DNA of 64,000 nucleotides from NCBI RefSeq assembly GCF_000016665.1, contig NC_009523.1:5455501-5519500 (forward strand). Direction: 5' to 3'. The translations under genes and the position numbers were made by a program. Positions 1 to 64,000 of the stretch are shown here, piece after piece; position 1 is the first letter of the stretch, and each line of letters starts with the position of its first letter. The notes below the pieces were generated by a model, which searched no databases, was not told the DNA's origin, and worked only from the letters and a program-made list of their open reading frames with translations. The DNA is from Roseiflexus sp. RS-1. Lineage in GTDB: Bacteria; Chloroflexota; Chloroflexia; Chloroflexales; Roseiflexaceae.

Positions 1-2
1 GC

Positions 3-185
3 GGCGACTATGTCTATGTGAGCCGTGTGCTCGGTCCGGCGGCAGGCATGATGGGCAGCTGGAACATGACGATCTGGTGGATCCTGTACGGCGGTGTGCC
101 ATCGGCGTTTCTGGCAACCTACGGCGTTGCGCCGTTCTGCCGCGTGCTTGCAGCGATGACGGGCAATACCGGGCAAGATGGATGA
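3..185 (+). pseudogene. Amino acid permease fragment, cut by window edge and by deletion
   Basis: Frame 3 reads about 60 residues typical of an APC-superfamily amino acid permease: GDYVYVSR, then a hydrophobic segment with WNMTIWWILYGGVPSAF. The real start lies left of the window. The reading frame stops at 183-185, immediately after it runs into a STAS-domain sequence in another frame, so the permease has lost most of its transmembrane helices. APC permeases normally carry 12 or more helices and about 450-550 residues. I infer a deletion that fused two unrelated genes. Function is certainly lost unless a separate intact copy exists elsewhere. Confidence 0.7.
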
Positions 186-424
186 TTATCGATATTACCG
201 GCGTGCCATTGATCGACACGGCGGTCGCCAACCATCTGATCCTGGCGACGCAGGGGATCGCACTCCTGGGGGCGCGCACGATCCTGGTTGGCGTATCTCC
301 CGAGCTGGCGCAGACAATCGTTGGGTTGGGGATCGATGTGAAGAAGTTGATGACCCACAGCGATCTGCGCTCGGCGATTGCATTTGTGATGAAGCGGCGG
401 CAAACATCTTCGTCCGCACGTTGA
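174..424 (+). pseudogene. STAS-domain fragment (RsbR/RsbS-like), N-terminus missing
   Basis: The plus strand reads a STAS core of anti-anti-sigma/RsbR type: WMIIDITGVPLIDTAVANHL, then LLGARTILVGVSPELAQTIVGLG and a final helix. In RsbR-type proteins this core forms the C-terminal 110-120 residues after a sensor domain. Here nothing recognisable lies upstream; the open frame to the left is the permease fragment read out of frame. About 80 STAS residues remain. No ribosome binding site fits a start inside it. I read it as the tail of a deleted stress-regulator gene; a small standalone STAS protein is a weaker alternative. Confidence 0.6.
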
Positions 425-505
425 GAGCCTTTCCGCATATCACATGTCAGGCGTCAGTGCAGGCGCAGCAATCGCGCACGCTCAACGGTACGGGTGGATC
501 GATGA

Positions 506-534
506 TTGACGTTCCTTCGTGCGCCGGGTATACT
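506..534 (+). promoter_or_regulatory. Sigma70-type promoter for the ThuA-like gene
   Basis: TTGACG at 506-511 and TATACT at 529-534 are separated by exactly 17 bases. The expected start of transcription is near 541, about 50 bases before the likely GTG start at 593. This is one of the few promoters in the window with a convincing -35 box. Confidence 0.6.
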
Positions 535-592
535 GGCGCGCGCCGAAGAACCGTTCGGCGGAATCGTTGCAATGAAGCAGAAGGACACAGGT

Positions 593-1315
593 GTGAGCGA
601 AATCCGAGTCACTGTCTGGAATGAGTTCCGCCACGAGCAGGACAGTCGCCATCCAGCAAGCAGCATATACGGCGCGCAGGGTATTCACGGCGCGATCGCC
701 GAAGGACTCCGGGAACATGGCGGGTTCGCGGTGCGCACCGCCACGCTCGACGAACCCGAACACGGCTTGACCGACGAGGTGCTGGCGACGACCGACGTGT
801 TGATCTGGTGGGGGCACATGGCGCACCATCTGGTGCAGGACACGATTGTCGAGAAGGTGCATGCCCGCGTACTTGACGGCATGGGGCTGATTGTGTTGCA
901 CTCCGGGCATTTCTCGAAGATTTTCCGCAAACTGATGGGCACAACCTGCGATCTGAAATGGCGCGAGGCGGACGACATCGAGCGGATCTGGGTCGTCGAG
1001 CCGGGTCACCCGATCGCTGCCGGTCTCGACGAGTGCTTTGAGTTGCCGGAGGAGATGTACGGCGAGCGGTTCGATATTCCGGCGCCGGAGCAACTGGTGT
1101 TCATCAGCTGGTTCACCGGCGGCGAAGTTTTTCGCAGCGGTTGCTGCTACACCCGTGGACGGGGCAAAATCTTCTACTTCCGCCCCGGTCACGAGTCCTA
1201 CCCGACCTATCGCGATCCGAATGTGCGCCGGGTGATCGCCAACGCTGCGCGCTGGGCAGCGCCGTCGGGCGGACCAAAACCGGTGTTCGGCAACGCAAAG
1301 CCGCGAAACAAGTAG
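593..1315 (+). CDS. ThuA-like domain protein (trehalose utilisation family)
   Basis: About 240 residues with the class I glutamine amidotransferase-like fold of the ThuA family: N-terminal [13 protein letters not shown], then [26 protein letters not shown], and a C-terminal [19 protein letters not shown]. ThuA proteins are linked to trehalose and sucrose-type disaccharide catabolism in rhizobia, but many bacterial members have no assigned reaction. GTG at 593 is preferred over the in-frame ATG at 572 because an AAGGA box lies about eight bases before it. The gene is followed directly by a 31-bp repeat array that begins at its stop codon. No sugar genes adjoin it, so the substrate is unknown. 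Confidence 0.75.
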
Positions 1316-1559
1316 GGGCGCCGCGCAGCAGCGCCCGTGCCAGTAGGGGCGCCGCGCAGCAGCGCCCGTGCCAGTAGGGGCGCCGCGCAGCAGCGCCCGT
1401 GCCAGTAGGGGCGCCGCGCAGCAGCGCCCGTGCCAGTAGGAGCGCCGCGCAGCAGCGCCCGTGCCAGTAGGGGCGCCGCGCAGCAGCGCCCGTGCCAGTA
1501 GGAGCGCCGCGCAGCAGCGCCCGTGCCAGTAGGGGCGCTGCGCAGCAGCGCCCCTGTGC
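1312..1559. repeat. Eight tandem copies of a 31-bp GC-rich repeat
   Basis: Units begin at 1312, 1343, 1374, 1405, 1436, 1467, 1498 and 1529, each with the pattern GTAGGGGCGC, CGCGCAGCA, GCGCCCGTGCCA. Each unit contains an inverted GGGCGC/GCGCCC arm. The copies differ by only one or two bases, mainly GGGG/GGAG and CGCC/CGCT. There are no spacers, so it is not a CRISPR. Looser relatives lie at 8578-8670 and 15959-16076. The array fills the whole gap between the ThuA-like gene and the acyl-CoA synthetase. Confidence 0.9.
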
Positions 1560-1575
1560 GAGGATGAGGGAAACT

Positions 1576-3096
1576 GTGTCTACACTTGTGGATATTCTGC
1601 ACATTGGTGAACCTGATGCGCTCGCGCTTCTGGCGCCGGACACCCAACCGCTCACGTTTGGGCGTCTGCGTGCGCATGTGGTGGAACTGGCGGAACGTCT
1701 GGCGGCATATGGTGTCGGACGCGGTGAACGGGTGGCGATTGCGCTCGGCAATGGTCCGGCAATGGCGTTGAGTTTCCTGGCTGCGGCAACGTGCGCCACC
1801 GCAGCGCCGCTCAACCCGAAGTACCGCCAGGAGGAGTTTGCCTTCTATTTCGAGGATACGCGCGCAACGACGCTGATTGTGCCGCCAGATGGCATGGAAG
1901 CGGCGCGCGCCGCTGCCTTCCCTGGCATGACTGTTGTGGTTGCGGCGCTGCGTGCCGATGGGATGCTCGACCTGTCGCTCGAACGCGGCGCGCGCCCGCC
2001 CCAACCATTCATCCCGCCCCAACCAGACGATGTGGCGCTGATCCTGCATACCAGCGGAACGACCAGCCGTCCCAAGCGGGTACCGCTGCGTCAGCGCAAC
2101 CTGATCGCCTCGGCGCGCAATATCATCGACGCATATCGGTTGAGTCCCGATGATCGGGCACTGTGTGTGATGCCGCTCTTCCACATCCACGGCATTGTCG
2201 CCACGCTGCTGGCGCCGCTCGCTTCTGGCGGTTCGGTCGTTCTTCCTCCGGGTTTCGATGCCATGCGCTTCTGGGGATGGTTGACCGCCTTCCGTCCGAC
2301 CTGGTTCTCGGCGGTGCCGACCATGCATCAGATGCTGCTGGCGCGCGCCGAACGCCAGATCGCAGCGATCCGCGCGGCGCCGTTGCGTTTCATCCGTTCC
2401 AGCAGCGCACCGCTGCCGCCGGTCGTACTCGAACGGCTGGAAGCGACGTTCCAGGCGCCGGTGCTTGAGTCGTATGGCATGACCGAAGCAAGCCATCAGA
2501 TGACGACCAACCCGTTGCCGCCGTTGCCGCATCACGCCGGTTCCGTCGGGTACGGTTTCGGCGTCGAGGTGACCATCCTCGATGAGCAGGGAGCGGAAAA
2601 GGCGCGCGGTGAGCGCGGCGAAGTCGCCGTGCGCGGTCCGAATGTGTTCGATGGCTACGAAAACAATCCAGAAGCCACCGCTGCCGCCTTCACAAACGGC
2701 TGGTTTCGCACCGGCGATCAGGGGCGGATCGACGACAATGGCTATCTGTGGCTCACCGGACGCCTCAAGGAACTGATCAATCGGGGCGGCGAAAAGATCT
2801 CGCCGCTGGAAATTGACGATGTGTTACTCCGGCATCCGGCGGTCGCGGAAGCGGTGGCGTTCGCTGCACCTCACCGGACGCTTGGAGAAGAGGTGCACGC
2901 TGCCGTCGTGCTGCGCGCCGCAGCGACTGAGCGCGAATTGCGCGACCATTGCGCAGCATTTCTGGCAGATTTCAAGGTTCCGCGCGTCATTCATATTCTC
3001 CCGGAAATTCCGCGCGGCGCGACCGGCAAGGTGCAGCGGATCGGGATGGCGAAACTGCTGGGGTTGACTGACGACTCATCAGGAGACGCACGATGA
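1576..3096 (+). CDS. AMP-dependent acyl-CoA synthetase (oxalyl-CoA/fatty acyl-CoA ligase-like)
   Basis: About 506 residues of the ANL superfamily, activating a carboxylate with ATP and CoA. Visible core motifs in order are the phosphate loop LHTSGTTSRPKRVPL, ESYGMTEASHQMTTNPLPP, GEVAVRGPNVFDGYE, WFRTGDQGRIDDNGYLWL, the hinge GRLKELINRGGEKISP and the C-terminal lysine motif PRGATGKVQR. The TEASHQMTTNPLP segment resembles the AAE3/Pcs60 oxalyl-CoA ligase group more than long-chain FadD, but substrate cannot be read safely. GTG at 1576 is chosen because GAGGGA sits about six bases upstream; the ATG at 1564 lacks spacing. It overlaps the next gene by four bases, so they probably form one transcript. 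Confidence 0.85.
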   Translation: MSTLVDILHIGEPDALALLAPDTQPLTFGRLRAHVVELAERLAAYGVGRGERVAIALGNGPAMALSFLAAATCATAAPLNPKYRQEEFAFYFEDTRATTLIVPPDGMEAARAAAFPGMTVVVAALRADGMLDLSLERGARPPQPFIPPQPDDVALILHTSGTTSRPKRVPLRQRNLIASARNIIDAYRLSPDDRALCVMPLFHIHGIVATLLAPLASGGSVVLPPGFDAMRFWGWLTAFRPTWFSAVPTMHQMLLARAERQIAAIRAAPLRFIRSSSAPLPPVVLERLEATFQAPVLESYGMTEASHQMTTNPLPPLPHHAGSVGYGFGVEVTILDEQGAEKARGERGEVAVRGPNVFDGYENNPEATAAAFTNGWFRTGDQGRIDDNGYLWLTGRLKELINRGGEKISPLEIDDVLLRHPAVAEAVAFAAPHRTLGEEVHAAVVLRAAATERELRDHCAAFLADFKVPRVIHILPEIPRGATGKVQRIGMAKLLGLTDDSSGDAR

Positions 3097-4091
3097 AGAT
3101 CTGCATTGTTGGCGCCGGTTCGATCGGCGGTTACCTGGGTGCGCGGTTGATCCATGCCGGCGAACAGGTGACGCTGATTGCGCGCGGCGCCAATCTGACT
3201 GCCATCCGCGAACGCGGCATGACCCTGATCGAGACCGATGGCGCAACGATAACGGCGCAACCGGCGCTGGCAACCGATGACCCGTCAAAAGCCGGACCGC
3301 ACGATGTCGTCATCATTGCCGTGAAGGCGCACCAGTTGCCCGCCGTCGCGCCACTGCTGCGCCCGCTGTTTCACGACACGACGATCGTCGTTCCGGCGCA
3401 GAACGGCATCCCCTGGTGGTACTTCCAGCGGCACGGCGGGCCGCTGGAGGGACGACGCATCGAATCGGTCGATCCCGACGGAATCATTGCAGCCAATATC
3501 GAAACCGAACGGATCATTGGCTGTGTCGTCTACCCGGCGACCGAACTGGAAGCGCCGGGGGTTGTTCGCCATATCGAGGGAGATCGGTTTACGCTTGGCG
3601 AACTTGACGGTTCGCGCAGCGAGCGCGTGCATCTGCTCTCCCAGACACTGACGCGCGCCGGGCTGAAAGCGCCGGTGCGCTCCCGCATCCGCACCGACAT
3701 CTGGATCAAACTGTGGGGCAACCTGGCATTCAACCCGGTCAGTGCGCTCACCCGCGCCACGTTGATCGACATCTGCCGTCATCCACAGGCGCGCGCCCTG
3801 ATCGTTGCGATGATGGCGGAAGGGCAGGCAGTCGCAGAGCGCCTGGGCATTACGTTCGACATGACCATCGACCAGCGCATCGCTGGCGCCGAACGGGTTG
3901 GTGCGCACAAAACCTCGATGCTGCAGGACATCGAGGCTGGCAGAGCAACAGAAGTGGACGCCCTGGTGGGAACAGTCGCCGAACTTGGCAGGCTGACAGA
4001 CGTGCCGACGCCGCACATCAACGCGATCTACGCTGCCGTCAAACTGCTGGAGCAGACCGTGACGCGCGTCACACCGGCTCATTCCGCTTGA
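3093..4091 (+). CDS. panE: 2-dehydropantoate 2-reductase (ketopantoate reductase)
   Basis: About 332 residues. The N-terminus MKICIVGAGSIGGYLGARL is the NADPH-binding Rossmann loop, and the C-terminal ApbA domain shows the catalytic lysine region IKLWGNLAFNPVSALTRAT. The family reduces ketopantoate to pantoate for pantothenate and CoA synthesis. The start ATG overlaps the stop of the acyl-CoA synthetase (ATGA), suggesting translational coupling and a loose link to CoA metabolism. Its last 23 bases overlap the convergent regulator gene. Members of this family also include reductases of other 2-oxo acids, so panE is probable rather than certain. Confidence 0.8.
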   Translation: MKICIVGAGSIGGYLGARLIHAGEQVTLIARGANLTAIRERGMTLIETDGATITAQPALATDDPSKAGPHDVVIIAVKAHQLPAVAPLLRPLFHDTTIVVPAQNGIPWWYFQRHGGPLEGRRIESVDPDGIIAANIETERIIGCVVYPATELEAPGVVRHIEGDRFTLGELDGSRSERVHLLSQTLTRAGLKAPVRSRIRTDIWIKLWGNLAFNPVSALTRATLIDICRHPQARALIVAMMAEGQAVAERLGITFDMTIDQRIAGAERVGAHKTSMLQDIEAGRATEVDALVGTVAELGRLTDVPTPHINAIYAAVKLLEQTVTRVTPAHSA

Positions 4092-7000
4092 TCCGCTCAC
4101 AGAGTTCGGTCGTCTCTGGCAGCGGCTCCATCCCCAGTTCGTCCTGCATTGCCTGGACACAGCGCGCATAGGCGCGCAGCGCCTGGGAGCGACTGCCAGA
4201 GCGCGCATAGGCGCGCATCAGCATCTGGTACGCTTCCTCATAGCCACGGTCGCGGCGGATGATGTGCTCGCACAGATCGATCGCTTCATCGAACTCTTCG
4301 CGATCGATCAACAACCGGGCAAGTGTCGCCGTCGATGCCAGATGACGCGCCAGGAGACGCTCACGCTCTTCAAGCGTCCAGGGATCGTATAGCGCTTCGG
4401 CGAGATAATCGCCGCGGTACAACTGGAATGCCGTGCGGCGACTGCGGATCTCCACTTCGGGATCGCGTCCCGGTGCGCCGGCAGTGCGCAGTTCAAACTC
4501 ATCCACATCGATCCAGCAGCCATACGAGGGTGCAAAACTGTACGCCAGCCCCTGCCGTCGAATAAAGAACGGCGCCACCCGTGGCGGACGACGCGGCTCC
4601 AGCACATTATTGAGCGCATTGAGCGTCACCTTAAACTGGCGCTCGGCAGCCGACGGTTCGCTGTCGGGCCAGAGCCAGGCGCAGATCTGCTCACGCTGCA
4701 ACCACATGCCGCGATACGTCAGCAACAACTGGAGCAACTGGCGCGCCTTCTCACGCTGCCACTCGCGTGCCTGTATCTCGTGCGAGCCGCGGAAGATGCG
4801 GAAACGACCCAGCATGTAGACCCGCAGTGTATAGCCGGGATGATAGGTGTCAACCGCGTCATCGGCGGCAATCGAGGGGAAACCCTGGCGCAACAGACGC
4901 TGCGCCACTGCTGCCTGCGCCGATGCAGCGCCGCGCAGCGCCCGACCGCGGAGCAGAAGCGGAACCAGAACTGCAAGATCGTGCGGACCGAAGAGCGTGC
5001 GCGTTGTCAAGACGCCATCGAAGCCACACGCATCGATCAATCCAAGCAGGCGCGCCAGAGTGCGATCGGCTTCGGCTTCCTTCCCGGATTGCAGCAGGAT
5101 GTGCGCTTCCCAGATCAGCGCGACCGTCTGCCCATACTGATCATCACCCCGCACAAAGCGTTGCTGCGCTTCGTGGAGCCATTGCGCCGCGCGCGGATCG
5201 CCGGCAGTGGCCGCAACGCTTCCGAGCGCAAGCCAGATCAGCGCCGCCATCCAGTCGTCACCCGCCTCCAGCGTGCGGTCAAGACCCTCACGGGCATACG
5301 CTTCGGCGGCGGCAAGGTTGCCCGCATGCCCTTCAAGCAGCGTCAGACCCATCATCACCTCGGCGCGCATGCGGGGAATACCGCTCGACTCGATCATATC
5401 GAGCGCAATGCGGTAGTGACGATACGCCATCTCGTCGCTCGACGCCGTCACGAGATAGGCATGACCGAGGCGCATATGAGCAATAGCCTCGGTCAGCGGC
5501 GAGTCGCCGCGTTGTGCTTCGAGCAAGCCGCGCTGTGCAAGCGCCAGCGCGCGCACCCCATTGCCCAGCATGCACTCGATCAACGCCAGGAGCAGAAGCG
5601 GATCGCGGTGCAGCATATGCTCACCGCGCGCCCTGCCCGTATCGAGACCGAGTTCCTCTTCGAGCAAACGTCGCGCTTCGACAAGCCGGCCGCTCCGCAG
5701 CAGCAGGCGGGGCGACAGAACGGCAGAGCGGCGGAGACCGCCACCGCCCGGATCGCCGCGCGACGTTCTCCCATACGCTTCGCGGTGGGCGGCAGCAATG
5801 ATGAAAATTGCCACATCAGCACGGCCCCGGTTGATCCAGTTCTCAGCTTGCAGACTCAGAATAGTCGCCCGTTCAGCGCGACGATGGCGCGGCAAGAGTT
5901 TCATCGCGCGCTTCAACAGCACCGCTGCTGGCGCTGGCTGCACCGTATCGATGTACACCTCCGCCTGACCGCGCAATGCCCGCACCTGACCATCCATATC
6001 TCCCTGCGCACGGTAGCGATCCTCCGCCTGGCGGTACGACTCCAGCGCCTGCGCGTAGCGACCGAGGCGACGTTCGGCGATTGCCCGCGCCTCGAGCAGC
6101 GCAGCATTGTTCCGGTGGTCGGTCGGGATCTGTTCGATCCACGACAGCAGCGCAACCGCCTGCGCCCCAGAAACGCCGGCGAGCGCCATACGACTCAATG
6201 CCGCCGACGCTTCCTCCCATTGCGCCGCAGCAAGAAAATGGTGCGCCGCGCCGTGATCATCGCCCTTCGTTGCATAGTACTGACCCAACTGCGCATGGAT
6301 GCTCCGCCAGTTCGGCAATTCACGTTCCGCCAGGCGCGCAAAACTGGCAGCCTGTAACGGCTGGTAGACCGACCGACCGTCGGGCAGAGTCTCAATGAAC
6401 AACTCATGTCGTTCGATCATCTTGAGATCGATATGGAGATCGGCCAGTTCAGCGACGGCAGCGCATGCCGATTCATCGATCCAGCGCATCAACGCTGTAC
6501 CCAGCAACCAGGTGCGCAGATCGAACGGCAGGTCGCCCAGGACTTCACGCGCCAGATACGCATCGAGTTGGGGTGCAATGTGCTCCAGCAACCGTTCTGG
6601 CAGGATCGGTTCGTGCTGCGTGGCGCCCAAATCAACACGAGCGGTTGCAAAGAAACGGAGCGCCAGGGGCCAACCACGCGCCAGTGTATTGAGTTCATCA
6701 TCATAAGGACTCGGCGGCAACCCGCAGGCGGCGAAGAATTCACGCGCCTCCTCATTGGTGAACGCCAGTTGCGCCCGGTTCAGGCGGTAGAGTTCACCGC
6801 GCGCTGCCACTGTCGGCAGTGGCGCCAGTGAAGGCATCTCGCGACTCGCCAGCACCAGATGGAGACGTGGCGGCAGGCGATCAATCAGATGCTCGATCAG
6901 GACGCGCAGTTCGGGACGCCTGTCGGCGCAGTGGACGTCGTCGAGCACCAGGAGCGTCTCATCACCGAGCGCGGTCAACGCATTGATCAACCGGTCCAGC

Positions 7001-7356
7001 ACATCGACCGGGTGCACGGTGACGAAACAGGAGGGATCAAAACCGGTAATCGGGCGAAACGCCGTCGCCAGATGGAGCGCCAGTGAGATCGGCGTATCCG
7101 CAGCATCAAGACGACACCAGGCAACAGGCCAGCCGCCGTGACGCGCAAAACCGGTGAGCGCAACCGTCTTACCGCCGCCTGCCGGCGCGGTCACCAGCGT
7201 CACCGGATAATCGGCGACCGCAGCAAGCAACCCATCGATCCGTGGACGCTCGATGAGCCGGGCCGGCTGCGGCGGCGGCTCCAGACGCGGAAGCAGTACC
7301 GTAGATGCGAGAGACACAGTAGCGCCGAACTCGCCCGTAACTCGTGAACTTAGCAT
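4069..7356 (-). CDS. Large MalT-like ATPase regulator with C-terminal BTAD (SARP-like) domain
   Basis: About 1095 residues. Residues 30-300 form a STAND/MalT-type ATPase with Walker A APAGGGKTVALTGFA and Walker B ETLLVLDDVHCAD. Residues 360-800 are a long TPR-like helical array (LEARAIAERRLGRYAQALES and similar). From about 850 the chain reads VYMLGRFRIFRGSHEI and continues as a winged-helix plus BTAD domain ending ELGMEPLPETTELCERIK. Such proteins are signal-sensing transcription activators whose ligand is rarely known. It is transcribed divergently from the phasin-like gene 80 bases away, so control of the PHA locus or of itself is a fair guess. Its 3' end overlaps panE. Confidence 0.85.
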   Translation of the reverse strand: MLSSRVTGEFGATVSLASTVLLPRLEPPPQPARLIERPRIDGLLAAVADYPVTLVTAPAGGGKTVALTGFARHGGWPVAWCRLDAADTPISLALHLATAFRPITGFDPSCFVTVHPVDVLDRLINALTALGDETLLVLDDVHCADRRPELRVLIEHLIDRLPPRLHLVLASREMPSLAPLPTVAARGELYRLNRAQLAFTNEEAREFFAACGLPPSPYDDELNTLARGWPLALRFFATARVDLGATQHEPILPERLLEHIAPQLDAYLAREVLGDLPFDLRTWLLGTALMRWIDESACAAVAELADLHIDLKMIERHELFIETLPDGRSVYQPLQAASFARLAERELPNWRSIHAQLGQYYATKGDDHGAAHHFLAAAQWEEASAALSRMALAGVSGAQAVALLSWIEQIPTDHRNNAALLEARAIAERRLGRYAQALESYRQAEDRYRAQGDMDGQVRALRGQAEVYIDTVQPAPAAVLLKRAMKLLPRHRRAERATILSLQAENWINRGRADVAIFIIAAAHREAYGRTSRGDPGGGGLRRSAVLSPRLLLRSGRLVEARRLLEEELGLDTGRARGEHMLHRDPLLLLALIECMLGNGVRALALAQRGLLEAQRGDSPLTEAIAHMRLGHAYLVTASSDEMAYRHYRIALDMIESSGIPRMRAEVMMGLTLLEGHAGNLAAAEAYAREGLDRTLEAGDDWMAALIWLALGSVAATAGDPRAAQWLHEAQQRFVRGDDQYGQTVALIWEAHILLQSGKEAEADRTLARLLGLIDACGFDGVLTTRTLFGPHDLAVLVPLLLRGRALRGAASAQAAVAQRLLRQGFPSIAADDAVDTYHPGYTLRVYMLGRFRIFRGSHEIQAREWQREKARQLLQLLLTYRGMWLQREQICAWLWPDSEPSAAERQFKVTLNALNNVLEPRRPPRVAPFFIRRQGLAYSFAPSYGCWIDVDEFELRTAGAPGRDPEVEIRSRRTAFQLYRGDYLAEALYDPWTLEERERLLARHLASTATLARLLIDREEFDEAIDLCEHIIRRDRGYEEAYQMLMRAYARSGSRSQALRAYARCVQAMQDELGMEPLPETTELCERIKRNEPV

Positions 7357-7436
7357 GTCGCAAAGAAATATGATTGTATTATACTTAATACTACCATCTT
7401 TTGACGAAAAGCGCTGTCCTGGAAAGGAGCACTTCT

Positions 7437-7730
7437 GTGACCGTCAAAAACGTTGAAGAGACTGCACACAAAACCTACAGCAGCGCTCAGGAAATGGTAG
7501 GAAAATCAGTCAAAGCCTGGACTGAACTCATCGCCGTCAGCACCGATATGGCCTACGAGATGGTGCTGAAGAACTGGAACTACAGCCGTAGTATTCGCAG
7601 TTCCGCCGAGCAAGCCATCGAAGACGCGCTCAACACCCAGGCGCGGTTTGCCCGCGAAATGATGGGGGTCTGGAAAGACTATGCCGAGAGCGTCTCCGAC
7701 ATCATCAGTCGGACCGCCCGGAAAGAGTGA
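7437..7730 (+). CDS. Small phasin-like protein of the PHA locus
   Basis: 97 residues, almost entirely helical and amphipathic, starting MTVKNVEETAHKTYSSAQEM and containing MAYEMVLKNWNYSRSIRSSA. There is no signal peptide or membrane helix. The GTG at 7437 has AAGGAG eight bases upstream, better than any earlier start. It sits next to phaB and phaA and has the size and repeat-free helical character of phasins, which coat polyhydroxyalkanoate granules. Sequence similarity to characterised phasins is weak by eye, so the role rests mostly on context. A PhaE-like or PhaR-like synthase subunit is a possible alternative. Confidence 0.55.
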   Translation: MTVKNVEETAHKTYSSAQEMVGKSVKAWTELIAVSTDMAYEMVLKNWNYSRSIRSSAEQAIEDALNTQARFAREMMGVWKDYAESVSDIISRTARKE

Positions 7731-7751
7731 TGTCGGAGACGCACCACGGGG

Positions 7752-7775
7752 GAGACGTTGCGCCATCAACGTCTC
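7752..7775. terminator. Hairpin between convergent phasin-like gene and phaB
   Basis: GAGACGTTG (7752-7760) and CAACGTCTC (7767-7775) form a perfect 9-bp stem with a six-base loop. It lies in the 51-base gap between two convergent genes, so it can act for both strands. There is no long T run. The same core (GAGACGTTGC) recurs at about 16791, so it may also be a dispersed repeat. Confidence 0.5.
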
Positions 7776-7781
7776 TACCCG

Positions 7782-8525
7782 TTACATATACGCCCCGCCA
7801 TTGACGTTGATCTGCTGTCCAGTGATGTAATCCCCATCCGCTGCAAGGAAGACGACTGCTTTCGCCATTTCCTCCGGCAAGCCGAACCGCCCCAGCGGGA
7901 TGCGCGCCTTGATCTGGTTCTGAACCTCTTCCGGCACCTTCGAAAGCATATCGGTCAGGGTAAAGCCGGGCGCCACAACGTTCACCGTAATGCCGTACTT
8001 CGCCAGTTCGAGCGCAGCAGTCTTGCTGAAGGCAATGATCCCGCCTTTGCTCGCACCGTAGTTCGCCTGACCAAATGCCGCCGTCTGCCCATTCATCGAA
8101 CTGATGTTGATGATTCGACCGTACTGTTGCTCGATCATCGGCTGCATGGCCGCAGTGGTGCAGAAGAAGACGGCGTTCAAGTTTGTCTGGATGACCTGGA
8201 GCCAATCCTCGTCGGTCATTTTACGGAGCGACCGGTCACGGGTGATCCCCGCATTGTTGACCATGATATCGAGTCGTCCATACGCATCCAGGAATCGGCG
8301 CACCATGGCGCGCGCCTCGGTCGGATCGGCCACATTCGCCTGGAGCAGCATGCATTCACGTCCCATGGACTTGATTTCGGCGGCCACCTCTTCCGCCAGC
8401 GCCTGATTGTGCTGATAATTGACGCCGACCGTGCATCCCTCGCGCGCCAGTTCCAGCGCAATTGCACGACCGATCCCTCGTGAAGCTCCCGTCACGATCG
8501 CATACTTTCCTTCGAGACGACCCAT
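7782..8525 (-). CDS. phaB: Acetoacetyl-CoA reductase (NADPH-dependent SDR)
   Basis: 247 residues of the short-chain dehydrogenase family: cofactor loop TGASRGIGRAIALELAREG, NNAG at the fourth strand, and the catalytic set in ISSMNGQTAAFGQANYGASK (Ser, Tyr, Lys). The SSMNGQ...FGQANY block is typical of PhaB rather than FabG. It reduces acetoacetyl-CoA to (R)-3-hydroxybutyryl-CoA for polyhydroxybutyrate. AGGAGG precedes the ATG. It lies downstream of phaA on the same strand, with about 156 bases of repeat DNA between them, and no synthase gene (phaC) is present in this window. Confidence 0.85.
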   Translation of the reverse strand: MGRLEGKYAIVTGASRGIGRAIALELAREGCTVGVNYQHNQALAEEVAAEIKSMGRECMLLQANVADPTEARAMVRRFLDAYGRLDIMVNNAGITRDRSLRKMTDEDWLQVIQTNLNAVFFCTTAAMQPMIEQQYGRIINISSMNGQTAAFGQANYGASKGGIIAFSKTAALELAKYGITVNVVAPGFTLTDMLSKVPEEVQNQIKARIPLGRFGLPEEMAKAVVFLAADGDYITGQQINVNGGAYM

Positions 8526-8553
8526 CCCTTTACCTCCTTATGTGTGTCTATAA

Positions 8554-8670
8554 ATTGAGACTTGAGAACCGAGAACTGAGCGCCCGCTGCCAGTACGGGC
8601 GCAGCGCCGCTGCTTCTCCTCCATACGCCCCTGCTGCCGGTACGGGCGCAGCGGCGCTGTGCCCCTCGCC
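8554..8670. repeat. Heptamer and GC-rich repeats between phaA and phaB
   Basis: 8554-8581 holds four heptamers (AATTGAG, ACTTGAG, AACCGAG, AACTGAG) of the same type as the long array at 58930-59062. 8582-8670 holds two loose copies of GTACGGGCGCAGCG...GCGCTG, related to the 31-bp array at 1312. The block separates the two PHA genes. Confidence 0.7.
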
Positions 8671-8681
8671 TCTCGCCTCAC

Positions 8682-9872
8682 CTATATCCGCTCGAAGATC
8701 GCAGCGATGCCCTGACCGCCGCCGATGCACATGGTGACGCAGGCGTAGCGACCACCGGTGCGTTGCAGCTCGTAGAGCGCCTTCACCGTCAGTATCGCGC
8801 CGGTTGCGCCAATCGGGTGACCGAGCGAAATGCCGCTGCCGTTCGGATTGACCTTCTCCATTGGTAGATCAAGCTCGCGGATGACGGCGAGCGCCTGCGC
8901 CGCGAACGCCTCGTTCAGTTCAAACAGATCGATGTCATCGATGCTCAGTCCGGTGCGCTCCAACACCTTGCGCACTGCCGGAACCGGACCGATGCCCATA
9001 TACTTCGGGTCGACGCCGACAACGCTGTACCCCACCAGACGACCCATCGGTTTGTAGCCGCGCTGTTCGGCAACACTGCGTTCCATCAACACCACAGCAG
9101 CCGCAGCATCATTGATGCTCGATGCATTACCGGCGGTCACGGTTCCCTGCTTGTCGAAGACCGGACGCAGTTTGGCAAGCTTCTCAAGACTTGTGTCAGG
9201 GCGCACGCTTTCATCGGTATCAAACATCTGAACCCCGCCCTTGACCTTGATCTCAACGGGCAGAATTTGATCCTTGAAACGCCCTTCCGCAATGGCAGCG
9301 GCAGCGCGTTTATGACTTTCAACAGCCAGCGCATCCTGATCCTCGCGAGTAATCTCCCACTTCCGGGCGACATTCTCAGCTGTTACGCCCATGTGCACAT
9401 CATCGAACGGATCGCTGAGCGCCGCTACCATTGCATCGACCATCGCAACATCATTCATCCGCGCGCCCCAGCGCATCGCATGCGCCCAGTATGGGCTGCG
9501 ACTCATCGACTCGGCGCCGCCAGCGACGGCGGCATCGGCATCGCCGAGCATGATTGTCTGCGCTGCCGAGATGATCGCCTGCAAGCCACTGCCGCACAGG
9601 CGATTCAACGTCAACGCCGGAACGTCCACCGGCAAGCCGCCCTTGACCCCTGCAACCCGCGCCAGATAGTGGTCGTGCCCGTCGGTGTGGATGATATTAC
9701 CAAACACAACCTGCCCGATTTCCGTCGGCTCGACACCCGCGCGCCTGACCGCTTCACGCACGACCTGCGCCGCCAGTTCGCTCGGCGGTTGATCCTTGAG
9801 ACTGCCGCCAAAATTGCCGATCGCGGTGCGGACACCACTCAGCACCACTACGTCGCGTCCATTCGCCGTCAT
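8682..9872 (-). CDS. phaA: Acetyl-CoA C-acetyltransferase (beta-ketothiolase)
   Basis: About 396 residues of the thiolase family. The acyl-enzyme cysteine lies in LNRLCGSGLQAIISAAQ, the histidine in NPNGSGISLGHPIGATGA, and the second cysteine in CVTMCIGGGQG. The enzyme condenses two acetyl-CoA to acetoacetyl-CoA, feeding phaB just downstream. The ATG at 9872 is preferred because AAAGGAGG lies just before it; twelve extra residues could be read upstream but without a ribosome site. Thiolases of this type also serve butyrate or isoprenoid pathways; the phaB neighbour favours PHB synthesis. Confidence 0.85.
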   Translation of the reverse strand: MTANGRDVVVLSGVRTAIGNFGGSLKDQPPSELAAQVVREAVRRAGVEPTEIGQVVFGNIIHTDGHDHYLARVAGVKGGLPVDVPALTLNRLCGSGLQAIISAAQTIMLGDADAAVAGGAESMSRSPYWAHAMRWGARMNDVAMVDAMVAALSDPFDDVHMGVTAENVARKWEITREDQDALAVESHKRAAAAIAEGRFKDQILPVEIKVKGGVQMFDTDESVRPDTSLEKLAKLRPVFDKQGTVTAGNASSINDAAAAVVLMERSVAEQRGYKPMGRLVGYSVVGVDPKYMGIGPVPAVRKVLERTGLSIDDIDLFELNEAFAAQALAVIRELDLPMEKVNPNGSGISLGHPIGATGAILTVKALYELQRTGGRYACVTMCIGGGQGIAAIFERI

Positions 9873-10306
9873 TGCTGCCTCCTTTGACTGATTGCCATGC
9901 GTCCGCAAGAGCGAAGATGCATGCCCTCGTTACTGAGATCGTCTGGCTATGGGATACCACATGTGCACACTCGACCGCCTGCGCTCGACCGTTCGGAATT
10001 GCGGAGCGACGATCGCACCCAGGTCAGTCCTCGCCTCGTTTATCGCAGCAGATATGCAGGGTGAGTTGCGATTTCTATTGTACCATTGTAATGGAAAGGC
10101 TACCAGTCTGGCGTTAGCATGTTTTTGTAAGGAGTAACCGTTTCTTCACCAGATGTAGCGAAGATGACCATGTGCAACCTGATATGATATAGTAGAGTCA
10201 TGTCACTCCTTAATGTTTCTGGCGCAGACCGTCGGCACGCAACGACGAAACTGGAAGACGCCGAAAGGCGATCATAAGCTGTAGCATCGTGAGAGGAGGT
10301 ACGTGT
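9873..10306. other. Intergenic region upstream of phaA and the GNAT gene
   Basis: 434 bases between divergent genes. I see no gene. It contains a small palindrome CCATTgtAATGG at 10083-10094 and AT-rich stretches around 10185-10200 that could hold promoters for the GNAT gene. No clear -35/-10 pair could be fixed. Confidence 0.4.
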
Positions 10307-10870
10307 ATGGTTGAGCGCGCTGAAGCGCCGGTTGCTGCAACGTTGCGCAACGGCCAGACTGTAATGATTCGCCCGCTTGCCGAGCAGGATCGCGAAGCGC
10401 TACTCCGTTTTGGTCGTTCGCTGCCGGACGATGACTGGCTCTACCTGGAAACCGACCTTCACAGCCCCGAGATCATTGACCGCCTGGTTAATGCGTATGC
10501 TGCCGAAAACTGGCGCCAGATCGTCGCGGTGACGGAGGATGGCGAGATCGTCGGTTACAGTGCCGTGCGGCGGTTGCCGGGATGGTCGAGCCACGTCGGA
10601 GATATTCACCTGATTGTGGGCAAGGATTATCGCCGCTGCGGTCTGGGAACGGCGCTGGCGCAGGCGATTGTCGATGCAGCGCGTGACCTGGGGGTGGAGA
10701 AGGTAATTGTCGAAGTATTGCAGGAACAGACAGGCGGTATTGCGATCTTCGAGCGCCTGGGCTTCCAGATTGAGGGGACCTTCAGCGATCACGCCCGCGA
10801 TCATATCGGTCATCGTCATACGCTTCACGTGCTGGCGTACCACGTGAATGGAGCACACGCGGGTTTCTGA
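10307..10870 (+). CDS. GNAT-family N-acetyltransferase
   Basis: 187 residues. The GNAT core is visible: TVMIRPLAEQD at the start, DIHLIVGKDYRRCGLGTALAQAIVDAA (acetyl-CoA loop R-x-x-G-x-G) and GGIAIFERLGFQIEGTF near the end. ATG at 10307 has GAGAGGAGG about ten bases upstream. The substrate is unknown; the family acetylates amines of small molecules or proteins. It is followed by a terminator-like hairpin and then comB, so it is probably a single-gene unit. Confidence 0.8.
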   Translation: MVERAEAPVAATLRNGQTVMIRPLAEQDREALLRFGRSLPDDDWLYLETDLHSPEIIDRLVNAYAAENWRQIVAVTEDGEIVGYSAVRRLPGWSSHVGDIHLIVGKDYRRCGLGTALAQAIVDAARDLGVEKVIVEVLQEQTGGIAIFERLGFQIEGTFSDHARDHIGHRHTLHVLAYHVNGAHAGF

Positions 10871-10928
10871 ACGTTGGTGAGCCGTGACATTTCCCGATCT
10901 GCCTGACAATTCAGTCCTTTCTGTGCAG

Positions 10929-10950
10929 CCCCGCGTATGTGCGGGGTTGT
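10929..10950 (+). terminator. Terminator after the GNAT gene
   Basis: CCCCGC (10929-10934), loop GTATGT, GCGGGG (10941-10946), followed by TTGTT. A short GC stem with a weak T tail, placed 58 bases after the stop codon. Confidence 0.55.
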
Positions 10951-11027
10951 TCGTTGCCAGTCCAACACAGGTTTCTGATCGCCGTGAGGCGCAGTGATTG
11001 ACTTTCGGCGCCTGACCATGCGGATTC

Positions 11028-11036
11028 TGGTACAAT
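11028..11036 (+). promoter_or_regulatory. Extended -10 promoter of comB, possibly giving a leaderless mRNA
   Basis: TGG followed by TACAAT (11031-11036) lies only nine bases before the comB ATG at 11046. Transcription would begin around 11043, leaving almost no 5' leader, and there is no Shine-Dalgarno sequence. No -35 box stands at the usual distance; TTGACT at about 10998 is too far. Confidence 0.45.
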
Positions 11037-11045
11037 GCAGCAGAT

Positions 11046-11741
11046 ATGGAGATAATTCTCGCCGATCTGCCAACGTATCGCGGTGCTGCGCCCGATGATG
11101 CCGTCGTTGTGATTGATGTATTACGCTCATTTACGACCGCAGCATATGTGTTGCATGCCGGCGCGCGCGCACTCATGCTTGCAGCGACTCCCGAAGAAGC
11201 CCGCTCCCTGGTTCATCGTTCCCCTGCGGCACTGACGATTGGCGCCGTTCCAGGCGGCTTTCCTATCGATGGGTTCGATGTTGGCAACTCACCGGCTGCC
11301 CTCCGCACTGTCGATCTGACCGGGTATGACGTGGCACTCTGCACTGCTGGCGGCGTGCGCGGCGTCATTGCGGCACACCAGGCTGCCGTGCTGCTTGGCG
11401 GATCGCTGGTGTGCGCCGCAGCCACGGCGCACGTTCTGCGTCGCATTGCCCCGCTGCGCGTGACGCTGCTCATCACCGGCGTCTACGTTGATCGCGATGG
11501 TGATGAGGATATTGCCTGCGCGGAATATCTTGCAGCCCGACTGCGCGGTGAAACGCCCGACCCGGCGCCCTTCGAGCGTCGGGTGCGCGAATCGACCTTC
11601 GGCAGACGCTTTGGCGATCCGGCGTATCCCCACCTCGCACAGGCAGACCTGGACCTCTGCGCACGCGCCGATGTGTTCGATTTTGCGATGCCGATTGCAC
11701 GACGCGCCGGGAAGACGTTTATCGAAAGGCTCACGCTGTGA
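11046..11741 (+). CDS. comB: Probable 2-phosphosulfolactate phosphatase (ComB family)
   Basis: 231 residues. The family signature VVIDVLRSFTTAAYVLHAGA opens the protein, followed by GFPIDGFDVGNSP and the T-AGG-RGV segment LCTAGGVRGVIAAHQA. ComB hydrolyses 2-phosphosulfolactate in coenzyme M synthesis in methanogens; bacterial members occur widely where no coenzyme M is made, so the substrate here may differ. No other coenzyme M gene lies nearby. Its stop overlaps the GTG start of the next gene by four bases, implying co-translation with a secreted protein. Confidence 0.75.
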   Translation: MEIILADLPTYRGAAPDDAVVVIDVLRSFTTAAYVLHAGARALMLAATPEEARSLVHRSPAALTIGAVPGGFPIDGFDVGNSPAALRTVDLTGYDVALCTAGGVRGVIAAHQAAVLLGGSLVCAAATAHVLRRIAPLRVTLLITGVYVDRDGDEDIACAEYLAARLRGETPDPAPFERRVRESTFGRRFGDPAYPHLAQADLDLCARADVFDFAMPIARRAGKTFIERLTL

Positions 11742-13870
11742 AACTTCTCCTGCCGATCTTCCTCCTGGTTGCCACCCTGATCATTCCTGTCACACCGGTC
11801 GCTGCGGCGCCAGCGATCCCCGATGGATTCGCGGATCCGGCGTTTGCAACATTGTGGACCCGCGCCGATCGGGCGGTCGCCACGGGGAGTGCGCGTCGCT
11901 CCTGGACGTATGGCGCATCCCCCGGCGAGATGCGCTATGAGCGCTTCGCTGGCGCACCGGGCGATGCGCGTCTGGTGCAGTACTTCGACAAGGCGCGGAT
12001 GGAGGTGAACAATCCGGGTGGCGACCGCCAGTCCCCCTGGTTTGTCACCGGCGGACGGCTGGTGGTTGAGTTGATCACCGGCAGCATGCAAACCGGCTTC
12101 AACGATGTCGAACAACGCGCGCCCGCCGCCATTCCGGTCGCTGGCGATCCGATCAACAATCCACAGGCGCCAACCTATGCGCAACTGGCAGCATACGTGT
12201 CGCTCGACGGCGGCGGGCGCGCGCCCAACCGCATCGGGGCACGGGTGAGCGCACTGCTCGGTCCCGACGGATTGCGTGAGCGACCCGACCTGGCGCTGTC
12301 AGCGACGACGATTGTGCGCTATGAATCGGTGACCGGGCACAATGTGCCGCGCGCCTTCCGCGACTTCATGGCAGCGTCGCCGGTCGATACGCTGTTCGTC
12401 TTCGGGTATCCGATCAGCGAACCGTACTGGGCGCTGGTTCGCGTTGGCGGAAAAGAACTGCCGATTCTTTTTCAGGCATTCGAGCGTCGCCTGCTGACAT
12501 TCAACCCTGCCAACCCGCCGCGCTGGCAGGTCGAAATGGGAAACGTCGGACAGCACTACTTCCTCTGGCGCTACGGGCGACCGCTGCGCTACGCGGTTCC
12601 CCCGTTCTCCGGCGTCACCGCCCGCGAAACGACGCTGACCCTGCCAACATACGACTATAGCAGCGCGCTCGTGCCGACCTCTCCCGGCGATCCGATCCAT
12701 CCCTACCCGCGGCTCGATCTGGCGCGCGTCGGTTCGCTGCAACCACGCACCTATCGCGCCGTGGTGGTCGAAAATCGTTTCCTGGAACTGACCTTCCTGC
12801 CCGAACTTGGCGGGCGACTGTACCGCGCGGTCATCAAATCCACCGGTCAAAACATCTTCTACCAGAACCCGGTGATCAAGCCGGCTCCGTTTGGACAACG
12901 CGGCTGGTGGTTGGGTGTCGGCGGGCTGGAATGGGCGGCGCCAACCGAAGAACATGGCTACCTGGAAGCATTCCCATGGGATCTCGCGCTCGAAACGCAG
13001 CGCGATGGGCTGGTTGTGCGCATGACCACTGTTGAACAACAACGCGGGTTCGATGTGACTGCCAGCGTCCGACTGCGCGCTGACGAGGGAAGTATCGCAA
13101 CGATGCTGGTCGCACAAAACCGCACCGATAGCGCCCAACCGTTGCAAATGTGGATGAACGCTGCGCTCGCTCCCGTCGCCAATCGTGTAGGACATGTCAC
13201 CCATTTCGTCGTGCCCGTCGATCAGATGATCGTTCACGCGACCGAAGATCGGGCGTTGCCGCCACCACGCGCCAGGGTGGAATGGACCCTTCATCAGAAT
13301 CGTGATCTCTCGCGCCCATCGACCTGGAACGGGTATGTGGGGTTGTTCGCCGCGCGTCCGACGCCGTTCATCGGGTTGTACGACTCGCAGGCGGACGCGG
13401 GAGTTGCTGCAACGTCCAGCACAGGCTTCGCTGGCGCGAAAGTGTTCGCTTTCAGTTCGAATTTCGACCGCCGCCTGTTCACCGACGATGGGAGCGACTA
13501 TGCCGAACTCTGGTGCGGCGCACAACCGACGTTCTGGGACGATCCGCCGCTGGACGCTGGCGAGCAGCGTGTCATCGCCGCCGACTGGATTCCGCTCCAG
13601 GGGTTGGGCGACCTGGCAACCGCAAGCGATCACGGCGCACTTGGCGTGCAACGCCGGGCAGACGGAGGTTTCACCGTCAGTGTCATTTCGGTGCGTATCC
13701 TCCCCGCAGCGCCGGTGCGTGTGATCCATAACGGGCGTGAAATCTTTCGCAGCACGACTGTAGTCCTGCGCCCCGATCTGCCGCTGGCAATCGAGTTGCC
13801 GCCGGGCATCGCCGGTGGTACACTGCGCGTCGAAACCGGCGGGTTCGCCCTGGAAACAACACTTTCATGA
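11738..13870 (+). CDS. Secreted protein with DUF5107 domain
   Basis: 710 residues. An N-terminal signal peptide (KLLLPIFLLVATLIIPVTPVAAAP) implies export. Residues about 30-290 resemble extracellular domains of other Chloroflexota surface proteins (FQAFERRLLTFNPANPPRWQVEMGNVGQHY). Residues 300 onward are a galactose-mutarotase-like beta-sandwich of the DUF5107 type: RFLELTFLPELGGRLYRAV, then GLEWAAPTEEHGY. Such domains bind or act on carbohydrates. GTG at 11738 overlaps the comB stop. No catalytic residues can be assigned with certainty. Confidence 0.7.
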   Translation: MKLLLPIFLLVATLIIPVTPVAAAPAIPDGFADPAFATLWTRADRAVATGSARRSWTYGASPGEMRYERFAGAPGDARLVQYFDKARMEVNNPGGDRQSPWFVTGGRLVVELITGSMQTGFNDVEQRAPAAIPVAGDPINNPQAPTYAQLAAYVSLDGGGRAPNRIGARVSALLGPDGLRERPDLALSATTIVRYESVTGHNVPRAFRDFMAASPVDTLFVFGYPISEPYWALVRVGGKELPILFQAFERRLLTFNPANPPRWQVEMGNVGQHYFLWRYGRPLRYAVPPFSGVTARETTLTLPTYDYSSALVPTSPGDPIHPYPRLDLARVGSLQPRTYRAVVVENRFLELTFLPELGGRLYRAVIKSTGQNIFYQNPVIKPAPFGQRGWWLGVGGLEWAAPTEEHGYLEAFPWDLALETQRDGLVVRMTTVEQQRGFDVTASVRLRADEGSIATMLVAQNRTDSAQPLQMWMNAALAPVANRVGHVTHFVVPVDQMIVHATEDRALPPPRARVEWTLHQNRDLSRPSTWNGYVGLFAARPTPFIGLYDSQADAGVAATSSTGFAGAKVFAFSSNFDRRLFTDDGSDYAELWCGAQPTFWDDPPLDAGEQRVIAADWIPLQGLGDLATASDHGALGVQRRADGGFTVSVISVRILPAAPVRVIHNGREIFRSTTVVLRPDLPLAIELPPGIAGGTLRVETGGFALETTLS

Positions 13871-13900
13871 TCTCCGTGTTTAGCGGAGACGCGAAGGCGT

Positions 13901-14058
13901 CGATAGCCGATAGCCGGTAGCCGATAGTCGATAGCCGATAGCCGATAGTCGATAGGGTCACCATTGGAGTTCGCGTTCCGCGCAGGCGGGCTGCGCCCCG
14001 GCTAGCCGAGGGCTGATCATAGCCGATAACCGATAGCCAATAGTCGATGGTCGAGAGG
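13901..14058. repeat. CGATAGC heptamer array and a direct repeat
   Basis: 13901-13956 is eight uninterrupted heptamers of CGATAGC or CGATAGT. A decayed second block of about five heptamers lies at 14024-14058. Between and after them, GGGTCACCATTGGAGTTC at 13955 is repeated with small changes at about 14057 (GGGTCACCGTTGGAGTTC), so the heptamer block and its flank were probably duplicated together. Confidence 0.85.
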
Positions 14059-14143
14059 GTCACCGTTGGAGTTCACGTTCCGCGCAGGCAGGCTTCGCCC
14101 TACGCCCCCCGCACGCGGGGGGTCGGGGGGGTTGAGCCGAGGG

Positions 14144-14400
14144 CTGATGGTCTTTGAAGAAATAATCCGCCATAGCCCGCGCAGACGGGCTTTGCCTTGC
14201 ATAGCCGAGGGCTGATGGTCTTTGAGAAATTATTCCGCCATAGCCCGCGCAGACGGGCTTTGCCCTGGTTAGCCGAGGGCTGATGGTCTTTGAAGAAATA
14301 ATCCGGTATAGCCCGCGCAGGCGGGCTTTGCCCTGGTTAGCCGAGGGCTTCAGCCCCACGGCTAGCGCAGTATAGTGGATTTAATTTTCAATCTCCATGA
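14144..14400. repeat. Three 68-bp palindromic repeat units and a 48-bp unit
   Basis: Units begin CTGATGGTCTTT at 14144, 14212 and 14280. Each contains the hairpin AGCCCGCGCAGGCGGGCT (or a variant) and ends with AGCCGAGGG. The last unit closes with a second hairpin, AGCCGAGGGCTTCAGCCC followed by CACGGCT at 14339-14363. After it comes part of a 48-bp unit (GGATTTAAT...CAATCTCCAT). The same families occur at 39645-40006. Confidence 0.85.
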
Positions 14401-14428
14401 GCCCGACGGCACGAGGCGCAGAGCGGAT

Positions 14429-14691
14429 TATAGCAGTTCTCACAAAGATTGGTCCGGTTGGGCAGGGTTCCACCCGCCAACGAAAGCAGACGCCTCGTGC
14501 GCCATCCTCTCCGCGTGCTCCGCGTCTCGGCGGTGAACAATACATCCACCGCAGCGACGCCGAGGGCGCGGAGAGGCGGAGCGCAGCGCTCACACGGCCG
14601 GTTGGACGGGGCTGCACCTGTCGCCGCACGCGGGCGCCGCGCGCAATGCGGCAGACCCGGACAGGGGTCAACGGCTCTGAGAACTGCTATA
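14429..14691. mobile_element. MITE-like element with 14-bp terminal inverted repeats
   Basis: TATAGCAGTTCTCA (14429-14442) is the exact reverse complement of TGAGAACTGCTATA (14678-14691). The 263-bp interior has no plausible gene. The flanks are the two halves of the 48-bp repeat unit (GAGCGGAT on the left, AATGCTCAATCTCCAT on the right), so it was inserted at a TA. A shorter relative lies at 40007-40180 in the same position of the same repeat. TA targeting suggests mobilisation by an IS630/mariner-type transposase, by inference. Confidence 0.75.
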
Positions 14692-14758
14692 AATGCTCAA
14701 TCTCCATGAGCCCGACGACAAGGAATGTCGGTCTATGAGAGAAGCCAGAAGGATGACC

Positions 14759-15898
14759 ATGCGCATTCGCACAATAACCGTTGGCGCCTGTGAAGCGGAT
14801 GTGCCGCGCGCGGCGCTTGTGGCGCGCACGGCGCGGCAGCGCCTGGAAGATGCCGGATACACGGTGCAGACGCTGCGCCTGGCACTCGACACAACCGGCA
14901 CGAACCGGTGCGCCGATCTCGCCACAGTGCTGCGCGGCGCCGAGACGCTTGCGCTCGATGCCGGCTTCGACTATGTCTCTATCGGGCGGGTTGCAAATGA
15001 CCGCCTGCCACTGCTGGCGGAAGCACTCGCCGCAACTGATGCAGTCTTCGCATCCGCGCGCATTGCCGGGCGTGATGGAAAGACCGATCCGGCAGCGGTC
15101 ACCGCAGCGGCGCAGGTGATAACAACCCTGGCATCAGCAACGCCGGGCGGGTTTGGCAACCTGCGTTTTGCGGCGCTGGCGAGTGTTGCGCCCGGTTCGC
15201 CATTCTTCCCGGCAAGTTATCACAGCGGCGGCGAACCGTGGCTGGCGATCGGTCCCGAAGCAGCCGCGCTCGCTGTGGAAGCGGCGCATGAAGCCGCCGG
15301 GGAGGATGCCGCCCAATCCGTCGCTGCCAGAACGCAACGTTTCGCACAGCATCTGACAGCACGCATCGAAGCGCATGATCTGCGCATTCGCGCTGCGCTC
15401 AAAGCGGTCACTGACGACATCTATGTTGCGGGATGCGACTGGTCGCTTGCACCGCATCCGGACGCACCATGCAGCATCGGCGCCGCCATTGAGCGCGTCA
15501 GCGGAGCGCCGTTCGGCGAACCCGGCACGCTGGCGACCATTCGCGCCTGCACCGATGCGATCCGCGCAGCGCGGGTCATCCTGATCGGGTTCAGCGGGGT
15601 GATGCTGCCGGTGCTGGAGGATGCGGTTCTGGCGCAGCGCAATGCGGAGGGGCGTTACGTGTGGCGCGATCTGCTGACGTTCAGTGCGGTGTGCGGCACG
15701 GGACTCGACACCATTCCGTTGCCGGGCGATACTCCGGTTGAATCGATCGCAGGTATGCTTGCCGAAGTTGCGGCGCTGGCAGGCGCATTACGCAAACCGC
15801 TCACCGCGCGCCTTATGCCCATTCCCGGCTTGCGCGCGGGCGATATGACGGCGTTTGATTTCCCGTACTTCGTCAATACGCGCATCATGGCGCCGTGA
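14759..15898 (+). CDS. DUF711 (UPF0210) family protein
   Basis: About 379 residues. The start MRIRTITVGACEAD and the late motif FSAVCGTGLDTIPLPGDT are hallmarks of the DUF711/UPF0210 family; IGFSGVMLPVLEDAVLAQR lies between. Family members are cytoplasmic and resemble glycyl-radical-enzyme folds structurally, but no reaction is assigned. ATG at 14759 has AGAAGG six to seven bases upstream; ATG at 14753 is an alternative. The gene begins about 68 bases after the MITE-like element, so its promoter may have been altered by that insertion. Confidence 0.8.
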   Translation: MRIRTITVGACEADVPRAALVARTARQRLEDAGYTVQTLRLALDTTGTNRCADLATVLRGAETLALDAGFDYVSIGRVANDRLPLLAEALAATDAVFASARIAGRDGKTDPAAVTAAAQVITTLASATPGGFGNLRFAALASVAPGSPFFPASYHSGGEPWLAIGPEAAALAVEAAHEAAGEDAAQSVAARTQRFAQHLTARIEAHDLRIRAALKAVTDDIYVAGCDWSLAPHPDAPCSIGAAIERVSGAPFGEPGTLATIRACTDAIRAARVILIGFSGVMLPVLEDAVLAQRNAEGRYVWRDLLTFSAVCGTGLDTIPLPGDTPVESIAGMLAEVAALAGALRKPLTARLMPIPGLRAGDMTAFDFPYFVNTRIMAP

Positions 15899-15915
15899 GG
15901 TGTGAGGCGCGAGGG

Positions 15916-16076
15916 GTTGAAGGTTGAACGTTGCACGTTGAACGTGGGATGACAACATGTAGGGGCATAGCGCCGCAGCGCCCGGAGCGGCAGCAGTAGG
16001 GGCGCCGCGCCGCAGCGCCCGGAGCGGCAGCAGGGCGCCGTAGGGGCGTAGCGCCGCAGCGCCCGGGGCTGCCCTG
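15916..16076. repeat. Short GTTGAAC heptamers and three GC-rich repeats
   Basis: 15916-15943 holds four heptamers (GTTGAAG, GTTGAAC, GTTGCAC, GTTGAAC). GC-rich units beginning GTAGGGGC start at 15959, 15996 and 16040, with TAGCGCCGCAGCGCCCG cores, relatives of the 31-bp array at 1312. The block fills the gap before the glycogen phosphorylase relic. Confidence 0.75.
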
Positions 16077-16139
16077 TCCGGTACAATGACATTGCGCGCG
16101 AGGTTGTTGGACGAACCGCGCAAGGAGGAGGAGAAGGAG

Positions 16140-16668
16140 ATGACCACGACACAGTACGTCCCCACCCGCACCGATATGACGGTCGATGCGTTCAAACGTG
16201 CGTTGCTCGACAACCTTTACTACATTCCGGGCAAAGATGCGAGCTCCGCCACGCCAGCCGATATTCAGCAGAGCCTCGGGCTTGCCATTGACCCGACATC
16301 CCTCGTTGATGTGATGGTCAAGCGCCTGCACGAGTACAAACGGCAATTGCTCAAGGCGCTCCATATTATCACGCTCTACCGGCGCATCCTCGAAAATCCG
16401 TCGCCCGACATAGCACCCCGCACCTTCATTTTTGGGGCGAAGGCGGCGCCTGGCTACTGGATGGCAAAACTGATCATCCGTCTGAATCAACGGCGTCGCC
16501 GCTGTGCAGGAAGCGGTCGATGCCGCCTACCGCGACCAGGAACGCTGGACGCGCATGTCGATCCTGAACACGGCGCGCTGCAGCTACTTCTCGTCAGATC
16601 GCACGATCCGCAAGTATTGCGACGAGATCCGGAGGATTCATCCAGTGCGCGTGCAGTTGCCGGGGTAG
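16140..16668 (+). pseudogene. glgP: Glycogen phosphorylase relic, two internal deletions and a frameshift
   Basis: Three separated parts of glycogen phosphorylase are joined. The N-terminal part is [21 protein letters not shown] middle part follows at about 16290-16488, with [20 protein letters not shown] and [20 protein letters not shown]-terminal part lies in another frame up to the stop at 16666, with [20 protein letters not shown] and [12 protein letters not shown]. Intact enzymes have about 800-850 residues; about 175 remain. AAGGAGGAGGAGAAGGAG precedes the ATG, so the start region is preserved. The protein cannot be active. The neighbours pgi and ldhA suggest it once belonged to a glycogen breakdown and fermentation cluster. 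Confidence 0.85.
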
Positions 16669-16848
16669 AGGCGGTCATTGAACGTTGCTGAGCGGGAAGG
16701 GAGAGACGCTATAGTGCAACGTTTCTGCACAATGAACCCCAGTAACCGCGACGTAGCGTGCAGAGCGCGTCGGTTGACGACAGGAGAGACGTTGCAGTGC
16801 ATCTCTACGCACTACAAAACGTGATAGATGACAGGTGGAAGGTAGTAC

Positions 16849-16893
16849 AGGCGTCAGGGTGCAAGTCCAGCAGACCTGCTCCCTGACGCCTGA
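16849..16893 (+). promoter_or_regulatory. Long hairpin in the leader of ldhA
   Basis: CAGGCGTCAGGG (16849-16860) and CCCTGACGCCTG (16882-16893) form a perfect 12-bp stem. The 21-base loop can pair further (AGCA/TGCT). It ends about five bases before the GGAAAGGA ribosome site of ldhA, so it could control translation or processing. There is no T tract, so it is not a standard terminator. Confidence 0.5.
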
Positions 16894-16913
16894 CAGGAAA
16901 GGAATGTACATGT

Positions 16914-17909
16914 ATGGACGTTCTCGTTTACGATGCTCACTCATATGACCGCACATTTCTGGATGCCGCCAACCAGGGACGGCATCGGCTCACCTACACC
17001 GCCGCGCAGCTCGACCTGCACACCGCTGCGCTCGCGCAGGGCTTCCCGGCGATCTGCTGTTTTGTAAACGATCAGGCGACGGCGGAAGTCATCGAACGGC
17101 TGGCAGCCAACGGCGTTCGCCTGATCGCGCAGCGCTCCACCGGCTACAACAACATCGATCTGGCGGCAGCCGAACAGCATGGTATCACCGCAATGCGGGT
17201 CAGTTATTACTCTCCCTACTCGGTAGCGGAGTTCGCCGTCGGTCTGCTGCAAACGCTCAACCGGCGCATCCACCGCGCCTACAACCGCACCCGCGAGTTC
17301 AACTTTCGCCTTGCCGGTCTCCTCGGACGCGACATCCACGGCTCGGTGGTTGGCGTCGTTGGCACCGGCAAGATCGGGGCAGTCTTCGCGCGCATTATGC
17401 ACGGCTTCGGGTGTTCGCTGCTCGGTTACGATGTCTCCCAGAATCCGGATTGCCTGGCGCTGGGAATGCGCTATGTGACGCTTGAAGAACTGCTGCGTTC
17501 ATCGGATATCGTCAGTCTGCATGTGCCGCTGCTGCCGGAAACGTACCACCTGATCAATCGTGAGACGCTGGCGCTGATGAAGCCGGATGCATTCCTGATC
17601 AACACCAGCCGCGGCGGTCTCATCGATACCGATGCACTGATCGAAACACTGCGCGCTGGACGGATCGCTGGTGTCGGTCTCGATGTGTACGAGGAGGAAG
17701 AAGGGGTTTTCTTCCACGACCTTTCGGACAGGGTGATTACCGATGATACTCTGGCTCGTCTGATGACGTTCCCCAACGTGCTCGTCACCGGTCACCAGGC
17801 GTTCTTTACCCGCGAGGCGATGACGACAATCGCAGAGACGACCATCCGCAACATTACCGACTTCGAGGAAGGGCGTGAAAATGAGAATATCCTGCGACCA
17901 AGGAGGTAG
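16914..17909 (+). CDS. ldhA: D-lactate dehydrogenase (2-hydroxyacid dehydrogenase)
   Basis: 331 residues of the D-isomer 2-hydroxyacid dehydrogenase family. GYNNIDLAAAEQHGI and VVGVVGTGKIGAVFARI mark substrate and NAD domains; the catalytic histidine is in VLVTGHQAFFTREA and LINTSRGGLIDTDAL is the family block. HQAFFTREA is characteristic of the fermentative LdhA branch, which reduces pyruvate to D-lactate. GGAAAGGA precedes the ATG. It is three bases from pgi and likely co-transcribed, fitting glycogen or glucose fermentation in the dark. Confidence 0.85.
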   Translation: MDVLVYDAHSYDRTFLDAANQGRHRLTYTAAQLDLHTAALAQGFPAICCFVNDQATAEVIERLAANGVRLIAQRSTGYNNIDLAAAEQHGITAMRVSYYSPYSVAEFAVGLLQTLNRRIHRAYNRTREFNFRLAGLLGRDIHGSVVGVVGTGKIGAVFARIMHGFGCSLLGYDVSQNPDCLALGMRYVTLEELLRSSDIVSLHVPLLPETYHLINRETLALMKPDAFLINTSRGGLIDTDALIETLRAGRIAGVGLDVYEEEEGVFFHDLSDRVITDDTLARLMTFPNVLVTGHQAFFTREAMTTIAETTIRNITDFEEGRENENILRPRR

Positions 17910-17912
17910 TGC

Positions 17913-19544
17913 ATGACGGTTCTGACGCACCGCCCTGAATGGCGCGCGCTCGAGACGCACTATCACGCGATATGTAACGTGCATCTGCGCCAGTTGTTTG
18001 CTGAAGACCCTGGTCGCGGCGAGCGCCTGACCGCCGAAGCCGCTGGACTTTTCTTCGACTATGCGAAAAACCGGATCACCGACGAGACGCTGCGCCTGCT
18101 GATCGCGCTGGCGGAGGCATGTGATCTGCGCGCCAGAATCGATGCAATGTTCCGTGGCGAACGGATCAACGCCACCGAGAACCGCGCCGTTCTTCACGTG
18201 GCGCTCCGCGCGCCGCGCGGCGCTGTTATTCTGGTGGATGGCGCAAATGTAGTCCCTGAAGTGCATGCAGTGCTTGATCGCATGGCTGCGTTCGCCGAAC
18301 AGGTGCGCAGCGGCAGGTGGACCGGGTTCACCGGCAAACCGATCCGCAACATTGTCAATATCGGCATCGGCGGATCCGACCTGGGACCTGTGATGGCGTA
18401 TGAGGCGTTGCGGTACTACAGTGACCGCAATCTGACCGTTCGCTTTGTGTCGAACGTCGATGGGAGCGATTTTGCCGAGGCGACCCGTGATCTCGATCCG
18501 GCGGAAACCCTGTTCATTGTGGCGTCGAAAACGTTCACCACACTGGAGACAATGACCAACGCGCGCACTGCGCGCGCCTGGGCGCTGGCGGCGCTCGGCG
18601 ACGAGGCTGCGGTTGCACGTCATTTCGTCGCCGTTTCGACTAATGCCGCCGAGGTGGCGAAGTTCGGCATCGACACGGCGAATATGTTCGGCTTCTGGGA
18701 TTGGGTTGGCGGACGGTACTCAATGACATCGGCAATCGGGCTGTCAACCATGATCGCGCTCGGTCCTGAACGGTTCCACGAACTGCTCGCCGGCTTCCAC
18801 GCGATGGACGAGCACTTCCGCACGGCGCCGTTCGACCGTAACCTGCCGGTGATCCATGGACTGCTGACTATCTGGTATGCCAATTTCTTCGGCATCGAGA
18901 CGGTGGCGATTCTTCCCTACGACAATTACCTGAAACGTTTTCCGGCATACCTCCAGCAACTGACGATGGAAAGCAACGGCAAATCGGTGACATTGTCCGG
19001 CGCGCCGGTCTCGTATCAGACGGGAATGATCTATTGGGGCGAGCCGGGAACGAATGGTCAGCACTCGTTCTATCAGTTGCTCCACCAGGGCACACGCCTG
19101 GCGCTGTGCGATTTCATCGGTTTTGCCGAACCGCTCAATCCGCTCGGCAACCATCATGATCTGCTGATGGCGAATATGTTTGCGCAGGCTGAGGCGCTGG
19201 CGTTCGGCAAAACAACGGAGGAGACGCTGGCGGAAGGAACGCCGGAGTGGCTGGCGCCGCACCGAACCTTCGCCGGTAATCGTCCATCGAACACGCTCCT
19301 GGCGGAACGGTTGACGCCAGCAACACTCGGCGCGCTGGTCGCCCTGTATGAACATAGCGTGTTCACCCAGGGTGCAATCTGGGACATCAATCCATTCGAC
19401 CAGTGGGGCGTCGAGTTGGGGAAGGCGCTGGCAGGGCGCATTGTCCCTGAGTTGATGAGTGAGTCCGCCCCACACCTGGCACACGACAGTTCAACAAATG
19501 CGCTCATCCGGCGCTACCGCACCCTGCGCGGGCGGGTCTCATAG
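17913..19544 (+). CDS. pgi: Glucose-6-phosphate isomerase
   Basis: 543 residues. Signatures include [52 protein letters not shown], the SIS-family segment [15 protein letters not shown] and the C-terminal [15 protein letters not shown]. It interconverts glucose 6-phosphate and fructose 6-phosphate in the cytoplasm. It directly follows ldhA and the phosphorylase relic, so this may be what remains of a glycogen-fermentation operon. Length and motifs are normal. Confidence 0.95.
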
Positions 19545-19768
19545 CACGGTTGGGAGGCGATGCGATAGGCGCCAGGCGCCGGGCGGACGAAGGCGCTGCC
19601 TTCACTTCCCCGGCGTCGGGCGCGTACCTGTTCACACCTGGGATAACACACGCGCCCGGGAGCGAGCGCGTCCTGCCCTCGTCGCGTCTACGAGAGCAAG
19701 ATGCTCTCGCTCCGGGGAGAAATGTGAACACTTACCATGCGTCCGGGTATACCGGTACCGCAGGCATG
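19545..19768. other. Intergenic repeats between pgi and tsaE
   Basis: No gene seen. The stretch contains CGAGAGCA/TGCTCTCG (about 19690-19708), a small perfect hairpin, and several GGCGCC-rich motifs (GGCGCCAGGCGCCGGGC at about 19567). It probably carries the end of the pgi transcript and dispersed repeat DNA. Confidence 0.4.
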
Positions 19769-19777
19769 TGCTACAAT
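19769..19777 (+). promoter_or_regulatory. Extended -10 promoter of tsaE, possibly leaderless
   Basis: TGC then TACAAT (19772-19777). The likely ATG is at 19785, seven bases further, so transcription would start at or next to the initiation codon. No -35 box or ribosome binding site is seen. Confidence 0.45.
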
Positions 19778-19784
19778 GGGCGAT

Positions 19785-20306
19785 ATGAGTACACGAAACG
19801 TCCATACCGTTCGTTCGCCGCACATTCTGGATTTTGTGTCACACAGCGTTGCACAGACCATTCGTGTCGGGCAGCGCCTGGGGGAACTGTTGCAGCGCGG
19901 CGATGTCGTGGCGTTGCGTGGCGACCTGGGGACGGGAAAGACGCATCTGGTCAAGGGGATCGTTCTTGGTCTGGGATCGACTGATACGGTCAACAGCCCG
20001 AGTTTCGTCCTGATCAATCAGTATCGCGCCAGTGCACAACGTGGCGATCTGCCGATTTATCACGCCGATCTGTACCGTATTGAGCGACCGGCGGAGTTGC
20101 AGGGCGTCGGACTGGAAGAACTGCTCGATGGCGATGGCGTGTGTCTGATCGAGTGGGCAGACCACGCGGAGCCGTTGCTTCCCGATGAGCGCCTCGACGT
20201 GCATCTCAGTCACCTGAGTGAAACCAAGCGCGTGGTGCGCTTCGCGCCGCGGGGTCGTCGCTACGAAGAACTGGTCGATACGCTGAAGAAAGCGGCGTTC
20301 AACTGA
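19785..20306 (+). CDS. tsaE: tRNA threonylcarbamoyladenosine biosynthesis ATPase
   Basis: About 173 residues. Walker A is VVALRGDLGTGKTHLVKGIV; NSPSFVLINQY and IYHADLYRIE follow, and the late block VCLIEWADHAEPLLPDERL is typical. TsaE works with TsaB and TsaD to make t6A37 on ANN-decoding tRNAs. ATG at 19785 (MSTRNVHTV) fits family length; an upstream ATG at 19776 lies inside the -10 box. tsaB follows after five bases, so the two form an operon. Confidence 0.9.
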   Translation: MSTRNVHTVRSPHILDFVSHSVAQTIRVGQRLGELLQRGDVVALRGDLGTGKTHLVKGIVLGLGSTDTVNSPSFVLINQYRASAQRGDLPIYHADLYRIERPAELQGVGLEELLDGDGVCLIEWADHAEPLLPDERLDVHLSHLSETKRVVRFAPRGRRYEELVDTLKKAAFN

Positions 20307-20311
20307 GACCT

Positions 20312-20962
20312 ATGTTGCTTGCAATCGACACCTCAACTGCCGACGCCGGTATCGCCTGCTATGATGGGGAGCGTGGCGTGCTCGGCGAGTGCGTCTGGCG
20401 CGCGGGACGCGACCACACGGCGCAACTCCTGCCGCAGATCGATCTGCTGCTGCGTCACATCCGCTGTGCGCGCAGCGATATTCGGGCGGTTGCCGTCGCG
20501 CTGGGACCAGGGAGCTGGAGCGGATTGCGGGTTGGAATGAGCGTCGCCAAAGGGTTCGCGCTGGCGCGCGATCTGCCGCTCCTCGGCATCGGTACATTAC
20601 AGGCGCTGGCATATCAGCACCGCACATCACCTCTGCGCGTCGCACCGATCATCAACCTGGGACGCGGCAGAGTGGCCACGCTTGCCGACGACGCGCTGAC
20701 GCCACAGAACGTGACCCTGGCTGAACTCGCCGCGTCCGTCAGTGAACCGACGCTCTTCTGCGGCGATATCGACGCTGAAACACAGACAACCCTGCGCCGC
20801 CTGCTGCACGATCGCGCCCGGTTTCCATCACCGGCTGCGAATACGCGCCGCCCGGCGTATCTGGCAGAACTTGCATGGCGTCGTCTCTCCGCCGGCGAGC
20901 GCGATGCCATTGCCACGCTTGAACCGCTCTATCTGGGACAACCGACCAAAACTGTCGGTTGA
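20312..20962 (+). CDS. tsaB: tRNA threonylcarbamoyladenosine biosynthesis protein TsaB
   Basis: 216 residues. MLLAIDTSTADAGIACYD and VAVALGPGSWSGLRVGMSVA with KGFALARDLPLLGIGTLQAL are typical of the ASKHA-fold TsaB, which scaffolds TsaD for t6A formation. The TFTGLR-like segment reads SWSGLR here. It directly follows tsaE. Length is normal for the family. Confidence 0.88.
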   Translation: MLLAIDTSTADAGIACYDGERGVLGECVWRAGRDHTAQLLPQIDLLLRHIRCARSDIRAVAVALGPGSWSGLRVGMSVAKGFALARDLPLLGIGTLQALAYQHRTSPLRVAPIINLGRGRVATLADDALTPQNVTLAELAASVSEPTLFCGDIDAETQTTLRRLLHDRARFPSPAANTRRPAYLAELAWRRLSAGERDAIATLEPLYLGQPTKTVG

Positions 20963-21026
20963 GCCAGCACACCAGGTCATAGAACGCAGATGTTCGATCC
21001 TGAATGCGCGGACGGAGGGAGATGTC

Positions 21027-22817
21027 ATGCCGCTGCAAGCACTCCAGATTGTACTGACCGATCAGCGTGTGATGACAGAACAGTTGCCTGCCGATGTTGA
21101 GCACCACTTCCTGGGTGGGCGCGGCGCCGCTGCCTGGCTCCTTGCCCAACGCGTTCCCGCAAAGATCGGTCCACTGGCGCCTGCCAACCTCCTCATCTTC
21201 AGCGCCGGACCGCTTGCCGGCGTGACCTTCAGCGGCATCACGGTGACAACACGTTCACCGATCACCAATTCCATTTCGCATGGTTGGGCGTCCGGGCGAT
21301 GGGGCGCAAACCTCCGGCGCGCCGGTCACGACCTGCTGATCCTGGACGGGCAAAGCCCCGATTGGTGCTGGATCCGGATCGATGGATCGCAGGTGGACAT
21401 TCATCCGGCAACGCATCTGATCGGGCTTGATACCCAGGCGACCAATCAGACGCTGCGCAGAGAACTTGGGGATGAGTATGCTGTTGTGTGCGTCGGTCCG
21501 GCTGCTGAAGCAGGTGTGTCGTACAGCGCCATCGTCGCCGAAGGCGCTTTTGCGGTTGAACCGGCGGGCGCAGGAGCGGTGATGGCGCGCAAGCGCGTGA
21601 AAGCTATTGCAGTGCGTGGCACGAACGCCTGCCCGGTTGCCGACCGGCAACGGCTCGACACAGCCCTGGCAGGTATTGCCAGACGCATTGCCGCCAGTGA
21701 TGTCGCTGCCGACTTCCGTCAGTATGGCAGTCTGTACTACGCGCAGCGCGCCGAAGAGTTGGGCGCATTCAGTGTGCGCAACGGTCAGGCGCACACCGTG
21801 CCGCATGCGAGCGCAATCAGTCGCACCGCTCTGGCGCAGCGCGGTCGGCGGGAGCCGCGCGGGTGCGATGGATGCCCGCTCGCCTGTCATAGCGCCTATA
21901 TTCGCAAGAATGGCGAACCAATCGCCTATCCCGACCTCGAAGCGCTCGCTGGTTTTGGCTGGAGTTGCGGTCTGACCACACCCGACGCCATTATCCTGGT
22001 CAACGATCTCTGCCTGCGCCTGGGTCTCGATGTGACCGAAACCAGCGCGGCGCTGGCATTCATGATGGAATGCCGCGAACGGGGCTTGAGCAATGTGGGC
22101 AATCTGACGTGGGGCGATCTCGATGCGGTGGTCGGCGCTATTCGCCGATTGGGGCAGCGTCAGGAGAAGCGCGATATTCTGTCGCTGGGTGTCGGCGAAA
22201 TGCAGGAAGTCTACTACGGCAGCAACGTTTTTGCCCCCCAGGCGCGGCAACTGGCGCTGCCAGCGATCGATCCGCGCACCGTGCCGGAAATCGCTCTCGC
22301 CGATGCAACAGCGCCAATCGGCGGCGACTATCGCTACGCAATGTTCTACGAGCCGCTCCTCGCCGAACCACCCGTGTGGCTCCCCAACGACCCCAACAAT
22401 CCGCATACTATCCAGGGCAGAGTGCCTCGCCTGATCTGGCACGAACGCTTCGCGGCGGCGGTCGATGCCGCCGGGTTGTGCCGACGCCTGGCGCTGCTGG
22501 CGTATCAGATCGCGCCAGCCGACCTCAACGAACTGCTCTCGGCAACTCTGGGAAGAACATTCACCAGCGTCGATGTGGCGAAGATCGGCGAACGGATCGT
22601 GACCCTCGAACGCGCACTGGCGATCCGATATGGCGCCGGGCGCGACACCCTACCGCATCGCTGGACGGAAGAACCCCTCGAAGATGGACCGGCGGCGGGG
22701 AAATTGCCCATGCTTGAAGAGATGCTGCCGGAGTACTATCGCCGCCACGGGTGGGATGAGCAGGGACAGCCCTCACCAGCGCGCCTGGCAGAACTGGGTA
22801 TCACCCTGCCCGACTGA
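21027..22817 (+). CDS. Aldehyde ferredoxin oxidoreductase family protein
   Basis: About 596 residues of the tungsten-pterin AOR family. The N-terminal AOR domain shows FLGGRGAAAWLL and PLAPANLLIFSAGPLAGV. The iron-sulfur motif CX2CX3C is in RGCDGCPLACHSAY, with a later cysteine in FGWSCGLTTPDA. Typical members oxidise aldehydes and reduce ferredoxin. ATG at 21027 has GGAGGGAG close upstream. It follows tsaB by 64 bases on the same strand; no molybdopterin or ferredoxin genes lie nearby. The exact substrate cannot be inferred. Confidence 0.8.
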   Translation: MPLQALQIVLTDQRVMTEQLPADVEHHFLGGRGAAAWLLAQRVPAKIGPLAPANLLIFSAGPLAGVTFSGITVTTRSPITNSISHGWASGRWGANLRRAGHDLLILDGQSPDWCWIRIDGSQVDIHPATHLIGLDTQATNQTLRRELGDEYAVVCVGPAAEAGVSYSAIVAEGAFAVEPAGAGAVMARKRVKAIAVRGTNACPVADRQRLDTALAGIARRIAASDVAADFRQYGSLYYAQRAEELGAFSVRNGQAHTVPHASAISRTALAQRGRREPRGCDGCPLACHSAYIRKNGEPIAYPDLEALAGFGWSCGLTTPDAIILVNDLCLRLGLDVTETSAALAFMMECRERGLSNVGNLTWGDLDAVVGAIRRLGQRQEKRDILSLGVGEMQEVYYGSNVFAPQARQLALPAIDPRTVPEIALADATAPIGGDYRYAMFYEPLLAEPPVWLPNDPNNPHTIQGRVPRLIWHERFAAAVDAAGLCRRLALLAYQIAPADLNELLSATLGRTFTSVDVAKIGERIVTLERALAIRYGAGRDTLPHRWTEEPLEDGPAAGKLPMLEEMLPEYYRRHGWDEQGQPSPARLAELGITLPD

Positions 22818-22903
22818 CCCCCCGCCGCTCCATTGCAACCGATCCGCGATTCTGAGCGTCTCAGCGGCGGAAGATCACGCTACACACACCGGAGTACAAC
22901 ACG

Positions 22904-23614
22904 ATGACGCTGCACGCTGATGACGTATTCGCGCCGCTCGACGATGACCACGTCCTGCAACGGCTGGCAGGCGGCAACGAGACGGAGGTGTACAAAACCG
23001 ATGACCATCGCCACGTCGTGAAAGTCAAACACGACCTGGGGGGCGCCCGTGACGCGGCGATCCGCCAGGCGCGGTGGATGCGCGATACCGCCGAACGCTA
23101 CACCGCATGCCTGGGAGAACGCTATACTATCCCCAACTATTTCATTGTGGCGCGCGGCAGCGACGGGCAGGCGCATCCGTTGACGATCCAGCCACTCCTG
23201 TCTGATGCATGCCCCCTCGATGCTGTTGACTATCGCGCACTGCTCCCGGCACAACGCGCCCTGATTGCCGCACAACTCAGCGAGATCCTCCGCAGAGCGC
23301 ACGCTTTCTACCGGGCAACCGGCAGTATGCCCGACCTGTATGGGCAATCCGCCAGAAGCAGCGATGAACGCAAATCCAGGAAGTCAATCCCTCACCTGCC
23401 GCAACGCCTCTGGAGTTTCCTGGTTGAACGCACACTGCTGCGATCGCACAACCTGGTGCTGATCCGCGATCCAGAGTATCGAATCGTCCTGATCGACTAC
23501 GATCCGGTGCGCCGGGGGCGACTGTACCGATTGACATATTTTGCCGTGCGTCGCCTGTTACTGTTGCGTGATCTTGCCGTTCTGGCATGGCTGCGCCTGG
23601 GATGGTTGACCTGA
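22904..23614 (+). CDS. Hypothetical protein, possible kinase-like fold
   Basis: 236 residues, no close family recognised. LAGGNETEVYKTDDHRHVVK resembles the glycine loop and lysine strand of protein-kinase-like enzymes, and LVLIRDPEYRIVLIDYDPV could hold the metal-binding aspartate. The canonical HxD catalytic loop is not clear (RSHNLVLIRD is a candidate). The C-terminus is basic and hydrophobic, perhaps membrane-associated. It lies between an AOR-family gene and ftsH in the same direction. The kinase idea is an inference from short motifs only. Confidence 0.5.
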   Translation: MTLHADDVFAPLDDDHVLQRLAGGNETEVYKTDDHRHVVKVKHDLGGARDAAIRQARWMRDTAERYTACLGERYTIPNYFIVARGSDGQAHPLTIQPLLSDACPLDAVDYRALLPAQRALIAAQLSEILRRAHAFYRATGSMPDLYGQSARSSDERKSRKSIPHLPQRLWSFLVERTLLRSHNLVLIRDPEYRIVLIDYDPVRRGRLYRLTYFAVRRLLLLRDLAVLAWLRLGWLT

Positions 23615-23786
23615 CGACGTCTGCATCTCCCTGCTGTCCACGCGATACATCCACACAGCGCGTCCATCCGTCATGCCTTGAGACGGCGGTCGGTCGCATA
23701 ACCGCGCATCCTGAAGAACCATCCGCCGGGTAATCAACCACTGTGCCAGGCTGCACGCCGGATGGGAAAATTGTGATCTTGCTACA

Positions 23787-23815
23787 TTGTCTGGCTTGAA
23801 GGCGTCTGGTATAAT
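23787..23815 (+). promoter_or_regulatory. Promoter of ftsH
   Basis: TTGTCT (23787-23792), a 17-base spacer, and TATAAT (23810-23815) preceded by TGG. A perfect -10 with an extended element and a partial -35. The start codon is about 95 bases downstream. Confidence 0.65.
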
Positions 23816-23916
23816 ATCACCAATGAAGGTCGAAAGAGGCCGGCACAGTGGAGTTGTGTTCGCTTTCTTGCCGCGCAAGATCAATCAGGAGCAGCGCTCC
23901 TAGAACGTGAACGATT

Positions 23917-25839
23917 ATGGGTGATAATCGCTGGCTGAAAAATAGTTTCGTCTACCTCATCATTCTTGTTGCTGCGTTGGCGCTGTTCATCAATTACTTC
24001 AACAATGCGCAGGGTCAGCAAGAGGAACGCGGCATCTATCAGGTGCTCGCCGATGCAAAAGCTGGCAGAGTTGAGAAGATCGAAGCGCAGTCGGGCAACT
24101 CCGAAATCCTGGTGACGTACCGCGATACCAGGGCTAAGGTGCGGTCACGCATCGAGTCGAACGATAGTATTACGATGCTGCTTGTGCAGGCAGGCGTGCC
24201 GCTCGACGCAGTGAACGTCGAGGTGCGCGCAGCGCCAGCATGGGGCGGTCTGCTGAATGTCTTCACGTTCCTGCTGCCAGTCTTACTGATGATCGGCTTC
24301 TTCATCTTCTTTATGCGTCAGGCGCAGGGGTCGAACAATCAGGCGCTCTCGTTCGGCAAGAGCCGGGCGCGGATGTTTTCCGGCGATAAGCCGACGGTAA
24401 CATTTGCCGATGTTGCCGGTCAGGAAGAAGCCAAGCAGGATTTGACAGAAGTCGTTGAGTTTCTCAAGTTTCCCGACAAGTTTGCCGCCCTTGGAGCGCG
24501 TATTCCGCGTGGTGTGCTGATGGTAGGTCCGCCAGGAACCGGCAAGACCCTCCTGTCACGCGCGGTTGCCGGTGAAGCCGGGGTGCCGTTCTTCTCGATC
24601 TCCGGTTCAGAATTCGTCGAGATGTTCGTCGGCGTCGGCGCCAGCCGTGTGCGCGACCTGTTCGACCAGGCGAAGCGTAATGCCCCCTGCATCGTCTTCA
24701 TTGACGAGATCGATGCCGTCGGGCGTCAGCGCGGCGCCGGGCTTGGCGGCTCCCACGATGAGCGTGAGCAGACCCTCAACCAGATTCTGGTCGAGATGGA
24801 CGGCTTTGATACGAATACGAATGTCATCGTGATTGCAGCCACGAACCGCCCCGATGTGCTCGACCCGGCACTGGTGCGCCCCGGTCGCTTCGACCGCCAG
24901 GTGGTGCTCGATGCTCCGGACGTGAAAGGGCGCATCGAGGTGCTCAAGGTGCATACCAAGGGCAAGCCGCTCGCCGATGATGTGCAGTTCGATGTGATCG
25001 CGCGTCAGACCCCCGGTTTCTCCGGTGCGGACCTGGCGAATGCAGTGAACGAGGCGGCAATCCTGGCGGCGCGCCGCTCGAAGAAGAAGATCGGCATGGC
25101 AGAGTTGCAGGACGCGATTGAGCGCGTGGCGCTCGGTGGTCCGGAGCGCCGCAGTCGGGTGCTGACCGAACGTGAGAAATTGCTGACTGCATACCACGAA
25201 TCGGGGCACGCCATCGCCGCCGCTGGTATGCCCAAAGCTTTCCCGGTGCAGAAAGTGACGATCGTGCCGCGTGGACGCGCTGGCGGGTATACGCTCTATC
25301 TGCCGGAAGAAGATAGCATTCGCTACACTACCGCATCGCAGTTCGCCGCACAACTCGTGTCGGCGCTCGGCGGGCGCGTGGCGGAAGAGATCGTCTTCGG
25401 TCCTGATGAGGTCTCGACCGGCGCCGCAGGTGACATTCAGCAGGTGACGCGCATTGCCCGCGCAATGGTGACGCGCTACGGTATGAGTCCGAAGCTCGGT
25501 CCGATTGCGTTCGGTGAGCGTGAGGAACTGATCTTCCTCGGGCGAGAGATCACCGAGCAACGCAACTACAGCGACGATGTCGCGCGCGAGATCGATAATG
25601 AAGTGCATCGCATCGTTTCGGAAGCGTATGAGCGCACACGCCTGATCCTGACGCATAACCGCGAGGTGCTGAACGATATGGCGAGTGCGCTGATCGAGTA
25701 TGAAACGCTCGATGGCGAACGCCTGAGAGAATTGCTCAGCCGTGTGGTGAAGATCGATGAGATCGAGAGTCGGGTGAACGGCGGCAACGGCATGCTGACC
25801 ACGCCATCGGGCATGAACGTTCCGTCTGCACAGGCATAA
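23917..25839 (+). CDS. ftsH: ATP-dependent zinc metalloprotease FtsH
   Basis: 640 residues. Two N-terminal membrane helices (about 8-25 and 110-130) flank a small periplasmic domain. The AAA module has Walker [17 protein letters not shown], Walker [13 protein letters not shown] and the second region of homology [20 protein letters not shown]. The protease zinc site is HESGH (HEXXH) with the downstream aspartate in [19 protein letters not shown]. FtsH degrades misfolded membrane proteins and short-lived regulators. A good promoter lies upstream and a strong terminator follows, so it is a single-gene unit. Confidence 0.97.
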
Positions 25840-25857
25840 CCACCGCGCCAGGCAGCA

Positions 25858-25889
25858 ACAGGGGAGGCAATGCCTCCCCTGTTTTGTTT
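25858..25889 (+). terminator. Rho-independent terminator of ftsH
   Basis: ACAGGGGAGGC pairs with GCCTCCCCTGT around a three-base loop (25858-25882), followed by TTTTGTTT. It is the strongest terminator in the window. Confidence 0.9.
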
Positions 25890-25894
25890 CTGTA

Positions 25895-25903
25895 TGCTAT
25901 AAT
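25895..25903 (+). promoter_or_regulatory. Extended -10 promoter of yebC
   Basis: TGC followed by a perfect TATAAT (25898-25903), starting six bases after the T tract of the ftsH terminator. The yebC ATG is at 25959. The expected -35 position falls inside the terminator and is not consensus. Confidence 0.6.
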
Positions 25904-25958
25904 GCCAGAACGATGAGATAGCTTTTTCTGACACGCGGCAGTTCTGGAGAGTCTGGTT

Positions 25959-26726
25959 ATGTCTGGTCACTCGAAATGGCACTCAATACGGCGCACGAAG
26001 AGCGTGCTCGATCAGCGGCGCGGGCAACTCTTCACCAAACTGGCGCGCGATATTACGATTGCAACGCGCGAGGGAGGCAGCGGCGACCCCGAAGCAAATT
26101 TTCGCCTGCGCCTGGCAGTTGATAAAGCGCGCGCCGCCAATATGCCGATGGAGAACATTCAGCGCGCTATTGATCGCGGCCTGGGCAAAGGTGGCAGCGA
26201 TGCCGCTGCGATTGAAGAGATCTACTACGAAGGGTACGCCCCTGGCGGCGTGGCGCTCTTAATCGAAGCCGCCACCGATAATCGCAACCGCACCGCTTCT
26301 GACGTGCGCGCAACCATGACGAAGAATGGCGGTAGCCCCGGCGAACCAGGTTCAGTCAGCTGGATGTTCGAAACCAAAGGGCTGATCACCATCGATCTGT
26401 CGGTCAAACGCCTCGATCCAGATGAAGTGATGCTGATTGCCATCGACGCTGGCGCAGAAGACGTACAGATCGACGACGATATCGTTGAGGTGTACACCGA
26501 TTTCAAACAACTCGCCGCAGTGCGTCAGCACCTGATCGCCGCCGGGCTGCCGGTGACCGGCGCCGAAAAGACCATGATCGCCAAAACGACGGTGCAGCCT
26601 GATACCGCCGATGCGCTCAAGGCGATGAAACTGATCGAGAAACTGGAAGACCTCGACGATGTGCAGAAGGTCTACAGCAATCTGGATATCACCAGCGAAC
26701 TGGCGGAACAGTTTGTGCAGGGTTAA
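25959..26726 (+). CDS. yebC: YebC/PmpR family protein
   Basis: 255 residues with the family start [20 protein letters not shown] and the acidic middle [38 protein letters not shown], and PGSVSWMFE. Members were described as transcription regulators and more recently as factors that relieve ribosome pausing at proline stretches. It directly precedes ruvC, a neighbourhood conserved across many bacteria, so both genes probably share the promoter at 25895. Confidence 0.93.
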
Positions 26727-26729
26727 TGG

Positions 26730-27236
26730 GTGACTGCCACGCGGACAATCGGGATCGATCCTGGCACCGCCCGGATGGGATGGGGCGTCGTTGAAGAAAC
26801 GGATGGAGTGCTGCGTCTGGTCGATTGCGGCGTGTTGACCACATCGGCGGAATTGTCGCAGGCAGAACGGTTGCTCCTGCTCTACAACGAACTTCGCCAT
26901 TTGATTGAACAATACCACCCTGCCGCTGCTGCTATCGAAGAACTCTTCTTCGGCAAGAACGTCAATACCGCGCTGACCGTCGGGCAGGCGCGCGGTGTTG
27001 TGCTCCTGACCCTCGCCCAGGCAGGCATTCCCGTGTACGAATACAAGCCGCTGCAAGTCAAACAGGCGCTGGCGGGGTACGGCGGCGCCGATAAGCGTCA
27101 GATGCAGGAGATGGTTCGGCTGACCCTCCGCCTCCCTGCCATTCCGCGCCCCGATGACGCCGCTGATGCCGTGGCGGTTGCGATCTGTCACACCTACGCC
27201 GCACCGATGATCCGGCGCATCGAGGAAGGTCGGTAG
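26730..27236 (+). CDS. ruvC: Holliday junction resolvase RuvC
   Basis: 168 residues starting with GTG at 26730. The catalytic acidic residues are visible: TIGIDPGTARMGWGVVE (first Asp), AIEELFFGKNVNTA (Glu) and RPDDAADAVAVAICH (last Asp pair). RuvC cuts Holliday junctions with RuvAB. It follows yebC with a three-base gap. Length is normal. ruvA and ruvB are not in this window. Confidence 0.95.
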   Translation: MTATRTIGIDPGTARMGWGVVEETDGVLRLVDCGVLTTSAELSQAERLLLLYNELRHLIEQYHPAAAAIEELFFGKNVNTALTVGQARGVVLLTLAQAGIPVYEYKPLQVKQALAGYGGADKRQMQEMVRLTLRLPAIPRPDDAADAVAVAICHTYAAPMIRRIEEGR

Positions 27237-27353
27237 ATTGCTGCCGGGCGCTGATATGGCCCTTCTCTACCCAGCCTGGCACAACCCTGCGCTCACCTTC
27301 TACCCCACCGCCTGCGCGAAAACCAATCAATCATGGTGTCAGGCACAGTTGAC
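27237..27353. other. Junction between chromosomal backbone and accessory island
   Basis: 117 bases between the ruvC stop and the convergent sseB-like stop. No gene, attachment site or tRNA is seen. Base composition changes here from GC-rich to AT-rich, so this is the likely left edge of the island. Confidence 0.4.
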
Positions 27354-28121
27354 TCAATACCCAAACAGTTTCTTCAGGAAAGATTTCTGGTAGATAGGTC
27401 GTGTCGAGTTAATAATATGCTGAGAGAAATCAGAGTCATCCAAACGCATGAAATCAACAATGTCATCTTTTCCCATAACTTCAGAGCTAATCACCCCAGC
27501 ATCACCAACAATTCTCTCCCAATCCCTACTGGCGTCAATGGCTATCAGCAAATGAGGTGGTTCACCACTTTTCGGATTGTAGAACTGTACCAGGTATGCC
27601 CGATTTACGAATTTGTTTTTTGCAAAATACTCGCACAATGCTTTGACCAGACTGGTAGGGTAAACAGCAGGCCGCCCAATGAGGAATGCAGTCTCTTCCT
27701 GGGCAGTGTATCTTTGGTCAGGCTGGAAAATAGACCCGTCTAACATTCGCTCAATCTCTTGCGGAATGAATTCCTTTCCATAATCAGAATCAGGATTTAA
27801 TACAATATGGACATCCCTGGTAAGCTCGAAGAAATCTCTTCCTTTTAGTACTACATATGCCGTCTCAGAACTAATAAATTCCTGTAATCGTTGTAGAGAC
27901 GAAAAAACAGGCAACCAGGCCTGTCCGTTCCTTTCAATTTTGGGGACTTTCAATTCAAAACTTTCCGACATGGTGTTGTTTTGCTCCTCGGAATCGCTTT
28001 CAGCATAGTTAATAATAAAAATGTCTGCTTCCAACAAATCACGATAAAACTGTGGCCTGTAAGATGGGTTCAGCGCAGCGCGCATGAGTGATCTTTCCAG
28101 ATCGTTGACTGGTTCAAACAT
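27354..28121 (-). CDS. SseB-family protein, last gene of the cassette-like array
   Basis: 255 residues. The N-terminal part (NDLERSLMRAALNPSYRPQF, then RDLLEADIFII) and the C-terminal part (YLVQFYNPKSGEPPHLLIAI) match the two halves of SseB proteins (enhanced serine sensitivity), whose biochemical role is unclear. Codon and base use are clearly richer in A and T than in the backbone. The ATG lies four bases after a core-like GTTGAGG on the minus strand, typical of a gene cassette with hardly any leader. Its first 62 bases are duplicated exactly at 30385-30446. Confidence 0.75.
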   Translation of the reverse strand: MFEPVNDLERSLMRAALNPSYRPQFYRDLLEADIFIINYAESDSEEQNNTMSESFELKVPKIERNGQAWLPVFSSLQRLQEFISSETAYVVLKGRDFFELTRDVHIVLNPDSDYGKEFIPQEIERMLDGSIFQPDQRYTAQEETAFLIGRPAVYPTSLVKALCEYFAKNKFVNRAYLVQFYNPKSGEPPHLLIAIDASRDWERIVGDAGVISSEVMGKDDIVDFMRLDDSDFSQHIINSTRPIYQKSFLKKLFGY

Positions 28122-28125
28122 AGTT

Positions 28126-28206
28126 CCTCAACAGTGCCTCACAGCACTGAGCTCAGCCGTGCCGCAGGCGTCGGGTGCAGTAGGTGTGGGGCGGCATTGG
28201 TTTGAG
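28126..28206 (-). other. Possible attC site (degenerate) between VOC and sseB-like genes
   Basis: Plus-strand ends CCTCAAC (28126-28132) and GTTTGAG (28200-28206) resemble the inverse-core and core boxes of attC. Between them TGCC/GGCA, CACA/TGTG and CACTG/CAG-TG-type arms make an imperfect palindrome. It fills exactly the gap between two minus-strand genes. The match is weak alone but supported by better sites nearby. Confidence 0.35.
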
Positions 28207-28207
28207 T

Positions 28208-28561
28208 CTAGTTGCCCTTATACTCAAAGAAGAATAATCCATTTCCATCGATACCAAGTGCAACAAACTCTTTGCCGCCCCAAGGCTTCTCTTCTAAAGT
28301 TCCATGTGGATGTATAACGCCCGTTTGCTTGTATTCTGCGTAGAGAGATTCAATATCGCTGACTGCCACCCTACAAGCAGTGTTTTCAGCAATATTCTTA
28401 TCCTGACATTCCCATAAATGGATCTCTACTGCGTCACGTTTGATGGCGGCATAATCGCCATAGTCGAATACTTCTGTAAATCCCATTTTATTCTTGTAAA
28501 ATTCAAGCGAAGCCTGTATATCAGAAGCGGGGAATTTTGGTATGGCATATCTAAACATCAT
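28208..28561 (-). CDS. VOC-family protein (glyoxalase/bleomycin resistance-like)
   Basis: About 118 residues of the vicinal-oxygen-chelate fold: MFRYAIPKFPASDIQASLEF at the start, KNKMGFTEVFDYGDYAAIKR, AVEIHLWECQD, and the end GGKEFVALGIDGNGLFFFEY. This resembles bleomycin-binding resistance proteins, which sequester the drug as dimers. The start is uncertain: the ORF can be read to 28582, but ATG 28561 or 28558 matches family length. AT-rich, like its neighbours. Antibiotic and stress genes of this size are common integron cassettes. Confidence 0.65.
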   Translation of the reverse strand: MMFRYAIPKFPASDIQASLEFYKNKMGFTEVFDYGDYAAIKRDAVEIHLWECQDKNIAENTACRVAVSDIESLYAEYKQTGVIHPHGTLEEKPWGGKEFVALGIDGNGLFFFEYKGN

Positions 28562-28604
28562 CTTGTGAGCGATTTGTTGCACGGTTATCCGTCTTGATTG
28601 CTAA

Positions 28605-29072
28605 TCATTGAATCGGAACGCAAAAGTCCATAACGTGCTCATAGTAGATCTCATAATTGGGGCGTCGCAGATCGACAGTAAGTTGATGTTGTGGTACATA
28701 CTCAGCAAAGAAACGTCTTATAGTCTCTCCTATTGTAGCCGAATCTTTCTCAAGTGATAGAATTGCATAACGCCCACCTGGGAGTTGTTTGGTGTGAATA
28801 TCTTCTGTGTTCAAGGGCGCGATTTCCAGTTCCAAAGCGCACTCATAACCGATTAATTGTGCGCCGTTGATGTTCGGAATTCCAATGACCTTGAGCGCCG
28901 ATGGGTCGTATCCTTGCTGTCGAGCCCAATCTTTTATATTTTCAAAGCCATCTCGAATTTGGTCGTTATAACTGCCTTTCATTTGTTGTAGAAGAACAGA
29001 CGTATAGACAATCATTGTCGGTGGCAAGTCTCGGATGGTAACGTGTAGAGGTTGTACAACATAAATATTCAT
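28605..29072 (-). CDS. GyrI-like effector-binding domain protein
   Basis: About 155 residues. NIYVVQPLHVTIRDLPPTMI, LKVIGIPNINGAQLIGYEC and LPGGRYAILSLEKDSATIGE fit the GyrI-like/SOUL small-molecule-binding fold found at the C-terminus of AraC and MerR regulators and in DNA gyrase inhibitor GyrI. No DNA-binding domain is present. AGGAGA lies six bases before ATG 29072, which is therefore preferred. The gene follows the core box of the attC-like site at 29138 on the minus strand, as a cassette would. Confidence 0.65.
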   Translation of the reverse strand: MNIYVVQPLHVTIRDLPPTMIVYTSVLLQQMKGSYNDQIRDGFENIKDWARQQGYDPSALKVIGIPNINGAQLIGYECALELEIAPLNTEDIHTKQLPGGRYAILSLEKDSATIGETIRRFFAEYVPQHQLTVDLRRPNYEIYYEHVMDFCVPIQ

Positions 29073-29137
29073 CAAATTCTCCTATACTTGAAATTGAGGT
29101 TGTACCAAGCATTATTGAAGGTAAGATGGCAAAAGCG

Positions 29138-29220
29138 GCCCAACGGTATGTGCTTAAGCCGCTGCGCGGAGCAAGCGCGAAGCGCGAGCGGAACACAGTC
29201 GGCTTAAGCGCGGGTTAGCC
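29138..29220 (-). other. attC-like recombination site
   Basis: On the plus strand the site runs GCCCAAC (29138-29144), GCTTAAGCCG (29152-29161), a 38-base centre, CGGCTTAAGC (29200-29209) and GTTAGCC (29214-29220). The 10-bp arms are perfect. Read on the minus strand, the direction of the genes, the right-hand core is GTTGGGC, which fits GTTRRRY. The AAGCCG/CGGCTT arm pair is the same as in classical 59-base elements of mobile integrons. It separates the GyrI-like gene from the toxin-antitoxin pair. Confidence 0.65.
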
Positions 29221-29230
29221 AGCCGCCCTG

Positions 29231-29464
29231 TTAGGATGATGCAAACTCCGCTATGGCTACCTGCCGCTTCGTAGCAAAACTTTGACGGTGAAGTTTGATG
29301 CGCTCAATCTCGTGCAATGTCTCCACCGTGAAATAACTTTCACCACAGTGGGGACAACTTACCAGCGGAATGTTCTCAATGACCAGCAGGTTATCACCCT
29401 TGCCATAACTGCGAGTCACATAGCGAATGCGCGCGCCTTCTTTACCACAAATGTCGCAAACCAT
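29231..29464 (-). CDS. YgiT/MqsA-type zinc-finger antitoxin
   Basis: 77 residues: MVCDICGKEGARI and PLVSCPHCGESYFTVETLHE give two CxxC pairs of the YgiT-type zinc finger seen at the N-terminus of MqsA antitoxins. The helix-turn-helix half of full MqsA is missing, as in many YgiT-type small antitoxins. GTAGGAG lies just before the ATG, inside the end of the toxin gene region. It follows the DUF4258 gene by 11 bases, in the toxin-first order of MqsRA modules. It ends ten bases before the attC-like site. Confidence 0.75.
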   Translation of the reverse strand: MVCDICGKEGARIRYVTRSYGKGDNLLVIENIPLVSCPHCGESYFTVETLHEIERIKLHRQSFATKRQVAIAEFASS

Positions 29465-29475
29465 AGCGTCTTCTC

Positions 29476-29733
29476 CTACAAACGGTACACCGTGATGATG
29501 ACCAATTTGCCCGTGAGACCAATATTGCCAACCACCGCGATGTCATCGCCTGTTACAGTGTGTCCTCTGACCAGATACTTCCACTCGCCTGTTTGGGCAT
29601 CCTTCTGCCGCTCTACAATTTCTCCTGTGAGAATACCACGCTCTACGTCAAAAATCGTCAATTCATCATCGCTCATTTCTTCTTCGGCGTGCAAAGTCTT
29701 CACATACTGGCGGTTACGAACCTTATCACGCAT
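29476..29733 (-). CDS. DUF4258 protein, probable MqsR-like toxin
   Basis: 85 residues: HAEEEMSDDELTIFDVERGI, TGEIVERQKDAQTGEWKYLV and GNIGLTGKLVIITVYRL match DUF4258, a small fold related to MqsR mRNA interferases. The gene pairs with the YgiT-type gene just downstream. The toxin role follows from pairing and family resemblance; no nuclease residues can be identified with certainty. Toxin-antitoxin pairs are typical stabilising cassettes in chromosomal integrons. Confidence 0.65.
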   Translation of the reverse strand: MRDKVRNRQYVKTLHAEEEMSDDELTIFDVERGILTGEIVERQKDAQTGEWKYLVRGHTVTGDDIAVVGNIGLTGKLVIITVYRL

Positions 29734-29821
29734 TTACTTCAAAATGCGTTGGAACACAGATCTCCCCACACAAAAGATGACTTCATCGCAATTTTACTCG
29801 ATTCAGCTCCAAAAAAATGCA

Positions 29822-29873
29822 GGCTAACTATTGATTATACGAATTCCGCCTTTCTTTTCTCCAAGGCGTCTTA
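29822..29873. repeat. GGCTAAC box and 39-bp dispersed repeat, copy 1
   Basis: GGCTAAC (29822-29828) precedes a 39-base segment (29835-29873) starting TTATACGAATTCCGCC and ending GCGTCTTA. A copy with about 33 of 39 identical bases lies at 31120-31158, also after a GGCTAAC box. The IS5-like element begins exactly at the end of copy 1. Confidence 0.6.
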
Positions 29874-30384
29874 GAGCGTGATCAAAAACTAAAATCTCGG
29901 ATAAAGCCGATTCAGGAGCATTGCGATAGAACCAAGATAAAGAAAGGCTTCGCTTGATTCTGGGTTGCGGTTGTTGCGGCGAATAATTATTCGCCGCAAC
30001 AACCGATTGCGTCCCGCCCACGCAATCGATCGTTCCACCACCCATTGCTTCGGAATAACGGCAAATCCTTTTGTCCAGGCGGTTTTTCAATGATATTCTG
30101 GCGTATCGCCGTGTTCTTTTGCATCCATTCATCTAACCCCTGTTTCTATCCTTCATCCACCCGAATCTCGTGCATCCGCGGCGATCAATTTCGGTCGGAC
30201 GCCCGCCTTTGGACGACGGGGTGATGACCAGCGGCGCGATAGCGGCCCACGGTTCATCGGTCAGATCGGTCGCATCGTTCGTTGGAGAGGATCGACGCGC
30301 ACGGTGCGGCATCACAGATTGCTCCTCATCAGAACGGCATGGTTGCTCTCATAATACCACAAATCCGGATTTCTGATCGCCCTC
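29874..30384 (-). mobile_element. Internally deleted IS5-family insertion sequence
   Basis: The ends GAGCGTGATCAAAAA (29874) and, on the other strand, GAGGGCGATCAGAAA (from 30384) match in 12 of 15 positions. TA dinucleotides flank both ends (29872-29873 and 30385-30386), as expected for the IS427/ISL-type target of this family. At 511 bp it is shorter than a complete element of about 850 bp, and only the two ends of the transposase remain. Confidence 0.75.
29889..30315 (-). pseudogene. IS5-family transposase relic
   Basis: The N-terminal part at 30315 to about 30200 reads TDLTDEPWAAIAPLVITPSS then KGGRPTEIDRRG, the DUF4096 start of IS5 transposases. In another frame, about 30080 to 29889, it reads GFAVIPKQWVVERSIAWAGR, NRLLRRIIIRRNNRNPESSE and AFLYLGSIAMLLNRLYPRF, the DDE-domain C-terminus with the final glutamate (VVERS). 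The middle is deleted, so no active transposase is made. Confidence 0.85.
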
Positions 30385-30489
30385 TAAGATGGGTTCAGCG
30401 CAGCGCGCATGAGTGATCTTTCCAGATCGTTGACTGGTTCAAACATAGTTCCTCAACAGTGCCTCACAGCACTGAGCTCAGCCGTGCCG
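30385..30489 (-). repeat. Exact 105-bp duplicate of the sseB-like gene start and its upstream half-site
   Basis: 30385-30489 is identical to 28060-28164 over 105 bases. The copy includes the first 62 bases of the sseB-like coding region (start codon at 30446) plus the flanking attC-like half. It is cut at one side exactly at the end of the IS5-like element and on the other in the loop of the attC-like palindrome. Full identity implies a recent event or gene conversion. Confidence 0.9.
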
Positions 30490-30526
30490 GGCGTAGCGAG
30501 GCGTCGGCTGGAGCGAGTGGTTAGCC
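30451..30526 (-). other. attC-like site upstream of the duplicate sseB start
   Basis: On the plus strand: CCTCAAC (30451-30457), GCTCAGCCG (30476-30484), a 20-base centre, CGGCTGGAGC (30505-30514), GTTAGCC (30520-30526). The arms pair with one unpaired base, a known attC trait. It lies between the sseB-like fragment and the RelE-like toxin gene. Confidence 0.5.
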
Positions 30527-30538
30527 TGCCGTGCCCCC

Positions 30539-30802
30539 TTATGAGAAGAAACGCTCATAATCATCGTGACTGCCAATCCAAAACCACGTCATAGTATCAC
30601 CCTCAAGAATGCCCAAAGCGCGATAGCCGCGTGTGACTCTCACGGACCAGACATTCTCTTCACGATTGATGCACTTAAAATGCAGAGAAGGATGAAAAGG
30701 ACTCTGCGCCCACAAACGATAGGCTTTCCTGGTGCTACGCTTGATGTCTTCTTCAAGGGACACATAGGCCGTCCAAAAAGATGGCAAGGCGGCCGATTTC
30801 AT
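30539..30802 (-). CDS. RelE/ParE-like toxin
   Basis: 87 residues: LPSFWTAYVSLEEDIKRSTR, KAYRLWAQSPFHPSLHFKCI, VWSVRVTRGYRALGILEGD and WFWIGSHDDYERFF. This pattern is shared by RelE/ParE-superfamily toxins often annotated as HigB-like or unassigned. RelE-type members cleave mRNA on the ribosome, ParE-type poison gyrase; which applies here is unknown. Its start overlaps the antitoxin stop by four bases, the standard antitoxin-first arrangement. Confidence 0.75.
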   Translation of the reverse strand: MKSAALPSFWTAYVSLEEDIKRSTRKAYRLWAQSPFHPSLHFKCINREENVWSVRVTRGYRALGILEGDTMTWFWIGSHDDYERFFS

Positions 30803-31029
30803 AATTGATCATAATCCAGCGGTCGCGCGCGCCCTTCAGCAATTTCCTGCTTAGCGCGGCGTGCAACCGCCACGAGTTGCGGTTGTGTTCGCTTGAACAA
30901 GCTATCCCATTCCAGTTCGTCTTGTAGGTCTGCGAGATACTCGCGCAGATGTTCCACCACCTGGTCTTGCACCGTTTCGGGCAAAGATTCCAGCATTTTT
31001 ATCACCGTCGCAATAGCTGGAGATGTCAT
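30799..31029 (-). CDS. Antitoxin of the RelE/ParE-like module
   Basis: 76 residues, mainly helical and acidic: IKMLESLPETVQDQVVEHLR, ELEWDSLFKRTQPQLVAVAR and AKQEIAEGRARPLDYDQL. The C-terminal region is the sort of tail that wraps RelE/ParE toxins. No clear ribbon-helix-helix is seen. It overlaps the toxin gene by four bases. It is the first gene downstream of the putative attI region and integrase relic, on the opposite strand to the relic. Confidence 0.7.
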   Translation of the reverse strand: MTSPAIATVIKMLESLPETVQDQVVEHLREYLADLQDELEWDSLFKRTQPQLVAVARRAKQEIAEGRARPLDYDQL

Positions 31030-31107
31030 CGCTAAAGCCTCTCTTTCAGTCCTTTCATATGTCCCACACGATTGATTATACGTACCTGCGGTGGTTGAGA
31101 CAAGGCG

Positions 31108-31158
31108 GGCTAACCTGTTTTATACGGATTCCGCCTTTCTCCCCTCCAGAGCGTCTTA
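31108..31158. repeat. GGCTAAC box and 39-bp dispersed repeat, copy 2
   Basis: GGCTAAC (31108-31114; GTTAGCC on the minus strand) is followed by TTATACGGATTCCGCC...GCGTCTTA (31120-31158), the relative of 29835-29873. After it, TATACAGATTCCGAATAG repeats the start of the segment. Since GTTAGCC on the minus strand sits between the integrase relic and the first minus-strand gene, it could be a worn attI or attC core, by inference. Confidence 0.45.
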
Positions 31159-31267
31159 TACAGATTCCGAATAGTCTGCTCCCATGCGCGGAGATGTATC
31201 ATAACCCCCGGCAACCGCTCTGATCTACGCACAACCGCCGACTTATTGTAACACGAGAATTGTAATA

Positions 31268-31394
31268 GAACCAGAACCCAGGAAACTGCCAGACCAGTTC
31301 GCGATGCGCTGCGTCTCAAACACTATTCCATCCACACTGGGAACGTTTATGCGGACTGGTCCAACACTCCATTCTGTTCCACTACAAACGCTTC
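31268..31394 (+). pseudogene. Relic of an integron-type tyrosine recombinase (IntI-like N-terminus)
   Basis: Three frames in succession give the start of an integron-type integrase: EPEPRKLPDQ, then RDALRLKHYSIHTGNVYADW, then SILFHYKRF. Known IntI and XerC-like proteins of environmental bacteria begin KLLDQVR, then a HYS-x-x-TE-x-x-Y-x-x-W stretch, then I-L-F-H-x-K-R. About 40 residues of the N-terminal SAM-like DNA-binding domain remain; the catalytic Arg-His-Arg-Tyr domain is absent. It points right, while the cassette-like genes point left, as in real integrons. The relic ends where a duplicated MFS gene end begins. Confidence 0.6.
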
Positions 31395-31535
31395 TGTGCT
31401 TGCATTCCGATGATCCTCGGCGGCATGCGGCGTGTGCGCCGCCTGTCGGTTTCAGGCGCGTCGGAGCGCCCCAACCTCTGCAGAAGCCAACGGGTGTGCA
31501 GCACGGGTGCGGCGCACGCAGCCCTGGCGCGCCTG

Positions 31536-31542
<7 letters not shown>
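31394..31542 (+). pseudogene. Duplicate of the MFS gene 3' end and its flank
   Basis: 31394-31542 matches 35616-35763 over about 149 bases with roughly 90% identity. The first 75 bases are the last codons of the MFS gene at 34420 (CACIPMILGG...RRLSV in the intact copy). The shared stretch stops at GCCCAAC in both copies, and the sequence beyond differs completely. Confidence 0.8.
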
Positions 31543-31607
<65 letters not shown>

Positions 31608-31937
31608 CGTGCCCATGCTGGCTATAGCGAGTATACAGACACGAGCACCTGGCGTGTCGCCTGGCGTCGTCCGCGCAGGCTTTCTTCTATCGTCTTGAGC
31701 ACGTTTGCTGCGTAGTAGCGTGTGCCACATTGGGTGCATACACCAGCGGGCACATTCTCGATCAGGACGTATTCTTCGGATTACATTCTCTGATGCTGAA
31801 CAGCACTGTTGTAGCGCCAATCTTCTCGCGCACGCCCAACATTTGAATTCACCAGACTGCGCAGCTTTTCGCGCAGATCCGTGGAATGATGGTTGGGCAT
31901 CTTTTTCCCCAGCTGCGTGTTGGGCGACACGGTCAGG
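31608..31937. other. Intergenic region without recognisable gene
   Basis: 330 bases between an attC-like site and the BrnA-like stop. No open frame resembles a known family on either strand. Partial short motifs only; nothing further can be supported. Confidence 0.4.
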
Positions 31938-32204
31938 TTAGCGCTGGAGGTCCTTGTGCGCCTCTGCATAGATGCGGAGAGCGGCCTGCATCCGTTGTTC
32001 GTAGTCATCACCCTGGGCTTTGAACCATGCCAGGACATCCGGGTCAACCTGGATCGTCACCGTGACCGTGTGCCTGGGCAGCCGCACCGTTGCTCGTTTG
32101 AAGAACTCTTCGGTTAAGGGCGGAATATCCGAGGTATCGATTTCATCGTCGGTCATCGCATCGATGCGCGCCCAGTCAGTTGTTGGTCTGGTTCTTCCGC
32201 TCAT
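31938..32204 (-). CDS. BrnA-like antitoxin without visible toxin partner
   Basis: About 88 residues from ATG 32204. DAMTDDEIDTSDIPPLTEEF, KRATVRLPRHTVTVTIQVD and VLAWFKAQGDDYEQRMQAAL match the BrnA antitoxin family, a ribbon-helix-helix protein that normally follows a BrnT toxin gene. No BrnT-like frame is found upstream (32205-32274). So it is an orphan here, or its toxin was lost. Extra residues up to 32255 can be read but do not fit the family. Confidence 0.75.
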   Translation of the reverse strand: MSGRTRPTTDWARIDAMTDDEIDTSDIPPLTEEFFKRATVRLPRHTVTVTIQVDPDVLAWFKAQGDDYEQRMQAALRIYAEAHKDLQR

Positions 32205-32274
32205 CCCACTCAAATCGCACAGGTGCAGTATAGCCGGAGAAGGTGAGAAAGACAAGCCTGTTCACTGGGGGAAA

Positions 32275-32431
32275 TCATCTGATGAGCCAGCACATATCTG
32301 GCTGGCTCCTGATCCTTACACGCGTCTCTTCAACAATCCATAGAAGGTGTTCAAGCGGCTTACTGGAAAGCAGTGGCATCAGATGCTCAATGCCCTCAAG
32401 AACACAGACTCTCGTCAATCTTGAACATCAT
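32275..32431 (-). pseudogene. DUF5615 PIN-like toxin relic
   Basis: Starting nine bases after the DUF433 stop, the minus strand reads MMFKIDESLCS then a stop; the family begins M-FK-DENLP. Further on another frame reads EGIEHLMPLLSSKPLEHLLW and IVEETRVRIR, which is the C-terminal end of DUF5615 toxins, to the stop at 32275. The central part with the acidic catalytic residues is deleted. The normal partner, the DUF433 antitoxin, is intact. Confidence 0.65.
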
Positions 32432-32439
32432 CGCGTTGT

Positions 32440-32895
<456 letters not shown>

Positions 32896-33014
32896 GCCCA
32901 ACGCCAGGCATCAGCCGTGCGTGGAAGAGTGCCCGGCAACGCACGGGCGGTCGGCACACGCACAACGTTCCAGATCACCCTGAGACCGCGCGTCGGCTGC
33001 ATGCGGTGTTGGGC
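32896..33014. other. attC-like recombination site with long centre
   Basis: GCCCAAC (32896-32902), GCATCAGCCG (32908-32917), a 76-base centre, CGGCTGCATGC (32994-33004), GTTGGGC (33008-33014). Both boxes fit the attC consensus exactly. The arms pair fully except for one unpaired base, as expected for single-strand-recognised attC sites. This is the best site of the set. Confidence 0.72.
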
Positions 33015-33429
33015 GACCAGGCATGATGAGGGCCGACCCGAAGGGAGCGGAACGACTCCGGCGCATCGTGACACTTTGGCTTGTCAGTTCCGGGCGTGCT
33101 ATATCGGGAAGTGCATCCGTGGTTCCGGGTTAGTGCGGTGCCGGGCTGGGATGACCATTTGTGGTATGGTTGTCCCGTTATGCGCACGTCCGGGGTGTGC
33201 AGAGGCTGGCGCCGTTCGCAGTTGCAACGTGCCGTGTTCGGGGCGATGTGCAATGTCAGCCGACCAGCGCACCAGGAAAATCTTCCCTATGAACTCAGGA
33301 TCTTTCTCCCTTGCTCCTGAATAATGGTTTGATGTATTATGTGAGACATCTCCGCAATTGCCCTTACCAGCGTCTGTTGAACGTCATGCTTCGATATTGA
33401 GCGCTTAATGGTTCCAATAGGAGGTTGTT
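33015..33429. other. Non-coding stretch before the beta-propeller gene
   Basis: 415 bases. An open frame runs through it on the plus strand, but its composition (many Arg, Cys, Gly) looks like shadow coding and no family is recognised. The last 20 bases hold the AGGAGG ribosome site of the next gene. A TATTAT at about 33336 could be a -10. Confidence 0.4.
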
Positions 33430-34363
33430 ATGACGTGGAGTACGCAAAGCCCCCCCGTTAGTCTTTGACTACAACGATCCGCCGTCTTACACACCCGCTT
33501 ATGATCCTGGTGGCTACCGCATCAAGAGCGTTTCGGTCCACGCGACAGGCCTCAACTTGCCGGGCCACATGGCGATTACTCCTGATCGTCGTGTTCTGGT
33601 GAGCGAGTTTGGTGCAGGTATTATTCGTGATGTCACAGAGCCGGGCGATTATCGCAATCCGACCGTGCGTCGCTATGCCTGGAATCTCAAGAATCCCGGC
33701 AGCATCCAACCCATCACTGATGGTCGTATCCTGGTTGCCGATGCCGGTGCTGGCGCGATTGTGGACGTCAGTGAACCGGGCGAAGTAACAGCCAGAGACG
33801 TGCTATACGAAGGCATCTCCCACCCGTATAGCTTGGTGGAATTCCGGCAGCGCCTTCTGGTGTCCTTCTCGGACAACCTAATGGTGGGCATGGCCGAGAT
33901 CAAACCCGGTGGTCGTTACTTACCAGAAGATGTTTTCGTTCATGGCTTTCCCGTAGTGAAGACCCTGGAGCCATATCCTGCATTGCTTGGGTGTGGTGGC
34001 AGCTGGGTTGGCATGATCCTTGATGATCGACTCGTTCTTGCACATTCAGCACTCGGCGCAATTTTCGATGTTACTGCAGGTGGGATCTTTGATGAGCTGC
34101 GCGCCTCACGCTATACGTGGGGGCTGACACTCCCCTTGGGTATGACCGTTGACCCTGTGGATGGCAACCTCTACGTGACCGAGCGCGGCACGGGCGTTAT
34201 CAAACGCATTCCCAAGGTCGGAGGTTATGCTCGCTTTGCAGAAACGTTCATCGCCGGGTTTGCCGAGCCAAGCTGTATTCGCTTTATGCCGGACGGAACG
34301 GAAGCATATGTGTGTGACAGATCCTGGAATGCTGTCTACCGATTAGAGCTTGAGCGTCGATAG
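33430..34363 (+). pseudogene. NHL-like beta-propeller protein with a frameshift in a C7 run
   Basis: AGGAGG six bases before ATG 33430 gives MTWSTQSPP, which then hits a stop. If the run of seven C at 33450-33456 had six, the frame continues as PLVFDYNDPPSYTPAYDPGG and on through 300 more residues to 34363. The body has repeated blades (GRILVADAGAGAIVDVSEPG, NLYVTERGTGVIKRIPKVGG) of an NHL or SMP-30-like six-bladed propeller, with no signal peptide. It may bind a ligand or lactone; role unknown. The shift may be a real inactivation, phase variation or a sequencing error. A shorter protein from TTG 33557 is possible. Confidence 0.65.
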
Positions 34364-34373
34364 TTGAGGGAAA

Positions 34374-34400
34374 GCGCTCACAGGGCGGTCCTGTGAGCGC
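34374..34400. terminator. Hairpin between beta-propeller and MFS genes
   Basis: GCGCTCACAGG (34374-34384), loop GCGGT, CCTGTGAGCGC (34390-34400): a perfect 11-bp stem ten bases after the upstream stop codon. No T tract. It covers a GTG at 34393 that might otherwise be taken as the MFS start. Confidence 0.55.
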
Positions 34401-34419
34401 CTTCTACATTGTCGTGCCA

Positions 34420-35688
34420 ATGAAGCTTCTTTCCGACACAGCACGGGAACGGTCGGTTTGGGCCAATCGTGATTTTTTGTATCTCTGGGGCGCCACTGTC
34501 ATCAGCCAGCTTGGCACACAGATCACCTTTCTCGGGCTGCCGTTCCTCGCCGTCACAATGCTGAACGCCACTCCGCTAACCAGCGTGCTGGCGACGCTTG
34601 GCTGGGTGCCAGTGGTCGCGCTGGGGTTCGTCGCCGGGGCGATCATCGACCGTGGTCGCCGGCAACCGGTGTTGATCTGGTGCGATGTGGCGCGGGCAGT
34701 GGTGCTGCTGACCATCCCGATCGCCTGCCTGTTCGGCGGGCTTTCGCTCTGGCAGCTCTATGCAGTGGTGCTGCTGACGGGCGTGTTCAGCACCTTTTTC
34801 GACACGGCCTACCAGGCGCGCGTGCCCTCCCTGGTGCCCGCCGGGCAGCTGGTTGCGGCTAACAGCGGGCTTGAGATCGCCCAGTCGGGCACCCGCATCG
34901 TCGGTCCCGGGCTGGCGGGCGCGTTGATTGCGTTGCTCACCGCGCCGCTGGCGATCCTGCTCGACGCTCTGAGCTATCTCCTCTCGGCCTTGCTGCTCCT
35001 GGGCATCCGCGCGCCGGAAACGGTGTCCGACATGCCGCCGTTGGGGACACGCGCCAACCGACCCTTGCGCGTGGACATCAAAGAAGGGCTGGTGTTCTTC
35101 TGGCGCGAGCCATTGCTGCGCTCACTGGTGGGATGTACGGTGCTGATGAGTGTTGGCTGGGCGCTGGTCGAGGGCATTTTTCTGTTCTACCTCATCCGCA
35201 CGCTGGGGCTTGACGCGGGGCTGACCGGTGTGATCTTCAGCGTCGGCAACGTGGGGTTGCTGGTCGCCGCCGCCGTGACCGGGCGCCTGGTTGGGCGCTG
35301 GGGGTTGGGACCGGTGGTGGGGAGCGCAGTGGTGCTGCACGCTGGTGGCATCCTGCTGATCGCGCTAGCGCCGCTGGCGCCGTTGCCCTTCCTGATCACA
35401 GGCTATCTGGTGCGGGCAGCGGCAGTGGTGGCCTACAACATCAGCCAGGTGACGATACGCCAGTGCGTCACGCCATCACAGATGCTCGGGCGCGTCACCG
35501 CGACGGCCCGGGTGATTAGCTGGTCGAGCATTCCCAGCGGGCTGATCATCGGCGGTCTGCTGGCGACAGCCATCGGGCTTCAAACAACAATCTGGACAGG
35601 GGCGCTCCTCAGTTGCTGTGCTTGCATTCCGATGATCCTCGGCGGTGTGTGGCGAGTGCGCCGCCTGTCGGTTCCGAGCGCGTTGTAG
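34420..35688 (+). CDS. MFS transporter (EntS-like exporter group)
   Basis: About 422 residues and 12 predicted helices. RERSVWANRDFLYLWGATVI, GAIIDRGRRQPVLIWCDVAR (the loop 2-3 motif) and QSGTRIVGPGLAGALIALLT place it in the MFS_3 group of drug and siderophore exporters. ATG 34420 is preferred because the GTG at 34393 lies inside the hairpin. No obvious ribosome site precedes either start. GC content is higher than in the nearby cassette genes. Its last 75 bases and flank are duplicated at 31394-31542. Substrate unknown. Confidence 0.75.
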   Translation: MKLLSDTARERSVWANRDFLYLWGATVISQLGTQITFLGLPFLAVTMLNATPLTSVLATLGWVPVVALGFVAGAIIDRGRRQPVLIWCDVARAVVLLTIPIACLFGGLSLWQLYAVVLLTGVFSTFFDTAYQARVPSLVPAGQLVAANSGLEIAQSGTRIVGPGLAGALIALLTAPLAILLDALSYLLSALLLLGIRAPETVSDMPPLGTRANRPLRVDIKEGLVFFWREPLLRSLVGCTVLMSVGWALVEGIFLFYLIRTLGLDAGLTGVIFSVGNVGLLVAAAVTGRLVGRWGLGPVVGSAVVLHAGGILLIALAPLAPLPFLITGYLVRAAAVVAYNISQVTIRQCVTPSQMLGRVTATARVISWSSIPSGLIIGGLLATAIGLQTTIWTGALLSCCACIPMILGGVWRVRRLSVPSAL

Positions 35689-35756
35689 CGCCCCAACCTC
35701 TGCAGAAGCCAACGGGTGTGCAGCACGGGTGCGGCGCACGCAGCCCTGGCGCGCCT

Positions 35757-35824
35757 GCCCAACGGTCGGGTTCAGCTTCACACGGAGCGATGCGGAGCGC
35801 GTCGGGTTCATGCCGGTGTTGGGC
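35757..35824. other. Possible attC-like site after the MFS gene
   Basis: Perfect boxes GCCCAAC (35757-35763) and GTTGGGC (35818-35824) are 54 bases apart. The inner arms are poor: GTCGGGTTCA occurs twice as a direct rather than an inverted repeat. It may be a degraded or hybrid site. The sequence left of GCCCAAC is the one shared with 31394-31542. Confidence 0.4.
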
Positions 35825-35929
35825 CGCTGATCGTCGCCCGGCGCGGACTGCAATTCCCCCACGCCGGGCGAATCCGTCATCTGGTGCGCTCACCTCACCG
35901 CCGACCTCGTGCCGCAGGGCAGCGGTAAC

Positions 35930-36112
35930 GTCCAGCAGCCAGGGGTGAAGCTGACACCCCGTGGCATTGACCGTCGGGGCAAGGGCAGCCACGCTCACGT
36001 TGTCGGGGGCTTCGGCGATCACGCAGGCATTGGTTTCGTCGAAAGCAGAGTAAAAGGCTTCCAGGGCGCCACCCACCGATTTGATTGCCTTCTCAATCGC
36101 CGCGCGTCTGAA
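35930..36112 (-). pseudogene. GYD-domain protein fragment
   Basis: On the minus strand FRRAAIEKAIKSVGGALEAF, YSAFDETNACVIAEAPDNVS and VAALAPTVNATG match the middle and end of small GYD-domain proteins (about 95 residues). A stop codon lies directly before the fragment (36113-36115), and the N-terminal part with the family GYD motif is missing. After VNATG the frame leaves the family pattern. GYD proteins are of unknown function. Confidence 0.6.
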
Positions 36113-36197
36113 TCATTCGCTTGCAACCGGTCCCTGAGAGAACGTGGCTTGAGAAAGGGAAGCAGTTGAGCCCGCGTCCGGATATGGAAATGTCAGT

Positions 36198-36749
36198 TCA
36201 TTTCCATGTCGCAATGCGGGAAATGCGGACGTCACGCGGAAGATAACTGACCTGAATGTGATCACCCGCTTCCGCAACCTTGCGAGGGTTCGAGTCATCC
36301 ATTCGTTCTTTGATGATAAAGTCATCCCGAAACTGATAGTAGACATAAAAGTCTGTATCATTTCCTCCCCCCAGGCCTGTCATTTCAAAAAAGACAACGC
36401 GGGCCTGGCAGAGGATGCCATGCTCCCGATACTCGCGCTCGCACGTCGCCCTGACAGATCTTTCACGATGCCAACCAGCCAGAATCCACCACGCGGCCCA
36501 ACCGAGCAAAATCCCGGCAGCACCACGCAAAAGCGTGATTTCCCAGCCAGATTTCCCGACGCCGTCAGCAAGCGCCAGTCCAAGCATGATGACAGCCAGC
36601 AATCCGACAAGCATCCCAAAAAGAAATACGGTGAAACTGGAAAACTTCAGCGGCTTCCCCGCTTCAAAGACGGGAGTCTGTCCAATTCGTCTCCGAAGCT
36701 CCTCAGGCACATGGTAAGCGTACTGAACCTCGTCCCAGCGTCGTTTCAT
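36198..36749 (-). CDS. Small membrane protein, DUF3592-like
   Basis: About 183 residues. Two membrane helices (FSSFTVFLFGMLVGLLAVIM and LLRGAAGILLGWAAWWILAG) are followed by a soluble half with GILCQARVVFFEMTGLGGGN, DFYVYYQFRDDFIIKERM and GDHIQVSYLPRDVRISRI. This layout and the beta-rich C-terminus resemble DUF3592 proteins, whose role is unknown. ATG 36749 is chosen; an upstream TTG adds six residues. Its stop overlaps a hairpin (ATGGAAATG/CATTTCCAT, 36184-36207) that may terminate transcription. Confidence 0.55.
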   Translation of the reverse strand: MKRRWDEVQYAYHVPEELRRRIGQTPVFEAGKPLKFSSFTVFLFGMLVGLLAVIMLGLALADGVGKSGWEITLLRGAAGILLGWAAWWILAGWHRERSVRATCEREYREHGILCQARVVFFEMTGLGGGNDTDFYVYYQFRDDFIIKERMDDSNPRKVAEAGDHIQVSYLPRDVRISRIATWK

Positions 36750-37004
36750 AATCGTTTGATGTCTCAACTTTCAGCCACCACGGGCCAAATCAATGTGGTG
36801 ATCGGTTTCCCATGGTAAAGTCGCCGTCAATCAGCGGCGCCGCATAGCTATCGGCCACCGCCCGCCGCGTGATACCACATCAGTGAGGATCTGCCGTGGT
36901 CTGGGCGTGATCTGCGTTACGCCCGATCTCGATGCGGTACAGCTGAGCGGAGACTCAAACAACGTTGACACGGGGTACTGGTTTCAATGGCTGCCATCCA
37001 ATGT

Positions 37005-37075
37005 TCAATCTCAGGGGGCGGAGACAGCAATCTTCGCTGGCTGTCTCTGCGCCTCTCTGGAGCGACGGGTTGGGC
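37005..37075 (-). other. Palindrome with core-like box after the 37083 gene
   Basis: GGCGGAGACAGC (about 37018-37029) and GCTGTCTCTGCGCC (about 37040-37053) form a strong stem. GTTGGGC lies at 37069-37075, eight bases past the minus-strand stop at 37083. A matching left box is not clear. It is a plausible worn attC site of that gene. Confidence 0.3.
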
Positions 37076-37082
37076 AGCAAGA

Positions 37083-37736
37083 TTAGTCCGTGACGACGGC
37101 ATGTCGCTTGTAGATTCCATTTTCATCGAGCCAGATGAGTAGCCATTCTGAATCCATCCCAAAAAGAGAGCCGCGTTCCGGGCCAGTTATGTAAATCAGG
37201 TCTCGCCCTGTGCTTTGGAAATAGGCGGTATCAAGCGAGGGTCCCAACATGTTCTCAATTTCCGAGCGATGCAGTCCGGGCAGTTTTTTCACGACTTCCG
37301 CAAGCATCTTTTGCCGGGGCGTGATGTCTCCCGATATGTAGTTTGCGGATTCTGGGTCTAACCAGACCTGACGATCAAACTGCCTGTCGTATGACCCTCC
37401 CGGTAACGGAGAGGGCAGCACGTTTGCCAGAACTATGAAAGCAGCAAATGCAGCAAACCCCGCCAAAGCTATCTGCCCTGCTGCTTTTGAACGTGGTCTA
37501 ACAGGGCGCTTTCTCACTCTCGAGATAACAAGCGCAGCGGTTCCCCACAGCGCGAGCAGAATCAGTAAAGGGACAACCAACATTAACGAGAATGTCAACG
37601 ACAATAGGAAAAGGGTTGCGCCGAAACCCGGAACAACTTTCGGGATAAGGAGCAAACCGAAATAGAGAGCGAAGCCTGCGAAGGCAATCCACCATGTTCT
37701 TGACCAGGCGCCAATCATATTGCTCCCCAACGACAT
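37083..37736 (-). CDS. Hypothetical membrane protein
   Basis: About 217 residues from ATG 37736. Three hydrophobic helices (WWIAFAGFALYFGLLLIPKV, TLFLLSLTFSLMLVVPLLIL, QIALAGFAAFAAFIVLANVL) precede a soluble C-terminal domain with KMLAEVVKKLPGLHRSEIEN, MLGPSLDTAYFQSTG and EWLLIWLDENGIYKRHAVV. The last part looks like the small-domain fold of BamE/OmlA-type proteins, by eye only. The frame can be read upstream into the attC-like palindrome at 37725-37785, which I take as non-coding. Function unknown. Confidence 0.6.
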   Translation of the reverse strand: MSLGSNMIGAWSRTWWIAFAGFALYFGLLLIPKVVPGFGATLFLLSLTFSLMLVVPLLILLALWGTAALVISRVRKRPVRPRSKAAGQIALAGFAAFAAFIVLANVLPSPLPGGSYDRQFDRQVWLDPESANYISGDITPRQKMLAEVVKKLPGLHRSEIENMLGPSLDTAYFQSTGRDLIYITGPERGSLFGMDSEWLLIWLDENGIYKRHAVVTD

Positions 37737-37785
37737 ACGCTTCAACCGCAGCGAAGGCGCTGTCGGCTGGAAGCGCTGGTTGTGC
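37725..37785 (-). other. attC-like palindrome at the start of the 37083 gene
   Basis: CCCCAAC (37725-37731), GCTTCAACCGCAGCG (37739-37753), CGCTGTCGGCTGGAAGC (37758-37774) and GTTGTGC (37779-37785). The arms pair well with unpaired bases. The boxes deviate by one base each from the attC consensus. Confidence 0.4.
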
Positions 37786-37789
37786 GCCA

Positions 37790-38507
37790 TATTACCCTTT
37801 ATCTATAGAGAGATCAAGTAAACCCTGGACAAACGAGACTCCAGCCGTAGTGCTCAAGACAGGAGCTCGGAAACGTCGTGGTCGTCAGATGAGTCATTTG
37901 TTCTCCTGTCGTGAGTTGAGAATCAAGAGCGACAGAGTCCACATACTACACTGCCTGACATTGAGTCGCCCAACTACTATCAGACCGACGCGGCTTTCTA
38001 TCCCTCTGCGGAGAGTCAGACCGCAGCAGCCTTGGTTGCCTTCTTCAAAGGGCTGTACTTCGTGAAGTCGAGGAGACAACATGATACATCGTATCACGAT
38101 TGCAATTGACCCGTCAAGGTCATTCTGACCGTCTTTCTGACCAGCATCTTCCACCTCACTGACCGCTTTCTGGCACCACAATTGCGGTGCAGGCAGACCG
38201 CGACGACCGGCCGCCACAGAGAGCGCCCAGACCACTCTGCCCGAAGCGCGTCTGCCCCTCATGGCGCCCCGGTCAGAAGGCGACTCAGGCTCGCCACATT
38301 CCCGACTCTGGCAATGGTGCGGAACAGACTGGTTGCGTGCGCGGGCCGTGACCCGGCAGCAACGCTGCGCGCCCTGCCTGCAGAAGAGGCGCGACAGGGT
38401 GTATCTGGTATTATTGTTTGAAAAAGGTATTCGCGCTCTGCGCCCAACCAGGGGTGCGTAACCGTCGTATCTTGTATTCGGATCATCGTTCCCGCAGAGG
38501 AGATGCC
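37790..38507. other. Long gap, mostly without recognisable genes
   Basis: 718 bases between the right edge of the island and the methyltransferase. One open stretch, 37915-38109 on the plus strand, reads LPDIESPNYYQTDAAFYPSA, ESQTAAALVAFFKGLYFVKS up to a stop, with normal amino acid mix but no start codon; it could be the tail of a lost gene. An extended -10 candidate (TGGTATTAT, about 38407-38415) lies 93 bases before the methyltransferase start. Confidence 0.4.
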
Positions 38508-39173
38508 GTGACTGCCGAAAACTGGTTCAATCCTTTCGACAACCCCGAACTGGTCGCCGGTTATGAAACCTGGTACGAGACCGACGGGCGCACTGCCGAC
38601 ATCGCCGAGCGTCGTTTGATCCGATGGTTGCTGTCAGGGGTGCCGCAGGCGCAGAGTCTGCTGGAGGTCGGCGTCGGGACTGGTCACTTTGCGCGCTGGC
38701 TGGCATCGGAAGGGTATCGCGTCACAGGAGTGGACCTGTCCGCGCCGATGATTGCCGAGGCCGCCCGTCGTGGCAGTGTGCTTCTGGCGCGCGCGGATGC
38801 GGAAGCGCTACCGTTCCCCGATAACGCCTTCGACGGAGTGCTGCTGATCACCGCGCTGGAGTTCCTGCCACATCCCGAACGCGCATTGCAGGAGGCGGCG
38901 CGTGTGGCGCGGCATGGGATCGTCCTGGGTGTGCTCAATCGCTGGCATCCCCTGGCATGGCAGCGAAAACGCAGCGGATTGCCGGTCTGGCAGATTGCGC
39001 GTTTCTACACCCCTGCTGAACTTGAGCGCCTGGTGCGCCGGGTGCTGCATCCGTTCAACCTTCAGATAACGTGGCGTACCACACTGCTGCCCGGACTGTG
39101 GTGGTACTCCTCACGCCTGCCGTTGGGCGCTTTTACCGGTATGCGTGTGCTTCTCCTGAAACAGAAGGGGTGA
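38508..39173 (+). CDS. SAM-dependent methyltransferase (class I)
   Basis: 221 residues from GTG 38508, with AGAGGAG just upstream. LLEVGVGTGHFARWLASEGY is motif I, VTGVDLSAPMIAEAARRG the acidic second strand, ADAEALPFPDNAFDGVLLIT motif II. This is the Methyltransf_11 pattern; substrates include quinones, lipids and small metabolites. The next gene begins four bases after its stop, so both are translated from one transcript. Substrate unknown. Confidence 0.8.
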   Translation: MTAENWFNPFDNPELVAGYETWYETDGRTADIAERRLIRWLLSGVPQAQSLLEVGVGTGHFARWLASEGYRVTGVDLSAPMIAEAARRGSVLLARADAEALPFPDNAFDGVLLITALEFLPHPERALQEAARVARHGIVLGVLNRWHPLAWQRKRSGLPVWQIARFYTPAELERLVRRVLHPFNLQITWRTTLLPGLWWYSSRLPLGAFTGMRVLLLKQKG

Positions 39174-39177
39174 CATC

Positions 39178-39465
39178 ATGACGAATGAAGGACTGTCCTA
39201 TCCGGCCGGTCTGACCGCGCAGGTCAGCATCTACCCGTTACGCCAGCAGCACCTCAGCCCGGCTATCGATGCGGCGCTGGCAATCTGGCGTGAGCGCGAA
39301 TTGGATGTGCAACCAGGGGCGATGAGCACGCTAATCGCCGGTGATGAAACGACCGTGTGGGAAGCGCTGCGCGCGGCATTTGCGGCCGCAACTGCGCTGG
39401 GGGAAACGGTGATGGTGATCACGGTGTCGAATGCCTGTCCCTGGACCCCGCCTGCGCAGAGGTAG
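39178..39465 (+). CDS. YkoF-like thiamine/HMP-binding protein
   Basis: 95 residues: LTAQVSIYPLRQQHLSPAID, AALAIWRERELDVQPGAMST and GETVMVITVSNACPWTP match YkoF/MTH1187-type proteins, ferredoxin-like folds that bind thiamine or hydroxymethylpyrimidine in Bacillus YkoF. Here a single domain is present instead of the two in YkoF. It lies four bases after the methyltransferase gene. Repeat DNA begins right after its stop. Role in thiamine handling is inferred from family only. Confidence 0.7.
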   Translation: MTNEGLSYPAGLTAQVSIYPLRQQHLSPAIDAALAIWRERELDVQPGAMSTLIAGDETTVWEALRAAFAAATALGETVMVITVSNACPWTPPAQR

Positions 39466-39573
39466 CGTGTGCTCAGCAACCTGGATGGGGAGAGGAGGAC
39501 AACTCACAGGGGTAGATCTTTTGGAAAGCCCCTGCGTGCCATCTTCCGTTTCAGGCATCAGGACGCCCAGACT

Positions 39574-39602
39574 CCCCCTTCTCCCCTTGTGGGAGAAGGG
39601 GG
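39574..39602. repeat. Pyrimidine/purine hairpin repeat
   Basis: CCCCCTTCTCCC (39574-39585), five-base loop, GGGAGAAGGGGG (39591-39602), followed by TTAGGGGGATGAGGGGG. The 12-bp stem is perfect. Similar CTTCTCCC/GGGAGAAG hairpins are widespread dispersed elements in many genomes. Confidence 0.7.
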
Positions 39603-39644
39603 TTAGGGGGATGAGGGGGCAAAGGCGCACGGAAATGCCAGGCG

Positions 39645-40006
39645 CTCATGGTCTTTGAATACTTAATCCGCTCTAGCCCGCGCAGGCGGGCTTCGCCTTG
39701 TCTAGCCAAGGGCTCATGGTCTTTGAATACATAATCCGCTCGAGCCCGCGCAGGCGGGCTTCGCCTTGTCTAGCCGAGGGCTTCAGCCCCACGGCTCGTG
39801 CGGTAGAGCGGATTTAATGCTCAATCTCCATTAGCCCCACGGCTAGCGCGGTAGAGCGGATTTAATTGCTCAATCTCCATTAGCCCGACGGCAAGAGGCG
39901 CATACCGGATTAAGTTCTCAATCTCCATCAGCCCGACGGCTCGTGCGGTATAGCGGAATAAATTCTCAATCTCCATCAGCCCCACGGCAAGGGGCGAATA
40001 CCGATT
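39645..40006. repeat. Two 68-bp and five 48-bp palindromic repeat units
   Basis: 68-bp units begin CTCATGGTCTTT at 39645 and 39713, each with AGCCCGCGCAGGCGGGCT. From about 39784, five units of about 48 bases follow: AGCCCCACGG...GCGGATTTAATGCTCAATCTCCAT and variants, at roughly 39784, 39831, 39880, 39928 and 39976. They belong to the same two families as 14144-14400. Confidence 0.85.
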
Positions 40007-40180
40007 TATACCAGTTCTCATAGAGGTTGAGCCTTAAGAAGACCCTCGCAGGCTCCGAGCCTGCGGGAGGGTGTCATCCGTTGAACCTATCAGGCAAGGT
40101 TAAACTCGCCACCGGAAGCGGGCGCCTCCTGCGACACGGAGGATCCAGACGACGGTCAACGTATCTGAGAAATGCTGTCA
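40007..40180. mobile_element. Second MITE-like element, shorter relative of 14429-14691
   Basis: TATACCAGTTCTCA (40007-40020) and TGAGAAATGCTGTCA (40166-40180) are imperfect inverted ends matching the perfect ends of the first element. The inner right end GGTCAACGnnTCTGAGAA is shared. The centre has a hairpin (ACCCTCGCAGGCTC with GAGCCTGCGGGAGGGT). It again interrupts a 48-bp unit at its TA. Confidence 0.65.
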
Positions 40181-40312
40181 TTTCTTAATCTTCATCCCGT
40201 CCCCGCCTGCCCTGCAAGGGCGGGACGCCCGCACTCCGTGGCACACAGCGCAGAGAGGGAACAAACACCGGTGGACTGTGCACCGTGTCCTACCAGAGTC
40301 GATCTGACGCCC

Positions 40313-41920
40313 TTACGACCCCTCGACGCCTTCCTGCCTTTGGGCGCCCATACCCAACGACAGGTCGCCTGGATGCGCGGTTTCACGCTCAGGCGCTGCT
40401 ACCGGGATCGTCTCGTCTCCGTGCGCCTGATCGACTGGCAGATCAGGCGCTTCGTCGGAGAGCGATACCGGCTCTTGCGGGGCGGCAGATACGGCGACAT
40501 CGAACGATTCTGATGAAACGTCCGGTTGCTGCGACATCACAGGGGTAGAATCAGCGCGGTCAGCAGGGAATGGCGCTTCCGCCGGTATTGCCAGCAGTTC
40601 GATGTGACCGCAATCAGGGCACATCCACGCTCTCGGAGCAATCTGGCATTTCTGAGACGCGCCGACGATGATCGTTCCCTCGGTTGGCGCCGACACAAGA
40701 TGCTGCCCGCAGCGGATACACCTCGCCAGTCGTTCCGGTGACTCAGGTAGAGAAGGATTGACGTTCACCGCCACGGGGAGCGGGGATGGACGCGGCACGC
40801 GCGCGACGACGCGACGATAGACCGCCAGCGTCTCACGTGCAGTGCGCTGCCACGAAAACTGATCCGCCCGCGCACGCGCGAGTCGGCCCATCGTGGCGCG
40901 ACGATCCGGATCGTCCCACAGCGCCTCGATCATATCCGCCCATGCGCCAGCATCGAGCGCCGGTACATACTCGACCGCGTCACCGCCGATTTCGGGCAGG
41001 CTGGAACTCGATGAGGCAAGACAGGCGGCGCCACACGCCATTGCTTCCAGCAATGGCAGACCAAATCCTTCGTAGAGCGACGGATTGACGTACAGACGGC
41101 ATGCATTATACAGCCAGCGCAGATCGTACTGACCGACACGTCCTGCAAAGATGACGTCATCCGCGAGGCGCAAATCGCGCACTGTCGTGAAGATGTCTTC
41201 ATCACGCCATCCACGCGCCCCCGCAACCACCAGCCGGTACCCGCGATCGGGTCGCCGGTCGAGACAGATCCGCAGCGCCCGCAACAGGGTCGGCAGGTTC
41301 TTGCGCGGTTCGAGGGTGCTGACGAATAGCATAAATGAGCCTTCAGTCAGAGGCACGCCCGATAACACCCGCGCCTCGCCAGGACGAAGCGACAGCGACG
41401 TGTAGATCGGCGCAGCAGCCTCATAGATCACATCGATCCGCTCGGGTGGAAGATCGAGAAACTGAGCAATATCCTGCCGGGTCGTTTCAGAAACCGCAAT
41501 CACCGCATCAGCGCGTGCAGCGCTTTCACCCACCTGCCGGTAATATGCAGCAGCGGCACGGTCAAGAATATCAGGATAGCGCATAAATGCGAGATCGTGG
41601 ATCGTCACGACTGTCGGGCAGAATCGATAACGAGGCGCAATGAAATCCGGGAAATGGAGAACGTCAGGTCGCGTGATCAGCACTTCCAGCGGCAATATCC
41701 AGCGTTCGAAGCGATGATGCGGCGGAGTAAAGAGTGGATGGCGCGCAACGTTCGGCGCGACGACTAGCGGGCGCAGATGATCACGATGCTGAAGACTGAT
41801 AATCTGGTCATCAGTCGCAACGTGGGCAAGTGCAGCCATCAACTGGCGCGTATATTGAGGAATGCCACCGGTACGATAGGCATTCAAACGGGCGTCGATT
41901 GCAATGCGCATGACGCTCAT
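40313..41920 (-). CDS. Glycosyltransferase family 4 with C-terminal zinc ribbon and acidic tail
   Basis: 535 residues. Residues 1-380 are a GT-B glycosyltransferase: RIAIDARLNAYRTGGIPQYT, FVSTLEPRKNLPTLLRAL and the donor motif PSLYEGFGLPLLEAMACGAA. After it, CIRCGQHLVSAPTEGTIIVG then CPDCGH (about 410-455) form a CxxC...CxxC ribbon, followed by an acidic, low-complexity tail to the end. Typical GT4 mannosyltransferases end near residue 390. An extended -10 (TGCTATAAT) lies on the minus strand at 42031-42023. ATG 41911 is a possible alternative start. Substrate unknown; likely envelope or exopolysaccharide glycan. Confidence 0.85.
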   Translation of the reverse strand: MSVMRIAIDARLNAYRTGGIPQYTRQLMAALAHVATDDQIISLQHRDHLRPLVVAPNVARHPLFTPPHHRFERWILPLEVLITRPDVLHFPDFIAPRYRFCPTVVTIHDLAFMRYPDILDRAAAAYYRQVGESAARADAVIAVSETTRQDIAQFLDLPPERIDVIYEAAAPIYTSLSLRPGEARVLSGVPLTEGSFMLFVSTLEPRKNLPTLLRALRICLDRRPDRGYRLVVAGARGWRDEDIFTTVRDLRLADDVIFAGRVGQYDLRWLYNACRLYVNPSLYEGFGLPLLEAMACGAACLASSSSSLPEIGGDAVEYVPALDAGAWADMIEALWDDPDRRATMGRLARARADQFSWQRTARETLAVYRRVVARVPRPSPLPVAVNVNPSLPESPERLARCIRCGQHLVSAPTEGTIIVGASQKCQIAPRAWMCPDCGHIELLAIPAEAPFPADRADSTPVMSQQPDVSSESFDVAVSAAPQEPVSLSDEAPDLPVDQAHGDETIPVAAPERETAHPGDLSLGMGAQRQEGVEGS

Positions 41921-42022
41921 CTAACTTTTCAGGGAATTGCCGCATGCGGCGTTGCGAGTTGCAGCGTGGCAGCGATTGACGACAGGCCAGTATACCGCAC
42001 AAAGAAGGACCACGGTTCGCTT

Positions 42023-42031
42023 ATTATAGCA
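42023..42031 (-). promoter_or_regulatory. Extended -10 promoter of the glycosyltransferase gene
   Basis: On the minus strand TGC (42031-42029) precedes a perfect TATAAT (42028-42023), about 103 bases before the start at 41920. No -35 consensus is visible at 17 bases. Confidence 0.55.
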
Positions 42032-42164
42032 TATCGATACTGTTCTTCCAGTTGACGACCATTCCCGGCAACGGTACAATGTGATACCGCTGCGTGTGCA
42101 TAGCCTACCGGCGTTTCTCCGCAGCATCGCATGACTCATCGTTTGCACTGCTGATGTCAACGAT

Positions 42165-42812
42165 ATGCTGACAATCTCGCGCGCTTCGATGCCGATCTCC
42201 ATCCCGTTGCAGATCCGTGCAGCGCGTATGGACGATATTTATCCCATCCTGCGGTTGCACTGCGAAGCGTTCGCCGATAAGTTCGGCGCCGCCTTCGGCG
42301 TTCGCGGTACAGCGCGCGGTATCGAGGCGATGGCAGAAGCCTGGCGTCGCCAGGGGCGTAGCGCCCTGCGCGGCATGTTCGTTGCGGACTCTGACGGGCT
42401 TGTCGTTGGCACCATCTCGCTGCGCACCTGGGATACAGCCAGCGACGCCAGTGGCGCTGCAGAACTTGCGTTTCATCAGGTGCTGGGCGTATGGGGCGCA
42501 GTGCGTTCGATCTTCGCGCTGTCGCTGCTCGATCATACCATTGAGCGGAGCGAGGGGTATATCACCGATGTGGCCGTGCTCGCCCGTTACCGGCGCAACG
42601 GCATTGCGCGCGCATTGCTCGATCACGTGGAACAGGAAGCCCGCCAGCGCGGCAAAAAGTTTCTGGGGTTGTACGTCAGTGCGTCGAACACACCCGCTCG
42701 TCGCCTCTACGCCAGCGCTGGCTTCGTCGATTATCGGACGCGCCGCTCCTGGCTCGCCGGTCTCATTCTTCACCAACGGAGCTGGATCTACATGCGAAAG
42801 GACCTCGCCTGA
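42165..42812 (+). CDS. GNAT-family acetyltransferase (RimI-like)
   Basis: 215 residues. IQIRAARMDDIYPILRLHCE style start (PLQIRAARMDDIYPILRLHC), the acetyl-CoA loop DVAVLARYRRNGIARALLDH and SASNTPARRLYASAGFVDYR identify the fold. Middle residues include a hydrophobic stretch (QVLGVWGAVRSIFALSLLDH) seen in some larger GNATs. A TACAAT lies about 90 bases upstream. The stop codon is inside the terminator stem, so nothing else is in this unit. Substrate unknown. Confidence 0.8.
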   Translation: MLTISRASMPISIPLQIRAARMDDIYPILRLHCEAFADKFGAAFGVRGTARGIEAMAEAWRRQGRSALRGMFVADSDGLVVGTISLRTWDTASDASGAAELAFHQVLGVWGAVRSIFALSLLDHTIERSEGYITDVAVLARYRRNGIARALLDHVEQEARQRGKKFLGLYVSASNTPARRLYASAGFVDYRTRRSWLAGLILHQRSWIYMRKDLA

Positions 42813-42826
42813 GGTCCTTTTCTTTC
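42797..42826 (+). terminator. Terminator overlapping the GNAT stop codon
   Basis: AAAGGACCTC (42797-42806), four-base loop GCCT, GAGGTCCTTT (42811-42820), then TCTTTC. The stop TGA (42810-42812) lies in the loop and stem. Confidence 0.85.
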
Positions 42827-42866
42827 TATCTGGTTGTGCCAACCCTTTGAACACAAGGAGCAGACA

Positions 42867-44132
42867 ATGAGGTCTGATCGCAACAATCCCTTTCGGATCG
42901 CCCAGGAACAGTTCGACCGCGCCGCAGCCCTGCTCGATCTGCCCGACAATGTGCGGGAGGTGCTGCGTGTTCCACAGCGCGAATTGACCGTCCGCTTTCC
43001 GGTATTGATGGACGATGGTTCCACCCGCATCTTTACCGGATATCGGGTGCAGCACAACCTGGGGCGCGGACCGACTAAAGGCGGCATCCGGTATCACCCA
43101 AGCGTTGATATCGACGAAGTGCGCGCGCTGGCGATGTGGATGACCTGGAAATGTGCGCTGGTCAACATTCCTTATGGCGGTGCAAAGGGTGGGGTGGTCT
43201 GCGATCCGACGACGCTGTCGTCAGGCGAACTCGAACGTCTGACACGCCGCTTTGCGACCGAGGTCGCCATCGTGGTCGGCAGCGAACGCGACATCCCTGC
43301 ACCCGATGTCAACACCAATCCCCAGGTCATGGCGTGGTTCATGGATACCCTCTCAATGCAGCAGGGACATACGATCAACGCCGTTGTCACCGGCAAACCC
43401 ATCCAGGTGGGCGGTTCGCTGGGGCGCAACGAAGCGACCGGGCGCGGTGTCAGCCTGATGGTGCGTGAATGGGCGCGGCGCCAGCGGCGACGCCTGGAAG
43501 ACCTGCGTGTGGTCGTCCAGGGTTTCGGGAACGTCGGCAGTGTGGCGGCGGCGCTCATCGCGGCGTTGGGATGCCGGGTGATCGCGGTCGGCGATGCCAG
43601 CGGCGGGTATCTGTGCCGCGATGGGCTGAATATCATTGAGATGCGCCGGTTCGCCGATCGACATCCGCGCCGTCTGCTGGAAGGGTACAGCGCCCCAGGC
43701 GTTGAACGCATCGATAACAAAACGCTGCTCGAAACGCCGTGCGATGTCCTGGTTCCAGCGGCGCTGGAGAATCAGATCACCGATCAGAATGCAGAACGCA
43801 TTCGCGCCACACTGATCGTCGAAGGCGCGAACGGACCAACAACGCCGCAGGCGGACGCAATTCTCGAAGAGCGCGGGATTACGGTCATACCCGATATTCT
43901 CGCAAATGCAGGTGGCGTTACCGTCAGTTATTTCGAGTGGGTCCAGGGATTGCAATCGTTCTTCTGGAACGAACAGGACGTGAACCAGCGCCTCGAGCAG
44001 ATCATGGTCAACGCCTTCGAGCAGGTATGCGATCTCGCAGAGCAGCGCGGCATTTCCCTCCGGCTGGCAGCATATCTGCTGGCGGTGCGCCGGGTTGCCG
44101 ATGCCAATCTCATTCGCGGTTTGTACCCCTAG
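42867..44132 (+). CDS. gdhA: Glutamate dehydrogenase
   Basis: 421 residues from ATG 42867 with AAGGAG upstream. The family block VNIPYGGAKGGVVCDPTTLS carries the catalytic lysine; RYHPSVDIDEVRALAMWMTW precedes it, and VVVQGFGNVGSVAAALIAAL is the nucleotide loop. Length and motifs fit the hexameric bacterial and archaeal GDH that links 2-oxoglutarate and ammonium to glutamate. Cofactor use cannot be read with confidence. It stands alone, with a terminator before it. Confidence 0.93.
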   Translation: MRSDRNNPFRIAQEQFDRAAALLDLPDNVREVLRVPQRELTVRFPVLMDDGSTRIFTGYRVQHNLGRGPTKGGIRYHPSVDIDEVRALAMWMTWKCALVNIPYGGAKGGVVCDPTTLSSGELERLTRRFATEVAIVVGSERDIPAPDVNTNPQVMAWFMDTLSMQQGHTINAVVTGKPIQVGGSLGRNEATGRGVSLMVREWARRQRRRLEDLRVVVQGFGNVGSVAAALIAALGCRVIAVGDASGGYLCRDGLNIIEMRRFADRHPRRLLEGYSAPGVERIDNKTLLETPCDVLVPAALENQITDQNAERIRATLIVEGANGPTTPQADAILEERGITVIPDILANAGGVTVSYFEWVQGLQSFFWNEQDVNQRLEQIMVNAFEQVCDLAEQRGISLRLAAYLLAVRRVADANLIRGLYP

Positions 44133-44302
44133 ATTCCTTTCCTCCGCGCGTATCCTTCCCTCGCTCTGCAACGGTTCCTTTACGTAGCGCCCGACAGCCT
44201 GCCATACCCGCCTTCCCTGTGCCGCACAACTTCAAGCTTCGTCCTGATCAGGCGGTTGGGCGCAACACTATTTGTGAGCGTCGGACGCACGGGAGGAGCG
44301 CA

Positions 44303-44704
44303 ATGAAGGATTTGTGCCGTGGGTACATTCTGGTGGTCGAAGAAGATCACGACCTTGGACGATTGTTCGAAGCGGTGCTGACGATTGATGGATACCACGT
44401 CACCGTGACGCACCACATCTACGAAGCGCACCGCATACTCAGCCAACGAGAGCCGGACCTGATCATCTTCGACTGGTCGTTGCACAATGCCGCCGGATAT
44501 GTATGGGTCGATGAACTGCGCACAACTGCACATACCGCGCACATTCCGATACTGCTGGTCTGTGGTATGCAACCGCCGCGCAGCATCTACGAAATGCTGG
44601 CAAGCGCAGGTGTGCCGATCATTGAGAAACCGTTCGATCTGATCGCCTTCAACCGCTGTGTCGCAGCGCTGATACAACCCCGCGCGCGTGCGATCGGCGC
44701 CTGA
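44303..44704 (+). CDS. Receiver-only response regulator
   Basis: 133 residues, one CheY-like domain: YILVVEEDHDLGRLFEAVLT (acidic pocket), the phosphorylated aspartate in DLIIFDWSLHNAAGYVWVD and the lysine in VPIIEKPFDLIAF. No output domain. GGGAGGAG precedes ATG 44303. The usual threonine/serine position is replaced by VCGMQPP, so signalling may be atypical. A partner kinase cannot be named; the sensor kinase at 46794 is of the NarL type and would normally use an output regulator. Confidence 0.8.
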   Translation: MKDLCRGYILVVEEDHDLGRLFEAVLTIDGYHVTVTHHIYEAHRILSQREPDLIIFDWSLHNAAGYVWVDELRTTAHTAHIPILLVCGMQPPRSIYEMLASAGVPIIEKPFDLIAFNRCVAALIQPRARAIGA

Positions 44705-44707
44705 CGT

Positions 44708-45286
44708 TTACGTTGCGCCGCCAAAGAAGGCCACGATGCCAAAACGCACGAGCCGCGCCAGAAAGACAGCGCTGAGGAAGATCCAGTACGGCAACCCCAT
44801 CGCACCCGCCGTAAGACCGGCAACATCGAACGCCGGATTGGGCGGCGCCGAGAGTGCAAACAACACCACAAACGCGCGCCAGGGATGTTCGAGCTGGCGC
44901 TGCACCCAACGGTAGAACCGTGTCTGTTCAACGACCCCGCGCCCCGACCGCCCCACAAAGAAACCGACCGACTCGCCAATCACCGAACCAAGCGCGCCGG
45001 CAATGCCTACCCCGACCATGCTCAGTCCGGGTGAAAGCGCTGCTACCAGCCCGAAGTAGGGAATGGGCACAACAATTGTTGCGTTGGAAATAAGGGTGAT
45101 CAGAAACACCCCGATATATCCCAGCGACCCGAGACGATACGCAAGGTCTGGCGGTATTATCAGGTATGCGATGATGTTCAGGGCAACGGCAATGGCGGCG
45201 ACCAGCATCGGGCGTATCCAGGAGCGCTTTTGCGGAGTGATTACAATCTCCTGGTTGCGCGTCACGCGGCTTTCAGCTTCTGACAC
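44708..45286 (-). CDS. VTT-domain (DedA/SNARE-associated) membrane protein
   Basis: 192 residues, about five helices. LGSLGYIGVFLITLISNATI, VPIPYFGLVAALSPGLSMVG and GALGSVIGESVGFFVGRSGR fit the VTT fold of DedA/TMEM41 proteins, which move lipids between membrane leaflets; PPNPAFDVAGLTAGAMGLPY is the second half. It ends three bases past the convergent response regulator stop. Physiological role unknown. Confidence 0.7.
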   Translation of the reverse strand: MSEAESRVTRNQEIVITPQKRSWIRPMLVAAIAVALNIIAYLIIPPDLAYRLGSLGYIGVFLITLISNATIVVPIPYFGLVAALSPGLSMVGVGIAGALGSVIGESVGFFVGRSGRGVVEQTRFYRWVQRQLEHPWRAFVVLFALSAPPNPAFDVAGLTAGAMGLPYWIFLSAVFLARLVRFGIVAFFGGAT

Positions 45287-45308
45287 GTTGTACCTCTACG
45301 ATATGAGC

Positions 45309-46046
45309 CTATCCTTTACGACGGCGCCAGAGCAGCACGCCGCCAGCTGCCAGCGCCACAACAGCCAGCGTGAGCAGAAGGGTCAGATCAGGAGGAGTGG
45401 CAGGCGGCGTCGAATCGGCAGGTGGCTTTGGTCGAGCAAGATCAACCGTTCCCGGCGACGAAATCGCTGGCGTGGTCACGATGGTTGGTTGCGGAGCAAC
45501 GTCGGGAAGTGCGGCGACTTCCGTCGCAACGACCGTCGCACGTGCCTGGGGCGCAACCGGTCCCGATCCATCATCGAGCGCCGCTGGCGCTGCTGCAATG
45601 TCGCTGCGCTCTGGAGTCGGCGCACTTTCGCGCAGTTCTAAAGGAGACGCTGGCGCAGGTGTGGGGGCAGCAACCATTGGCACCGATGCCGGGGCGCCGC
45701 TCCCCAGCGAACCGATCACGCTCAACGTTCCGATTGCAGCAACCAGCACCGCAGCAAACACGCCGGCAACCTGAAGCAACCGCCCCCAACCCAATCGTGT
45801 CGCGGGTGGTCGTTGCAGCGCAACGTTTGCCGGATCGAGCGTAAATGAGCGTGGCGGGCGCACCGGCTCAAGGTCGCGCAGTACCTGCACCGTTGCGCGC
45901 AACTCCTCATACGCCAGCCGCAGATTCGCCTCATTATCGAGACGGCGCTCGACTTCACGACGCTCTTCGGCGCTCAACTGCCCATCGATGTAGGCAGAGA
46001 TTAACTCCAGGTCGCGATCGTTCAGTTGTGGTGGTTGCGTCGTCAT
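45309..46046 (-). CDS. Anti-sigma factor, membrane-anchored
   Basis: 245 residues. The N-terminal helices ELISAYIDGQLSAEERREVE and RLDNEANLRLAYEELRATVQ form an anti-sigma domain lacking the zinc-binding HxxxCxxC. A helix (LLQVAGVFAAVLVAAIGTLS) lies near residue 95, then a long Pro/Ala/Thr-rich region, then a second helix (LTLLLTLAVVALAAGGVLLW) with RRRKG at the end. It follows the ECF sigma gene by 52 bases, in the order typical of sigma and anti-sigma pairs. It should hold the sigma factor at the membrane until a signal releases it. Confidence 0.8.
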   Translation of the reverse strand: MTTQPPQLNDRDLELISAYIDGQLSAEERREVERRLDNEANLRLAYEELRATVQVLRDLEPVRPPRSFTLDPANVALQRPPATRLGWGRLLQVAGVFAAVLVAAIGTLSVIGSLGSGAPASVPMVAAPTPAPASPLELRESAPTPERSDIAAAPAALDDGSGPVAPQARATVVATEVAALPDVAPQPTIVTTPAISSPGTVDLARPKPPADSTPPATPPDLTLLLTLAVVALAAGGVLLWRRRKG

Positions 46047-46098
46047 CGTGCATCTTCATCGAAGCGAGGCGTAGCCGTATCACTCCCTCGCTCCTGTC

Positions 46099-46704
46099 TT
46101 ACTCTTCCCCCTCATGACGAAACCGCAGCGGCAGAAGTTCCCCCTGGCGCAGCACGTCGCGCAGGCGGGCGCGCCCGCGGCTGAGCCGCGACTTGATCGT
46201 TCCCACATTCGCGCCGGTCACTTCAGCAATTTCTTCATACGTCAACCCTTGCAGGTCGCACAGAACGACAACCAATCGCTGATCGACCGGCAGTTGCGCC
46301 AATCCCGCCTCGATAGCGCGCGCGAGTTCACGCCGCAGCGCAAATTCATCCGGCGACTCGGCGGTATCGGCAAGTTGAAGCGGTGCAGCTTCTTCCGACG
46401 AGGTTTCGACCGCAGCATCGAGCGATACAATCGAGCGGCGCTGACGGGCGCGCAACGCATCGTAACAGACGTTGGTTGCAATGCGCAGCACCCACGAACG
46501 AAACGATCCGCCGCGGAACGCGCGCAGGTGGCGATATGCCGACAGAAACGCATCCTGCGCCGCATCCGCAGCGCTCTCGGCATCACCGAGCAACCGATAG
46601 CACAGGTTGTAGACCCGCCCTTCGTACAATCGCACCAGCGCGTTGAAACTCTCGATATCGCCGCGCTGCGCAGACTCGACCAGGCGCAACTCTTCGTTTG
46701 CCAC
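46099..46704 (-). CDS. ECF-family RNA polymerase sigma factor
   Basis: 201 residues from GTG 46704 with GGGAG upstream. Region 2 reads VYNLCYRLLGDAESAADAAQ and DAFLSAYRHLRAFRGGSFRS; region 4 reads LPVDQRLVVVLCDLQGLTYE and EIAEVTGANVGTIKSRLSRG. A longer frame to 46797 would include heptamer DNA and is not used. A TATAAT lies on the minus strand at 46746-46741. It is paired with the membrane anti-sigma factor downstream. Regulon unknown, probably envelope stress. Confidence 0.92.
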   Translation of the reverse strand: MANEELRLVESAQRGDIESFNALVRLYEGRVYNLCYRLLGDAESAADAAQDAFLSAYRHLRAFRGGSFRSWVLRIATNVCYDALRARQRRSIVSLDAAVETSSEEAAPLQLADTAESPDEFALRRELARAIEAGLAQLPVDQRLVVVLCDLQGLTYEEIAEVTGANVGTIKSRLSRGRARLRDVLRQGELLPLRFRHEGEE

Positions 46705-46754
46705 CGAATTCGCTCCCGCCGTATGATCCAGGGCAGGTGTATTATAACCAAACC

Positions 46755-46808
46755 AACGTTGAAGGTTGAAGGTTGAAGGTGAACGTTCGACCTTCAACCT
46801 TCAACGTT
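46755..46808. repeat. Heptamer repeats forming a long hairpin
   Basis: AACGTTGAAGGTTGAAGGT (46755-46773) pairs perfectly with ACCTTCAACCTTCAACGTT (46790-46808) around a 16-base loop. The arms are heptamers GTTGAAG/CTTCAAC, the same family as 51290-51408. It overlaps the end of the sensor kinase gene and may terminate it. Confidence 0.8.
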
Positions 46809-49181
46809 TTCAACGCTTACCGGATACCGGCTGACATCCCACGTTTCATCTTCGATCTTCAACGCTTTCTTCAACCTCAACCGCACCGTCGTTCCGCGCC
46901 CTGGCCGCGAGTCGATCGTCAGGGCAGCACCGATCGTCCGTGCCCGCTCGTGCATCGAAAACAGTCCAAAATGATTCTTTCGCTGCGGTTGATCGGGGTC
47001 AAACCCCCTTCCGTCGTCGGATACCTCGCATTCCCAGCCATGTTCATCGGCGGCGACGGTCACCCGCAAAAGACGGGGATGGGCATGCTGCAACGCATTG
47101 ACCACCGCCTGCTGAACGATCCGGTATGCCTGGCGTGCAGTCGTGTCGTTCAACGGATAGGCGACTCCGGCGCCGCTGATGATACATGGCACATTGTATA
47201 GGGCGCAGATTTCTTCGGTAAACGCCTGGATCGCCAATCCCAGGCGGGTCGCACCAACAAGCGGCGGTTGCAGGCGGCGCATAATAGCGCGCAATTCTTG
47301 CGCCGTTTTGATAGCGCGCTGCCGATAGGTTTCACAGACACTGATGGTTTCGTCAACGGAATCGCCTGCCTGCACGCGACGCTGGATCTGCGCCAATCCC
47401 AGTGGAATGGCGCCCAAAAATGGCATGACGCCATCGTGAATTTCCTGCGCAATGCGTTCACGCTCCTGTTCCTGCGCTGCGATCATCAGCGCCGGCACTG
47501 CCAGAAGCCGCTGAATCTGCGCGCGAATATGCATTGCATTCGCCAGCATGGTTGCGAGCAGTCCGATCAACCGTTCATCTTCCTCGTCGAACGGCTCCTG
47601 CGTGCTCCGCGAACCAACGTAGAGCGTCCCCAGTTGTTCTCCTTCGCTTATGAGGGCGCGTGTCATTGCAGGCGACGCGGGCAGGGAGAACGAAACCTCG
47701 CGCGCGGCGGATACACGCCGCACCTCCACCCCGCTTCCGGTCGCCAGCCATACTCGATCCGGCGTCAGCGCGGGATGCACCGCCGCCCAATCGCACATTA
47801 CTGCCGTGCGCACCAGGGCTGCACCATGCTTCGCTGCATCTTCGAGGTTCGACACCTCGTTCATCCGGGTGGCAAAGTCGAGCGTTGCCTGATAGTGATG
47901 GTGATGGCGCAAAAAGAAGCGGCGATACAAACGCTGAAATGGATTGTCGGTATGCCAGAAGACGGTCGTTGCGAACGTGGCGAACCACAGCGCCGTAAAC
48001 ATGAGACCATCCACCGGCATGCGGATGATTCCGATCAGCACCACGACCATCACAGCACACGCGACGGTTGCGCTGATATAGATCATCGCCAGGCTGTTCA
48101 GCACGCGACTGCGACCGGCAAAATGCTGGTAGCGCAGCATGACATATGCGATACCGGAGCAGAGGATGACCAGAAAGAAGAGAAATGGCTGGAACGACGT
48201 GCCCAACGGTGCGCGATACGTCAGCAGATAGTACGCGCTTGCCAGGGTCAGCGGTCCTGCGCCAATCCCCCACGACAGCAGTAACACCCGCATCTGGTCG
48301 GCTATTGCCCGATCACCGCGCCATACCCACCATCCCGCGCGCATCAGGAATGCTCCCAGTCCAATGAGCATGGTTATACCGTTGATCGTCGTTGCGATCC
48401 CGGGAGCGTCGCCACGCCACGGACGCAGCAGCGGCACGAATGCCAGCATGCTATCGAGGTGCAGGATCATCGTCGTCAGACCGACAGGATGGAGTGCAAA
48501 GCGCAGCGGCGCAAACCGTGCCAGAGGACGAGGGGTGAGCAGCGCCAGATGGTAGAGGAACGGCCCGATCCAGGCCATGCTGATCACGATGGTGAAAGCG
48601 GTATAATACCGGCCCTGTTCATCATTCAAGCCGTGATACAACCCGACGATCGCCAGCGCCAGGGTGAGGAACAGCGCCGCAGAAGTCTGGTTCACTTCAG
48701 CACGAGGTTGCGCCAGCAGCACAATGAGCGCCAGCATCCAGACGAACAGGGCAATCGGCAGGATGCCAAACTGAAGCTGCAACACGTGCAGCCAGGTCAA
48801 CCGGAGCGCGGCAACCTGGACAGGAAATCGCTCAGTGCCACGACGCACCCCCACATCGACCAGATTTCTGCCATCCTTCGCATCGGCATAGCGCTCAACT
48901 TCGGACAGGGGCCAGTGGTATGCCGAGATGCCATTAATCGTCTCGATACAATCCCCGGTTTGCAGCGAACCATCAGCCATTGCGGGCCAGGAGGGCGGCG
49001 TGATCGGTGACACGGCATGGCAGCGAATTGCGTCCTGCCAGATGGGAAGGACGCCTATCGACGGTTTCCCGATGAGATTCAGCGAACTGGAAAAACTGAT
49101 CGCTCCGGCAATCATCGGCGCCACTGCAAAAACGAGCAGAATCGTCGCCTGCCAGGGGAAGTGCTGTCGCTGAAGGTGCAT
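46794..49181 (-). CDS. Membrane sensor histidine kinase with PDZ-like segment and GAF domain
   Basis: 795 residues. A first helix is followed by an extracytoplasmic stretch with GSLQTGDCIETINGISAYHW, like a PDZ-type module, then about eight membrane helices (residues 130-400), a GAF-like domain (about 430-560) and a NarL-type HisKA_3 dimerisation helix with QERERIAQEIHDGVMPFLGA. The ATPase shows AVVNALQHAHPRLLRVTV and EVSDDGRGFDPD. The last residues run into heptamer repeats and end VENVEG. It lies directly upstream of the ECF sigma gene on the same strand. No cognate NarL-type regulator is in the window. Confidence 0.85.
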   Translation of the reverse strand: MHLQRQHFPWQATILLVFAVAPMIAGAISFSSSLNLIGKPSIGVLPIWQDAIRCHAVSPITPPSWPAMADGSLQTGDCIETINGISAYHWPLSEVERYADAKDGRNLVDVGVRRGTERFPVQVAALRLTWLHVLQLQFGILPIALFVWMLALIVLLAQPRAEVNQTSAALFLTLALAIVGLYHGLNDEQGRYYTAFTIVISMAWIGPFLYHLALLTPRPLARFAPLRFALHPVGLTTMILHLDSMLAFVPLLRPWRGDAPGIATTINGITMLIGLGAFLMRAGWWVWRGDRAIADQMRVLLLSWGIGAGPLTLASAYYLLTYRAPLGTSFQPFLFFLVILCSGIAYVMLRYQHFAGRSRVLNSLAMIYISATVACAVMVVVLIGIIRMPVDGLMFTALWFATFATTVFWHTDNPFQRLYRRFFLRHHHHYQATLDFATRMNEVSNLEDAAKHGAALVRTAVMCDWAAVHPALTPDRVWLATGSGVEVRRVSAAREVSFSLPASPAMTRALISEGEQLGTLYVGSRSTQEPFDEEDERLIGLLATMLANAMHIRAQIQRLLAVPALMIAAQEQERERIAQEIHDGVMPFLGAIPLGLAQIQRRVQAGDSVDETISVCETYRQRAIKTAQELRAIMRRLQPPLVGATRLGLAIQAFTEEICALYNVPCIISGAGVAYPLNDTTARQAYRIVQQAVVNALQHAHPRLLRVTVAADEHGWECEVSDDGRGFDPDQPQRKNHFGLFSMHERARTIGAALTIDSRPGRGTTVRLRLKKALKIEDETWDVSRYPVSVENVEG

Positions 49182-49191
49182 AGCAGGTAGA

Positions 49192-49784
49192 GTCTCTTGC
49201 AGGTGTTACACTGTAACGGATGATAAAGGTTCTGGTTACAATTGCGCGCATCGCACCTGATGTTGAACGGGACGCCACTGCTCAGACCGGGCGTGCCGTT
49301 CAGGCAGACTGTACCGTAGCGTTCTGATGTGCAGACTGCGAAACGGGCAATTCCGCGCCGGGCGCCAACGATGACGCGCTCCTTCCTGGAACGCCCGTGC
49401 TGCCTCCTGACACAGGCGCCAATCATTGACACTCACATGCCGTCGCAGGAAAGTAGGCGTATGGTTTCCACAGGTCGATAATCGACGAGAGATGGCTACA
49501 CGCTGCGCCTGCATGTCGGCGTGGAAGCGACGTTGTATGCAGGGGCAGATCTGTTGGGAATGGTTTGTGGCTAGAACAACAGGTCGTGGGTTAATTTGTG
49601 CGTACATTCCAGTATGTGTCGGGCAACGTGGCCAGCAAGATGAGTACACCGCTACTGGTATCGCTGAAAGGGGTCAAATACGTGAATGCCTTAACATTCT
49701 AATTCCAGTATACTATGTCCGTCAAACCAGTTCGTTAGTAACGAGTACGCTACGAACGGGCACGTGACCGGCAAGAGGCTGCTT
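49192..49784. other. Intergenic region between divergent kinase and O-antigen ligase-like genes
   Basis: About 590 bases. A perfect palindrome GTTACAcTGTAAC (49205-49217) lies 24 bases upstream of the kinase start and may be a regulator site. A TATACT (about 49709-49714) could be a -10 for the ligase-like gene. No convincing gene; one plus-strand frame of 113 codons has unusual composition and no family. Confidence 0.45.
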
Positions 49785-51269
49785 ATGACCCGCAATATGC
49801 GATTAAGAACGTGCTTTTCTTCCTTCCCGGTCGGCGAACGCGACCGTCTTGCCGCTCTGATCGGACGCAGCCCGCTGATGGCGTCGCTGGCTGCGATCCT
49901 GGTCGGTCTTGCCGGTGGCGCAGTGGCGGCATTCGCGCCGTTCTGGCTTGGATTCGCAGCCCTGGCAGCTCTGGCAGGGGTCTACGCCATTCTGGTCGAT
50001 ACCCGTGTCGGGCTTGCGACCGTCATCGGGATCGCAACGATCGTGCCCTTCGCAACGCTGCCGTTCCGGGCAGTGATCACGCCAACCCTGCTGACCCTGG
50101 CGCTTGCGGCGTTGATGGGGGTCTGGATCATGCGGATGCTGGTGCGCGGTGATGAGCGGGTGACGATCACACCGATGGGCATGGCGCTGATCGGCTTTCT
50201 GGGCATCACCCTGTTTGCTTTCTTGCTTGGCTCAAATGCCAGTCCGGAACCATCGCTGTTGCACAACTACGTCAAATTCACAATGGCGACCCTGTTCTTC
50301 TTCAGCGTCGTCAACTGCGTGCGCGACCGACAAACGGTGCGCTGGGTCTTCCGTTTTCTCATCATCGGTGCAGCAATCTCGGCAGTGATCGCGCTGGTGT
50401 TGTATGTTATTCCCGACCAGATGGCGCTTCAGATTCTGGTGTCGTTTGGGCGGATCGGCTACCCCACCGAGGGGCGCGTTCTGCGCTATGTTGAAGACGA
50501 CCCGAATGGATTGATGCGCGCGATCGGTCTGTCGGTCGATCCCAACAGTTTTGGTGGCATGCTGGCGCTGATCGGGGCGCTGGCGGCGACGCAACTGGTC
50601 AGTGAACGTCCGACGCTGCCGCGACGCATGCTGCTCGTTGCTACGGGCGTCATTCTGCTGGCGCTGTTCCTGACGTATTCGCGCGCGGCGCTGGGTGGTA
50701 TGATCGTCGCTGCCATGTATGTGGCGACGCTGCGTTACCGACAGCTCTGGTGGGTCATTCTGGCGACCGGCGCCCTGGCTGCCGTTCTATTCATCGGGCT
50801 TGGGGTCGGTGAGCGTTTCGTCGAGCGGATCGTCGAAGGGGTGCAGTTCCGCGACCGGGCGAACCAGATGCGCCTGGCGGAATACCAGAATGCCATCGCC
50901 ATTATTCAGGCATATCCGGTGTTCGGCATTGGCTTTGGTCAGGCGCCGGAGATCGACCTGGTTGCAGGAGTGTCGAGCATCTATCTGGCGATTGCTCAAC
51001 GCACCGGTCTCGTCGGTCTGACCGCATTTCTGGGGATTATGATCTGGTTTTTCGTGCGAAACTGGCGCGCTTTGCGTGCTGCCAGCGTGATTGGCGACGA
51101 AGAACGGGTCGCATGGCTGGTGTCGTTGCAGGCGGCGCTGGCTGCTGCGCTGGCGGTGGGGCTGCTCGATCACTACTTCTTCAACATCGAGTTCAGCCAT
51201 ATGAGCGCATTGCTCTGGGGAACGATCGGGCTGGCGGTGGCGATTGAGGAGATGGGGGTGGAAGGTTGA
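49785..51269 (+). CDS. O-antigen ligase/polymerase-like membrane protein
   Basis: About 494 residues with some 11-12 helices. The Wzy_C region is marked by GLSVDPNSFGGMLALIGALA, LLALFLTYSRAALGGMIVAA and the large loop with IIQAYPVFGIGFGQAPEIDL. Members ligate or polymerise glycan chains on lipid carriers outside the membrane. ATG 49785 has AAGAGG upstream; GTG 49764 is an alternative. The last codons (GVEG) come from the start of a heptamer array. Neighbouring sugar-nucleotide genes at 52-59 kb fit a cell-surface glycan role. Confidence 0.8.
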   Translation: MTRNMRLRTCFSSFPVGERDRLAALIGRSPLMASLAAILVGLAGGAVAAFAPFWLGFAALAALAGVYAILVDTRVGLATVIGIATIVPFATLPFRAVITPTLLTLALAALMGVWIMRMLVRGDERVTITPMGMALIGFLGITLFAFLLGSNASPEPSLLHNYVKFTMATLFFFSVVNCVRDRQTVRWVFRFLIIGAAISAVIALVLYVIPDQMALQILVSFGRIGYPTEGRVLRYVEDDPNGLMRAIGLSVDPNSFGGMLALIGALAATQLVSERPTLPRRMLLVATGVILLALFLTYSRAALGGMIVAAMYVATLRYRQLWWVILATGALAAVLFIGLGVGERFVERIVEGVQFRDRANQMRLAEYQNAIAIIQAYPVFGIGFGQAPEIDLVAGVSSIYLAIAQRTGLVGLTAFLGIMIWFFVRNWRALRAASVIGDEERVAWLVSLQAALAAALAVGLLDHYFFNIEFSHMSALLWGTIGLAVAIEEMGVEG

Positions 51270-51289
51270 AGTTGGAAGGTGGAAGGTGG

Positions 51290-51408
51290 AAGGTTCAAGG
51301 TTCAAGGTTCAACGTTCAACCTTCAACGTTCAACCTTCAACCTTCAACCTTCAACCTTCAACGTTCAACCTTCAACCTTCAACCTTCAACCTTCAACCTT
51401 CAACCTTC
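51290..51408. repeat. Seventeen tandem AACCTTC heptamers
   Basis: 17 uninterrupted 7-bp units, first AAGGTTC (three), then AACCTTC or AACGTTC. Purine-rich relatives (GGAAGGT) precede it from 51250. It sits between the O-antigen ligase-like gene and folD and ends 48 bases before the folD start. Confidence 0.95.
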
Positions 51409-51456
51409 AACTCATAATAATACTTACGTCGCAGCAGACAACAGGGAGGCGTATCT

Positions 51457-52323
51457 ATGACTGCCATCATACTTGACGGGCGGGCGCTTGCAAAAACACT
51501 CCGCGAGGAACTGCGCGCCGATACGCAGGCATTCATTCAGAACAACGGCATCGCTCCTTCGCTTGCCGTCGTCAAAATTGCAGGCGATCCCGCCTCTGAT
51601 CGCTACACACGCACCATCCGCAAAGGATGTGAGGAGATCGGCATAACCTTCACCGACCACACCCTGCCACCGGAAACGACCCAGGCGATGCTCGAAGAAA
51701 CGATCAGCGCGCTGAGTTTCGACCGGACGATCCACGGCATTCTGCTCCACCTGCCACTGCCGCCGGGATTGGATTCCGCCCGCGCTATTGCGCAGATCGA
51801 CCCGGCTAAGGATGTCGATGGCGTGCATCCGTACAACGCAGGACTCCTCGCCATGGGGCGACCGGGACTGATCCCCAACACTCCGGCTGGCGGTATGGAA
51901 CTGCTGCTGCGCAATAACATTCCCCTCAAAGGGCAGCACGCAACGGTTGTCGGGCGCAGCGTCGTTGTGGGGAAACCCATGGCGCTGCTGCTGCTGAACG
52001 AGCATGCCACCGTCACCATTGCCCATTCGCGCACAAAAGACCTGGCAGCAGTCGTGCGCAGCGCCGACATTGTTGTTGCTGCCACCGGCAAACCCGGCCT
52101 GATCACCGGCGATATGGTCAAACCCGGCGCTGTCGTCGTCGATTTTGGCGTCAATGTGCTCGAAGACGGGCGTGTGGTTGGCGACGTAGATTTTGACAGT
52201 GTCGTCAACGTTGCTTCTGCGATTACCCCGGTTCCCGGCGGTACAGGACCGGTGACCAATGTCATGCTGTTGCGCAATGTTCTGCGCGCAGCGCAACAGC
52301 AGCTGGCGTCCCGCCATCATTGA
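51457..52323 (+). CDS. folD: Bifunctional methylenetetrahydrofolate dehydrogenase/cyclohydrolase
   Basis: 288 residues. The catalytic Tyr-Lys pair is in SDRYTRTIRKGCEEIG; HGILLHLPLPPGLDSARAIA, DPAKDVDGVHPYNAG, NTPAGGMELLLRN and the NADP loop VVGRSVVVGKPMALLLLNEH follow, ending TPVPGGTGPVTNVMLLRN. It interconverts methylene-, methenyl- and formyl-tetrahydrofolate. AGGGAGG lies before the ATG. Length is normal. Confidence 0.96.
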   Translation: MTAIILDGRALAKTLREELRADTQAFIQNNGIAPSLAVVKIAGDPASDRYTRTIRKGCEEIGITFTDHTLPPETTQAMLEETISALSFDRTIHGILLHLPLPPGLDSARAIAQIDPAKDVDGVHPYNAGLLAMGRPGLIPNTPAGGMELLLRNNIPLKGQHATVVGRSVVVGKPMALLLLNEHATVTIAHSRTKDLAAVVRSADIVVAATGKPGLITGDMVKPGAVVVDFGVNVLEDGRVVGDVDFDSVVNVASAITPVPGGTGPVTNVMLLRNVLRAAQQQLASRHH

Positions 52324-52461
52324 GACGTGCGCCGTCGGCGCCGCTGTGATGCCCGCCACGACGCCAGGACGGACGCCGTGACCGCGCTCTCCCGTACCGA
52401 TGCAACGCAACCGGCAAGGGTGCAGCGTCGCCACATCGTCTGTCAGAACTCTCAGCCCGTG

Positions 52462-52470
52462 TGCTATAAT
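52462..52470 (+). promoter_or_regulatory. Extended -10 promoter of tRNA-Gln
   Basis: TGC then a perfect TATAAT (52465-52470), 15 bases before the mature tRNA 5' end. CTGTCA at 52440-52445 is a partial -35 at a 19-base distance. Confidence 0.6.
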
Positions 52471-52485
52471 GTACATAGAAAGCAG

Positions 52486-52559
52486 TGCCGGGTTGTGTAA
52501 TGGCAGCACGGCGGACTTTGGATCCGTCTGTCCAGGTTCGAATCCTGGCCCGGCAGCCA
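52486..52559 (+). tRNA. tRNA-Gln (anticodon TTG)
   Basis: 74 nucleotides, with encoded CCA. Acceptor TGCCGGG pairs with CCCGGCA; the anticodon stem GCGGA/TCCGT encloses loop CTTTGGA with anticodon TTG at 52518-52520; the T arm CCAGG-TTCGAAT-CCTGG is standard. Discriminator G before CCA. It lies between folD and the glmU-like gene, with its own promoter. Confidence 0.95.
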
Positions 52560-52590
52560 TGGCAGTGGGACGAGCGCAGGGGATCACCTT

Positions 52591-53655
52591 GTGGTCCCCT
52601 TCTTCACGACAGTGCGATTGGGAGTTGTTGTTCTTGCCGCCGGTGAAGGCACCCGTATGCGGTCGGCGCTGCCCAAAGTGCTGCACTCGCTCTGCGGTCG
52701 GCCACTGCTCGGACACATCCTGGCAGCGGTCGATATGCTGCAACCGGCAATCAGCGCAATCGTGCTCGCCCCGGATACGCTCGATACGGTGCGCGCTCGC
52801 TTTGGTGACCGGTATTGCTACGTCGTACAGGCTGACCGGCTTGGAACAGGGCACGCAACACTCCAGGCGCGCCCAATCCTGCGCCATCAGTGTGATGATG
52901 TGCTGGTGCTGGTTGGCGATGCGCCGCTGATCCGTAGCGCCACCCTGCAACGCCTCGTGGCGCTGCGCCGTGAACACGGCGCCCTGGTCGCCTTCCTGAG
53001 TTTTATCGCAGAACCGCCAACCGGGTATGGTCGGGTGGTGCGGAATGCGGAAGGTGATGTGACCGCCATTGTTGAAGAACGCGACGCCACCGACGCTCAA
53101 CGCGCCATCACCGAAGTCAACAGCGGAATCCTCTGCTTCGACGCCGAATGGATGTGGCCCGCGCTCGACCGTGTGCAGCGCAGCCCGGTGAAAGGCGAGT
53201 ATTACCTGACTGACCTGATCGCACTGGCAATTGCTGATGGCGGCGTTGGCGCGGTGCAGGCGCTCGTCGCAACCGACCCGACCGAAGCGTTCGGCGTGAA
53301 TGACCGCGTGCAACTGGCGCAGGCGGAACGTATTCTACGCGCACGACTGCTCGACACGCTGATGCGCAGCGGCGTGACCGTCGTCGATCCTGAGGCAACG
53401 TATGTGGATGTTGATGTGGTTGTTGGGCAGGATACGATGCTGCTGCCGGGAACAATGCTGCGCGGGGCGACCCGGGTAGGAACTGGCTGCATCATCGGTC
53501 CCCATACATCGCTGATCGATACGATCGTTGCTGATGGCGCACATGTGCGCTACACATTTGCTGAAAGAGTTGTGATACCGGCACAGGCTATCGTCGGTCC
53601 ATTTGCCCATCTACGTGGTGTGCAGGATGGCGCCGACACATTCTACCAGGCATAA
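52591..53655 (+). CDS. GlmU-like nucleotidyltransferase lacking the acetyltransferase domain
   Basis: 354 residues. VVVLAAGEGTRMRSALPKVL is the pyrophosphorylase signature; TGYGRVVRNAEGDVTAIVEE, NSGILCFD and KGEYYLTDLIALAIADGG follow. The last 100 residues begin a left-handed helix (TYVDVDVVVGQDTMLLPGTM) that stops after about five coils at GPFAHLRGVQDG. Full GlmU has about 455 residues and carries the acetyltransferase active site in the missing part. So it should make UDP-GlcNAc or a related sugar from the 1-phosphate only. GTG 52591 has AGGGGA upstream. It is followed by prs at six bases. Confidence 0.8.
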   Translation: MVPFFTTVRLGVVVLAAGEGTRMRSALPKVLHSLCGRPLLGHILAAVDMLQPAISAIVLAPDTLDTVRARFGDRYCYVVQADRLGTGHATLQARPILRHQCDDVLVLVGDAPLIRSATLQRLVALRREHGALVAFLSFIAEPPTGYGRVVRNAEGDVTAIVEERDATDAQRAITEVNSGILCFDAEWMWPALDRVQRSPVKGEYYLTDLIALAIADGGVGAVQALVATDPTEAFGVNDRVQLAQAERILRARLLDTLMRSGVTVVDPEATYVDVDVVVGQDTMLLPGTMLRGATRVGTGCIIGPHTSLIDTIVADGAHVRYTFAERVVIPAQAIVGPFAHLRGVQDGADTFYQA

Positions 53656-53660
53656 CACAT

Positions 53661-54599
53661 ATGGAAGGGCGTCTTCAGATCTTTAGCGGCAATGCGAACC
53701 GGCCCCTGGCGCAGGAGATTGCATCATACCTGAACATCAACCTCGGTCGCGCTACGGTCGGCACATTCAAAAACGGCGAAACGCGCGTCAAGGTCGAGGA
53801 GAATGTGCGCGGCTCCGATGTGTTCGTCGTCCAGCCAACCTGCACTCCGGTCAACCACAATCTGATGGAGCTGTTGCTCCTGATCGATGCATTGCGACGC
53901 GCGTCAGCAGCGCGGGTAACGGCGGTCATTCCCTACTACGGGTATGCCAAGCAGGAAAAGAAAACCACAGGGCGTGAGCCGATCTCGGCAAAACTGGTCG
54001 CCAACCTGATCCGCACCGCTGGCGCCGATCGAGTGCTGACGATGGATCTGCACGCGCCAGCGATCGAGGGGTTTTTCGATATTCCGGTCGATCATCTGCA
54101 GGCCGGTCCCATTCTCGCTGAGCATATTCGGAGCATGAACCTGCCGCGCCTGGTGGTGGTCTCTCCCGACGCTGGCGGCGTGGGGCGCGCCAACAGTTTT
54201 CGTGAGCGGATCGGCGCCGGGCTGGCGATCATTGCCAAGCAACGCCCGCAACCCGACGTGGCTGAGATGCTTGATATGGTCGGCGATGTGGAAGGAAAGA
54301 CGGCGGTGATCGTCGATGACATGATCTCAACCGGGGGAACGCTGGCAGAAGCGGCGCGCGCTTTGCGTGAACGTGGTGCGAATGCGGTGTACGCCTGCGC
54401 TACCCACGGCATCTTTGCCGGCGATGCGACTGAGATTATTGCCCGATCAACGCTGGTTGAAACGATCGTCACAAACACCATTCCACTCCCCGAAGGATGT
54501 CGTGAAGCGCGCATTCGCGCGATCAGCGTTGCGCCCCTGTTTGCCGAAGCCATCATGCGCATCCATAAGGATCTGTCGTTGAGCGCGCTGTTCTCGTGA
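53661..54599 (+). CDS. prs: Ribose-phosphate pyrophosphokinase
   Basis: 312 residues. RVTAVIPYYGYAKQEKKTTG, VLTMDLHAPAIEGFFDIPVD, VVVSPDAGGVGRANSFRERI and the PRPP loop VIVDDMISTGGTLAEAARAL are all canonical. It makes PRPP from ribose 5-phosphate and ATP. The glmU-prs order is common in bacteria. The PRPP-loop consensus is intact. ATG at 53661 follows the glmU-like stop by five bases. Confidence 0.96.
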   Translation: MEGRLQIFSGNANRPLAQEIASYLNINLGRATVGTFKNGETRVKVEENVRGSDVFVVQPTCTPVNHNLMELLLLIDALRRASAARVTAVIPYYGYAKQEKKTTGREPISAKLVANLIRTAGADRVLTMDLHAPAIEGFFDIPVDHLQAGPILAEHIRSMNLPRLVVVSPDAGGVGRANSFRERIGAGLAIIAKQRPQPDVAEMLDMVGDVEGKTAVIVDDMISTGGTLAEAARALRERGANAVYACATHGIFAGDATEIIARSTLVETIVTNTIPLPEGCREARIRAISVAPLFAEAIMRIHKDLSLSALFS

Positions 54600-54642
54600 G
54601 AAAACCCGACATCGCACGACCGCACGGTTGAGGATTGGCACG

Positions 54643-55962
54643 TTGGACGTTGAAACTGGCCTGGTTCTGGCAGGTATTATCGTCAGTCTCCTGCTCCTGG
54701 CATTCACGTCAGCGGTCGATGCTGCAATGACCGCGATTGGACGCCATCGTCTCGGGCTGCTTCACGAGAGCGACAGGCGGCGTGCGCAACTGATCGACCG
54801 CCTGCTTACCGAACCGTACCGCTTCAAAGCGACCATTCTGCTTCTCAACAGCGCTGCAACCATTGCTGCAACTGCGCTGCTGTTGCGCTTATGCGCCGGT
54901 CAACCGCTTCAGTGGCAGATCGCTGCGCTTGGCGGGTTGTTGTTCCTTATTCTGATCTTCGCCGAAGCATTGCCCAAGGCGCTGGCGATCAGCAATCCCA
55001 CCCATGCTGCGCAGGCGCTTGCCGGTCCGATGGCGCTCAGCGCCCGCGTGCTGGCGCCGTTGATCTGGGTGGTCGAACTGCTGACCCGCCCGTTCATCCG
55101 CGTCGCCAGCGGTCAGGCGGCGCCACAGATGCCGCTGGTGACCGAAGAAGAACTGCGTCTGCTGGTGAATGTCGGCGAAGAAGAGGGGTTGATCGAACCG
55201 GATGAGCGGGAAATGATCGAGGGCATCTTTTCCTTCGGCGATACAACCGTGCGCGAAGTGATGATCCCGCGGGTCGATATTGTCGCGCTCGAGGAAACGG
55301 CGTCCATCGATGAGGCGCTGAATGTGATCATCGCCAAAGGACATTCGCGTATTCCGGTGTACCGCGAGACCATCGATCATATTGTGGGGATTCTGTACGC
55401 CAAAGATCTGCTGCTCTGGTTGCGCTCCGGGCAGCGAGAGGCGTCAATAGGATCACTGCTGCGAACCGCGCATTTCGTCCCCGATACGATGAAAGTCGAT
55501 GCCCTGCTCAAGGATTTGCAAGCGCGCAAAGTGCACCTGGCGATCGTCGTCGATGAGTATGGCGGCACCGCCGGGCTGGTTACCATCGAAGATGTGATCG
55601 AAGAGATCGTCGGGGAAATTCAGGATGAGTACGACGTCGATGAGCAACCGATCACAGAACTTGGCGCTGGCGATCTGGAGGTGGATGCACGCGTTCCGAT
55701 TGATGACATTAATGACCTGACCGGTCTGCGCCTGACGTCGGAAGAGTCGGATCGGATCGGCGGGATCGTGTTCGAGCGCCTGGGTCGCGTGCCGAAGGTT
55801 GGCGACACGGTGCATCTGGATGGCGATGTGACCATCACGGTGCTTTCGATGGATGGGTTACGCCTGCGGCGACTGCGCCTGCAGTACCGTTTACCGCAGG
55901 AAAACGAAGTTCACGCTGTGCGCGACAATGAGGATCAGGAACATGCACACCCTGACACCTGA
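54643..55962 (+). CDS. CNNM/CBS-domain protein (HlyC/CorC family)
   Basis: About 439 residues. Three or four helices of the CNNM/DUF21 domain (residues 1-130: LVLAGIIVSLLLLAFTSAVD), then EEGLIEPDEREMIEGIFSFG and a CBS pair (REVMIPRVDIVALEETASID, HSRIPVYRETIDHIVGILYA), then the CorC_HlyC transport-associated domain (DEYDVDEQPITELGAGDLEV). Relatives transport or regulate Mg2+/Co2+ or other cations. TTG 54643 is preferred since AGGA lies eight bases upstream. It overlaps cdd by 20 bases. Confidence 0.85.
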   Translation: MDVETGLVLAGIIVSLLLLAFTSAVDAAMTAIGRHRLGLLHESDRRRAQLIDRLLTEPYRFKATILLLNSAATIAATALLLRLCAGQPLQWQIAALGGLLFLILIFAEALPKALAISNPTHAAQALAGPMALSARVLAPLIWVVELLTRPFIRVASGQAAPQMPLVTEEELRLLVNVGEEEGLIEPDEREMIEGIFSFGDTTVREVMIPRVDIVALEETASIDEALNVIIAKGHSRIPVYRETIDHIVGILYAKDLLLWLRSGQREASIGSLLRTAHFVPDTMKVDALLKDLQARKVHLAIVVDEYGGTAGLVTIEDVIEEIVGEIQDEYDVDEQPITELGAGDLEVDARVPIDDINDLTGLRLTSEESDRIGGIVFERLGRVPKVGDTVHLDGDVTITVLSMDGLRLRRLRLQYRLPQENEVHAVRDNEDQEHAHPDT

Positions 55963-56353
55963 TCTTGCCGATCTCCTCGCTGTCGCTGCCGCTGCGCGCC
56001 AACGGGCGTACTGCCCATATTCACGGTTCGCCGTTGGCGCTGCGGCGCTGACGGCGTCGGGAGTGACGTTTCCCGGATGCAACATCGAAAACGCTGCGTA
56101 CCCATCGACGATCTGCGCCGAACGGGTGGCGTTGTTCAACGCCTACGCTGCTGGCGAACGCGAGATTGTCGCGCTGGCAGTGATCGCCGACACGCCTGGA
56201 CCGGTGAGTCCCTGTGGCGGGTGCCGTCAGGTCATCTTCGAACTTGCGCCGCGCGCCATTGTGGTCATGGCAAACCTGCGCGGCGCGTGGCGCGTGGCAT
56301 TGATCGGCGAGTTGCTGCCTGATGGATTCTCCTCTGCCAGTTTCGACGAGTAA
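55943..56353 (+). CDS. cdd: Cytidine deaminase
   Basis: 136 residues. The zinc and catalytic motifs are NIENAAYPSTICAERVALFN (Cys-Ala-Glu) and SPCGGCRQVIFE (Pro-Cys-x-x-Cys); YCPYSRFAVGAAALTASG lies near the start. It deaminates cytidine and deoxycytidine in pyrimidine salvage. The start overlaps the end of the CNNM/CBS gene, so the two are co-translated. Length is typical of the homotetrameric type. Confidence 0.93.
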   Translation: MHTLTPDLADLLAVAAAARQRAYCPYSRFAVGAAALTASGVTFPGCNIENAAYPSTICAERVALFNAYAAGEREIVALAVIADTPGPVSPCGGCRQVIFELAPRAIVVMANLRGAWRVALIGELLPDGFSSASFDE

Positions 56354-56360
56354 CCTGCTG

Positions 56361-58859
56361 TTACTGTAAGCCGGTCACCAACCCGGCATACTTCTCCGCC
56401 AGCACCCGCGCCTGTTCATCGCTGCTGCCTTCGGCAATGACGTGAAAGAAGGGACCATCGGGATCGGGCAGGATCAAGACCCACTCATCGCCAAGATCGA
56501 TTTTTACGCCATCAACCTGATCGAGTTTGCGATCCTGATACTGCTGGTTCAAAATGCGCATGACCTTGCCCTTGAACTCCCAGCGGCAGGGAACGCGCGC
56601 CTGGCTCATGAAATAGTGCGGCAGATCGCGCACGATCTCCGACAGACGCACCTGTTGCAGCGCCAGCAACTCTACGATCTTGACGATGGCGAACATACCG
56701 TCGGCAATGGGGTAGAACGAGGGGAAGATCAGGTTGCCGGCGCCATCGCCGAGCAATAACATGTCGCGATGAGCGGCTGCCGTTCTCATCAGCGCGCCAA
56801 GCGTGGCGCGGGTGCGCACGATCTGACCGCCGTAGCGGGCTGCTATGACTTCAAATGCGCGTGGCGCCGTCACCGGCACTGCAACAGCGCCGCCGCCGTT
56901 GACCGCCATTGCCAGCGCGGTAACCGCCGCCAGCGCCTGCATCCCTGGCAGGCGTCGTCCGGTGTCGTCTACCAGGAAGAGTTTCTCGCCGCCTGCATCG
57001 AGCCGGGCGCCCAGTGACGCTTCGAGCACCGGCGTGATGCGCGCCAGCCGTTCCATGCCCGCCTCGAACTGTTGCGGCGTCTGGAAGAGCAGTTGCGCAT
57101 CGAGGTTGGCATTCAGTTCGACCGCTTCGATGTGCAGGCGACGGAGAATCGCTGGCAGGAAGTTTGACGTGTTCGCGTTGGCGTAATCGATCACCAGTTG
57201 AAAATTGCGCGCAATGCTGGCAAGCGCATCAGGACGCAACGCGCCAAGGAACATGTCGGTGTAGATCTGATTGATATGCTCAACCTCGTTGATGCGCCCA
57301 ATTTCGTCGAGATAGACCCGCCGGTAATCTTCACGGAAAAAGATCCCTTCGATCTTGCGCTCGGTGGCGGTATCAATATCAAGACCATCGGCATCGAAAA
57401 ACTTGATATCTACGACGCGATTATCGAGTGGCGACAGGCGAACGTGAACGCCGCCAGCAGCATTGATCGCCTTCGTGATGACACGTGCGACCGGCAGCGG
57501 CACATCGTGCAATTCGGCGACGTGTACCCCGGCGGACGGCAGTCCAGCGACCAATCCACGCTTAATCATGCGCGGCGTGTAGTGCGTATCGCGACTGGTC
57601 GTCACCACGGCGCCACGTGGCAGCGTAGCGCCGAAGGCGGCGCCGAGCCGCGCGCCGAACTCCGGCGTCAGGTCGATATTGACCAGCCCCGATATTCCTG
57701 ACCGACCGAACAGTACGCGACGTCCCTGCGACCCCCAGATGATGCTGGAACTGATTGTTGCGCCTTCCTCAACTTCTTTGCTGGGCCAGATTTTGACGTT
57801 TGCACCGATAACCGCACCAGCATTGATAATCGTCTGGTCGCCAACCACCGACCCCTCAAACAGTACGGCGCGGCTTTTGATATTGCACTGCCGCATCACG
57901 ATGGCGCCGCGCAGTTCAGCGCGTTCGCCGATGTACGAGTTGCGCCAGATGATCGACCGATCAATCGTTGCGCGTGTGTCGATAATGGTATAGTCACGAA
58001 TAGCCGAAGGACCGTGGATGATGACGCCGCCCTTGATCTTGACGCCATGCCCCAGGAACACCGGGCCGTGGAACTGTGCGTCGGGCGCGATCTCCACATC
58101 CCCCTCAACCCATACCTCATCGAAGATGCGTTCGCCGACGCGCGGCAGATTGACCCTGCCCTGCATATAGTCGCGGCTGGCGCGCATGTATTCTTCAATG
58201 GTGCCGATGTCCGTCCAGTATCCCTCGGCGACATAGCCGATCGGAATATTGCCGCTGCGCAACATCCTGGGAAAGACATCCTTCGACCAGTCGGTGAATG
58301 CACCTTTTTCGATATAGCGGAAAATCTCCGGAGTGACGACATAGACGCCGGTATTGACCGTATCAGAAAAAACCTCGCCCCAACTCGGCTTTTCGAGAAA
58401 CTGACGCACATACCCGCGTTCATCCACCACCACGACGCCATAATCGAGCGGATTGGGCACGCGGGTCAGGGTAATGGTCGCAGTAGCGCCATTGCTGCGA
58501 TGAAATTCGATGATTTTACTCAGATCGAAATCGGTCAGCGCATCGCCGGATATGACCAGAAAAGGCTCGCGGAGAAGACGTTCGGCATTCTTGACGCTGC
58601 CAGCTGTGCCAAGCGGCTGTTCTTCGAGCGAATACTCGATATGTACGCCATATGCCGATCCATCGCCAAAATGATCCTGAATAACATTTGCCAGATATTG
58701 AACGGTCATCACAATTTCAGTGATGCCGTGCCGTTTCAACAACTCGATGATATGTGCCAGAACATGGCGATCAACAATGGGCACCATGGGTTTCGGGCGG
58801 TTGATTGTGAGCGGGCGCAAACGCGATCCCTCACCGCCAGCCATGACCACAGCCTTCAT
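56361..58859 (-). CDS. Mannose-1-phosphate guanylyltransferase fused to a phosphomannomutase-like part
   Basis: 832 residues. Residues 1-230 are a nucleotidyltransferase: [40 protein letters not shown] and [17 protein letters not shown]. Residues 240-370 are a left-handed helix ([20 protein letters not shown]). The rest has the phosphohexomutase layout, from [20 protein letters not shown] onward, but the active-site TASHNP loop reads [10 protein letters not shown], keeping only the serine. It likely makes GDP-mannose; mutase activity is doubtful. ATG 58859 is chosen; longer frames enter heptamer DNA. It converges with cdd, seven bases apart. Extended -10 at 58902-58910. Confidence 0.82.
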
Positions 58860-58901
58860 CGACGACCTCGCCTTTGATGTGCCGGTTTTGTGCATGGCAT
58901 C

Positions 58902-58910
58902 AGTATAGCA
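58902..58910 (-). promoter_or_regulatory. Extended -10 promoter of the GDP-mannose gene
   Basis: Minus strand TGC (58910-58908) followed by TATACT (58907-58902), 43 bases before the ATG. The expected -35 would fall inside the heptamer array that starts at 58930. Confidence 0.5.
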
Positions 58911-58929
58911 TGGGGATGTGCTGCAAACC

Positions 58930-59062
58930 AGAACCGGGGACCGAGAACTGAGAACTGAGAACCAGGAACTGAGAACTGAGAACCGGGAACCAAAAACTGA
59001 GAACTGAGAATTGAGAATTGAGAACTGAGGACTGAGAACTGAGAATTGAGAATTGAGAATTG
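58930..59062. repeat. Nineteen tandem AGAACTG heptamers
   Basis: 19 consecutive 7-bp units with consensus AGAACTG and variants AGAATTG, AGAACCG and GGAACCA. The phase is never lost across 133 bases. The array separates the promoter of the GDP-mannose gene from the phasin-like gene end at 59135. Confidence 0.95.
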
Positions 59063-59134
59063 ACACAGAAACCGGGAGTGCGACAGCGCCTCCCGGTTTC
59101 CGGTTGTTCGTACTGATTTGGCGTCAGACTTCGG

Positions 59135-59524
59135 TTATCCCTGGCTCTTCCGCAGTTCCTCAACGCGCGCGGCCAGTTGCGCGATCTTCTCGCTCAGTTC
59201 ATCGATATCGCGCTTGGACGGAATGTTCAACCGGTTGAGAAACTCCTCCATCCCCTGCTCGACCCGGTCGCTCACCTTCTCCACCTGCGGGCGATTGGCG
59301 GTCAGACGCTGCTGCATTTCGTGCAGCAACTTCTCGGCGTCTTTCTGTGCGAGTTCGCCGCGCTCCACAAGTTTCTTGACGAATGCTTCGACTTCATCAA
59401 AGGTCATAGCGACGGCGCCAAAGCTGGCGAGCAACAACCGACGCATGCCATCGATGATCCACTTGTTGGCGCCAGGGGCGCTCTCCTCGACTTCGGTGAC
59501 TTTGACTTCGACTTCCTCGGTCAT
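59135..59524 (-). CDS. Phasin-family (PHA granule-associated) protein
   Basis: 129 residues, helical: GANKWIIDGMRRLLLASFGA, VAMTFDEVEAFVKKLVERGE, LAQKDAEKLLHEMQQRL and a C-terminal coiled coil DIDELSEKIAQLAARVEELR. This matches the PhaI/PhaF N-terminal phasin pattern without the basic AAKP tail. Phasins cover polyhydroxyalkanoate granules and affect their size. ATG 59524 is preceded by AGGAGG. An extended -10 and a perfect palindrome lie upstream. It complements the PHA genes at 7.4-9.9 kb. Confidence 0.75.
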   Translation of the reverse strand: MTEEVEVKVTEVEESAPGANKWIIDGMRRLLLASFGAVAMTFDEVEAFVKKLVERGELAQKDAEKLLHEMQQRLTANRPQVEKVSDRVEQGMEEFLNRLNIPSKRDIDELSEKIAQLAARVEELRKSQG

Positions 59525-59580
59525 GGGTGACCTCCTGCTGCTACGATATGTTCACGAAGGATCATGTCGCGTCCCACGCT

Positions 59581-59613
59581 CATAACGCACTGCGTTATGG
59601 CTGTAGTATAGCA
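59581..59613 (-). promoter_or_regulatory. Promoter and palindromic operator of the phasin-like gene
   Basis: Minus strand TGC (59613-59611) and TATACT (59610-59605) give an extended -10. CATAACGCAcTGCGTTATG (59581-59599), a perfect 9+1+9 palindrome, starts just downstream of it and covers the predicted transcription start. A dimeric repressor bound here would block initiation. Confidence 0.6.
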
Positions 59614-59711
59614 CCATGATGGAAGGAAGTCAAGCGACATGCTCCTCTCTGTCATTGTAGCAGAAATATCGCGCCGGTACCGGCGCAGCATTCAAAAGGA
59701 ACATCGGTATT

Positions 59712-60638
59712 ATGCAACCCCAACCCCACACCGGTTATACGCTCAGTGCGCTCGCAGCGGTCGTCTGGGCATCGACAGCGCCTGGTCTGGCGTACCTCAT
59801 GACACAGTATGCAACTCCTGGTTTGACGCTGGCGCTCTGGCGCGATCTGCTGATCGCGCTGGTTTGCGGCGGCGGGCTTCTGGCATTCCGTCCTTCGCTC
59901 TTGCATATCGGCAGGCGCGCCGTCGGACATCTTGCGTTGACCGGGATGGTCTCCATCGGCATCTACCACGCTCTCTGGCTCTGGTCGGTGACTCTGAACG
60001 GTGCGGCGATTGCCGTTGTGTTGATCTACACCTATCCCGCATTTGTCACGCTTGGCGCGTGGGCGCTGTTTCGCGAACCGATCAAGAAGGTGCATCTGGC
60101 AGCGCTGGCGCTGGCGCTGGCAGGGTGCGCGCTCGTTGTCCGCGCGTATGATCCTGCGATCCTGCGGATCAGCTGGCTGGGCGCGATGGTCGGCTTGCTG
60201 ACTGCGCTGACCCATACCGTCTATGTGCTGGTTGGTCAGCGCAATGCACCGTCCATCAGTCCGTGGGCGACACTGGCATATACGATGACCTTCGGCTCGC
60301 TCACGCTCCTGGCGCTGGCGCTGGCAGCCGATCAACTCGCTCCAATGACGCGATCGTATATCTGGGCAATCGAGACCCCGGCAGCCTGGGCGATCCTGGC
60401 AATCATTGCTATCGGTCCAACCCTTGGCGGGTATGCGCTGTTCACCCTTTCGTTGCGTCACATTCCAGGGAAGGTCGCCGGACTGATCTCAGTGATCGAA
60501 GCGCCGGTTGCGACACTCATCGCCGTCACATTGCTCGGCGAGCGCCTCGAAGCTCTGCAAATCGCAGGGATGGGCATGATCCTGGTTGCCGTTGTTCTGC
60601 CGCGACTGGTGGCGCAGATTGAAGGCGCGCCACAATAA
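59712..60638 (+). CDS. DMT-superfamily transporter (EamA)
   Basis: 308 residues in two EamA repeats of five helices each. SALAAVVWASTAPGLAYLMT, LWRDLLIALVCGGGLLAF and LWSVTLNGAAIAVVLIYTYP form the first; SWLGAMVGLLTALTHTVYVL and SLRHIPGKVAGLISVIEAPV with ATLIAVTLLGERLEALQIAG the second. Members export amino acids or other metabolites; substrate unknown. The unit ends with a symmetric hairpin at 60702. Confidence 0.85.
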   Translation: MQPQPHTGYTLSALAAVVWASTAPGLAYLMTQYATPGLTLALWRDLLIALVCGGGLLAFRPSLLHIGRRAVGHLALTGMVSIGIYHALWLWSVTLNGAAIAVVLIYTYPAFVTLGAWALFREPIKKVHLAALALALAGCALVVRAYDPAILRISWLGAMVGLLTALTHTVYVLVGQRNAPSISPWATLAYTMTFGSLTLLALALAADQLAPMTRSYIWAIETPAAWAILAIIAIGPTLGGYALFTLSLRHIPGKVAGLISVIEAPVATLIAVTLLGERLEALQIAGMGMILVAVVLPRLVAQIEGAPQ

Positions 60639-60701
60639 ACAGGAGGACATTTCGGATGGCAGGTGGAAGCGAGCGGACGGCGAGCAGCGTCTGGTTCTCT
60701 G

Positions 60702-60737
60702 TTCCTGGTTCTTCGGCATACTCCGAAGAACCAGGAA
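60702..60737. terminator. Bidirectional hairpin between convergent EamA and GGDEF genes
   Basis: TTCCTGGTTCTTCGG (60702-60716), loop CATACT, CCGAAGAACCAGGAA (60723-60737): a perfect 15-bp stem in the 105-base gap between two convergent genes. It lacks a T run but is very stable. Confidence 0.7.
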
Positions 60738-60743
60738 GATAGC

Positions 60744-62789
60744 TTATCCGTCAGTCACCGTCGTCGCCGGATATGACCAGACACGAACACTATTGCGACC
60801 GCTGCGCTTGGCGATATACAATGCCCGATCAGCGCGATCAATGACGGCATCAAGCGTGACGTGATCATCGGGATGATAGACTGCTGCGCCGACACTGATC
60901 GTGAGCGAAATCGATCCGTAATCGGTCACAAATGGAGCACGCTCAACGGCGATGCGCAGGCGCTCGGCGATCTGTCCGGCGGCGTGGATGTCGGTTTCAG
61001 GGAGCGCCACCGCAAATTCTTCGCCGCCGTAGCGACCGATAATGTCAATCACGCGCAACTGATTGCGGCAACGTTCTGCCACGCCACGCAACACCTGATC
61101 ACCGGCTGCGTGCCCGTAGGTGTCGTTGACCGACTTGAAATGATCAACATCGATCATGAGGATTGCCAGCGGATGCAACGTGCGTTGACTGCGTTGAAAC
61201 TCGCGTCTGACATTCTCGAAGAAGGTACGTCGATTCCAGACGCCGGTCAGTTCATCAATGGTTGCATGGCGACGCGCTTCGGCGAACAGGTGCGCATTGT
61301 TGATGGCAATCGCCGCCGTCGCCCCAAGCAGTTCGAGTGCGCTGCAGTCGGCGTCAGTATACGCATATGGTCGAGACGCACGAACGAGAATTGCACCGAT
61401 GACCCGCCCGCCGCGCCGCATGACGGCAACGAGCACGCTGCTGCCGCATTCATCATGGTCACAGCGCAACGATTCCCGGTTCGTAATTGCGCGGTTCGCC
61501 AGATCGGCGCACGCTTTGCTGTATGCGCGCCCGACGCAGTAGATAACCCCCGCTGGACCCTGCTCACCCATCTTGAGCGCAATCAGAAAGCCATCGCACG
61601 GAACCAGCGATATCGTGGCGCGATAGATCTCGTCGTAGATCTGGTTCAGATCGAACAGGGTGCCGAGACGTTGACTCGCTTCGTACAGACGGGTGCGCAC
61701 GTCCGCTTCACGCCGTGCGTCTTCAAAAAGACGCGCATTCTCAATCGCAATAGCAGCCGTCGTCGCCACTTGATCAAGCATCTCAAGGTCACTGGCTGAA
61801 TACACGCAGGTCGCGCGCACGTGCACCGACATCACGCCCAATATCCGGTCGCCACGCCGCATGACGATCAGCAGGCGCGTGTCTCGACCGCCACCCGTGA
61901 TGCACAGCGATTGTCCGCCAGCAATCGCCTGCGCCACTGCATCATCCAGGGTATGGTTGTCCTGATCGGGCTGGTCACTGCTGGAGTAGACAGTGTTCAA
62001 TCGCTCACTGCCAGGATCGACCAGGGATAGCGCGAAGGAATCGCAGGGAATGAGCGATGCTACCGCCTGATGAATAGCCCGGTAGAGGTGCGGCAGATCG
62101 AGGATCGCGCCGATCTGTTGACTGGCGTTGAACAGCGCCGCCCGGCGCTCCGCTTCCTGAATGGCTGCCTGATAGTGCCGGAGGCGCTCAATGGTCAGTC
62201 CTATTTGCCTGCCAATAACCGTCAGAATGTTCAGGTCGTGAACCGTAAATGGTTCATCGCGTCCGATACGATAGACCGCGAGGACGCCGATCGGTCGCCC
62301 ATCGGCAACGACCGGCACACCAACGACGGCGCGTACATCGTGCTCAACAAGTTCGCGCAGCGCGCGCTCGCTGCGATGATAGCCGTTCACCAGCGCTGGC
62401 AAACGTTCGTCAATGATCTTCCAGGCAAGCGAAGAACTGCGGGGGAGATGCAGCCCCTGCAATGCCTCTGGCACCCCGAAGGTGTAGCGAAACTCCAGTT
62501 TCTCACCGTCCGGTGTGATCAGCGGGAGTGCGCCAGCGTCTGCTTCGACCAGGTCAACAACCAGACGCATCAATTCAGGCATGATGCTCTCAATGTCGTG
62601 TGCACTGTGCAACAGTTGCGTCAGGAGATTGAGCTGTCGTTCGCGTTTGAGCGTCTGCGCAACCGATTTGTGCTCGACGCCATCGCCAGTATCGGCAACA
62701 ACCCGGATATGGGCTGCGCTGTTCACAGCACGCGCCTGAAGCAAAGCATCGGCGGATTGCCGTGTTTCGCTGTGACCTGCCTGGGTCAT
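60744..62789 (-). CDS. Diguanylate cyclase with three GAF domains
   Basis: About 681 residues from ATG 62789. Three GAF domains lie at about 60-210, 220-370 and 380-510 (ALFNASQQIGAILDLPHLYR and RLYEASQRLGTLFDLNQIYD start the second and third). The GGDEF domain shows DELTGVWNRRTFFENVRREF, LMIDVDHFKSVNDTYGHAAG and the active site RYGGEEFAVALPETD. GGEEF is catalytically competent; no RxxD inhibitory site is obvious. It should make cyclic di-GMP in response to ligands in the GAF domains. No membrane segment. Confidence 0.9.
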   Translation of the reverse strand: MTQAGHSETRQSADALLQARAVNSAAHIRVVADTGDGVEHKSVAQTLKRERQLNLLTQLLHSAHDIESIMPELMRLVVDLVEADAGALPLITPDGEKLEFRYTFGVPEALQGLHLPRSSSLAWKIIDERLPALVNGYHRSERALRELVEHDVRAVVGVPVVADGRPIGVLAVYRIGRDEPFTVHDLNILTVIGRQIGLTIERLRHYQAAIQEAERRAALFNASQQIGAILDLPHLYRAIHQAVASLIPCDSFALSLVDPGSERLNTVYSSSDQPDQDNHTLDDAVAQAIAGGQSLCITGGGRDTRLLIVMRRGDRILGVMSVHVRATCVYSASDLEMLDQVATTAAIAIENARLFEDARREADVRTRLYEASQRLGTLFDLNQIYDEIYRATISLVPCDGFLIALKMGEQGPAGVIYCVGRAYSKACADLANRAITNRESLRCDHDECGSSVLVAVMRRGGRVIGAILVRASRPYAYTDADCSALELLGATAAIAINNAHLFAEARRHATIDELTGVWNRRTFFENVRREFQRSQRTLHPLAILMIDVDHFKSVNDTYGHAAGDQVLRGVAERCRNQLRVIDIIGRYGGEEFAVALPETDIHAAGQIAERLRIAVERAPFVTDYGSISLTISVGAAVYHPDDHVTLDAVIDRADRALYIAKRSGRNSVRVWSYPATTVTDG

Positions 62790-62925
62790 AGATGCAAACT
62801 TTCCGTGCCTCTGTCGATACCGGGTGCCGTGGATTTTTGAGCGAGCTCGCCGCCTGTGATGTTCCATGCTACTATGCCCGACGGTATTCGTCCATAGCCG
62901 CTCGTATAGTCAGGATGACGAGTTG

Positions 62926-64000
62926 ATGACAGACGCACGGAACCCGGTGCTCCTTCCACCTGCACAGCGACGACGCGGCGCAGTGGTGATGCTGGTGATT
63001 ACTTTCCTCATGTGGGGCGGATTCTTCATGGTTATCCCCCTTATATCGATACGCTACGTTGATGACCTGGGATGGTCGGCGGGAGCGATAGGACTGGTGC
63101 TGGCGATCCGTCAGTTAACGCAGCAGGGATTGACCGTTTTCGGCGGCGCGCTGGCAGACCGGTTCGGCGCGAAGGGATTGATCGTCGTCGGCATGTTCAT
63201 TCGTGCGGTCAGTTTCAGTGCGCTGGCGCTTGCGTCAACCTATCCGCTGCTGATGATCAGCGCGCTCATGGCGGCGATTGGCGGCGCATTGTTCGATTCG
63301 CCATCGTCGGCGGCGATGGTTGCGCTTACGCGACCGGAAGAGCGCAACCGGTACTTTGCAGTGCTGGGAGTCGTGCGCAACCTGGGGATGTCCCTCGGTC
63401 CGCTGGCGGGCGCAGTGTTGCTACGGATCGATTTTGCCTTTGTTGCGCTTGCGGCGGCTGGCTGTTTCTTCATCGCTGCGGCTGTGACGTTGCTGCTCTT
63501 GCCGCCGGTGCAGGTTGCAACCGAACGCGGTGAACTGCTGGCGGGCATTCTGCTTGCGCTGCGCGACCGGCGCTTCATGGCGTTCAATGTGCTGCTGATG
63601 GGATACTGGTTCATGTGGGTGCAGATGACCATCTCGCTTCCCCTGGCGGCGCGCACGCTTGCCGGGACTGCTGATGCCGTGAGCTGGCTCTACGCCCTGA
63701 ATGCAGGAATGGGCATCGTGTTGCAGTATCCGGTGGTGCGCATCGCCGAACGCTGGTTGCGCCCGCTCCCGGTGTTGCTGATCGGCATTGCGCTGATGGC
63801 ATTGGGGTTGGGCAGCGTGGCGCTTGCCAGTACGACCGGGCTGCTGCTGGCGAGTGTGGCGATCTTTTCATTTGGCGCCTTGCTGGCTGCGCCGGGACAA
63901 CAGACGGTCGCTGCCGAACTGGCGAATCCGACGGCGCTTGGCTCGTACTTCGGCGTCAGCGCACTGGCGCTGGCGCTGGGCGGCGGGATCGGGAATTATG
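62926..64000 (+). CDS. MFS transporter, cut by the window end
   Basis: At least 358 residues, open at the right edge. VVMLVITFLMWGGFFMVIPL, LTVFGGALADRFGAKGLIVV (the loop 2-3 motif), AAIGGALFDSPSSAAMVALT and LGVVRNLGMSLGPLAGAVLL resemble the MdtH/EmrD-like drug-efflux branch. ATG 62926 has AGGA about ten bases upstream. About 11 helices are visible. Substrate unknown. Confidence 0.8.
   Translation, partial: MTDARNPVLLPPAQRRRGAVVMLVITFLMWGGFFMVIPLISIRYVDDLGWSAGAIGLVLAIRQLTQQGLTVFGGALADRFGAKGLIVVGMFIRAVSFSALALASTYPLLMISALMAAIGGALFDSPSSAAMVALTRPEERNRYFAVLGVVRNLGMSLGPLAGAVLLRIDFAFVALAAAGCFFIAAAVTLLLLPPVQVATERGELLAGILLALRDRRFMAFNVLLMGYWFMWVQMTISLPLAARTLAGTADAVSWLYALNAGMGIVLQYPVVRIAERWLRPLPVLLIGIALMALGLGSVALASTTGLLLASVAIFSFGALLAAPGQQTVAAELANPTALGSYFGVSALALALGGGIGNY

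Follow-up and report, generated by a model that had tools for sequence, protein, structure and literature searches.

Remains of a chromosomal-integron integrase beside a cassette array at the ruvC site of Roseiflexus sp. RS-1

Does a stub of about 42 codons, scattered over three reading frames, represent the integrase of a decayed integron, and what became of the element around it? The question arose from the window, i.e. the whole stretch of 64 kb that was analysed (bases 5455501-5519500 of the Roseiflexus sp. RS-1 genome, which was searched as a single contig of 5,801,598 bp; five-digit positions below are those of the window). A sequence-only reading had proposed that KLPDQ, RDALRLKHYSIHTGNVYADW and SILFHYKRF are encoded in successive frames. 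All three were found on the plus strand in the order and with the spacing of an integron integrase gene (intI): I-EPEPRKLPDQ begins at 31265, V-RDALRLKHYSIHTGNVYADW occupies 31297-31359 and SILFHYKR follows in the third frame; the final F of the last piece already lies beyond the break. Together they constitute the 5' end of an intI gene at 31265-31391 (+), codons 1 to about 42. This agrees with the predicted survival of some 40 residues, the cut being at 31391, where integrase homology stops abruptly. Relative to a related copy at 841 kb in the same genome, called the twin in the following, the start codon was changed from ATG to ATA, and single nucleotides were deleted near 31297 (after KLPDQ) and near 31360 (after YADW). 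The relic has no start codon and no open frame, is frameshifted twice and is cut before the catalytic domain with its R-K-H-R-H-Y residues; therefore, it is a pseudogene. A tblastn search with three integrases detected no remaining intI sequence elsewhere in the 64-kb window.

Because the peptide pieces are short and lie in three frames, one might suspect a chance resemblance in non-coding DNA. This was refuted at the nucleotide level. When 31240-31440 was compared by blastn with the whole 5.80-Mb genome, the region matched, besides itself, an independent intI copy, the twin, with 86% identity over 150 nt (E 9.7e-44 genome-wide). A local alignment of 31268-31394 scored 63, compared with a maximum of 13 among 500 shuffles. 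The probability of a chance resemblance is thus negligible. Another explanation is that the relic derives from an ordinary XerC/D-like or phage tyrosine recombinase which lies beside a gene array by coincidence. In its favor, the N-terminal SAM-like domain is common to the whole superfamily (PF13495, E 0.014). However, the frame-joined peptide of 42 residues matched only two NCBIfam models, NF011946 (E 0.0057) and TIGR02249 (E 0.033). These matches are weak, both models describe integron integrases, and none of the XerC/D models in NCBIfam was matched. The corresponding 45-residue part of the twin was recognized by the same models with E-values of 9e-8 and 3.3e-6, respectively, again without XerC/D. 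In a BLAST search of a set composed of integron integrases and Roseiflexus Xer proteins the relic peptide matched over 70 integron integrases but none of the Roseiflexus Xer proteins; the best match, in a Chloroflexi genome, had 58% identity (E 8e-18 in this small set).

The twin refutes an origin from a Xer or phage recombinase. It has kept the IntI-specific segment KYPN..EWGWHYL (DALKQKYPNVSREWGWHYL; LKQKYPNVSREWGWHYL), and in a tree it was placed among the integron integrases, split from Xer with 100/100 support. The stub is truncated before the additional domain of IntI (patch III region), for which the twin has KYPNVSREWGWHYL. Further, attI and attC sites flank the relic. A Xer or phage origin was thus ruled out by the family models, by BLAST against the Roseiflexus Xer proteins and by the tree, and we regard it as highly improbable. 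The data support the relic as an integron integrase, as the sequence-only reading had claimed in preference to XerC/D and for which these searches were, in effect, the check; the twin removes the remaining doubt. The exact subtype that may be assigned to the 42-codon stub likewise rests on the twin.

The similarity to the twin is not confined to the coding region. Over 31120-31391, upstream region included, the two are 82% identical (272 nt; 287 columns; blastn E about 1e-75). The twin (840635-841291) is also broken, but extends to residue 223. Further intI remnants are located at 560347-560601 and 5003678-5003935. With the window relic and an intact gene at 1.0425 Mb (1042525-1043451; 328.8 bits at a cut-off of 265) the genome has five intI loci, which belong to at least two lineages. 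The intact gene was considered as the source of the relic and rejected: its product and the twin share only about 45% identity, and the attI direct repeats differ. No intact orthologue of the relic was found in Roseiflexus; within the order, the closest intact relatives reach 58% identity. Relatives of the twin were present in 28 of 56 good genomes of the order, many of them broken.

Where does the relic reside? It is part of an insertion of about 11 kb (27240-38507) between ruvC, which ends at 27239, and a gene which starts at 38508. In four other Roseiflexus genomes ruvC is joined directly, across 15-110 bp, to the 38508 gene and the island is absent. Besides RS-1, only the genome nearest to it, the sister 629F.7 (a fragmented MAG), has the insertion, i.e. 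two closely related Roseiflexus genomes have the island and four do not. Upstream of the relic and beside it, an attI-like site was identified at 31104-31170 (+). It consists of a core GGCGGGCTAAC (31104-31114) followed by the direct repeats TTATACGGATTCCGC (31120-31134) and TTATACAGATTCCGA (31156-31170), two copies of TTATACxGATTCCGx which are common to the window and the 841-kb locus. The site is conserved beside the 841-kb intI and in the sister genome, as is the region between attI and intI (31171-31264, +; promoter/leader). A second, partial attI in the same orientation was detected at 29824-29873 (+). It is interrupted by an IS-like remnant (29869-30390, +; blastn), which is also present beside the 841-kb and 868-kb attI copies.

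The attC sites were located with a covariance model of 21 pairs. It was built from ten aligned sites that follow the attC pattern seen in the intact integron; in the hairpin alignment compensatory changes were seen in 8 of 14 predicted pairs. Genome-wide, 30 sites were found at E 0.01 or better. They cluster at 1.032-1.041 Mb, at 1.112-1.114 Mb and in the window island; the second of these clusters includes four sites at 1111773-1113941 without an integrase match nearby and constitutes another CALIN, a cassette array without integrase. The window has seven, all on the plus strand between 28.1 and 37.8 kb: 28135-28194 (weak, 22.5 bits), 29137-29222 (73.5 bits), 30460-30528 (30.7 bits), 31534-31608 (89.4 bits; right of the relic, with 93% identity to one of the intact integron's sites), 32895-33016 (30.5 bits), 35756-35826 (35 bits) and 37724-37787 (36 bits; the last of the array). 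The sites at 29137 and 31534 were used in model building and their scores are not independent; those of the other five are. The weak sites (22-36 bits) are degenerate and some may have decayed beyond use. Rfam matched no integron family.

A cassette array or CALIN is defined by two or more attC hairpins that point the same way and have cassette genes between them, as is the case here; the genes are typical cassette cargo. Left of the relic, all on the minus strand, are genes for an SseB-like protein (27354-28121; PF07179/PF14581), a glyoxalase/bleomycin-resistance superfamily protein (28208-28582; PF00903, E 2.3e-6), a GyrI-like/Cass2 'integron-associated effector binding protein' (28605-29075; PF06445, E 3.5e-16; PF14526, E 3.8e-10), an MqsA-like zinc-ribbon antitoxin (29231-29464; weak match to PF15731, E 0.002, below the Pfam cut-off) and a toxin-like DUF4258 protein (29476-29733; PF14076, E 3.5e-13). 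The first cassette after attI carries a ParE-like toxin gene (30539-30802; PF24732, E 3.3e-11) and, overlapping it, an open reading frame for a probable antitoxin (30799-31029; no confident Pfam match). Right of the relic, also on the minus strand, are genes for a BrnA-type antitoxin (31938-32255; PF14384, E 2.6e-11) and an antitoxin-like DUF433 protein (32440-32667; PF04255, E 2.3e-26). An MFS transporter gene (34393-35688, +; PF07690/PF05977) with the attC site at 35756 apparently lies antisense to the array inside its own cassette. The beginning of the SseB cassette is repeated with 99% identity (repeat D2; 28056-28164 and 30381-30489) and there adjoins two different attC sites, which suggests that a cassette was recently copied within the island. 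The proposal that the relic sits at the head of a minus-strand gene array is correct for the left array with its attI-like site. It is incomplete in that attC sites and cassettes also lie to the right (31.5-37.8 kb) and a second, partial attI is present at 29.8 kb.

How was intI lost? In RS-1 the stub ends at 31391 and is followed from 31394 by a repeat, D1 (31394-31542, +), which truncates the gene. D1 comprises the 3' end of an MFS gene, antisense to the array, and the sequence up to attC; a second copy, 94% identical, is at 35616-35764. In the sister genome attI and the leader are retained up to 31258, D1 begins at the position corresponding to 31408, and no intI is left. Hence the breakpoints of the two genomes are 133 bp apart on the intI side and 14 bp apart on the D1 side. 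The possibilities that D1 is an insertion sequence, or a cassette inserted into intI at an attC core, were rejected: its left end is about 140 bp from the attC core, inside MFS-gene sequence. An illegitimate deletion therefore fits better. Such a deletion, by joining what was left of intI to the border of a different cassette, would account for an array on both sides of the relic. Cassettes point the same way to its left and to its right, so the right-hand array probably was a second array behind intI.

The simplest history has one ancestral deletion, which fused the stub to the cassette edge, and then, in the sister only, the loss of about 149 bp more. On grounds of parsimony the first deletion would precede the split of the two species. 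Possibly the deletion occurred separately in each of them. The cassette difference at attI described below would then predate integrase loss, and no activity in trans would be needed. The differing breakpoints, 133 and 14 bp apart, are in line with separate deletions, and independent breakage among related strains is known for many intI genes (Nemergut et al., 2008; PMC2426708). On the other hand, both lineages would have to fuse one MFS-cassette edge, within 14 bp, to one intI 5' region, and a shared deletion is simpler. We consider separate deletions rather unlikely.

The orphaned attI differs between the two genomes by one cassette. In the sister, attI and the toxin cassette are separated by an additional cassette of about 870 bp; it begins exactly at the attI core and has GGCGGGCTAAC at both ends, the footprint expected of an integrase-mediated insertion or excision. 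A SLATT protein gene, at first suspected in this cassette, was not supported, the only match being a weak one to DUF2270. If the common ancestor had already lost intI, the one-cassette difference needs an integrase in trans. A candidate is the intact integron, which has about ten attC sites at 1032366-1041530. From its attI core onwards, RS-1 and the sister are 96% identical in the platform, while the cassettes beyond differ entirely; therefore, this integron has been active after the separation of the two species. It resembles the island in its attI core and in its type of attC (sites up to 93-96% identical). It differs in its integrase, as detailed above for the twin, and in its attI repeats, which are GACTCTCTATGTTAT and not TTATACGGATTCCGC. 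The island cassettes may still be moved in trans by this different integron. That the attI of the dead integron gained or lost cassettes after its own intI was destroyed, by way of an integrase so divergent and accustomed to other attI repeats, is a tentative proposal, and we would sooner doubt it than rely on it. Should it be true, the attI core is needed and the direct repeats are not.

We infer the following order of events at the window locus. The common ancestor of two Roseiflexus species would have acquired a chromosomal integron between ruvC and the adjoining gene. While this element was functional, its IntI, transcribed rightwards, would have joined circular cassettes via their attC hairpins to the attI core GGCGGGCTAAC, and cassettes would thereby have lined up leftwards, their genes lying on the minus strand. 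Later, a deletion would have spared only about 42 codons of intI and joined this stub to the beginning of an MFS-carrying cassette of a second attC array of the same orientation. In RS-1 the stub would afterwards have lost its start codon and reading frame, and in the sister the further deletion of about 149 bp would have removed the stub completely. The island of today is a CALIN which has retained attI. The identity of the relic, the attI/attC anatomy, the insertion with its empty site, the two breakpoints and the one-cassette difference at the attI core are established by the data, whereas the sequence of events and the activity in trans are proposals. We put the probability at roughly 93% that the relic is what remains of a chromosomal-integron integrase at the ruvC site, with decay, CALIN and history as proposed here.

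Decayed intI genes are common and already known. In a survey nearly a third of intI genes were pseudogenes, a fifth of integron-bearing bacteria had more than one intI, and intI was present in Chloroflexi (Nemergut et al., 2008; PMC2426708). The relic shares with those pseudogenes a frameshifted and truncated intI beside a cassette array. It differs in that only about 42 codons are left and, owing to the fusion deletion, the array runs past it. Similarly, in the inactivated Xanthomonas integrons at ilvD and in CALINs a fixed chromosomal site is occupied, the integrase is later truncated or lost and the array is frozen (PMC12444791). Acquisition at a fixed site and truncation or loss of the integrase are common to these and the Roseiflexus island; the latter has, in addition, an empty site in four congeners and, elsewhere in the RS-1 genome, an intact integron that belongs to a different lineage. 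The relic is a well-resolved and well-dated further example. Among the papers searched, the only one to mention both integrons and Roseiflexus does not deal with this subject. The locus documents how an integron lived and decayed in a lineage of phototrophic thermophiles (Roseiflexus, Chloroflexota) in which integrons are little described. The insertion site is clean, the sister species represent two stages in the loss of the integrase, and the orphaned attI bears the footprint of a cassette exchange. With the intact integron of another lineage in the genome, the locus lends itself naturally to testing whether cassettes move in trans.

Finally, positions 39500-40000 hold interspersed tandem repeats (about 48 and 68 bp), which also occur beside several integron remnants elsewhere in the genome. 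Two of those at 39500-40000 were called CRISPR-DR28 by Rfam, probably a chance match to an inverted repeat.
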